A stretch of 33,284 bases of DNA, from contig CALGNN010000237.1 in the NCBI GenBank assembly GCA_937961455.1, positions 1 through 33,284 of the forward strand. The letters run 5' to 3'. How positions within the stretch are numbered: the first letter of the stretch is position 1; each line of letters begins with the position of its first letter. Below, piece by piece: positions 1 through 33,284 of the stretch. The notes below the pieces were generated by a model. It did no database searches and had not been told where the DNA came from. It saw only the letters and a list, made by a program, of their open reading frames with translations. The stretch is from an uncultured Saprospiraceae bacterium (GTDB lineage: Bacteria > Bacteroidota > Bacteroidia > Chitinophagales > Saprospiraceae). Made by a program: the position numbers and the translations under genes.

Positions 1-957
1 AATTAACATCGGAGACCAAACAGGATCAAATACCCATACACAATAGGAAATTGATTTACTTTTGGAATAATCTAAGATAGCCGAAACATAAGATGAGTCG
101 CTAATTACAGGAACATGGGCTCCTTTATCATCCGCTTTACAATAACCAACTTCAGTTAAGAACAATGGATATTTTTCTGCAACATGTCCAAAATCTTCAG
201 TCCATTTATCTACCCAAGGCTTAGATCTTTTTTGTGGATAGGGATGACTAACATATCCTATTTTATCAGCAGAGATTGGTTGTGCAATTACATCTTTCAA
301 CTCATAGGCCCAATTAAAACCCGCGACCAAAGGAATATTTTTTGCACCATGTGATCTTATGACGGTGATCAACTCTTCCAAGATTGATTTCCACTCCAAC
401 CAAGTGCAAGATCCATACTTTCCTCCTGCAGTGGTAGGCTCATTAAATAATTCAAAAAAAGCAATCGTTGGATTCTGACCGTATCTTTTAGCCATCTCTC
501 CCCAAAACTCAAAGCTTTCTTTTTTAGTGGTAACATACATGTCATGTTGAAAAAGTTCATCCTTCAAATTTCCGATACTATGCCAATCTAATATGACATA
601 AAGCCCTTCATTTTTTGCCATTTCAATTCCTTCATCAAGAAGCTTTAGATAGTTTTCTTTACCTCTTTCTCTCCAAGCTCGGGGATGAATAGGAAAACGA
701 ACTATGTTAGTATTCCATGATTTTATTTGCTTAAAATATTCTTGAGTCCATTGACCTTCTTTTTCTAATTTATCAGGATCACTTGCATTCAATCCTGAGA
801 ATGTGATCTGTTTATTATTTTCTGTTACAAAAGTGTTTCCTTGGACAGTGATCCATGGCATATCGCCTGGAGTGGAACATGAAAAAACACATAGCGTACA
901 AAAAAGGACTAGGGCAAGATTTCGTGAAAACAAAATTATAATTTTATGGAGGCTCAA
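1..957 (-). CDS. GH5-family glycoside hydrolase lipoprotein, 3' end cut by window edge
   Basis: The reading frame is open for 319 codons from position 957 to the left edge without a stop, so the C-terminus is missing. The protein is a (beta/alpha)8 glycosidase of the GH5 (cellulase/mannanase) type. Visible hallmarks in order are a VILDWHS strand, an FELFNEP strand carrying the general acid/base Glu, and an LTEVG strand carrying the nucleophile Glu. The N-terminus has a hydrophobic stretch ending VFSC-STPGD, a lipobox, so it should be a lipoprotein. No ATG precedes this signal: the first in-frame ATG (861) would remove it. I therefore choose TTG at 957, just after an in-frame TAA and about 30 nt downstream of a Bacteroidota-type promoter. 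The substrate cannot be read from the sequence; a beta-1,4-glucan or mannan is usual for the family. Confidence 0.85.
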   Translation of the reverse strand, partial: MSLHKIIILFSRNLALVLFCTLCVFSCSTPGDMPWITVQGNTFVTENNKQITFSGLNASDPDKLEKEGQWTQEYFKQIKSWNTNIVRFPIHPRAWRERGKENYLKLLDEGIEMAKNEGLYVILDWHSIGNLKDELFQHDMYVTTKKESFEFWGEMAKRYGQNPTIAFFELFNEPTTAGGKYGSCTWLEWKSILEELITVIRSHGAKNIPLVAGFNWAYELKDVIAQPISADKIGYVSHPYPQKRSKPWVDKWTEDFGHVAEKYPLFLTEVGYCKADDKGAHVPVISDSSYVSAILDYSKSKSISYCVWVFDPVWSPMLI

Positions 958-989
958 AAAAGTATTTTATCTAAGCCCTTTGTTCTAGA

Positions 990-1016
990 CAAATATATTC
1001 TTTTGAATTAAATCAA
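990..1016 (-). promoter_or_regulatory. Putative Bacteroidota-type promoter for the GH5 gene
   Basis: Reading the minus strand, TTG (1016-1014) is followed after 16 nt by TATATTTG (997-990). This matches the TAnnTTTG -7 element of the phylum with a slightly short spacer. It lies in the gap between the T9SS-protein gene and the GH5 gene and would give a leader of about 25 nt to the TTG start at 957. Pattern match only. Confidence 0.45.
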
Positions 1017-1041
1017 CTTAAGGTTTTCTAATTTCGCAGAT

Positions 1042-2526
1042 CTATTCTTTTATGATTTTTTGAATGCGCAATTCTTGGTGAATGGTACTTTCAATTTGCA
1101 CAAAGTAAACTCCTGAGCCTAATGTAGATAAGTCAATATTTAGTGGAGAATTAGTCCCTGTATAATCGGCAACCACTTGACCAAGCGCATTTAATACTTT
1201 AATGGTATAATTATTAAAATCTCCTTTGATAATCACTTGATCTGTAAAGGGATTGGGGAAAATATTAATGGCGCTTTGCTCAGTCTCAATATGAGCTGTT
1301 CCAGATAAATAGGCAGGCAGTTCGACCACATAACAATCGACAGATTGCCCATCCTCAGATCCACTCCAATCAGAACCAAATAACACTCGAGTTCCAGACG
1401 GACTAATCACGGCATGGGGCTCTCCCCAATAATCAAACTCATCTTCATCACTCCTGTGATGACCTATTCGGCAAACCTTAATATTACCTTGATCTGCTTT
1501 TGCAATGATTAATTCTTGATCCAATAAATCTTGACCATCTTGTTCGAAGCCGATCATGGATGCTGCTACCCATCCTCCCTCTGTATTTTTATGCGCAAGA
1601 GAAGAGATGTGTGTGCCTGATTGGCTGTAGTCATATCCAAGCGCCTCACTAATGATTTCATAGCAAGCTCCAGTAGTTAAATCATGCGCAACAAGATTTC
1701 CATTGCAACCACCATTTGGTCCAGCAGCAAAGGTAACTGCAAAGTAGGCATCATTACCATTGGATAATTTACCTAAGCAAGAGTGCTCTCCACCATAGGA
1801 ATTTAGATTAAGATCTAGATTTCCATTATTATCATACACACTCGCTCTATGATAAAATAGATTGCCGCTCGCCCCTGGCATGGGTGCTACATAGTTTACA
1901 TTACTCACATTTATTTGAGTTACCGTATTTGTAGAGATGCGATAATAATACACCTCAGTATTATTACATCTAAAACTTACAACATCCGAATCCCATGACA
2001 TCATCTGAACGTCATTGCCTAAACTAATACCAGCGTTGCAGTTTGAAGCTGTTCGCAGATTCACAAGGATTTGTTTGCTCTGCGTGCTTACGGTATATTT
2101 TATAAAATCATCAGTGCTTGCTTCTGGATAATAGAAAACATCAGGATCGTTGAAATCCCAAAAAATCTGCTCGAGGTCATCTGGGTTGACATCGTCTAAA
2201 TCCCTGATGTATGCATAAGTCTTTCCATCAAACATTTGATGTTCGCTTTCTGATTGATTATATAGAATCATAAGACTTTCATCAGCATTCCAAGCTTGAA
2301 TCGTACTATACATAGGTACAATGACTCCACCCACTCCAGCATCGGTAATTCTTCTAATGGTAGTGCCAAAGGAAGGATCAATAATATAATCAAGATAGGC
2401 TGGTTTTGCAATGGCTTGCATGGGATGCAAGTTGAGATCATTTACCAAGAGCCCTTCAGATAAATCTTGGGCGTTGACATAAAGAGAGATACAAAGCAGT
2501 GGGAGCAGTTTGAGTAATAATTTCAA
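1042..2526 (-). CDS. T9SS-exported beta-propeller-like protein with type A C-terminal sorting domain
   Basis: This is a secreted protein. The last 75 residues form a type A T9SS sorting domain: FPNPF at its start, the VLNALGQVV strand, GVYFVQI, and a basic tail ending KIIKE. The body is rich in short beta repeats with propeller-like blades (for example EPHAVISPSGTRVLFGSDW), similar in style to TolB/WD40-like or oligogalacturonate-lyase-like propellers, but no catalytic residues can be assigned. No ATG exists before the mature protein. I chose TTG at 2526 because it gives a textbook signal peptide (MKLLLKLLPLL..VNA|Q). An in-frame TTG at 2574 would add 16 residues. It starts 81 nt after the PLP decarboxylase gene on the same strand and may be co-transcribed with it. 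Confidence 0.8.
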   Translation of the reverse strand: MKLLLKLLPLLCISLYVNAQDLSEGLLVNDLNLHPMQAIAKPAYLDYIIDPSFGTTIRRITDAGVGGVIVPMYSTIQAWNADESLMILYNQSESEHQMFDGKTYAYIRDLDDVNPDDLEQIFWDFNDPDVFYYPEASTDDFIKYTVSTQSKQILVNLRTASNCNAGISLGNDVQMMSWDSDVVSFRCNNTEVYYYRISTNTVTQINVSNVNYVAPMPGASGNLFYHRASVYDNNGNLDLNLNSYGGEHSCLGKLSNGNDAYFAVTFAAGPNGGCNGNLVAHDLTTGACYEIISEALGYDYSQSGTHISSLAHKNTEGGWVAASMIGFEQDGQDLLDQELIIAKADQGNIKVCRIGHHRSDEDEFDYWGEPHAVISPSGTRVLFGSDWSGSEDGQSVDCYVVELPAYLSGTAHIETEQSAINIFPNPFTDQVIIKGDFNNYTIKVLNALGQVVADYTGTNSPLNIDLSTLGSGVYFVQIESTIHQELRIQKIIKE

Positions 2527-2607
2527 ATTTGATAATATTAGAATGAAAAGGTGTGAAGAAGGGGCAAGGTACAAAAATTGTTTTAATCGAATTTAGACGG
2601 AATGATC

Positions 2608-3780
2608 CTAGCAAAACACAAACTCGGGAATTGTCCTACTGCAATGGCCTGACCACATACTCAATGTATTAGCACCAGTATTGTACAAAAACAACTTATC
2701 TCCTTCTTCGATCTCAGTGAGTTTGATGTCTCTCATTAAGACATCTCCTGCAAAACATAGGGGACCTACAATATTATAGCTTTTCTCTTTTCTTGGACTT
2801 GCAGAAGGAGTAGCATGAAGGACTGTACAGGGATATTCAATGTCTAAATCTGAATATACCTTACGAACAAATAAATCCGCGCCTACATGAATGAATACGG
2901 TTTCAGCTAAGTCAGCTGCATTTGAAATTACATACTCAACATGAGAAACCACAAAGCTGTTTTGCTTGTGAATGAAATTGCCGTATTCCGTTATAAGTTT
3001 AAACTCTTGAATGTTTGGAATTTGAACTAAAGATTTAACAAAAGCTTCCATGCGCTCTTGGTCGAATTCAATTCCTCCTCCGATATCTAAAGTCGCTATT
3101 TGGTTGGATATTCCTTTTTCTCTCCTTTTGGTATTTATTTCAAAAGCTAATGTCGCTACTTTAGAAATGGCTTCAATATTAGGAGAAAGATCTGTCAGAT
3201 TAGATCCTATGTGAAAATGTAAGCAACTGATCGATTCGTATTGGAGGCAATGATCAATAATATCTTGCCTTTTAGTTATGGGGACACCAAACTTAGAATT
3301 GGCCGTCGCTACATTGAAAAAAGCTCCACCTGAATTATTGACCAAAGGATTGATCCTTAGCCCAATTCTTCCATTAAAATTTTCAGGATAGCGGGAGAGT
3401 TCTTCAAGTGCGTTTGCATTTAATAGTATACCAGGGAAGTCATTATGACATTGCAATATTTCGTTCCTAGTTTTCACAGGAGAATCAAATACAATTTTAT
3501 CATTTGCGATACCTGCTTCTTTAGCTAGTAAAACTTCTTCGAATGAGGCAGCTTCTAAACCAAATCCTCTTTCTACAATATGCTTGAGCACCTTTGGATG
3601 ATTGCAGGTCTTAATGGCAATGGCATGCATCGTCTGCTCTGGGAATGTATTTTTTAAAATATTTAGTTGATGATCCAAGGCATCCTTAGAATAGAATACA
3701 ACTGCTTTATCAGAAGAACAAATACCTCTGTTAATAGCGTCTGTATAATATGCTTTAGCTACTTGTTTGGATATCTTCAT
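2608..3780 (-). CDS. Fold-type-III PLP-dependent decarboxylase (diaminopimelate/ornithine decarboxylase-like)
   Basis: A 390-residue alanine-racemase-fold PLP enzyme. The Schiff-base lysine is Lys57 in AIKTCNHP. LHFHIGS (187-193) carries the His that stacks on the cofactor, the glycine-rich phosphate loop is DIGGG (232-236), and GPLCFAGDVL (339-348) carries the Cys342 typical of DAP/ornithine/carboxynorspermidine decarboxylases. The usual EPGR phosphate-binding motif reads EYGN (265-268), so substrate handling may differ from housekeeping LysA. It overlaps the upstream PLP-enzyme gene by 26 nt, which implies translational coupling. In this setting it probably decarboxylates an amino-acid-derived intermediate of a specialised pathway. 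Exact substrate unknown. Confidence 0.8.
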   Translation of the reverse strand: MKISKQVAKAYYTDAINRGICSSDKAVVFYSKDALDHQLNILKNTFPEQTMHAIAIKTCNHPKVLKHIVERGFGLEAASFEEVLLAKEAGIANDKIVFDSPVKTRNEILQCHNDFPGILLNANALEELSRYPENFNGRIGLRINPLVNNSGGAFFNVATANSKFGVPITKRQDIIDHCLQYESISCLHFHIGSNLTDLSPNIEAISKVATLAFEINTKRREKGISNQIATLDIGGGIEFDQERMEAFVKSLVQIPNIQEFKLITEYGNFIHKQNSFVVSHVEYVISNAADLAETVFIHVGADLFVRKVYSDLDIEYPCTVLHATPSASPRKEKSYNIVGPLCFAGDVLMRDIKLTEIEEGDKLFLYNTGANTLSMWSGHCSRTIPEFVFC

Positions 3781-5200
3781 AATGTGTTGTCAAGTTCGTT
3801 GAAAGAATATCTATTATCTTTTTATCCAGTTCAAAATCCACTTCGTCATTCTTCACAAAATTTCGGATGTTCATCGAGCCAATTGCCACACGCAAAAAGG
3901 ACTTGTCATTAAAATAGGTAACAGGCTGTCCAATAAAAATCATAGATCGTCCTTTACCTAAATTATCATAAATTTTTGTCGCGGTCAAATAATGCAATTT
4001 TTTAAGTGCCTGCTCATCAAGGTAGACACCTTTATATTTAACTCGAAAGGAGATGATGGTTTTATTGGTATTTTCTTGATAAGGCATCAGTTCGAATTCT
4101 TCGCGGTCTTGCAAAAAACTAAAAACGGCATTTCTCCAAGCATCAATTTTCTCTTGAACCACTTCCCTCGGAATAGCATTAAATTTGCTAATCTCTGCAA
4201 GGGTGTATTGCCACCTAAGAATTCGGGCAGGGTTGATTTTTTCTTTGAGTCCTATTTTTTTTCTTAGAATAGGAGGGAAGTCATATGATGAAAAAACGGA
4301 ACTAAATTCTTCAATGATTTCTGGTTTTGCATTTTCTGAAATTCGATTGAAAATATCTTTAGGTATTAAAACGGCTGCGCAAAAAGGAGGGCTCTGATAA
4401 AACTTTGATCCCGTAATCATTACCGTTGATTTTTTCTGAATCAAATTACCAATCACAGCTTTGCTGTGTCTAAATTGGCAAAGGTCCGTATTCCAAAAAA
4501 TATTATCCCCTTGAATTTTGTCAATGAGTTCTAAATTATCTTCGATTCCTGACTTGCTTCCATATACCAGATTTATAATAATAGTATGGTCGGGATGTTT
4601 TTTAACCAATTCAATTATTTCATCTTGGTTATTTAGAATATCTCCCGTTTCAGATCGTGCACGATAAAAATAAGTTTCAATATCGTTTTGATCTAGAATG
4701 CTTTCTCCCTTTGTTACTTTTTCACCAAATTGATTATGATGCGCATAGTAATTTCCTTTAGCTGCTAATTGAGTTCCAGAACCTAACTCCTCAATACAAG
4801 TCGTGATATTAAGGATTTTTCTTTTTGGGTTGATAAGTTTAGAAATGATTAGTGGGATATAAACTAAATCTGTTCCAGATGGAGCAAGACATAATTCAAA
4901 CTTATCTTGATCGTCTTTATTGATAAGCGATTTTATCTGATCAAAAATTAAATCATTTTGAGTGATCCAATCAGATGCACTTTTACATGAACGATACATC
5001 TCTTTCATCAACTCAAAATTCTCTCCCGTTACAACGGTGCAGGTGCAGGAACCTCTATTTATGATTTGATCATTTACTAATTGGACGCCATACTTAGTGA
5101 GCCCTTTTTCATTGGTGAAAATTCTTTCGTCGGCACCTTGAGAAAGTAATTGTATTAAGTCTTCATCTTCGCTATTTATCCTCATATCTGAATTACTCAC
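3755..5200 (-). CDS. Fold-type-I PLP-dependent enzyme of unknown reaction
   Basis: A 481-residue soluble protein with the architecture of an aminotransferase/cysteine-desulfurase-like PLP enzyme. APSGTDL (106-112) fits the phosphate-binding turn, Asp239 in WNTDLCQ should pair with the pyridine nitrogen, and Lys266 in TGSKFY is the probable Schiff-base lysine. I do not recognise a named family; transamination, decarboxylation or C-S chemistry cannot be separated by eye. The frame starts with GTG at 5200, overlapping the upstream TGA in the four bases GTGA; an in-frame ATG at 5185 is the alternative. The 3' end overlaps the decarboxylase gene by 26 nt. The sandwich position between an AsnB-like ligase and a decarboxylase implies a shared substrate. 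Confidence 0.75.
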   Translation of the reverse strand: MSNSDMRINSEDEDLIQLLSQGADERIFTNEKGLTKYGVQLVNDQIINRGSCTCTVVTGENFELMKEMYRSCKSASDWITQNDLIFDQIKSLINKDDQDKFELCLAPSGTDLVYIPLIISKLINPKRKILNITTCIEELGSGTQLAAKGNYYAHHNQFGEKVTKGESILDQNDIETYFYRARSETGDILNNQDEIIELVKKHPDHTIIINLVYGSKSGIEDNLELIDKIQGDNIFWNTDLCQFRHSKAVIGNLIQKKSTVMITGSKFYQSPPFCAAVLIPKDIFNRISENAKPEIIEEFSSVFSSYDFPPILRKKIGLKEKINPARILRWQYTLAEISKFNAIPREVVQEKIDAWRNAVFSFLQDREEFELMPYQENTNKTIISFRVKYKGVYLDEQALKKLHYLTATKIYDNLGKGRSMIFIGQPVTYFNDKSFLRVAIGSMNIRNFVKNDEVDFELDKKIIDILSTNLTTHYEDIQTSS

Positions 5201-6657
5201 CTAAATCTCGTTGATATTTTTTTATAAATATTATAAATACCCATTTTTTTACTCAAGACTATTAGTTCTTTTTTCAGATTTGGGTTGACCTCAAATTCAT
5301 TTAGCTCAGGAAACTGTGCAGCGATATACGCTTTGTAAAATGTATGTCTTTGTTTATCTCGATATTTTCTTGGTATACTTAAAACCGTTTTAATAACCAA
5401 TCTACAATTGAAAGGAGAAAAGGTTTTAGTAGTAAAGGAGCGAAGCATAATCCCTGCTCCTGCAAAGTTAGTGATGTCTTGCTCCCAATGAATTAAATCG
5501 GCTAAATCATAATCAAATTGGTCTTGAATATGCTTCATCTCATCATATACTTTTTGAAAGTGATCTACCGTATATGTCATCACGGGAAAGTGTGCGGCTT
5601 GAGAGAGGGATTTTCCGTCAGAAATATTCACAGAGTCATAATAGTTTTTACAAATTTCACTCACACTACCAATAAGGATTAATTGATCGGGACTTTTAAA
5701 TCTTGAAAAAGGACCAAGGATATTAAACAAGTTTGATTGGTTCAACCAAGTAAATGAATCCATAGCATTTTGCTGCTCTTCTTCAGTTAGTAAAACTTCA
5801 CGCTCGTATATTTTGTATGTGAGCCCTAGTTTCTTACAAATCTTCTGAGGTATCTGAATGTCGTAGTGAGAATGTTTAAAAGGAGGTTTCGTTACTGTAA
5901 AGTATTCTGTATTGTGACGATGTTTTTTAGTGAAGGCAAGAACCATTCTACTATCCCAACCACCTGTCAAAGTACATCTAATTTGATATTTGCGATAAGC
6001 GGCATCCATACAATTCGAGGTGTATGTGTGTACTTTTTCAATAGCCGTTTCTAAATCAATAGCTTCTTTTTTAGCTCTAGGGAAATATCGATTTATAGTA
6101 TTTGCATTGACAAGCAAACTGTGATTTGGAATCACTTGTTGGACATCTTCATATATAGCGTGCTTTCCTAGTCGAACTAAATTCTTTTTGAAAAATTCAC
6201 TTTGGTAAAAGGCTATGCTTTCGGCTTTCTTGCTTTTTTGTAAAGGAAAGTGCTCATGGATTATTGCAGGATCAGGTCCTACAGCAAGGCACACGTTATT
6301 TGGAGCATAGCTAAACATTTTGAATACTCCAGCGGGATCATGGTAAAGTTCTAAAACACCATGTGTTTCCTTCATTAAAAGATAATTGCCACATAGCGCA
6401 TCTAAATAATCTAGGAACGCCGTCTTATCAGCTGGAGCTGAAAGTAGAATTTCTTCCTCGTCTAAATCTGGTTTTAATACATGAAAACAAAATCCGAGAA
6501 GCACCAGCTTACTATCATTATTTTCAAATTGAAAAACCTTTAAATTGGGGGAGGTATAAAGTGTATAATCTTTAAATTCTATTATTGACCAAGTATGATC
6601 AAGATGGGAGTCATGATTATTTTTAAGTAGAATATATTGATGAGAAAATTTTTCCAT
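5197..6657 (-). CDS. Asparagine-synthetase-like ATP-dependent amide ligase without glutaminase cysteine
   Basis: A 486-residue protein with an AsnB-type synthetase domain. The ATP pyrophosphatase PP-loop is LTGGWDSR (230-237), followed by QIPQKICKKLGL and an IGSVSE segment near 329-334 that corresponds to the family's second conserved motif. The first 170 residues resemble a remnant N-terminal Ntn domain (YHDPAGVFKMFSY near 105-117 parallels RDRFGIKPLYY) but there is no Cys2, so it should not hydrolyse glutamine. Beta-lactam synthetase and carbapenam synthetase are known family members that lost the glutaminase and make amides from bound amines; an analogous intramolecular or small-amine ligation is inferred here. 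It is the first gene of a three-gene block and joins the next gene by a GTGA overlap. Confidence 0.8.
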   Translation of the reverse strand: MEKFSHQYILLKNNHDSHLDHTWSIIEFKDYTLYTSPNLKVFQFENNDSKLVLLGFCFHVLKPDLDEEEILLSAPADKTAFLDYLDALCGNYLLMKETHGVLELYHDPAGVFKMFSYAPNNVCLAVGPDPAIIHEHFPLQKSKKAESIAFYQSEFFKKNLVRLGKHAIYEDVQQVIPNHSLLVNANTINRYFPRAKKEAIDLETAIEKVHTYTSNCMDAAYRKYQIRCTLTGGWDSRMVLAFTKKHRHNTEYFTVTKPPFKHSHYDIQIPQKICKKLGLTYKIYEREVLLTEEEQQNAMDSFTWLNQSNLFNILGPFSRFKSPDQLILIGSVSEICKNYYDSVNISDGKSLSQAAHFPVMTYTVDHFQKVYDEMKHIQDQFDYDLADLIHWEQDITNFAGAGIMLRSFTTKTFSPFNCRLVIKTVLSIPRKYRDKQRHTFYKAYIAAQFPELNEFEVNPNLKKELIVLSKKMGIYNIYKKISTRFR

Positions 6658-6762
6658 TGAGCATCAAATAAATGAAATTAACTTAATATCTCTTCTTTGC
6701 AAATAAACAAACTGGTCTGGAAGCGTTGAGTCACAATCAAAACTCAAATGTCATTTCCCAAT

Positions 6763-8649
6763 TTAATATGCTCTGACATCTTTTTTCTCCATGTAATTAA
6801 TGAAGGCTGTATTTGCTACACGATTTCCTCCAGGAGTCGGATAGTTTCCTGAAAAATACCAATCACCAGTATGCTTTGGACAAGACTTATGCAAGCCTTC
6901 TATCGTTTGATAGATGATTTGAACTGGGATATTTAAATCTGGAGGTGTTAATATTTTTGCGATCTGATCTGATACTTCTTCGTAGCTGTAATGATCATAA
7001 AGCGATTGAACTGCATTTTTTATTTCCCCACGTTCTTTTTCATTTTCTATTTTGCATCGCTCATAGGTTTCATCAAGCAGATATTCTTTTCCATCTCTCT
7101 CCAACAAAGAAACCAAAGCACGGAAGGCTGCAAAATTTTTCATTTTAGACATGTCGATTCCGTAACAATCAGGATATCTAATCTGAGGAGCTGTAGACAC
7201 AACGATAACCTTTTTAGGAAACAATCTTGAAACAATTCTAATGATGCTGTTTTTCAAAGTTGTGCCTCTTACAATGGAATCATCAATTAGTACTAAAGTA
7301 TCTTTTTCGTTATTTACAATTCCATAGGTGACATCGTAAACGTTTCCAACCATCTCATGTCTCGTGGCTGCATCTGCAATAAAGGTCCTCATCTTGGCAT
7401 CTTTGATAGCCAATTTTTCTATTCGAGGTCTTATGGCAAGGAGTTCTTGAATTTCATTTTTATTCAATTCTTTTCCTTCCATTTTTTCAGCACGCTTTTC
7501 ATCATTGATCTTGTGTAATTCATCGATCAAGCCATAAAAAGAAGACTCAGCTGTATTAGGAACAAAGGTGAAAACCGTATTTTTAAAATCGTAGTCTACT
7601 GATTTTAAAATAGAATGGGCTAAGTTTTTCCCTAGCTTTTTTCTTTCATCATAGATCTCTTTATCGTTGCCTCTTGAAAAATAGATTCTTTCAAAAGAGC
7701 AAGATTTATTCTCTTTGGGATCTATGCAATTTTTTTCTACTATATGACCATTATGTTTTATGATCAGTGCATTTCCTCTTCCTACCTCTTTAATATTTTT
7801 AAATCTAACATCGAATGCAGTCATAATTGCAGGACGCTCTGAAGCCATGACTACTACTTCATCATCGTGATAATAATATGCAGGTCGAATACCATTCGGA
7901 TCTCTTAAGACAAAGGCGTCACCAAAGCCAACCATTCCTCCCCAAACAAATCCTCCATCAAATTTTCTTGCAGCTCTTCTTAATATCCTTTGGATGTCTA
8001 AATGATTAAATATCTGTTGATTAATCTCTACGTTGCTCATACCTTCTGCCTTAAACCAATTGAAGAGTCTTTGCACTTCATCATCCAGAAAATGTCCAAT
8101 TTTTTCCAGCACCAATACCGTGTCAGATTTTTCTTTGGGAAATTGTCCAAGTTCAACGAGTTCTTGAAAAAGCTCATCGTTATTAGTCAGATTAAAATTA
8201 CCTGCCATAAGAAGCGATCTTGAGATGTAGTTATTTTGTCTCAAGAAAGGATGAACTGTTTCTATAGAATTGTAACCATGTGTGCCATACCGTAAGTGCC
8301 CCATTAAAAGTTCACCAGTATAAGGCTTGTTGAGTTTTAACCAAGCAGGATCATTTAATTTTTCTTCTGGGAGATCTTCAAAATGTTCAAATACATTTGA
8401 AAAGAGATGTCTCAAATAAGCAGTATCATTTGAACGTTTTCTACTTATGTATCTTGTGCCTGGAGGCATATTGAGTTTGATGGTGGCAATTCCAGCACCA
8501 TCTTGTCCTCGGTTACGCATCTTTTGCATAAGTAATTGCATCTTATGTATGCCATAAAGTGCTGTTCCGTATTTATCCAAATAAAAATCTAGCGGTTTGA
8601 GTAGACGGATCATTGCTAATCCGCATTCGTGCTGTATATGGTCACTCAT
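6763..8649 (-). CDS. purF: Amidophosphoribosyltransferase, long Bacteroidota form
   Basis: Transfers the amide nitrogen of glutamine to PRPP, the first step of purine synthesis. The class-II glutaminase domain starts at Cys9 (EC9GLA) after a short propeptide, with RNRGQDGAGI (45-54) and GHLRYGTHG (117-125). The phosphoribosyltransferase domain has the PRPP loop VLIDDSIVRGTT (453-464) and APQIRYPDCYGIDM (487-500). At 628 residues it is over 100 longer than the usual 470-510. The extra length is a lysine/glutamate-rich insert near 380-415 and a C-terminal extension with CPKHTGDWYF. An extended paralogue of PurF is common in this phylum, and whether this copy is the purine enzyme cannot be settled here. 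It has its own promoter upstream. Confidence 0.85.
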   Translation of the reverse strand: MSDHIQHECGLAMIRLLKPLDFYLDKYGTALYGIHKMQLLMQKMRNRGQDGAGIATIKLNMPPGTRYISRKRSNDTAYLRHLFSNVFEHFEDLPEEKLNDPAWLKLNKPYTGELLMGHLRYGTHGYNSIETVHPFLRQNNYISRSLLMAGNFNLTNNDELFQELVELGQFPKEKSDTVLVLEKIGHFLDDEVQRLFNWFKAEGMSNVEINQQIFNHLDIQRILRRAARKFDGGFVWGGMVGFGDAFVLRDPNGIRPAYYYHDDEVVVMASERPAIMTAFDVRFKNIKEVGRGNALIIKHNGHIVEKNCIDPKENKSCSFERIYFSRGNDKEIYDERKKLGKNLAHSILKSVDYDFKNTVFTFVPNTAESSFYGLIDELHKINDEKRAEKMEGKELNKNEIQELLAIRPRIEKLAIKDAKMRTFIADAATRHEMVGNVYDVTYGIVNNEKDTLVLIDDSIVRGTTLKNSIIRIVSRLFPKKVIVVSTAPQIRYPDCYGIDMSKMKNFAAFRALVSLLERDGKEYLLDETYERCKIENEKERGEIKNAVQSLYDHYSYEEVSDQIAKILTPPDLNIPVQIIYQTIEGLHKSCPKHTGDWYFSGNYPTPGGNRVANTAFINYMEKKDVRAY

Positions 8650-8666
8650 TAAGAAGTAATTATCTA

Positions 8667-8697
8667 CAAATTTATCTGAAATTCTTATTAGAACAAA
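8667..8697 (-). promoter_or_regulatory. Consensus Bacteroidota promoter for purF
   Basis: On the minus strand TTTG (8697-8694), a 19-nt spacer, and TAAATTTG (8674-8667) match the sigma-A consensus of the phylum (TTTG, 17-23 nt, TAnnTTTG) exactly. The start codon of purF is 17 nt downstream of the -7 element, so the leader is short. Confidence 0.75.
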
Positions 8698-8732
8698 GAT
8701 GTTGTATCTTATGTTGTTAAAAAAAATACTAA

Positions 8733-9041
8733 ATGTCGTTCTTTAGATTCACAAAAGTACCGAAACACAAGACTTATCATTATAATACGCGCTATTATGA
8801 TGCTAAAAAGGAAGACCTTCAAGGGAGATTAAAGGATTCAAAAAATGCCGGAACTACTACAGGAATGAAATCTAGAATTTCTCAAGGCTTGAGAAGTAAT
8901 CGTAATCAAAATAAGGCTTATGCCAAATCAGGAGCAAGAAAGTCAAATATTCGACTTTTAATTACGATTATCGTTGTTTTCATTGTTACTTATTTAATTT
9001 TGAAGTTTAACGCAGACGATATTATTAACTTCGTAAAATAA
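8733..9041 (+). CDS. Small conserved membrane protein preceding mutL
   Basis: A 102-residue protein with a basic soluble N-terminal part (many Lys, Arg, Tyr, including YNTRYYDAKKE) and one transmembrane helix at about 75-91 (LLITIIVVFIVTYLILKF), so it is anchored with the basic part probably in the cytoplasm. Function unknown. A short protein of this form ahead of mutL is familiar from other Bacteroidota. It ends 10 nt before the mutL ATG, so the two are almost surely co-transcribed, and it begins divergently from purF. Confidence 0.8.
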   Translation: MSFFRFTKVPKHKTYHYNTRYYDAKKEDLQGRLKDSKNAGTTTGMKSRISQGLRSNRNQNKAYAKSGARKSNIRLLITIIVVFIVTYLILKFNADDIINFVK

Positions 9042-9051
9042 AATCATTTTC

Positions 9052-10836
9052 ATGGCTGATATCATTCAGCTTTTACCAGATGCTATTGCAAATCAAATTG
9101 CTGCGGGTGAAGTCATTCAGCGGCCTGCTTCTGTCGTAAAAGAACTCATGGAAAATGCCATTGATGCGGGCAGCACCAAGGTTCAGCTAATTATAAAAGA
9201 TGCTGGAAAGAGTCTGATCCAAGTCACTGATAATGGGAAAGGGATGTCCGACACTGATGCTCGAATGAGTTTTGAACGGCACGCTACTTCAAAGATTAAA
9301 AAGGCAGAAGATCTATTCAGTATTTCTACTAAAGGATTTAGAGGAGAAGCTTTAGCTTCTATTGCAGCAGTAGCTCAGGTAGAAATGGAAACCCGTCTTG
9401 CAGACAATGATTACGGGTCTAAAATCATCATTGAAGCTTCAGAGGTGCATTCGCAAGAAATATGCTCAATGGAAGTTGGCACAAAACTGAGTGTCAAGAA
9501 TTTATTTTTTAATATACCAGCTAGAAGAAAATTCTTAAAGTCTGACCCTGTTGAATTGAAACACATCTTGGATGAATTCAAAAGAATTGCCATAGCACAT
9601 CCTGAAATTAAATTTGTTCTTTATAATAATGGGAAAGAACTTTTTCATTTGGTCCCAGGCAATTTAAAAAAACGCATCTTAGGAATTTTTGGAAAAGCCT
9701 ACGAAAGTAAAATTATCAAGATTGATGAAGAAACAGAGATGTTGGATATCAGTGGCTTTGTAGGAAAACCAGAAGCTTCTAAAAAAGGATCAGGGGATCA
9801 ATATTTAATTGTAAACAAAAGATTTATTAAAAGTGCTTATCTGAATCACGCCATTCGAAATGCATTTCAAGAGCTTATCCCTAAAGAAAATTATCCTTTT
9901 TATGTAATTCAATTAGATATAGATCCAGCAAGCATCGATATCAATGTACATCCAACTAAGCAGGAAATAAAATTCCAAGAAGAACGAATCATATACAATT
10001 TTTTAAAGGCTGGAGTAAAACATGCACTAGGACAATTTTATGTAGTGCCCGCTATTGACTTTGAAAATGCTTCCTCTCCTTACACCAGAGATTTAGGTTA
10101 TAAACCAGAGCGTAGTTTTTCTGGCCAATCCAATGCTAGAATAGATTTTAAAGCCAATCAGGCTAAGGTAAAAAACTGGGAAAAACTATTTGAAGGGGTT
10201 GCAGCTTTTTCTGTCGAAGCAGAGCCAGAAGCAGAAGAAACAAAAAAACTCATTGAGGATGATTTCTCCATGAGACCTTATCAATTGCATAAGCAGTTTA
10301 TCATTTGCCATACAAGAGACGGCATGTTGATTGTTGATCAACAATATGCGCATGAACGCATTCTCTACGAATCAAGTCTAGCGACAGACCAAGACAAAAA
10401 CTTTGCAGTTCAGAAATTGTTATTTCCTGAGAATATCGAGTTAGAGACTTCGGATGTGCATATGATGAATGAAATTCTAGAAGAACTTAAAAGATTGGGT
10501 TTTGACATTGCACACTTTGGAGACAATCATTTTGTTTTACATGGCGTTCCAGTTATTGCAGGAGAAGACCAGAATGGAAAAGCCCTCATTTTAGATTTTA
10601 TTCGACAATTTAAAGAAGAGTTGGATACCAATTTAGGTTTACAAGAACGTGTGGCTAAAGTATATGCTAAGAGTCTAACTATTAAGAGAGGTGCAGTATT
10701 AACCAATGAAGAAATGGAAGATTTGCTTGCCAGACTTTTTAGTTGTACAACACCTTATGTAAACCCAGATGGGAAAAAATGTTTTATTGAATATAATCTT
10801 GAAGATTTACAATCACAATTTAGAAATTTTAGTTAA
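9052..10836 (+). CDS. mutL: DNA mismatch repair protein MutL
   Basis: A 594-residue mismatch repair ATPase that links MutS recognition to strand incision and repair. The N-terminal GHKL ATPase has ELMENAIDAG (31-40), DNGKGM (60-65) and GFRGEAL (95-101), followed by NVHPTK (298-303) of the S5-like domain, a variable linker (about 335-405), and the C-terminal dimerisation domain. The endonuclease motif DQHA-x2-E-x4-E of nuclease-type MutL reads DQQYAHERILYE (429-440): the metal-ligand His is Gln. The zinc-site CPHGRP segment near the C-terminus reads VNPDGKKC. Nicking activity may therefore be weak or absent, as seems to hold in some other Bacteroidota. The stop codon overlaps the next ATG (TAATG). 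Confidence 0.95.
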   Translation: MADIIQLLPDAIANQIAAGEVIQRPASVVKELMENAIDAGSTKVQLIIKDAGKSLIQVTDNGKGMSDTDARMSFERHATSKIKKAEDLFSISTKGFRGEALASIAAVAQVEMETRLADNDYGSKIIIEASEVHSQEICSMEVGTKLSVKNLFFNIPARRKFLKSDPVELKHILDEFKRIAIAHPEIKFVLYNNGKELFHLVPGNLKKRILGIFGKAYESKIIKIDEETEMLDISGFVGKPEASKKGSGDQYLIVNKRFIKSAYLNHAIRNAFQELIPKENYPFYVIQLDIDPASIDINVHPTKQEIKFQEERIIYNFLKAGVKHALGQFYVVPAIDFENASSPYTRDLGYKPERSFSGQSNARIDFKANQAKVKNWEKLFEGVAAFSVEAEPEAEETKKLIEDDFSMRPYQLHKQFIICHTRDGMLIVDQQYAHERILYESSLATDQDKNFAVQKLLFPENIELETSDVHMMNEILEELKRLGFDIAHFGDNHFVLHGVPVIAGEDQNGKALILDFIRQFKEELDTNLGLQERVAKVYAKSLTIKRGAVLTNEEMEDLLARLFSCTTPYVNPDGKKCFIEYNLEDLQSQFRNFS

Positions 10837-11465
10837 TGCCTAGGATTACGGATGTAGTTAAGAATCTGTTGATATTAAATGTGCTCATGTACTTTGGAAC
10901 CTATTATTTGATGGGAGACAATAGGTATACCTTAGCCATGTTTTATCCAAATGCCGATTATGATTTTTTTAGGCCTTACCAAATTGTCACACACATGTTT
11001 ATGCATGGTGGTACCACTCACTTGTTATTTAACATGTTTGCTTTATACATGTTTGGTTCTGCTGTAGAGACAAGATTTGGACCCAAACGGTTTTTGTTAT
11101 ATTATTTTGTGACAGGATTTGGAGCTTTGGCTTTATATCTATTTGTCAAATATCTTGAAATCAATGTAATCAACACAGGAGTAAATGCGCACGATCTATA
11201 TAGAACCCCTATGCTTGGAGCAAGCGGCGCGGTTTTTGGTTTATTAGCAGCATTTGGAATGTTATTCCCAAATGCGATTATTACATTGATCATTCCGCCC
11301 ATCCCAATGAAAGCTAAATATTTTGTTCTGATCTATGCCGTTCTAGAGTTATTTCTTGGGGTGAGTAGATTTGATACAGGTATTGCACACTTTGCACATT
11401 TAGGAGGAGCCTTATTTGGCTTCTTGCTAATATTATATTGGAAAAAAACAGGAAATTTAGTTTAA
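10836..11465 (+). CDS. Rhomboid family intramembrane serine protease
   Basis: A 209-residue polytopic membrane protein with about six hydrophobic helices. The rhomboid hallmarks are complete: the HGGTTHLLFN motif in helix 2 (57-66), the catalytic Ser130 in GASGAVFG, and the catalytic His188 in AHFAHLGG. It should cleave substrate transmembrane segments within the inner membrane; the substrate is not known. It starts on the last base of the mutL stop codon and is followed by a second rhomboid gene after 5 nt, so the two form a translationally linked tandem. Confidence 0.92.
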   Translation: MPRITDVVKNLLILNVLMYFGTYYLMGDNRYTLAMFYPNADYDFFRPYQIVTHMFMHGGTTHLLFNMFALYMFGSAVETRFGPKRFLLYYFVTGFGALALYLFVKYLEINVINTGVNAHDLYRTPMLGASGAVFGLLAAFGMLFPNAIITLIIPPIPMKAKYFVLIYAVLELFLGVSRFDTGIAHFAHLGGALFGFLLILYWKKTGNLV

Positions 11466-11470
11466 GCATT

Positions 11471-12391
11471 ATGTTTAATTCAGTTTATGAAGATATGAGG
11501 CAAATGTTTCGGTCAGGTCACATGATCAACCGACTCATCATCATCAATGTGGTGATGTTTATCTTACTTCATATTGGTGCGATTGTAGTTGGGATGTCAA
11601 GTACCACTACGCATGAAGTTGCTCATAATTTGGTGACTGAATATTTTGCTATATCTAGAGATTTGTGGTTTGATATTACGCATCCTTGGGTGATCATTAC
11701 ACATATGTTTACCCATCAGGGTTTCCTACATATTCTTTTCAATTTATTATGGCTCTATTGGTTTGGAATTATTGTTGGAGATCTCATTGGCGATAAACAC
11801 ATCCTTCCACTTTATATATTAGGGGGTCTTGCAGGAGCATTGGTTTATTTTATTGTTGCCCAATGGTTATATCCAGAAGGTAGCATAGCCATTGGAGCTT
11901 CAGCGGCAGTCATGTCCACCGCAGTCGCTGCAGCAAGTATTAATCCTGACCATAATATGCGACTACTTTTGCTTGGAAATATTCGAATAAAATACATCGT
12001 GCTAGCGCTTTTAATTTTTGATATTATCGCCATTTCAAATCAGACGAATGCAGGAGGACATTTTGCTCATCTAGGTGGCGCTTTCTTTGGGTGGTTTTAT
12101 ATTAAAATGTTGAATGAAGGACAAGACCTTTCTATTGGTATTAATGGGACTATTGAATCCATTACAAATTTTTTCAGGAAGAAGCCTCAAAAGTCACCAC
12201 TAAGGGTCGTCAAAAAAGAAAAAGTATTTACTACATCCAAGGACCAAAAGCAAAAGAAGAATAAAAACATGAAGGTGGTCCAAAGTGACCAAGAAAAGCT
12301 AGATGCTATTTTAGATAAAATTAGTACATCGGGAATGGATAGCCTGAGTGCAGAAGAAAAAGAATTTTTACAAAATCTTAGTAAGAATTGA
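11471..12391 (+). CDS. Second rhomboid family protease with a C-terminal cytoplasmic tail
   Basis: A 306-residue protein with a rhomboid core and a hydrophilic tail. The helix-2 motif (HQGFLHILFN, 82-91), Ser144 in GASAAV and His200 in GGHFAHLGG are present, so the catalytic dyad is intact, but the usual glycine after the serine (GxSG) is alanine here. After residue 215 there is a basic linker and then a helical segment, KLDAILDKIS..SLSAEEKEFL (276-300), of a kind often found at the end of Bacteroidota rhomboids. The ATG at 11471 is preferred to an upstream TTG at 11438, which would overlap the previous gene by 28 nt. The stop codon overlaps the next start. Confidence 0.88.
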   Translation: MFNSVYEDMRQMFRSGHMINRLIIINVVMFILLHIGAIVVGMSSTTTHEVAHNLVTEYFAISRDLWFDITHPWVIITHMFTHQGFLHILFNLLWLYWFGIIVGDLIGDKHILPLYILGGLAGALVYFIVAQWLYPEGSIAIGASAAVMSTAVAAASINPDHNMRLLLLGNIRIKYIVLALLIFDIIAISNQTNAGGHFAHLGGAFFGWFYIKMLNEGQDLSIGINGTIESITNFFRKKPQKSPLRVVKKEKVFTTSKDQKQKKNKNMKVVQSDQEKLDAILDKISTSGMDSLSAEEKEFLQNLSKN

Positions 12392-13416
12392 GCATAAAAA
12401 AACTTCGAAAAGTTTTATGGTATATAAACATTGTGGTTGTACTATTCAGCCTCTTTGCTTTTCTGTCTGTCAAATTTCCTCCTTCAAAAACCTATATTTT
12501 TCCCTTGTTCGGTTTAGCCTTTCCCTACCTAATTACAGCTAATGCATTTTTCCTTCTGTTTTGGCTATCTTTTAGAAAAAAAAGATTTTGGCTGAGTCTT
12601 ATCTGTTTAATAATTGGGATTCCTATCATCAATTCCTTTATCAGTTTTTCAAATGCTAATAGTGCTGAAAATTTTAAGCACAGCCTAATAAGTTATAATG
12701 CACATTATTTAAATTTTAGAGCACCCATAGAAGATAGTGATACGGGAATCATTTCTTACTTTGATCAAAATAAGGATGTTGATTTTATTTGTATTCAAGA
12801 ATTATGGCCCAATCAAATTGATATTTTAATTGATAGCCTGAATGTTCCTTATCATACATTTTCAAAACCGAGAGTTTCCATTTTAAGTAAGCATCCTATT
12901 AAAGCTAGTGGGCAATTAAGCCTTGATAATAATCCGATTGATATCATTTGGACAGACGTCATAAAAAATAAAGAAACCATTCGAATATATTCCGTCTATT
13001 TAAAGACCAGCAATATTAGTAAAGAGACCAATGAGCTTGCAGAAGAAGTAGAGATACAAAGTTTGAATACTTATAAAAAAATTCGCTCAGTTTTATCTAA
13101 GTATTTAAAGACCTATAGTATCAGAAACAAACAAAGTGAAGCCTTAATAAAACATGCTTTGCAATCTCCCTATCCTTTTATTATTGCAGGGGATTTTAAT
13201 GATACGCCAATCACGCATACCTATAGACTATTGTCGAATGCATTTCAAGATGCATTTAAATGGAGTGGTGAAGGAATCGGGAATACCTATAATGGACCCA
13301 TACCAGCTTTAAGGATTGATTATATTTTCACAAAAAAAGAAATGGAAATAGGCAATTTTAAAGTTGTCCCATTAAAATATTCTGATCACTTTCCTATCAG
13401 GTGCGATTTTAATTAG
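12388..13416 (+). CDS. Endonuclease/exonuclease/phosphatase-fold protein with N-terminal membrane helices
   Basis: A 342-residue protein. The first 90 residues hold three hydrophobic helices; the remainder is an EEP (DNase I-like) domain with the metal and catalytic residues visible in order: SYNAHYLNF, CIQE, AGDFND, DYIF and the terminal SDH. EEP proteins of this membrane-anchored type act on phosphodiesters of nucleic acids, inositol phosphates or lipids; the substrate here is not known. No ATG is available in frame. TTG at 12388 overlaps the rhomboid stop codon in the four bases TTGA, a typical coupling arrangement, and I take it as the start. It is the last gene of the mutL operon and converges on the next gene. 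Confidence 0.82.
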   Translation: MSIKKLRKVLWYINIVVVLFSLFAFLSVKFPPSKTYIFPLFGLAFPYLITANAFFLLFWLSFRKKRFWLSLICLIIGIPIINSFISFSNANSAENFKHSLISYNAHYLNFRAPIEDSDTGIISYFDQNKDVDFICIQELWPNQIDILIDSLNVPYHTFSKPRVSILSKHPIKASGQLSLDNNPIDIIWTDVIKNKETIRIYSVYLKTSNISKETNELAEEVEIQSLNTYKKIRSVLSKYLKTYSIRNKQSEALIKHALQSPYPFIIAGDFNDTPITHTYRLLSNAFQDAFKWSGEGIGNTYNGPIPALRIDYIFTKKEMEIGNFKVVPLKYSDHFPIRCDFN

Positions 13417-13432
13417 CCTATTATTTTAAATA

Positions 13433-15919
13433 TTATTTCTTCTTCTTTTTGGTTGTTTTCTTAAGCTTCGTTTTCTTTTGAATCTTTACAGCTTCTTGTG
13501 CTGCCATGGGTTCTCTATTCGTATAATAAAAGTATAACATGCCCAGTGCAGTAAGGACAAATAGAATGGAACCGATTAATCCAATAGTACTTCCAAGTTT
13601 GTATATTCTTGGATTAAAACTAAATTCAATCGTATGATTACCTGAGGGAATCTTCAAAGCTCTTAATGCATAGTTGGCTCGTATGTGCTCCACAGGATTA
13701 CCATCGATGCTTGCTTCCCATCCTTTATTCGGACCATACCATATTTCTGAAAAAACAGCTAATTGTTCTGAGCTACTATTGGACTGATAAACTAATTTAT
13801 TCGGTGCATAAGATGTTAATTTGATGGTGCCATTTTTATTGGTACTAAAACCAGATAAATAACTTTCATATTCTTTGTGTAATATGACTTCATTCCCGGG
13901 ATCAAAATTTGATAAACCATCAATTTCTTCATTAGGCGTATTCACCCATTTTATATTATTGACAAACCATGCATTTCCTAATGCATCTGTATTTACTCTG
14001 CTTTCAGGTGTGCCATTAGCTCCTGGAACGATAAAATATTTGGTATTGAGCATGTTATACACCTTAGCATTTCCCTGGGCCAAGTGACGCATTTTCAAAT
14101 CTTCAAATCGTTGCATTTTTGCAGGATGATTCCCACCTATAGTTTTGTGATGGTATGAAGTAGAAGAAGAAATGAAACTGCTAATCGTTTGATCCATTAC
14201 TCTGTAATGCGGATCAACATCCTTTTTAATTAATAAATCAACTTGTCTTGGAGCTAGAGGAGCCTCATTTTGTTTTTTAGTAACAAAGCTTTCACTATTT
14301 AAATACTTTGCCGAAATCCCCATGAGATCGTACAAACTAAGGAATGCTATACCTCCAATTAAAAACCATTTATTAAAACCAAATTTGATGTATGTCCAAA
14401 TTAAACCAGCCGTAGCCAAAACAAACAACAATGATCTCAATGCATCGGATCGCATAAAACCAATTCGATCTTTTTTCAATGCCTCAAGGTTAAAGCCCAT
14501 CTGCTCTGCTCGCCCATCAGAAATAGAACTAAAATCATACATGCCAGGCGCAACTAAAATAAAGAACAACAAGATGGCCGATATAATACCTGTGGCAATA
14601 TATAAGGCCCGATTAAATGTGGCTCGATCCTCAGTTTTTATAATTTTATCGATAGACATTATTCCTAAAATAGGAATGAAAATAGCCGTCACACTCAGTA
14701 TGGACATGGGCGTCCGAAACTTATTATACAGCGGGAAATAATTAAAAACAAATTCATTAAGTGCTCCAGCATTTTTACCCATAGATAAAAATAAGCTGAT
14801 AAGAAGCGCCGCTAAAACACCCCATTTCAGAGGCCCCTTAATAATAAAAAAGCCAAGTATCATGAGAAAACAAAATACGATACCAAAGTAGGTGGGTCCT
14901 GCTGTGAAAGGCAGGGAACCCCAATAGGTAGAAGCTCTTATACCTCTTTGTTGAACACCCTTTCTTCTGAGATCTTTTACGGTATAAGAATCATCAGGCA
15001 TCAACTCTCCACCACTTCCACCTACGACTCTAGGAATGATCGTAGAAAATAAATCAAGAATACCATTAGACCAACTCATGGCATACTCATATTCTAAACC
15101 GTCAGTTTCACTACTTGATGTAGGTGTTCCTGTTTGTTCAAGGATAGGGTTTCCTCTCATGGTATCTTTTGAATACTCATAGGTAGGCAATAGTTTTGAA
15201 GCGGGAGCTGTAAATGCTATTATGCAAGCAAAAAGTCCAACACCTGCAATTTTAGCTAATGATGCCGTGTCTTTATTTTTGACAAATTGCACCAATTCTA
15301 GAATGGCGTATACGACCAACATCAAGGCTAAATAATAGGTCATTTGATAGTGATTGGCAGTAATATTTAGTCCCATACCAATGGCAAATACTACGGCCCC
15401 TAACCAATATTTTTTTCTAAATAAAGACCATAAACCACCAATGATTAATGGACAGGTCATTACTGCGATGGTCTTACTTGCATGCCCTGCTCCATATATA
15501 ATTACGTTGTTGGTCGTAAAGCTAATGGCCAGTGCTCCTATAAGTGCCAGCCAAGCATTTACGCCCAAAAGCAAAAACATAATATATGCAGCGATACTTC
15601 CAAAAATGAAATAGCCAATGGGACCATTAAAGCCCAATTGCATCACTTTTTGTATGGAACTAAAAACATTATTTTTTTGTCTAGATGAAATTTGGTAAGT
15701 CGGCATTCCCCCAAACATAGAGTTGGTCCACAGGGTTTGTTCACCAGTATTATCATAGAAAGTTTTAGCTTCATTGGCCATCCCTTTAAAAATGGTAATA
15801 TCACTTCTTTGAAGCACCTTCCCATTTAATTGCGGATAAAAATAACTAATGGACACCAAGATGATGGCGAGTATGCTTACAATATGAGGAATACTTTTTT
15901 GGATTATATTCTTGTTCAT
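13433..15919 (-). CDS. YfhO-type large polytopic membrane protein
   Basis: An 828-residue protein with about a dozen transmembrane helices in the first 530 residues, a soluble domain (about 540-770) and a final helix followed by a lysine-rich tail. The layout, the DISIFKGMANE-like start of the first loop and the late IWYGPNKGWEASIDG segment match the YfhO family, whose GT-C-like fold is linked in Gram-positive bacteria to glycosylation of cell-surface polymers. In Bacteroidota these proteins are common and uncharacterised; a role as a lipid-linked-sugar glycosyltransferase is inferred. It converges with the EEP gene (16 nt gap) and is divergent from the Crp-type regulator. Confidence 0.82.
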   Translation of the reverse strand: MNKNIIQKSIPHIVSILAIILVSISYFYPQLNGKVLQRSDITIFKGMANEAKTFYDNTGEQTLWTNSMFGGMPTYQISSRQKNNVFSSIQKVMQLGFNGPIGYFIFGSIAAYIMFLLLGVNAWLALIGALAISFTTNNVIIYGAGHASKTIAVMTCPLIIGGLWSLFRKKYWLGAVVFAIGMGLNITANHYQMTYYLALMLVVYAILELVQFVKNKDTASLAKIAGVGLFACIIAFTAPASKLLPTYEYSKDTMRGNPILEQTGTPTSSSETDGLEYEYAMSWSNGILDLFSTIIPRVVGGSGGELMPDDSYTVKDLRRKGVQQRGIRASTYWGSLPFTAGPTYFGIVFCFLMILGFFIIKGPLKWGVLAALLISLFLSMGKNAGALNEFVFNYFPLYNKFRTPMSILSVTAIFIPILGIMSIDKIIKTEDRATFNRALYIATGIISAILLFFILVAPGMYDFSSISDGRAEQMGFNLEALKKDRIGFMRSDALRSLLFVLATAGLIWTYIKFGFNKWFLIGGIAFLSLYDLMGISAKYLNSESFVTKKQNEAPLAPRQVDLLIKKDVDPHYRVMDQTISSFISSSTSYHHKTIGGNHPAKMQRFEDLKMRHLAQGNAKVYNMLNTKYFIVPGANGTPESRVNTDALGNAWFVNNIKWVNTPNEEIDGLSNFDPGNEVILHKEYESYLSGFSTNKNGTIKLTSYAPNKLVYQSNSSSEQLAVFSEIWYGPNKGWEASIDGNPVEHIRANYALRALKIPSGNHTIEFSFNPRIYKLGSTIGLIGSILFVLTALGMLYFYYTNREPMAAQEAVKIQKKTKLKKTTKKKKK

Positions 15920-16010
15920 CTAATACCTTGTTATGAGTTAGAATAAAGGTACTATTTATAACATCATATTTGAAATGAGCTAAGGGAGATTCTTCTTATC
16001 TTAAGATTTG

Positions 16011-16022
16011 ATTTGATCAAAT
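16011..16022. promoter_or_regulatory. Perfect 12-bp palindrome between divergent genes
   Basis: ATTTGATCAAAT is a perfect inverted repeat in the 193-nt gap between yfhO-like (minus) and the Crp/Fnr-type gene (plus). Its halves resemble the TTGA/TCAA half-sites used by many Crp/Fnr proteins, but without the usual central spacing. On the minus strand it overlaps TAAATTTG (16025-16018), a -7-like element for the YfhO gene that lacks a clear -33 partner. A regulator binding site is possible but weakly supported. Confidence 0.3.
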
Positions 16023-16112
16023 TTATAGATCTTCAATTACTGATTTTGTTGGCATCATCAATATGTTTTAATTAAAGCTAATGATCCAGCATAGCCATAT
16101 TATTTAGAAATT

Positions 16113-16688
16113 ATGGAAATAAATCTCTTGCAAGTGATCGGCAAGATCACCAAACTTAATGAATCAGAACTGGAACAATTTCTTTCTTTAGGTCAACAAA
16201 AGTCATTTGCTAAAAAGGTTAAATTAGCTAAGCCTGATCAAATGGTCGATAAAGCATATTTTTTAAAATCAGGAATTGTAAGACATTATATCATTCATAA
16301 AAATCAAGAATTCACAAAGAATATCATTAGAGGACCTAGGTTCATGGTTCCTTCTTTAACTAATTTCTTTTTACAAACACCCAGTATTATTTATTGTGAA
16401 ACACTGTCAAAAGTAGATTTGATAGAATGGACTCGAAAGGATTTATTTAGCTTTTCTGACCAATACCCGAAAATGTACAAGTTTCTCATGCAGGCTGTAG
16501 TAAATGCTTTTCACGGGAAAGAGCTTAAAGAAATTTCACTAAATCAATTAGAAGCTAAAGATCGATACTTGAAGTTTCTAGATGAATATCCTAATTTAAT
16601 AAATCAAATCCCCGTACAATATGTAGCCTCTTATTTAGGCATTCGTCCTGAAACCTTAAGTAGAATTAGGGCTAATTTGATTTCTTGA
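16113..16688 (+). CDS. Crp/Fnr family transcriptional regulator
   Basis: A 191-residue regulator with an N-terminal cyclic-nucleotide-binding-like jelly roll (about 10-115; GIVRHYIIHKNQEFTKNI and the ETLSKVDLIEW strand) and a C-terminal helix-turn-helix whose recognition segment is VASYLGIRPETLSRIRANL at the very end. No haem or iron-sulfur cysteine pattern is present and the phosphate-binding cassette is not canonical, so the ligand is unknown. It has its own gap upstream and is followed 53 nt later by a beta-barrel gene and a cytochrome-c peroxidase, which it might control, since Crp/Fnr proteins often govern redox genes. Confidence 0.85.
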   Translation: MEINLLQVIGKITKLNESELEQFLSLGQQKSFAKKVKLAKPDQMVDKAYFLKSGIVRHYIIHKNQEFTKNIIRGPRFMVPSLTNFFLQTPSIIYCETLSKVDLIEWTRKDLFSFSDQYPKMYKFLMQAVVNAFHGKELKEISLNQLEAKDRYLKFLDEYPNLINQIPVQYVASYLGIRPETLSRIRANLIS

Positions 16689-16741
16689 CATAGATCAAGA
16701 ATTTGGTTTCTAAATGAGCAGTTTTAGCATAAAATATATTT

Positions 16742-17257
16742 ATGGAATTACGGAAGCTCATTTTATTATTCACTTGTTTATTGTTTTATATTTCTGTTAA
16801 TGGACAGCGGAATACGCCCGAAATAAAACTGGGTTTAGAATCTCAATTTTTAGTTTTAGGAGAATTCAATTCAAGTTATAATTTTATCGGTGGTGCAAGG
16901 ATAAGCTATTATTTTTCTGAAAAAAAATTCACTCATTTAAATATCAGTTCTGGTGTTTCTACTAATCTTGGTCCCATGCATGCTAGAATGTGGACGACGG
17001 ATTTATCTCTCGGCTATGATTTTAATATAACAGAGCATCTCTATATCATATCAAAAGTAGGCCTTCAATATATCAATGAAAATCAAGTCCATTTCACCTT
17101 AGATCAAAGACTGGATTGGCTTAATAATAGCCTAGGCATTACTGGGAAGCTTGGAATAGGTGCAAGGCTTGGCCGTCGTATCAATACGCAGGTGTTTTTC
17201 AATCAATTTAATACTGTCTACAGCTCAATTGGGCTAGCATGTAATTTTTCATTTTAA
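16742..17257 (+). CDS. Small outer-membrane beta-barrel protein
   Basis: A 171-residue protein with a signal peptide (LILLFTCLLFYISVNG|Q) followed by alternating hydrophobic and polar strands (about eight) and a C-terminal phenylalanine (CNFSF), as expected of an outer-membrane barrel of the OmpW/porin-like size. No enzymatic motif is visible. It stands 11 nt before the cytochrome-c peroxidase gene and is probably co-transcribed with it. Function unknown. Confidence 0.7.
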   Translation: MELRKLILLFTCLLFYISVNGQRNTPEIKLGLESQFLVLGEFNSSYNFIGGARISYYFSEKKFTHLNISSGVSTNLGPMHARMWTTDLSLGYDFNITEHLYIISKVGLQYINENQVHFTLDQRLDWLNNSLGITGKLGIGARLGRRINTQVFFNQFNTVYSSIGLACNFSF

Positions 17258-17268
17258 TAAAATCGACA

Positions 17269-18399
17269 ATGAATCAATCAATTGCAATAATTATTTTTTC
17301 TATACTTTGTTTTTGCGCATGTGCACCAAATCCCATTGAATTAGAAACTGAAAATCTTTTCGGTTCCCTACCAAAGGAAGTTAATCATCCAATTGATAAT
17401 TCACCTACGATGGAAAAAGCCCTTTTAGGAAAGAAGCTTTTTTGGGACCCAATTTTGTCAGGTAGTAAAGATATTGCTTGTGTTAGTTGCCATCATCCAA
17501 ATGATGGGTATGCTGAACAATTGGATTTAAGTATTGGTGTAGGAGGAGTGGGCTTATCAGAGAATCGTATGAATGGTGTACAAGTTAAACGAAATGCACC
17601 TACCATCCTAAACACGGCTTACAATGGGATTAGTAGTGAAGGCGAGTTTAATCCTTCGGAAGCTCCAATGTTTTGGGACAATAGAAGCAGTTCTCTTGAA
17701 ACTCAGGCATTACAACCCATTTTATCAGCAGAAGAGATGCGAGGATCTGAAATTTCAGAGTTAGATATTATAGATACTATTTTATTGCGTTTGCAAAACA
17801 TACCAGAATATGTAAGTATGTTTCACAAGGTCTTTGGAGAATCAGGTATTTCAGAAGAAAATCTTGGAAAGGCGATTGCCAGTTTTGAAAGAAGTCTAAC
17901 AGCTAATGATAGTAAATTTGATCAATACATAAATGGAGACGCATCTGCACTGTCAAGTCTTGAGATCCGAGGCATGATAAATTTCACTGAAGTGGGTTGT
18001 GCCAATTGCCATAGCGGACCCATGTTTTCAGATTTTGAATTGCATGTTCTGACGGTACCAGAAAATGATAAATTATTGGAAGCCGATAGGGGAGATGGCA
18101 ATTTTGCTTTTAGGACTCCTTCATTAAGAAATTTAGTTCAGACTGCCCCTTATATGCATAATGGCATATTTGAAACACTAGAAGAGGTCATGGAATTTTA
18201 TGATGATGCAGATGATGAAAGTCAAAATAGTAATGTGCCTTCTCAGAACAGGGATGAAAAATTGGAACAACTGAATATTCCCGATGATAAAGTAGCTTCA
18301 ATCATCGCTTTTTTAAAAGCACTTGATGATGATAATTTTGATAAAGAAATAATAAATGAGGTGCCTAGCAAATTGCCTGCAGGAGGAGCAATTAATTAA
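17269..18399 (+). CDS. Di-haem cytochrome-c peroxidase (MauG/CcpA family) lipoprotein
   Basis: A 376-residue periplasmic protein that reduces hydrogen peroxide with electrons from cytochrome c or a related donor. Two haem-c motifs, CVSCH (71-75) and CANCH (244-248), lie in the two domains, and the family signatures RNAPTILN (108-115) and TPSLRNLV..PYMHNG near 285-310 are present. The N-terminus is a short hydrophobic signal ending in CFCAC, so Cys18 may be lipidated. Length fits the family (about 330-380). Linked to the beta-barrel gene upstream; converges with a small membrane protein gene 19 nt downstream. Confidence 0.92.
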   Translation: MNQSIAIIIFSILCFCACAPNPIELETENLFGSLPKEVNHPIDNSPTMEKALLGKKLFWDPILSGSKDIACVSCHHPNDGYAEQLDLSIGVGGVGLSENRMNGVQVKRNAPTILNTAYNGISSEGEFNPSEAPMFWDNRSSSLETQALQPILSAEEMRGSEISELDIIDTILLRLQNIPEYVSMFHKVFGESGISEENLGKAIASFERSLTANDSKFDQYINGDASALSSLEIRGMINFTEVGCANCHSGPMFSDFELHVLTVPENDKLLEADRGDGNFAFRTPSLRNLVQTAPYMHNGIFETLEEVMEFYDDADDESQNSNVPSQNRDEKLEQLNIPDDKVASIIAFLKALDDDNFDKEIINEVPSKLPAGGAIN

Positions 18400-18418
18400 T
18401 CTTTATAAAATAGACTAG

Positions 18419-18790
18419 CTAAGAAAACAACTCTTGCCATGGAATTACAAAAGGAAGGACCACAACCCAAATGACAAAGAAGATTGCCATGCCTTTTGGA
18501 AATGGATTGCCTTGTAGCATAGCTGGTAGGGCAGCGATGAGTAACCAAGATGATTTGTAAATTAATTGCATCAATAGTATAGGACTCATTTTGATGGGGA
18601 AAAACAGACCTACTATTGAAAGAATAAAAATACCTCCCCATAAAGCCCCAACAAGTCTGAATGACTCTGAATATTCAAAGTTGTTTTCGAAAATGCTAAC
18701 TAAAGCAAGTTTTGGAAAAAATAAACTTGTGATACTGATCCAACCCGCAACAAAAATATTGGCGATATAAATAAGCTTTAAAGGTATCAT
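18419..18790 (-). CDS. Small four-helix membrane protein
   Basis: A 123-residue protein made almost entirely of four hydrophobic helices (about 5-25, 45-65, 70-90, 100-118). No catalytic or metal motif. It resembles small membrane proteins of unknown function seen widely in Bacteroidota. It lies 101 nt after the plug-domain lipoprotein gene on the same strand, so it could be the last gene of the long minus-strand operon or separately transcribed. Confidence 0.65.
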   Translation of the reverse strand: MIPLKLIYIANIFVAGWISITSLFFPKLALVSIFENNFEYSESFRLVGALWGGIFILSIVGLFFPIKMSPILLMQLIYKSSWLLIAALPAMLQGNPFPKGMAIFFVIWVVVLPFVIPWQELFS

Positions 18791-18891
18791 GTCTCAATGG
18801 TTTAATTGTGAGGCAGTACAACATTGAAACAGATTGAATGGTTTATTTGATTATCGGTATTTTGATTGGAATGAATATATGATCCCTAAAA

Positions 18892-19290
18892 TTAATTTTG
18901 ATTTTTGGTCTTTATAATAATCACTCCATTGGTTCCATCCTCTCCATAGATGGTAGTCTCTGACTTACTTCTTAAGACGCTAACAGATTTAATATTATTT
19001 GGATTGACGGCATTGTTTGCAAGGGCATAATTATTCCCTATGCTCTGACCGTTTATGACATAAAGGGGTTGTGTCTCTAATTTAATGGTGCTGATGCCTC
19101 TGATCAAAACTTTAGTATCTGTTCCATAGCCCATAACATCAATGCCTGGTTGCATTCTCAAATAATCAGCTAGGCTCGTGAAGTTGGAAAAATCTTGTTC
19201 TTTTTGCTCAATTGGGTGAGCAGAAGGGTTGCACTGACTCAAACAAAACACGACAGTTCCTAGAAAAAGATAATACAGTAGTTTTTTCAT
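18892..19290 (-). CDS. Free-standing TonB-receptor plug-domain lipoprotein
   Basis: A 132-residue protein consisting of a signal sequence (ending CLSQC, lipobox-like with Gln at -1) and a single plug domain of the TonB-dependent receptor type: SLADYLRMQPGIDV, VLIRGIS, PLYVINGQ, VNPNNIKSVSVL, and IYGEDGTNGVIIIKTK. The 22-strand barrel that normally follows is absent; the frame closes cleanly right after the plug, so this is not a visible truncation. Such lone plug lipoproteins exist in Bacteroidota but their role is not established; interaction with a partner barrel or periplasmic protein is inferred. It begins 9 nt after the dehydrogenase small-subunit gene. Confidence 0.82.
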   Translation of the reverse strand: MKKLLYYLFLGTVVFCLSQCNPSAHPIEQKEQDFSNFTSLADYLRMQPGIDVMGYGTDTKVLIRGISTIKLETQPLYVINGQSIGNNYALANNAVNPNNIKSVSVLRSKSETTIYGEDGTNGVIIIKTKNQN

Positions 19291-19299
19291 GTTATGCTT

Positions 19300-19854
19300 T
19301 TAAAGAGACCAAATCCGATCTCCTGGTGTGTAATCAATACAAGCTTGATAGTCACCTGGAATAGGATCATATCTAAGGACTTCGGTACATACTTTTTCAC
19401 TGCTAAAATAGCCTAAGAAAGTTTTTTCTCTTAAAGAATTAAATAAGGTTTTTTGCTCTTCTGTTCCATCATGAAAAGTTTGCAATACTTTATTTTGCTC
19501 CTCTTCGGACAGTCCATCATAGCTTCCTCCAAATGTTGTTTTGGCATAATCCATCATTGCTTGCAAACCCTTTGTGAAATTATTTCGCTCCTCGTCTGTG
19601 CCATTTTGTGCCATCATACGATCTATGAATCTTTCTACAAAAACATCATTTGCTCCTGGAGTATCTGTCTTAGGGCAAATACGCTCCGTGACCGCTCTTA
19701 GAAATTTCATTTGACTATCATCAAATAATGCGGCTGTCCAATCACTTGATACATCTGCTTTACATCCACTCATTAATGCCGCTACTCCTGTCGCAGATAC
19801 AGCTGCACCCATGAGTAGGCTTGTTCTTTTTATAGCTTCTCTTCTATTCATCAT
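19300..19854 (-). CDS. Gluconate 2-dehydrogenase subunit 3-like protein (Tat-exported small subunit)
   Basis: A 184-residue small subunit that accompanies GMC dehydrogenases. The N-terminus is a twin-arginine signal (NRREAIKRTSLL followed by a hydrophobic stretch) ending in LMSGC, so it is probably a Tat-exported lipoprotein. The body matches the subunit-3 family in size and pattern (ICPKTDTPGANDVFVERFID, then the conserved YPGD-like segment DYTPGDRIW). The large subunit has no signal of its own and would be exported by hitch-hiking on this protein. The start overlaps the large-subunit stop codon by one base (TAATG). Confidence 0.88.
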   Translation of the reverse strand: MMNRREAIKRTSLLMGAAVSATGVAALMSGCKADVSSDWTAALFDDSQMKFLRAVTERICPKTDTPGANDVFVERFIDRMMAQNGTDEERNNFTKGLQAMMDYAKTTFGGSYDGLSEEEQNKVLQTFHDGTEEQKTLFNSLREKTFLGYFSSEKVCTEVLRYDPIPGDYQACIDYTPGDRIWSL

Positions 19855-21557
19855 TACAGATTTTGTCTATTTAATTCTTTCACTGCATAGTCTGCTGCAC
19901 GCGCAGTCAATGCCATATAGGTTAATGAAGGATTTTGATTTGCATTGGAAGTCATGCAGGCGCCATCGGTTACAAAAACATTTTTTGCACTATGCACTTG
20001 GTTCCATTCATTCAATACAGAAGTTTTAGGGTCTCTTCCCATTCTAGCGGTTCCCATTTCATGGATCGCAAGACCGGGATTCATACCTCTGTCATAGGTC
20101 GTAATATTTTTAAATCCTGCAGCTTCTAACATTTCTGCACCTTGGACTTTCATATCCTCTCTCATATTCAATTCATTCTGCCCAAATTCACAATCAATCG
20201 TAAGTGTAGGAAGTCCCCACTTATCTGTCAACTCTCTATTAAGTGTTACAGTATTTTTTTCATAAGGAAGTGTTTCTCCAAATCCACCCAGACCCATTGA
20301 CCATCCTCCTGGATACATCAAGGCATCTTTTAGCTCGCCGCCAAATGACATTTCCTTAACGGATCTTCTCCAATTTTGTCTACTTGCTCCTCCTTGGTAA
20401 CCATATCCTCTAATGAAATCTTTTTGCTTGGTCTTTTTGTCCAAGTTTCTAAATCGTGGAACGTAAATACCATTAGGTCTACGGCCACTATAATATTTAT
20501 CATTAAATCCTGGGTACTCTCCCCAGGCACCAGCTTGGAAATGATGATCCATTAAATATTTCCCTAGTACTCCGGAATCATTTCCAAATCCATTAGGAAA
20601 ACGATCGGATGTTGAATTTAATAGGATTTGTGTTGTGCCTAAAGCCGAAGCATTTACAAAGATGATCTTCGCAAAAAACTCTTTAGTCTCATTGGTTTCT
20701 GCATCAATGATTCGAACACCTGAGGCTCTTTTAGTGTCCTTATCGTACATCAACTCATGCACAATGGAATGAGGACGTAAGGTCATGTTTCCTGTGACTG
20801 CAGCTGCTGGAATAGTAGAAGCATTACTGCTAAAATATGCGCCGTAAGGACAACCCCTTGAACAACGATTTCTATATTGGCATTTGCCTCTACCTTTATG
20901 GGCAACAGTCAAATTTGCAGATCTTCCTATCGTAAGAATTCTATCAGAATAGTTTTTTCTAATATTATCAGACAAATGCTGCTCTAAGCAATTCAAATCC
21001 ATAGGCGGAAGAAATTCGCCATCAGGTAAATGGGCTAAACCTTCTTTTCTTCCATTGATTCCTGCAAATGATTCTACATAGCTATACCATGATGCAATAT
21101 CTTTATATCTAATAGGCCAGTCAACGGCTATGCCATCTCTTAAATTAGCTTCAAAATCAAGAGCACTCAATCGATAAGATTGTCTTCCCCAAAGTAAGGA
21201 GCGACCACCCACTTGGTATCCTCGAATCCAATCAAAGCGTTTTACTTCGGTATATGGGTTTTCGGTATCCTTTACCAAAGTATGCTTTGTATATTGATTT
21301 AAAAGATAATTCGTTCGTTTTTGTACGTCGTAATCTTTTAATTCGTCATTGGTCAATTTTCCATTATTGGGGACTTCCCAAGCTTCGGAATTTGCATGTG
21401 GATAATTGGGATGTTTAATATCCATTCCTCGTTCTAGAACTAAAGTTTTCAGTCCTTTCTCGCATAGCTCTTTTGCAGCCCATCCTCCACTTATACCTGA
21501 ACCAATTACGATGGCATCATAGGTATGTGTTTTATCAGTTTGAAGATTTAAGTTCAT
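19854..21557 (-). CDS. GMC-family flavin dehydrogenase, large subunit
   Basis: A 567-residue FAD enzyme of the glucose-methanol-choline family. The Rossmann motif is GSGISGG (19-25) with Glu42 for the ribose. GGRSLLWGRQ and the cysteine-rich segment CQYRNRCSRGCPYG indicate an iron-sulfur or disulfide site, as in membrane-bound sugar dehydrogenases. The C-terminal HEMGTARMG and NPSLTYMALTARA carry the active-site region. It probably oxidises a sugar or glycoside hydroxyl (glucoside 3-dehydrogenase, gluconate or sorbitol type) in the periplasm. No matching cytochrome c subunit lies in the operon; a quinoprotein with a cytochrome domain sits about 6 kb away. Start ATG 30 nt after the esterase gene. 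Confidence 0.9.
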   Translation of the reverse strand: MNLNLQTDKTHTYDAIVIGSGISGGWAAKELCEKGLKTLVLERGMDIKHPNYPHANSEAWEVPNNGKLTNDELKDYDVQKRTNYLLNQYTKHTLVKDTENPYTEVKRFDWIRGYQVGGRSLLWGRQSYRLSALDFEANLRDGIAVDWPIRYKDIASWYSYVESFAGINGRKEGLAHLPDGEFLPPMDLNCLEQHLSDNIRKNYSDRILTIGRSANLTVAHKGRGKCQYRNRCSRGCPYGAYFSSNASTIPAAAVTGNMTLRPHSIVHELMYDKDTKRASGVRIIDAETNETKEFFAKIIFVNASALGTTQILLNSTSDRFPNGFGNDSGVLGKYLMDHHFQAGAWGEYPGFNDKYYSGRRPNGIYVPRFRNLDKKTKQKDFIRGYGYQGGASRQNWRRSVKEMSFGGELKDALMYPGGWSMGLGGFGETLPYEKNTVTLNRELTDKWGLPTLTIDCEFGQNELNMREDMKVQGAEMLEAAGFKNITTYDRGMNPGLAIHEMGTARMGRDPKTSVLNEWNQVHSAKNVFVTDGACMTSNANQNPSLTYMALTARAADYAVKELNRQNL

Positions 21558-21587
21558 TTATGTATTTAATATGTTAACGCTGTTTTA

Positions 21588-22475
21588 TTAATTTCTGTGA
21601 AAATAATCACCAATATAAATTAAAGCATCATAAATTCCAGTCCTCCAGTAAGGCCAATTGTGCTTACCGTCTCTTACACGATATTCATGAGCTACTTCCA
21701 TATCTTTTAGTAAAATATGAAAGCTAGAATTTCCTTTATATAAAAAATCATCATCACCACAATCTATCCAATATTTTACTTTAGATAATGATTCTTTTCC
21801 CATTTTATTAGCAATATAAAATGGATTATTTTCTTTCCAATGTTCTGTAATTCGTGCCTCTCCGACTAAGCCTTTTCCATACATGGGTCCTTCTACTTGG
21901 TCCCATCTATCTTGACTATATCCTATTACTTCTTCTTCTGTATAAATAGCTGCACTTAAGGGTGCACATGCTACAAATAAATCAGGGTATTTCATCGCAT
22001 ACAATAATGATCCATATCCACCCATAGACAAGCCAGTAATTCCTGTTGATTCTTTATTGGTTCTAACCTTGTAATTGGCATTTATGTATGGCATAAACTC
22101 TTCAATAAACATATCTTCAAAAGGCAGAGCACCTTTATGGTCATTTACATACCAAGTCACTTTTGCATCAGGCATTACAATGACCATCTCAGGAAAATCA
22201 TTTAATGCAATTCCCTTGTCAGCAGCCTTATCGATTTCTCCAAATTGTACCCATGCAGTTTCATTGTCTGTATAACCATGGAGTAAATAAACTACAGGAT
22301 ATTTTCGCTGATGTCTATCATATGACGGAGGCAAGTAAACGCTATATTTTACTTCCCCCATTTTTTTACTTTGAAAACTAAGGCTCTCTTTAATGACGCC
22401 TTTGTCATATTGAGCAATTAAGGAATTAGAACAAAATATAAAACTTAAGAAAAGGCTTAAAGTAATTAATCTCAT
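21588..22475 (-). CDS. Secreted CE1-like esterase (alpha/beta hydrolase)
   Basis: A 295-residue secreted hydrolase with a signal peptide (LSLFLSFIFCSNSLIA|Q). The family features are VVYLLHGYTDNETAW (61-75), the nucleophile elbow GLSMGG (148-153; Ser150), Asp in DCGDDD (238-243) and His272 in GKHNWPYWR, that is, the triad of the feruloyl/acetyl-xylan esterase and S-formylglutathione hydrolase group. It probably removes acyl groups from carbohydrates before the oxidising enzymes act. It overlaps the DUF1080 gene by four bases (ATGA) and is followed by the GMC dehydrogenase gene. Confidence 0.88.
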   Translation of the reverse strand: MRLITLSLFLSFIFCSNSLIAQYDKGVIKESLSFQSKKMGEVKYSVYLPPSYDRHQRKYPVVYLLHGYTDNETAWVQFGEIDKAADKGIALNDFPEMVIVMPDAKVTWYVNDHKGALPFEDMFIEEFMPYINANYKVRTNKESTGITGLSMGGYGSLLYAMKYPDLFVACAPLSAAIYTEEEVIGYSQDRWDQVEGPMYGKGLVGEARITEHWKENNPFYIANKMGKESLSKVKYWIDCGDDDFLYKGNSSFHILLKDMEVAHEYRVRDGKHNWPYWRTGIYDALIYIGDYFHRN

Positions 22476-23215
22476 AATTTCCTAATCCAAATATTTCTAA
22501 AACTTGTAGGATTGCCATGATCTTGCAATTGAATCCCATCATCTCCATGAGCTATGTTCTTTGGAAGCCCAATATATTCTGAAGTACCTTGTAATTCTGA
22601 ATGATTTTGAATGAGTACGCCATTATGTAATACCGTTATATAGCCTGAACGAGTTTTCATACCATCAGCATTAAATTCTGGTGCAGTAAAAATGATATCA
22701 TAAGTCTGCCAAGAACCAGTTGGATTCATCGCGTTAACTAAAGGAGGGTATTGTTTGTAAATGGCACCTGCCTGTCCATTTGAATAAGTGCGATTTTGAT
22801 AAGAGTCAAGTATTTGGACCTCATACCGGTTTTGCAAAAACACACCACTATTTCCTCTCCCTTGTCCTTCTCCTTCAATTTCGTCTGGCGTCTTCCATTC
22901 TATATGTAATTGGCATGAACCAAATTTTTCTTTGGTAAAGATAGGTCCACTACCTTTTACCACGGTCATAGTGCCATCGCTATTTATTTTCCAACCAGCC
23001 GGACCTCCTTCAGCATTTTTCCAAGCTTCTAGTCCTGAACCATTAAATAAAACAATTGCATCTGAGGGAGGCTTTTGTGCGGTAGCACCGGTTACTACTT
23101 TTGGCTCGGGTTCCCAAACTTCCGTTAATTCTGGTGGCCATTTTTGTTCTTGCTGGGCAGTTGTGCTACAGCTTATTAGTAGACAACAAATACAAAGAGT
23201 GATTATTTCTTTCAT
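22472..23215 (-). CDS. DUF1080 (3-keto-glycoside hydrolase/lyase-type) lipoprotein
   Basis: A 247-residue lipoprotein (CLLISC16STTA) with a DUF1080 laminarinase-like jelly-roll domain: LFNGSGLEAWKN (56-67), GSCQLHIEWKTP, GNSGVFLQNRYEVQILDS, GAIYKQYPP and the C-terminal IQLQDHGNPTSFRNIWIRKL. DUF1080 members act on 3-keto-glycosides produced by oxidoreductases or simply bind carbohydrate. Next to a GMC dehydrogenase with its small subunit, the first role fits well. It lies 18 nt after the serine hydrolase gene and overlaps the esterase by four bases. Confidence 0.9.
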   Translation of the reverse strand: MKEIITLCICCLLISCSTTAQQEQKWPPELTEVWEPEPKVVTGATAQKPPSDAIVLFNGSGLEAWKNAEGGPAGWKINSDGTMTVVKGSGPIFTKEKFGSCQLHIEWKTPDEIEGEGQGRGNSGVFLQNRYEVQILDSYQNRTYSNGQAGAIYKQYPPLVNAMNPTGSWQTYDIIFTAPEFNADGMKTRSGYITVLHNGVLIQNHSELQGTSEYIGLPKNIAHGDDGIQLQDHGNPTSFRNIWIRKL

Positions 23216-23233
23216 TCTTACAAATTAATAAAA

Positions 23234-24469
23234 TTAATGCACATTAAATTTAGTTAGTAAAGGCTCATTTGCTCTAGGTCTATCTAATTCGATATTATAA
23301 ATTACTTTCCCTAATTCTGCAAGAAAAGGAAGTCCTATTTCATCATATTCATATACTCCATCATTGTAAATTTGATTTTCATTTACATGGACTGTTGCCG
23401 CTAACATAAATTCTATTTTATTTTCAAAATCTACGATGTATGCGATATCTGTAAGATAGCCATAAGCATAGCCGACTTTATTAAAAATTCTAACATTTTT
23501 TGGAATATCGTCCTCATTGTCACCAAACATAAAAAACTTGACATAGGACTGATATTTTTCAGCTCCATATTTTGGATAGTCTGACTCTTCTGGATACATA
23601 GACATGTATTTTAATAGAAAACTTTCATCATCTTCATGTAAATCAAATCTTTGATGCCTTGGAACAGACTCTGGAAATAATACAGATCGGAGCATGCCTA
23701 CATGATCTCTCAATCCTACAAAATTCTTTTGGCTAAAATCAAAAGGCTTTAAAACTAAAGAGTCATTGCCGTCGATATAGCCTTTCCCCTTAATTGCTTC
23801 CATCTGTTGATTGGGGTGAATATTTACGGCTGTTTTTTCAGCTTGATTATATGTTGGTTTACCATTGTGAAAAAATGTGAAAGGATTTGTAAATCGATTT
23901 TCTTTTGGTCCGAAAGCTGCATTTCCCAATCGGTGTACAATCCTTAAATTTTTAAAATCTTTTTCGGCCAAGCGATCATTTATATAATCTTGACCTAAAA
24001 ATTCATACAATCTATTTGAAGCATCATTATCAGATACTAAGAATATTTTTTTAATGTAGTGTGCAATACTTGCAGTGTAATCTTGTGAACTGCTATCAGA
24101 TGAGACAGCGGTTTGAGGTGCTCTAACGGAATCAATTTTTAAGGGTGAATATTTATCTACATTCTTTTGTTGCAATAAATGTAATTTTTCAAGTGCAAGG
24201 AATGCTAAAGGCATTTTAATCGTAGAAGCTGGATAATAATATTTTTCTGGGGCAACTTGATACTCAAAATTTGTAAAACTTGGATTATTGGATTCGTCAC
24301 GATCTATTTGCGTATAGATAATTTGCAGCTCGTATTTTTCTGGATCTTGAGCAGGTGGTCCTAGTCTTTCTTTGTTGTTTTCTATGGTTTTTTCCAAGGA
24401 GACAAATTTTGTTTCATCTGTACACCCTATGAATGAAATAATAAAAAATAAGCTTATTAGATATCTCAT
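23234..24469 (-). CDS. Class-A beta-lactamase-like serine hydrolase lipoprotein
   Basis: A 411-residue lipoprotein (lipobox FIGC16). The penicillin-binding/serine beta-lactamase motifs are SxxK as STIK (82-85; Ser82 nucleophile, Lys85 base) in YYPASTIKMPLA, SDN (146-148), and a third motif KVG (331-333) in place of KTG. It is longer than a class-A beta-lactamase (about 290) because of a 100-residue insert (about 180-280). The changed third motif and the setting suggest a peptidase/esterase of the serine hydrolase group and not antibiotic resistance. It starts 4 nt downstream of the TSUP gene. Confidence 0.82.
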   Translation of the reverse strand: MRYLISLFFIISFIGCTDETKFVSLEKTIENNKERLGPPAQDPEKYELQIIYTQIDRDESNNPSFTNFEYQVAPEKYYYPASTIKMPLAFLALEKLHLLQQKNVDKYSPLKIDSVRAPQTAVSSDSSSQDYTASIAHYIKKIFLVSDNDASNRLYEFLGQDYINDRLAEKDFKNLRIVHRLGNAAFGPKENRFTNPFTFFHNGKPTYNQAEKTAVNIHPNQQMEAIKGKGYIDGNDSLVLKPFDFSQKNFVGLRDHVGMLRSVLFPESVPRHQRFDLHEDDESFLLKYMSMYPEESDYPKYGAEKYQSYVKFFMFGDNEDDIPKNVRIFNKVGYAYGYLTDIAYIVDFENKIEFMLAATVHVNENQIYNDGVYEYDEIGLPFLAELGKVIYNIELDRPRANEPLLTKFNVH

Positions 24470-24472
24470 AAC

Positions 24473-25243
24473 TTAAAATAAAAAAGTATGCAAATCAAAT
24501 AATTTAATAATAGCACCGATGACAACAACGATCAAAAGTCTATATGCCCAAACATTTGCGTCTTTGTAAGTAGAACCAAGTTGTGCAGCAAGGTATCCAC
24601 CTATTCCTTGTCCAATAGCAACAATCCCACCCATCTTCCAATCTACCAAACCCTTATAGGCAAATATGCCTAGTACAATAATGGTATATAGACTCACTAC
24701 AAATATTTTTACGGCATTACTTTCCATAATATCAATTTTTGCAATGAGTACCATTATGATTAGAAAAAACACACCCATACCCATTTGAATAAATCCTCCA
24801 TAAATACCAATTCCAATAAAAAGGAAGAAAGAAAGTATTGGATGTAGTTTAAAATCTTTGTCGGTTTCTTTAAGCCATCTTTTGGGTTTAATAATAATAA
24901 CAAAAAGCATTAAGACCATAAGGTAACTCATCACATCTCTGAATTGCTCATTGCTTACTCGGATGGCAATTAGGACTCCAATGATGGCTCCTATAAAAGT
25001 ATAAATGATGTATAATTTGGAGTGTGCTATTTTAAGTTTTCCATTTTTATAAAAGCCGTAAGTTCCAAGGGTGCCTTGAGCCAAGACACCTATACGATTT
25101 GAACCATTTGCTACATTAGGAGATAGCCCTAGAATTTCTGTTAGAATGGTTAGGGTAATGGCACTTCCATTTCCAGCAAACGTATTGATAATACCTGCTA
25201 AAAATCCCCCAACAATTGCAATGAGATAATGATACCATTCCAT
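24473..25243 (-). CDS. TSUP family membrane exporter (TauE/SafE)
   Basis: A 256-residue inner-membrane protein with about eight helices. The N-terminal repeat GGFLAGIINTFAGNGSAITLTIL and its later counterpart GIGIYGGFIQMGMGVFFLI are the duplicated motif of the sulfite/sulfonate exporter (TauE/SafE, TSUP) family. The transported anion is unknown. The start codon overlaps the epimerase stop by one base (TAATG), and the serine hydrolase follows after a 4-nt gap. Confidence 0.9.
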   Translation of the reverse strand: MEWYHYLIAIVGGFLAGIINTFAGNGSAITLTILTEILGLSPNVANGSNRIGVLAQGTLGTYGFYKNGKLKIAHSKLYIIYTFIGAIIGVLIAIRVSNEQFRDVMSYLMVLMLFVIIIKPKRWLKETDKDFKLHPILSFFLFIGIGIYGGFIQMGMGVFFLIIMVLIAKIDIMESNAVKIFVVSLYTIIVLGIFAYKGLVDWKMGGIVAIGQGIGGYLAAQLGSTYKDANVWAYRLLIVVVIGAIIKLFDLHTFLF

Positions 25244-25656
25244 TAAGAAGGATCTGATTTAATCTGCTGACATAATTCTATTAAAACACCATTTGCAGAC
25301 TTTGGATGAATGAAGCAAATTAATTTATTATCTGCTCCTTCCTTTGGTTGATCATTGATAAATATAAATCCTTCTTTTTTTAATCGATCTATTTCATAGT
25401 AAATATCCTCAACTAAAAAAGCGATGTGGTGGACCCCTTCTTTTTTTCTTTCAATAAATTTGTGAATGGAACTTTCCTCACTATCAGCTTGTAGCAATTC
25501 TATCTTATTAGTACCTACTCTAAAAAAAGAAGTAGTTACATTTTCAGACTCCACTTTTTCTTCCTTATAATGACTTTCTCCAAAAAGCTTTGCATAGAGT
25601 TCGTTGGTTGATTCCAAATCTTTTACGGCAATACCAATGTGTTCTATTTTAATCAT
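25243..25656 (-). CDS. mce: Methylmalonyl-CoA epimerase (VOC family)
   Basis: A 137-residue vicinal-oxygen-chelate protein, the usual size for methylmalonyl-CoA epimerase, which interconverts the two C2 epimers in propionate metabolism. The two halves of the fold are clear: IEHIGIAVKDLE (His6 metal ligand) at the start, then EGVHHIAFLVED, FIHPKSANGVLIELCQ with the final Glu ligand. It is the first gene of the minus-strand operon that continues through TSUP and the carbohydrate genes; it is functionally unlike its neighbours. No clear promoter element was seen in front of it. Confidence 0.88.
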   Translation of the reverse strand: MIKIEHIGIAVKDLESTNELYAKLFGESHYKEEKVESENVTTSFFRVGTNKIELLQADSEESSIHKFIERKKEGVHHIAFLVEDIYYEIDRLKKEGFIFINDQPKEGADNKLICFIHPKSANGVLIELCQQIKSDPS

Positions 25657-26077
25657 AGGAACAAAATAGCAAAGAACCCATTAGAAATAAAAAGCTAGAC
25701 TATTTAATTAGTTACTTATTATTAGGTATTTATTGAGGATACCATTTTGGGGTGATGATATTATTATTTAATGCAGGTAATTTTAAAGTATTAAACATAA
25801 TATTAACCAATGGGCCTAAAACATTTTATTCTTTGTTTGAAATTTAGTCAAGCGTAAATTTTCTCCAAAAACTTCCTAAGTCTCTTTTAAGATCCTTCAA
25901 ATGTATGATTTGATTTAGTGATTCTTTTGTCTTAAATGAACTTAGCAAACCGAAAAATGAACCAGACAAAATTAAAACTATGACGATGTTTCCATTAATA
26001 TTTTATGTCTGTTAGAATACGTCCATACTCAATTTAGCGCCTTGCGCTTATTTATTAATGACTTAAAATTATTTAAT
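25657..26077. other. 421-nt intergenic region between divergent genes
   Basis: AT-rich spacer between the epimerase operon (minus) and the S74-domain gene (plus). I found no open frame that looks coding, no tRNA and no repeat apart from a small hairpin at 26036-26048. Two near matches to the -7 element (TATGATTTG and TATTCTTTG, both with three instead of two middle bases) are present on the plus strand but I do not call them promoters. Confidence 0.6.
26036..26048 (+). repeat. Small GC-rich hairpin in the leader of the S74-domain gene
   Basis: AGCGC-CTT-GCGCT is a 5-bp stem with a 3-nt loop in otherwise very AT-rich DNA, 29 nt before the ATG at 26078. It is too short and lacks an adjoining T-run for a terminator; it may shape the mRNA leader. 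Confidence 0.35.
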
Positions 26078-27181
26078 ATGAAACCTTTATTTTTTAAACC
26101 TTTTATTTTAATCATGTTGCTTCTGAGCATGAATAATTTAATTGCTCAGAAAACACACATTCATGAAAATGCTGAAGCTATGAGAATTGATGGTACGAAT
26201 TCATGGCTATCCTTTTATCATAATAATTTATTTAAGGGCTACTTGCAGCATACTGGAGATTTCATGCGAATCGTAAACCTTAGACCAGGAGAATTGCAAT
26301 TTGGTGCTAATGGGGTATTACATGCGAGTTTAACACCATCCGGTGATTTTGGAATAGGCACGCTTAATCCGAATTATAAATTGGATGTAGTGGGAGACAG
26401 AATCAGATTAAGAAATTCTACTTCTGCTTCAGCTAAAACACTAATGATGCGAACGGATGGATCGGCGATTGATTTGCAATCTGAAAATGCTAATTTTTTA
26501 ATTAGATCCACAGGTGGTTCATTATTTCTAAACCCAGGAACCCCTAGTTCAGGAGATGGAGGAATAGCAATAGGTACAGGAAGTATTCCTGGAGGCGTTA
26601 TTCTAAATGTTGGAAAGAACATGCGACTAAATGGGAATGGTGATGGCTTAGCGTGGACTTTTGGTATGAATGGTCTTGCTATAATCAGGGATGGAAAATT
26701 GAATATTGTAGATAGAGATGAAAATAGTGCTAATGATCAGGGTATTCAATTAACCGACAACGATGGGACATATTGGAATGTGTATACAGACAATGCCAAT
26801 GACATTAATTTTGGTTTTGAAGGTTCTTTGAAAGCATTTATCAATGATACAGATGGTTCTTATATACAAGTATCTGATGCTAGATTTAAGGATGACATTA
26901 AGCGTTCTCCTGAGGTTCTTGATGATTTATTAAAACTTAATGTCTATTGGTATAAATACAAGAATACGGTAACCAATAAAAAGTCATTTGGGGTTTTAGC
27001 ACAAGAGGTTGAAAAAATTTTCCCAGACTTTGTTCATGAGAAAGAAGATTTCAAAACAGTTGCCTATGACAATTTTGCCATTTTATCTGTGAAAGCCATT
27101 CAAGAACAACAAGTTCTTATCAAGGAATTACAAGGACAAGTTTTAAGTATGAAACATGAAATTGACGCTTTGAAAAAATAA
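26078..27181 (+). CDS. Secreted tail-fibre-like protein with S74 intramolecular chaperone domain
   Basis: A 367-residue protein. A signal peptide (FILIMLLLSMNNLIA|Q) precedes a beta-rich stalk-like region with repeated short strands (LNPNYKLDVVGDRIRLRN). The C-terminal 100 residues form a peptidase S74 chaperone: SDARFKDDI (266-274) with the Ser266/Lys271 pair of the self-cleavage site, YKNTVTNKKSFGVLAQEVEKIFPDFV, and a final coiled coil. In phage tail spikes this domain guides trimer folding and then cuts itself off; secreted Bacteroidota proteins use it likewise. ATG 26078 was chosen over an upstream TTG (26042), which would place 12 polar residues before the signal peptide. A strong terminator follows. 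Confidence 0.85.
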   Translation: MKPLFFKPFILIMLLLSMNNLIAQKTHIHENAEAMRIDGTNSWLSFYHNNLFKGYLQHTGDFMRIVNLRPGELQFGANGVLHASLTPSGDFGIGTLNPNYKLDVVGDRIRLRNSTSASAKTLMMRTDGSAIDLQSENANFLIRSTGGSLFLNPGTPSSGDGGIAIGTGSIPGGVILNVGKNMRLNGNGDGLAWTFGMNGLAIIRDGKLNIVDRDENSANDQGIQLTDNDGTYWNVYTDNANDINFGFEGSLKAFINDTDGSYIQVSDARFKDDIKRSPEVLDDLLKLNVYWYKYKNTVTNKKSFGVLAQEVEKIFPDFVHEKEDFKTVAYDNFAILSVKAIQEQQVLIKELQGQVLSMKHEIDALKK

Positions 27182-27192
27182 TTAATTTGATG

Positions 27193-27228
27193 ATATGCAG
27201 AGGGCTCATGTCCTTTGCATATTTTTTA
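27193..27228 (+). terminator. Rho-independent terminator between convergent genes
   Basis: Stem ATATGCAGAGG (27193-27203) pairs with CCTTTGCATAT (27212-27222) over 11 positions with a single G-U wobble, loop of 8 nt, followed by a run of T (27222-27227). It ends the S74-domain transcript 11 nt after its stop codon. It lies beyond the stop codon of the convergent quinoprotein gene and may serve both strands, although the T-run is clear only on the plus strand. Confidence 0.88.
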
Positions 27229-27230
27229 AA

Positions 27231-29360
27231 TTAAAGTGAAAAGGCATAATAATTCGAACCACTTTTTGTTCCTAATTTTCCTCCGCCGGCTGCAATTACC
27301 ACATATTGTTTTCCGTCAACCATGTAAGTGGAAGGTGTTGCATAGGCAGCGGCGTCTAATTGATATTCCCACAATACTTCACCAGTCTCTTTGTCAAAGA
27401 CCCTAAATTTTTCATCTAAGGTAGCTCCAATAAAAAGTAATCCTCCCGAACTTACAACAGGCCCTCCATAATTTTCTGAACCAGTATTTGTGATTCCTTT
27501 GTCTACCAATTCAGGATAGCTTCCAAAAGGAATGCTCCATTTATATTCATGGGTATTCATGTCGATGGCATGCAAGGTCCCCCAAGGAGGAGTTATAGCT
27601 GGGTAGCCCAACTGGTCTTTATACTTTATATAGCCAGTCATGGTGTAGGGGTAAGGCCAATCATCATTTTGTGAATCTTGTAATGAAGCGATTTGCTCTT
27701 TGTTTGCTTTCATCTTTGAGTCTGTCAAATAAGCGGAGATGGCCTCAATGGAAGCATCATTCAAAAAGGCAAAAGAAGGCATGGCCCCTTGTCCATTTTT
27801 AATGACTTGGACAACTTCTTTTAAACTCATCCGTGATTTAAGATTTTCTAAACTTGGAATAGTATGAATAGAAGCACCCTTTAAATCTTTTCCATGGCAA
27901 GTAATGCAAGCTGTTTGATATAGACTTTGTCCGTAGACCGCAAGTTCTTTTCCTTGCTTCTTTTTATATGGAAGCATCTGTACTACCCATGGTGTCTCAT
28001 TGGAATTAATGTACAGTGTTTTTGTTTTTGGATCGAATGCTTGACCTCCCCATTCTGCACCACCGTCAAAGCCAGGAAATAATATGGTCCCTTTTTCTGT
28101 AAAGGGAATATACTGTTGACCCTTATTTAAATTGGGCCAACTCATAGCAACAAATTGATGTGAACTGTCACTAATATTTGTTATTTCATTTTCTTGTAAT
28201 GTGACTCTTGCGAATGGTTTGGGAGTGCTAGGGACAGGTTGAGTAGGCCAAAGTTTTTCTTCCTTTAATCCATTTTGAGGGACAGGGACTTCTTCAATTG
28301 GATACAATGCTTCGCCAGTTTCTCTATCCAAAATGAAGATAAATCCAGATTTAGTGCTTTGAGCTATGGCGTCTATTTGTTTGCCATCTTTTTTGATGCT
28401 AATTAAATTAGGAGGTGAGGGCAGATCTCTATCCCAGACATCGTGATGTACTGTTTGATAATGCCAAATGAGTTTGCCATTATTTGCGTCTAAGGCTAGA
28501 ATACAATTTGCATAGAGATTTGCGCCTTCTCGATCTCCACCATAAAAGTCAAAGGAGGCAGAACCTGTCGGTGCAAATACGATCTCCCGTTCTTCGTCAA
28601 GACTGAAGCCTGCCCATGCATTGGCTCCGCCCATTTTTTTGTAGGCATCCTCAGGCCAAGTGTCATACCCAGCTTCATCAGGCTTAGGTATGGTATGAAA
28701 GATCCAAGCGATTTCACCTGTTTCAATATGGAATGCTCTAATGTGACCTGGAGCAGCACCTGTGCTTTCAGACACTCTTGAACCCATGATTAGTAAATCC
28801 TTAAAAACAATTCCAGGTGTATTTGAAGAAATAAAAAAATCCTTATTGTAATTTCCGAGTCCTTTGTGTAAGCTGACCATCCCTTCATTTCCAAATTCAA
28901 GATCTTGAGCTCCAGTCTTTGCATCAATACTATATAAATGTTGTCCAGCCGAAAAAAGGATTCTTTCTTTTATACCATTAGACCAATAGCTCACACCTCG
29001 ATTTACATTGGCTCCAAATTGATCATATTTATCATTCCAAGGATCAAATTTCCACAACTCTTTACCACTCTTTGCGTCAAGCGCAAACAGTTTTAATTTT
29101 GGATTGGTACCATAGAGGATTCCATCAATGATAAGTGGGTTACACTGAATCTGTGTCCTATTTTTAGGATCCCTATCACCTGCATCATAAGTCCAAGCAA
29201 GTTTTAGATCGTGAATATTTTCTGTGTTGATCTGATCTAAATCAGCATACTGACTACTACTATTATCAGCCAAATAAACTGGCCAATTTTTAATTTCTTT
29301 TCTAGAAGGCGCACACGAAATACTAAAGCAAAAAATAATTATTGTCAATAAACGGGACAT
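27231..29360 (-). CDS. PQQ-dependent dehydrogenase with inserted cytochrome c domain, lipoprotein
   Basis: A 709-residue quinoprotein of the membrane glucose/alcohol dehydrogenase group. The lipobox is FSISC16AP. Propeller blades with the tryptophan-docking pattern recur (LKLAWTYDAGDRD, GKELWKFDPW, GKLIWHYQTVHHDVWDRD, GEVLWEYQLD). A cytochrome c domain, CITCH at 485-489 plus GAMPSF with the Met ligand, is inserted between blades, near residues 475-550. It oxidises a sugar or alcohol in the periplasm and passes electrons through its own haem. PQQ biosynthesis genes are not in the window. It is convergent with the S74-domain gene and divergent from the amidohydrolase gene. Confidence 0.9.
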   Translation of the reverse strand: MSRLLTIIIFCFSISCAPSRKEIKNWPVYLADNSSSQYADLDQINTENIHDLKLAWTYDAGDRDPKNRTQIQCNPLIIDGILYGTNPKLKLFALDAKSGKELWKFDPWNDKYDQFGANVNRGVSYWSNGIKERILFSAGQHLYSIDAKTGAQDLEFGNEGMVSLHKGLGNYNKDFFISSNTPGIVFKDLLIMGSRVSESTGAAPGHIRAFHIETGEIAWIFHTIPKPDEAGYDTWPEDAYKKMGGANAWAGFSLDEEREIVFAPTGSASFDFYGGDREGANLYANCILALDANNGKLIWHYQTVHHDVWDRDLPSPPNLISIKKDGKQIDAIAQSTKSGFIFILDRETGEALYPIEEVPVPQNGLKEEKLWPTQPVPSTPKPFARVTLQENEITNISDSSHQFVAMSWPNLNKGQQYIPFTEKGTILFPGFDGGAEWGGQAFDPKTKTLYINSNETPWVVQMLPYKKKQGKELAVYGQSLYQTACITCHGKDLKGASIHTIPSLENLKSRMSLKEVVQVIKNGQGAMPSFAFLNDASIEAISAYLTDSKMKANKEQIASLQDSQNDDWPYPYTMTGYIKYKDQLGYPAITPPWGTLHAIDMNTHEYKWSIPFGSYPELVDKGITNTGSENYGGPVVSSGGLLFIGATLDEKFRVFDKETGEVLWEYQLDAAAYATPSTYMVDGKQYVVIAAGGGKLGTKSGSNYYAFSL

Positions 29361-29453
29361 GAAAAATGATCCTTTTTTAATTATCTATTAATAAATTACT
29401 CAAATAAGCTGAAAAATCAGTCTTTAGGGCTATTTCTAAGAGTATTAAAAGTA

Positions 29454-29474
29454 TTATTTTAAAGCTTAAAATAA
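29454..29474 (+). promoter_or_regulatory. Operator-like inverted repeat just before the amidohydrolase start
   Basis: TTATTTTAA (29454-29462), AGC, TTAAAATAA (29466-29474): two perfect 9-bp arms with a 3-nt centre, ending 5 nt before the ATG at 29480. It could be a repressor site or a hairpin that hides the start. The arms are almost pure A/T, so chance occurrence in this AT-rich DNA is possible. Confidence 0.35.
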
Positions 29475-29479
29475 CCCTT

Positions 29480-30772
29480 ATGCTTACTCCAGAAGAATTT
29501 AAAATCAAAGCCGATAGTCTTATCTCTGATAATATATTAGATAGATTGCAACCCATTACAAGAGCCATTATTGAGAGAGACAATTTTGTTTGTGATGTGC
29601 ACTGCCATTTCTTTGATGTAAAAACTGTAAACATCAAATACTTTCTAAAGAGAACCATTCGACAAAAACTCGGATTGGAAAATGCCAATGAGAATCTTAA
29701 TTATTTAAACCTAGGTGAAGAAGAATACGACATTGACGCATTAACCAATCAAGAATTTGATGATGAAGCACAGTGGAAGGCTTTTGAAGATGAAATTGTA
29801 TTTGTAGAAAATAGAAAAAAAGAAATAGCTGATGAAAGAGGTCTTGAGAGTTTTTCTGATGCCTTTAAAAGCAGTAAAATTTTAAGATTAAAAAATCCAA
29901 AAGAGGTCTACGATTTTTACCTTGATAATTTTTCATTAAATCAATATGATGCTTTTGGATTTGACAAGAAGGATTTATTGGTTACGGTTTTACCAATGGA
30001 TATGGAAACCGGATGGCAAGTTAAATTGAGAAAACCTCTGAAAGAGCAAATGGCTGAGCTCAAGGAGATATGCAAGGAGGTACCTATGATACCTTATTTC
30101 CCTGCGCACCCAGCAAGAACAGATTTATATGAATATTTTTTAGAAGCCTTTGATCCTGCTACGAGCTTTTTTGGGGTGAAGATTTATCCAGGTTTGGGTT
30201 ATTTACCTTCTGATCATCGATTATATCCCATTTATGAAATATGCGAGAAAAAAGGTATTCCTGTATTGACCCATTGTGGCGGAGAAGCCGTTACACAAAA
30301 CAAAAAGAAAATAAATGTTTTCAGAAGAAAAGAAGAGGTGCAAGTAGAAGGTGAAAGAATTGTTCAAGTATCACAACAATGTAATGAGCCAGAGGAGTGG
30401 AGTTTTGTATTAGCTGATTTTCCAAATTTGAAACTTAATCTTGGGCACTTTGGTGGAGTCGGAGCTTGGGAAAAAATACGAGACGGTAAAGAGAGTGAAA
30501 GAATAAATGACATTGAAGCTTTAATGCAAAAGTATCCAAATGTCTATGCAGATTTTTCATTTAATGTAATTGAAACAAGCATATTTGATGCCTTTAAAGA
30601 CGCCTTAGATAAAAAGCCTATTTTTAGTGAAAGAGCCTTATTTGGATCTGACTTTTGGGTAGTTTGTCCTAATGGAAATTTGAAAAAAGCACAGGAGACA
30701 TTTTTTAATAAAATGGGAGATCACTTAGATGCTTTAGTATATAGAAATATTCGAAATTATTTAGTGGGCTAG
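29480..30772 (+). CDS. Amidohydrolase-superfamily metal-dependent hydrolase
   Basis: A 430-residue TIM-barrel hydrolase of the Amidohydrolase_2 (ACMSD-like) branch. Metal ligands can be read as His41 and His43 in DVHCHFFD, a Lys234/Tyr site in GVKIYPG, His265 in LTHCGGEA, His323 in LGHFGG and Asp391 in FGSDFWV. Between the first metal motif and the barrel's second part there is a long acidic helical insert (about 65-140), unusual for the family. The substrate is unknown. The gene ends 19 nt before the EAD/EF-Tu-motif gene on the same strand, so the two very likely form one transcript, and an operator-like inverted repeat lies before its start. Joint action with the conflict-type proteins is inferred from this arrangement only. 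Confidence 0.8.
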   Translation: MLTPEEFKIKADSLISDNILDRLQPITRAIIERDNFVCDVHCHFFDVKTVNIKYFLKRTIRQKLGLENANENLNYLNLGEEEYDIDALTNQEFDDEAQWKAFEDEIVFVENRKKEIADERGLESFSDAFKSSKILRLKNPKEVYDFYLDNFSLNQYDAFGFDKKDLLVTVLPMDMETGWQVKLRKPLKEQMAELKEICKEVPMIPYFPAHPARTDLYEYFLEAFDPATSFFGVKIYPGLGYLPSDHRLYPIYEICEKKGIPVLTHCGGEAVTQNKKKINVFRRKEEVQVEGERIVQVSQQCNEPEEWSFVLADFPNLKLNLGHFGGVGAWEKIRDGKESERINDIEALMQKYPNVYADFSFNVIETSIFDAFKDALDKKPIFSERALFGSDFWVVCPNGNLKKAQETFFNKMGDHLDALVYRNIRNYLVG

Positions 30773-30791
30773 AAGGCATAAAAATAAGCTA

Positions 30792-32195
30792 ATGGAGTTC
30801 AATGCTGATAAGATATTTATTGCAACATTTAGTTTTTTGTATGGCAGCGAGAAAAAAGCCCGAGCCCTTTTGCGTCGCTCTGACATTGAAACTTCAATGA
30901 TAAATTTCGATAATTCTGCAAATGTATTGTGGTCAGAAATTTCTGTTGAGTTAGATAAACAAGACTCAAAAGCAAAATTAATTGAAACAGCCATTGAAGA
31001 ATATACAGAAGATGATAATCTGATTTTATTAAATAAACATTTTAGTAAAAAACTCAATTTAAAAGGACTCGAAGATGACGCTAATAAAATAGCCCTTATT
31101 TTAAGTGAATATGGTTTTTCTTCTTCCTATAAACACCTCATTGAGTTTCAATCAAAAGCCTCTTATTTTATTAGAGAGAAGATTAAATTTTATAATGAGA
31201 AATTAAAAGAATTGCATGATGATGTGAGTGTTGAAGAGATGTTCAAAATAAAAGATGCCGAAGAAAATCTTAAAGAGGCTTATTTAAAAGCCTTAAAGGA
31301 TTTTAAAGATATTCTAAGCTTGAAAACAAATTTTGATAGCAATGCTGAAATAAAACTTGTCAGCTCCGATAGCGGACCTATTAGTAAATCTGGCCCTAAG
31401 ATTAGACCCAAAGGCCAAAGTTCCACAAAAGAGGCACAAGAATTTTCTATCCCTATTGAGGAGGTATTTTCTATATCAGGAAGAGGAACTGTGGATACAG
31501 GTTCAGCTGTATTTTATCAAAGTGCAGCAGATCCAAATCCAGATCCTGAGCTTATAGTAAAAGCAAAGAGTGCGGGTGCCATTATTCCTAAGAATCAAAT
31601 GCGTGATGACTTGTATTGGACTTACAATATTGCATTGTATAAAAAGTCTATTTTACAGATCCTAAATGAGGAGCAAGAATCCACGTGTGGAGTTTTATTA
31701 AAAGGTGGATACATCCTTACTTTGGAAAGTGCTATAGAATTGACAGCGATCAACCAACTCCAAATATTCCAATTAAATAATAAAAAAGAAGCTTTAGAAC
31801 TCGATACAGAATTTTTAATTAGAGGGAAAAGTAATCAATCGAAATACGCCTTATTAAAACTTAAAAATTTCGAAAAATTACAAAAGTATTTTGCCATTGA
31901 CTTTAATTATGTAAATAAGCAAGATGAAGAGATTGGAATAATGTATTATGATACTGCAAAGGAACAAATATGTGCAAGCACTGGAATAATGAATGCTGCT
32001 GGTGAGCATTTAAATGCATTCAGTTATCAGGGTAAAGAAAGCTTGAAAGGAGCAGCAATATTAAATGAAGCATTTTATTTAATTGGAATAAGCTTACAAG
32101 CCAAAAATGGTTTTGGAAAATATTTAAGCTTAAAAAATATTATGGAAGATATCTCTTCACAAGCTTCTAATATTGATTTACCATTTATAAATTAA
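30792..32195 (+). CDS. EAD1-like protein with EF-Tu-like segment and inactive trypsin-like domain
   Basis: A 467-residue protein with three parts. Residues 1-82 match the helical pattern of effector-associated domain 1 (LYGSEKKARALLRRSDIE, VLWSEISVELD, KLIETAIEEYTEDDNLILL). Residues 95-180 are charged helices. Residues 221-237 read PIEEVFSISGRGTVDTG, nearly identical to the first strand and turn of EF-Tu domain II. Residues about 280-455 align with the trypsin-like domain of the convergent gene (GVLLKGGYILTLESAI beside GWIVAEKYVMTNNHVI; LKGAAILN beside SSGSPVFN), but the triad positions are Ser313, Lys351 and Lys419, so it is a pseudoprotease. No signal peptide; cytoplasmic. EADs are known as homotypic adaptors in bacterial conflict systems. 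Assignment as EAD1 is by eye. Confidence 0.75.
   Translation: MEFNADKIFIATFSFLYGSEKKARALLRRSDIETSMINFDNSANVLWSEISVELDKQDSKAKLIETAIEEYTEDDNLILLNKHFSKKLNLKGLEDDANKIALILSEYGFSSSYKHLIEFQSKASYFIREKIKFYNEKLKELHDDVSVEEMFKIKDAEENLKEAYLKALKDFKDILSLKTNFDSNAEIKLVSSDSGPISKSGPKIRPKGQSSTKEAQEFSIPIEEVFSISGRGTVDTGSAVFYQSAADPNPDPELIVKAKSAGAIIPKNQMRDDLYWTYNIALYKKSILQILNEEQESTCGVLLKGGYILTLESAIELTAINQLQIFQLNNKKEALELDTEFLIRGKSNQSKYALLKLKNFEKLQKYFAIDFNYVNKQDEEIGIMYYDTAKEQICASTGIMNAAGEHLNAFSYQGKESLKGAAILNEAFYLIGISLQAKNGFGKYLSLKNIMEDISSQASNIDLPFIN
31452..31502 (+). other. EF-Tu domain II-like 17-residue segment inside the EAD1-like protein
   Basis: Encodes PIEEVFSISGRGTVDTG. Bacterial EF-Tu has PIEDVFSISGRGTVVTG at the start of domain II (from memory), so 15 of 17 residues agree. 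In EF-Tu this strip helps form the pocket for the aminoacylated 3' end of tRNA. Similarity stops right after TG: the following VERG and the rest of the barrel are not visible. It sits after a Ser/Pro/Lys-rich linker (about 190-216). Confidence 0.75.
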
Positions 32196-33284
32196 GCTAG
32201 ATCTAGCTTACCTTCTAAGTCTTTAATAATGGCTTTAATAAGGATGCCCTTATTAGCTGGCTTTTCTTCTCCAGCGTCATTAATTTTAAATAAGTTATCT
32301 GGATCTGTTTTACCAGCATGGTGCAAAGCGACTACATTCCAATCTTGATTAAATACAGGAGAGCCGCTAGAGCCCTTTTTAGTATCAGCTAAATAAAACA
32401 GCGATTGATTCTCTTCGGTTTTACCAATAATTTTATCGGGCATGGCAATTTTCTTTCGCTCACCTCCAGGATGCTGAATAATATTAACCAATTGATCTAC
32501 TTGAGGGTCTGCAAAAGTTTCTAATTTTAAAGATCCATAATTGGATAAATTTCCATTATCTACGATTTCTATTACAGAATAATCTAAGCTGAAATTAGTG
32601 TGAAAGAAACCATCTGGATTTAGTTTGAAAATCTCTTCGTCTTTGTCTTCTTCGAAATTAAAAAGCAATTGAGAAGATTTAGCAACTGAAGCATCTGGGA
32701 TTACATGGTTATTAGTCATTACATACTTTTCAGCCACAATCCAACCGGTCCCAACAAAGCCATCAGTTAGGGCCACTTTACAAACACTCTTTGAAGCATT
32801 TGCTGCTTTGGTAATCCAACTCATATCTTGAAGGGTATTCATGCCACCCATGATTTTTTCCATGGCTGAAGCATCCACATTCAAATTTTCAGGGACGGCT
32901 TTTTTGGCTTTTATGATTTCTAATAGCTCTAATACCTTTTCATTAGTTAGTGGCGTACCACTTTTAACACTGGCAATTAATTCTTCTACCTGCGCGTATA
33001 CGTTTTCACTGTTCAACTCTTGTGCAAGAGACAACATTTCATTTAGGACGGCTTCATTTTCGCCCTGGTTTAGTTTTGTTGTTAAGCCTTGAACATTGCT
33101 ATTGAGGTATTTCTGAAATCTACCACTGGCAGGTTCTTCTATTATCACCATTCCATCTTCAATATCTTTCATGGCTTCAATGAGCAGGTCGTCTTCTGGA
33201 TATTGAGAATGGGCTTGCTCAATAAGAGCAGGCAATTTTGTTTTATGTTTTTCGCATTCATCTAGGATACTAAACCACATATCC
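32192..33284 (-). CDS. EAD1-like trypsin-type serine protease, 5' end beyond window
   Basis: At least 363 codons, still open at the right edge (a codon precedes the first ATG, 33280, without stop), so the N-terminus is probably missing. Residues counted from that ATG: 1-36 (MWFSILDECE..LPALIEQAHSQYPEDDLLIEA) match the second half of an EAD1 domain and align with VLWSEISVELD..LIETAIEEYTEDDNLIL of the facing gene, which suggests the domain's first half lies off the edge. Residues 40-160 are helical. Residues 165-325 are a trypsin-like protease with His192 (MTNNHVI), Asp233 (SLDYSVIEI) and Ser305 (KGSSGSPVF). No signal peptide is visible, so a cytoplasmic, regulated protease of a conflict system is inferred. 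Confidence 0.85.
   Translation of the reverse strand, partial: DMWFSILDECEKHKTKLPALIEQAHSQYPEDDLLIEAMKDIEDGMVIIEEPASGRFQKYLNSNVQGLTTKLNQGENEAVLNEMLSLAQELNSENVYAQVEELIASVKSGTPLTNEKVLELLEIIKAKKAVPENLNVDASAMEKIMGGMNTLQDMSWITKAANASKSVCKVALTDGFVGTGWIVAEKYVMTNNHVIPDASVAKSSQLLFNFEEDKDEEIFKLNPDGFFHTNFSLDYSVIEIVDNGNLSNYGSLKLETFADPQVDQLVNIIQHPGGERKKIAMPDKIIGKTEENQSLFYLADTKKGSSGSPVFNQDWNVVALHHAGKTDPDNLFKINDAGEEKPANKGILIKAIIKDLEGKLDLA
32193..32210. repeat. Perfect 18-bp palindrome spanning both convergent stop codons
   Basis: TAAGCTAGATCTAGCTTA equals its own reverse complement. Its first three bases are the stop codon of the plus-strand EAD1/EF-Tu-segment gene; the minus-strand stop (32194-32192) overlaps its edge. 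It encodes the last residues of the protease (KLDLA). As RNA it could form a 7-bp stem with a GATC loop on either strand, but no T-run follows, so it is not a classic terminator. Confidence 0.7.

Follow-up and report, generated by a model that had tools for sequence, protein, structure and literature searches.

In the capsule amidation of Campylobacter jejuni (Cj1435-Cj1438), small amine phosphates are provided by a transaminase and a decarboxylase and are joined to the carboxylate of a uronic acid by an ATP-dependent ligase (PMC11800397, PMC11800379). The two papers describe Cj1438C, a TupA-like ATP-grasp enzyme, as linking serinol phosphate or ethanolamine phosphate to glucuronic acid through an amide bond. 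A uronamide is also made by the AsnB-like protein WbpS, as stated in an excerpt of PMC7468200, and linking sugars vary between species, as stated in an excerpt of PMC11969387.

Here we analyze a locus in which a protein of the AsnB type is encoded together with two predicted PLP enzymes. One of these, B, belongs to a family that has no Pfam or NCBIfam model and that occurs in Bacteroidota and on rhizobial plasmids. The beta-lactam and carbapenam synthetases have an AsnB-like fold and use ATP to form amides without a glutaminase. Ornithine and diaminopimelate (DAP) decarboxylases carry an acidic residue beside the catalytic Cys, usually as CE or CD, that binds the distal amine.

Three overlapping genes encode a ligase-like protein and two predicted PLP enzymes

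The window is the whole stretch of DNA that was analyzed, 33,284 nucleotides from an uncultured Saprospiraceae bacterium (genome G000). In the list of open reading frames, the three genes all lie on its minus strand and are transcribed in the order A, B, C. Gene A (5197..6657, minus strand) encodes an AsnB-like protein of 486 aa whose N-terminal domain is shortened and lacks the glutaminase Cys; it is predicted to act as an ATP-dependent amide ligase. Gene B (3755..5200, minus strand) has a GTG start and encodes a 481 aa PLP enzyme, which profile searches and a structure model place in an uncatalogued family of fold type I. Gene C (2608..3780, minus strand) encodes a 390 aa protein that its Pfam domains assign to the fold III PLP decarboxylases of the ornithine/DAP decarboxylase superfamily. 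The initial annotation had described the genes as overlapping, and the ORF coordinates confirm overlaps of 4 nt between A and B and 26 nt between B and C.

Downstream of C, on the same strand, a T9SS cargo gene (1042-2574) begins after 33 nt; on the other side of the trio, a PurF-like gene (6763-8649) stops 105 nt short of A. A profile scan of the flanking genes detected no phosphatase directly beside the trio. The GC content of the trio is close to that of its surroundings, and counts of predicted promoters and terminators at the trio did not exceed those in shuffled sequence. In a search of open-licence PMC papers, no literature on the trio or on family B was among the matches listed.

B and C are encoded as a unit

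We asked how often B and C occur together. In the window's family, 26 of 398 genomes carry B, as do 16 of 395 genomes of the phylum sample and 33 plasmid records, all from Rhizobium, Sinorhizobium or Neorhizobium. B is present in eight genomes of family f24. When genome contigs were scanned, B alone retrieved no relative and the alignment retrieved four loci. One of the 26 B genes in the window's family is cut by a contig end; among the other 25, C lies behind B in 19 and is missing from that position in 6. With G052, G377 and G396 added to these 19, the number of distinct genomes with C immediately behind B rises to 22. These adjacency counts leave out G454, in which B is cut by a contig end, and G313, a fragment. 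G571 (L006/L096) and G664 (L007/L091) are duplicate entries of the same contigs and were each counted once; L004 is the locus of G052 and L005 that of G033.

By ORF calls, B and C overlap in 16 of the 22 pairs. Since starts were taken mechanically, the overlaps of 62 and 149 nt probably reflect miscalled starts. The protein distances of B and C are correlated (Mantel r 0.80, 0 of 2000 permutations), a result that species kinship alone may give; for this alignment residues 1-240 of the G751 ORF, a piece of UDP-sugar dehydrogenase, were removed. Together, it is well supported that B and C form one unit and act in one pathway. A conceivable outcome was that each of the three genes would be found mostly alone in relatives. 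This does not apply to B and C, since C adjoins B in 19 of the 25 loci of the family that could be assessed. A is less constant, as most of the 22 B-C loci lack an AsnB- or TupA-like neighbor (see below).

B belongs to an uncatalogued family with a predicted fold-type-I structure

The initial annotation had called B a fold-type-I PLP enzyme of no recognized family, and both parts of this description held. For none of the 16 members of the B family (B and 15 relatives) did Pfam or NCBIfam give a match below E 0.01. We found no solved relative of B by sequence, the best PDB profile matches being noise (E 0.47 and up). Profile searches of Pfam, NCBIfam and the PDB assign B to no known family.

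The structure model of B (pLDDT 78, pTM 0.81) gives it a predicted fold of the fold-type-I, AGT/NifS-like kind. In VIA-align, AGT, AEP transaminase and NifS rank first, and the ten best matches to the model have Z scores of 20.8-21.1, rmsd values of 3.7-4.4 Å over 328-362 residues and identities of 7-13%. Foldseek puts an aromatic amino acid decarboxylase first (E 4e-10, TM 0.46) and 3-hydroxykynurenine transaminase second. Because the two programs rank differently, the position of B inside fold type I is not firm. B itself could be a decarboxylase, given that Foldseek alone places an aromatic amino acid decarboxylase at the top.

Four residues, K266, D239, Q242 and R437, are invariant in 16/16 B members from Bacteroidota and rhizobial plasmids, in an alignment for which the long B proteins of L030 and L034 were trimmed N-terminally. 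Lys266, the predicted Schiff-base lysine, lies in TGSKF (4403..4405, minus strand) and is likewise invariant in 22/22 of the B-C pairs. We take an invariant Lys, Asp, Gln and C-terminal Arg, by analogy, to be what a working PLP enzyme that holds a carboxylate would have, and the residue pattern of B is as expected of such an enzyme. By the VIA-align ranking, the modeled fold of B resembles that of the class V aminotransferases (AGT, AEP transaminase and NifS), and so, by analogy, do these four residues. B differs from them in its low identity and in that none of the 16 members is recognized as class V, by PF00266 or a named subfamily, at E 0.1. Candidate reaction classes for B are transaminase, beta-lyase or beta-replacement enzyme, epimerase and decarboxylase.

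Two kinds of decarboxylase and peptide synthetases adjoin B

In some genomes B has a different partner. In G097 a single fused protein comprises B and a group II PLP decarboxylase (PF00282), in G410 and G101 the B gene overlaps a group II decarboxylase gene, and on a plasmid of R. tumorigenes (Rhizobium) the two genes overlap by 1 nt. A group II decarboxylase, which is unrelated to C, can therefore take the place of C beside B. On plasmids of Sinorhizobium medicae and Rhizobium jaguaris, the gene immediately before B encodes an NRPS or NRPS/PKS, a position that would suit a supplier of amino acids. B also occurs with neither type of decarboxylase nearby, namely in 6 genomes of the window's family, in 5 f24 loci and in 4 of the 5 rhizobial loci opened. 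The rhizobial neighborhoods are five of the 33 plasmid records, one of them without annotation, and the f24 neighborhoods come from five of the eight genomes, with one contig ending just behind B.

Two unrelated decarboxylase folds and NRPS all take amino acids, so the product of B is most likely an amino acid. Decarboxylation of this product is the probable next step.

C proteins linked to B share an altered signature

C is above the Pfam cut-off for both domains of its superfamily (PF02784, 97.2 bits; PF00278, 35.2 bits) and below every NCBIfam equivalog cut-off listed. Against the LysA model TIGR01048 it scores 162.4 and 165.1 bits, under the equivalog cut-off of 297.9. Its best solved relatives are DAP decarboxylases. 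The description of C as DAP/ornithine-decarboxylase-like with EYGN was borne out by these two domains and by the motif itself. C shares with diaminopimelate and ornithine decarboxylases Lys57, the GGG motif and Cys342, and differs from them in reading EYGN for EPGR, F/Y for the acid of CE/CD, and HC for YN in HCSR.

Across the 22 B-linked C proteins, K57, C342, W376, H379, C380 and R382 are invariant. Lys57 (AIAIK; 3610..3612, minus strand) is the predicted Schiff-base lysine. The EYGN that replaces LysA's EPGR phosphate motif occupies residues 265-268 (2977..2988, minus strand). The other B-linked proteins mostly read E[YF]GR, with R in 17/22 and N, Q, Q, A and A in the remaining five, window included. 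We rejected EYGN as a peculiarity of the window's C alone, as the Arg is also absent from four other B-linked C proteins.

The stretch GANTLSMWSGHCSR (residues 369-382; 2635..2676, minus strand) is a signature of B-linked C proteins, with N371 in 21/22 and H379 and C380 in 22/22. C-like proteins from two genomes without a B match read GAY..YNSR instead of GAN..HCSR, and the altered stretch therefore travels with B. The sole B-linked C without N371 is that of G396, and a second C copy about 20 kb from the B gene of this genome also reads HC. All 22 B-linked proteins have F or Y next to the catalytic Cys. The initial annotation had allowed for a lactam or polyamine product. Neither gains support from these data, given this F/Y and the 13 of 22 B-C loci that lie among glycan genes (see below).

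A lacks the glutaminase Cys, and ligase genes recur beside B-C

A had been described as an AsnB-family ligase without the glutaminase Cys, and the sequence agrees: there is no Cys within its first 10 residues. An in-frame stop lies two codons before the ATG (TGA TGC TCA ATG), so that no start codon stands ahead of the upstream Cys codon, and the check for an upstream start recovers no Cys2. A scores 15.2 bits against the Pfam asparagine synthase model (PF00733; cut-off 21) and has no match to TIGR01536 in NCBIfam at E 1. Its kinship to AsnB is drawn from a relative in G453 (31% identity to A), since A itself is below the cut-off. This relative matches TIGR01536 only from profile position 101 (E 2e-11; 43.6 bits against a cut-off of 267.1), so the start of the glutaminase domain is absent. 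The SGGxDS-like PP-loop ATP motif of AsnB is present in A as LTGGWDSR (residues 230-237; 5947..5970, minus strand), with T231, G233, D235 and R237 invariant across three aligned A proteins.

With start codons as called, which were taken mechanically, the first 10 residues are also free of Cys in another three relatives of A, one of them partial, and in two AsnB-like neighbors of B-C elsewhere. Loss of the glutaminase may be common to this kind of AsnB-like protein. Such a loss would imply an amine other than ammonia from glutamine. The initial annotation had taken the beta-lactam and carbapenam synthetases as precedents for amide formation. A profile search of solved structures gave 3 matches of A at E up to 1, none of them a beta-lactam synthetase, and we saw no lactam context.

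We investigated how frequently ligase genes lie near B-C. An AsnB- or TupA-like ligase gene is beside B-C or one gene away in 5 of 22 loci, four with an AsnB-like and one with a TupA-like gene. Besides A in the window, these are the relative of A in G453, separated from B-C by a sulfotransferase gene; an AsnB-like gene directly behind C in G052; an AsnB-like gene that adjoins B-C convergently in G396 and falls below the Pfam and NCBIfam cut-offs; and, in G694, a TupA-like ATP-grasp gene (PF14305, E 3e-52) downstream of C in the same orientation. The ligase gene is on one strand with B-C in the window, G453, G052 and G694.

G694 has the B most similar to that of the window (46% identity) and groups as the window's sister in both trees, which are given without support values. 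Its PF14305 gene is the only one in a 4.7 Mb genome, and PF14305 is above the cut-off in just 2 of the 22 B-C genomes. By our estimate, the chance that a single such gene among about 4,000 would fall into one of two neighboring slots is roughly 1 in 2,000. None of the other 21 B-C pairs has a TupA-like gene above the cut-off beside it. In 17 of the 22 loci neither an AsnB- nor a TupA-like neighbor was detected (the G639 contig ends just behind C), and A is therefore not a fixed partner of B-C.

Different ligases adjoin the same B-C pair, which makes amide formation our best guess for the next step. The earlier suggestion of amide formation by a glutaminase-less ligase fits the contexts of all five ligase-bearing loci. 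The claim of a single pathway for the three genes stands well for B and C, and that A acts in the same pathway is moderately supported.

In having predicted amine-making enzymes and an amide ligase in one locus, 5 of the 22 B-C loci show the arrangement known from Campylobacter and 17 do not. A TupA-like ligase of the C. jejuni type recurs beside B-C in G694. Unlike the C. jejuni system, the trio of the window combines a ligase of the AsnB-like type with a decarboxylase of fold III and the new family B, and no phosphatase adjoins it. The likeness to WbpS/WbqG of the P. gingivalis T9SS linking sugar, as the excerpt of PMC7468200 presents them, lies in an AsnB-like, uronic-acid-acting protein with adjoining glycan genes. 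The amide that WbpS forms is unsubstituted, whereas A lacks the glutaminase Cys and lies beside enzymes predicted to make an amine.

Glycan genes surround part of the B-C family

At least three glycan matches lie within 9 kb in 13 of the 22 B-C loci, or 12 on a strict count (L098 includes two pieces of one broken gene). The count leans towards B-C loci because the seed proteins came from such loci. No glycan match was found within 9 kb of the window trio and of 6 other B-C loci. By the same measure of at least three matches, the comparison sets gave 0/3 for C-like loci without a neighboring B, 0/5 for f24 loci, 0/3 for group II decarboxylase loci, 0/4 for genus g276 loci with B alone and 2/2 for genus g61 loci with a long B and no C.

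A UDP-sugar dehydrogenase gene lies directly before B in six loci, in one of which (G751) it is fused to B. In G033, a Wzi-like capsule assembly gene precedes the UDP-sugar dehydrogenase gene. In G639, B-C stands behind UDP-sugar dehydrogenase, hexapeptide and DegT matches and a MocA-like ORF, all on one strand; the MocA-like ORF was named by eye from its likeness to a profile-scanned ORF of L107. These data indicate that a glycan acceptor is likely for part of the B-C family. For the window trio, whose genome has a paralogue of A beside UDP-sugar dehydrogenase-like and DegT-like genes (see below), a glycan acceptor is only plausible.

A proposed amine-coupling cassette

We propose that A-B-C is a cassette in which B and C make an amine and A couples it to a carboxylate, most likely the uronic acid of a surface glycan. 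We hold this reading tentatively and put its chances at close to even. B would convert a common metabolite into an uncommon amino acid, and C would remove the carboxyl group of that amino acid to yield an amine. A would then activate a carboxylate with ATP and take that amine in place of ammonia from glutamine. More speculatively, the acceptor carboxylate might belong to a surface-glycan uronic acid, and the product might be an N-substituted uronamide comparable to the serinol or ethanolamine phosphate amides of Campylobacter. If the coupling step is true, the cassette would be another way of attaching amines to the acidic sugars of the cell surface, in which an AsnB-like enzyme takes over the role of an ATP-grasp ligase. 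The neighbors of B narrow its job to making an amino acid for decarboxylation or for NRPS, and this dark enzyme family thereby becomes directly testable with purified proteins.

C could instead be the plain diaminopimelate decarboxylase of the organism, with A and B as neighbors that have another role. A TIGR01048 search of the draft found C to be the only LysA-like protein of the window genome, in which DapF is present, and the nearest solved structures are of this enzyme. However, C falls far short of the LysA cut-off, and 7 of 8 other B-C genomes tested encode a separate LysA above the cut-off alongside C, the exception being G396. lysA may also be missing from the assembly of the window genome, which is a 250-contig draft and 96% complete. 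The HC and N371 of B-linked C proteins, which set them apart from the two C-like proteins without B, further argue against a housekeeping LysA, and we regard this explanation as quite improbable. We consider it fairly unlikely that the trio makes a free small molecule (an amide, a lactam or a siderophore-like compound) with no glycan acceptor. Such a product would suit the rhizobial B homologues behind NRPS or NRPS/PKS genes, the relatives of A that weakly match lasso-peptide and macrolactam cyclases, and the window trio with its lack of glycan matches inside 9 kb. It accords less well with the genes that directly flank the trio, which are the T9SS cargo and PurF-like genes and not NRPS, PKS or transport genes, with the glycan setting of 13 of 22 B-C loci, and with the TupA-like ligase of the nearest relative, G694.

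The B-C amine might also enter glycans or lipids by another route, its ligase neighbors being incidental. The 17 B-C loci without a ligase neighbor are consistent with this, and AsnB-like matches are common, at 1 to 8 per B-C genome at E up to 0.1. However, the five loci with a ligase are spread over at least three branches of the B tree (no support values), and the window, G694 and G396 have a ligase without surrounding glycan matches, so a glycan-cluster background does not explain them. An incidental ligase is therefore unlikely in our view, and coupling of the amine by A remains our preferred reading.

We also considered an extension of the cassette reading in which B is a new PLP family and A-B-C supplies an N-substituted uronamide whose amine handle makes it a new type of linking sugar that anchors T9SS cargo. 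We judge this improbable, and B occurs in only 26 of the 398 genomes of the family. Three observations hint at such a role. The T9SS cargo gene follows C by 33 nt. The window genome also encodes a paralogue of A that seems to be divided between two contig ends; its neighbors are UDP-sugar dehydrogenase-like, DegT-like and sulfate-activation genes (names by eye). Finally, the gene row before B-C in G639 resembles the row for the P. gingivalis linking sugar.

Flanking genes in the window

The three genes on the minus strand for the AsnB-like ligase (A), the PLP enzyme (B) and the ornithine/DAP-decarboxylase-like enzyme (C) have close neighbors. The gene for a T9SS type A cargo protein (PF18962; 1042-2574, minus strand) has its called start 33 nt behind gene C, and it may share a transcript with the trio. 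Just upstream of A is a gene for a PurF-like protein of 628 aa (6763-8649, minus strand), which scores 121.6 bits against TIGR01134, below the cut-off of 350. At 10836-12391 on the plus strand, two adjacent proteins resemble rhomboid proteases, as judged by eye.

Variants and neighbors of B and A homologues

We also observed relatives of B in other arrangements. At locus L033 (6655-10299, minus strand), a B-like domain and a group II PLP decarboxylase (PF00282) form one protein of 1214 aa. A 709-aa ORF at L097 (8085-10214, plus strand) joins a UDP-sugar dehydrogenase piece (residues 9-212) to B (residues 247-702), and is either a true fusion or an assembly error. On rhizobial plasmids, giant NRPS or NRPS/PKS genes directly precede B homologues annotated only as hypothetical proteins (L038, 6950-8485; L041, 6953-8449).

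Long forms of B, about 690-725 aa, carry an additional N-terminal part of ~180-200 aa (L107, 8365-10473; L109, 8854-10956; L030, 7629-9701; L034, 7416-9593). In the B genes of genus g60 (L024, 8057-9511; L025, 8419-9873; both plus strand), the frame is open upstream of the conserved N-terminal part, with no ATG, GTG or TTG before it; this may be an unusual start or a misread.

Sulfotransferase genes (PF13469, PF00685) directly adjoin the B-C pair in genomes G453 (L048, 1952-3067) and G052 (L004, 8976-9923); the product may be modified additionally. The window's own genome holds a paralogue of A (L050, 1-1050, minus strand; L051, 1-321, plus strand) that appears to be divided between two contigs, C207 and C144, at their ends. 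By gene names read by eye, this paralogue adjoins glycan-like and sulfate-activation genes.
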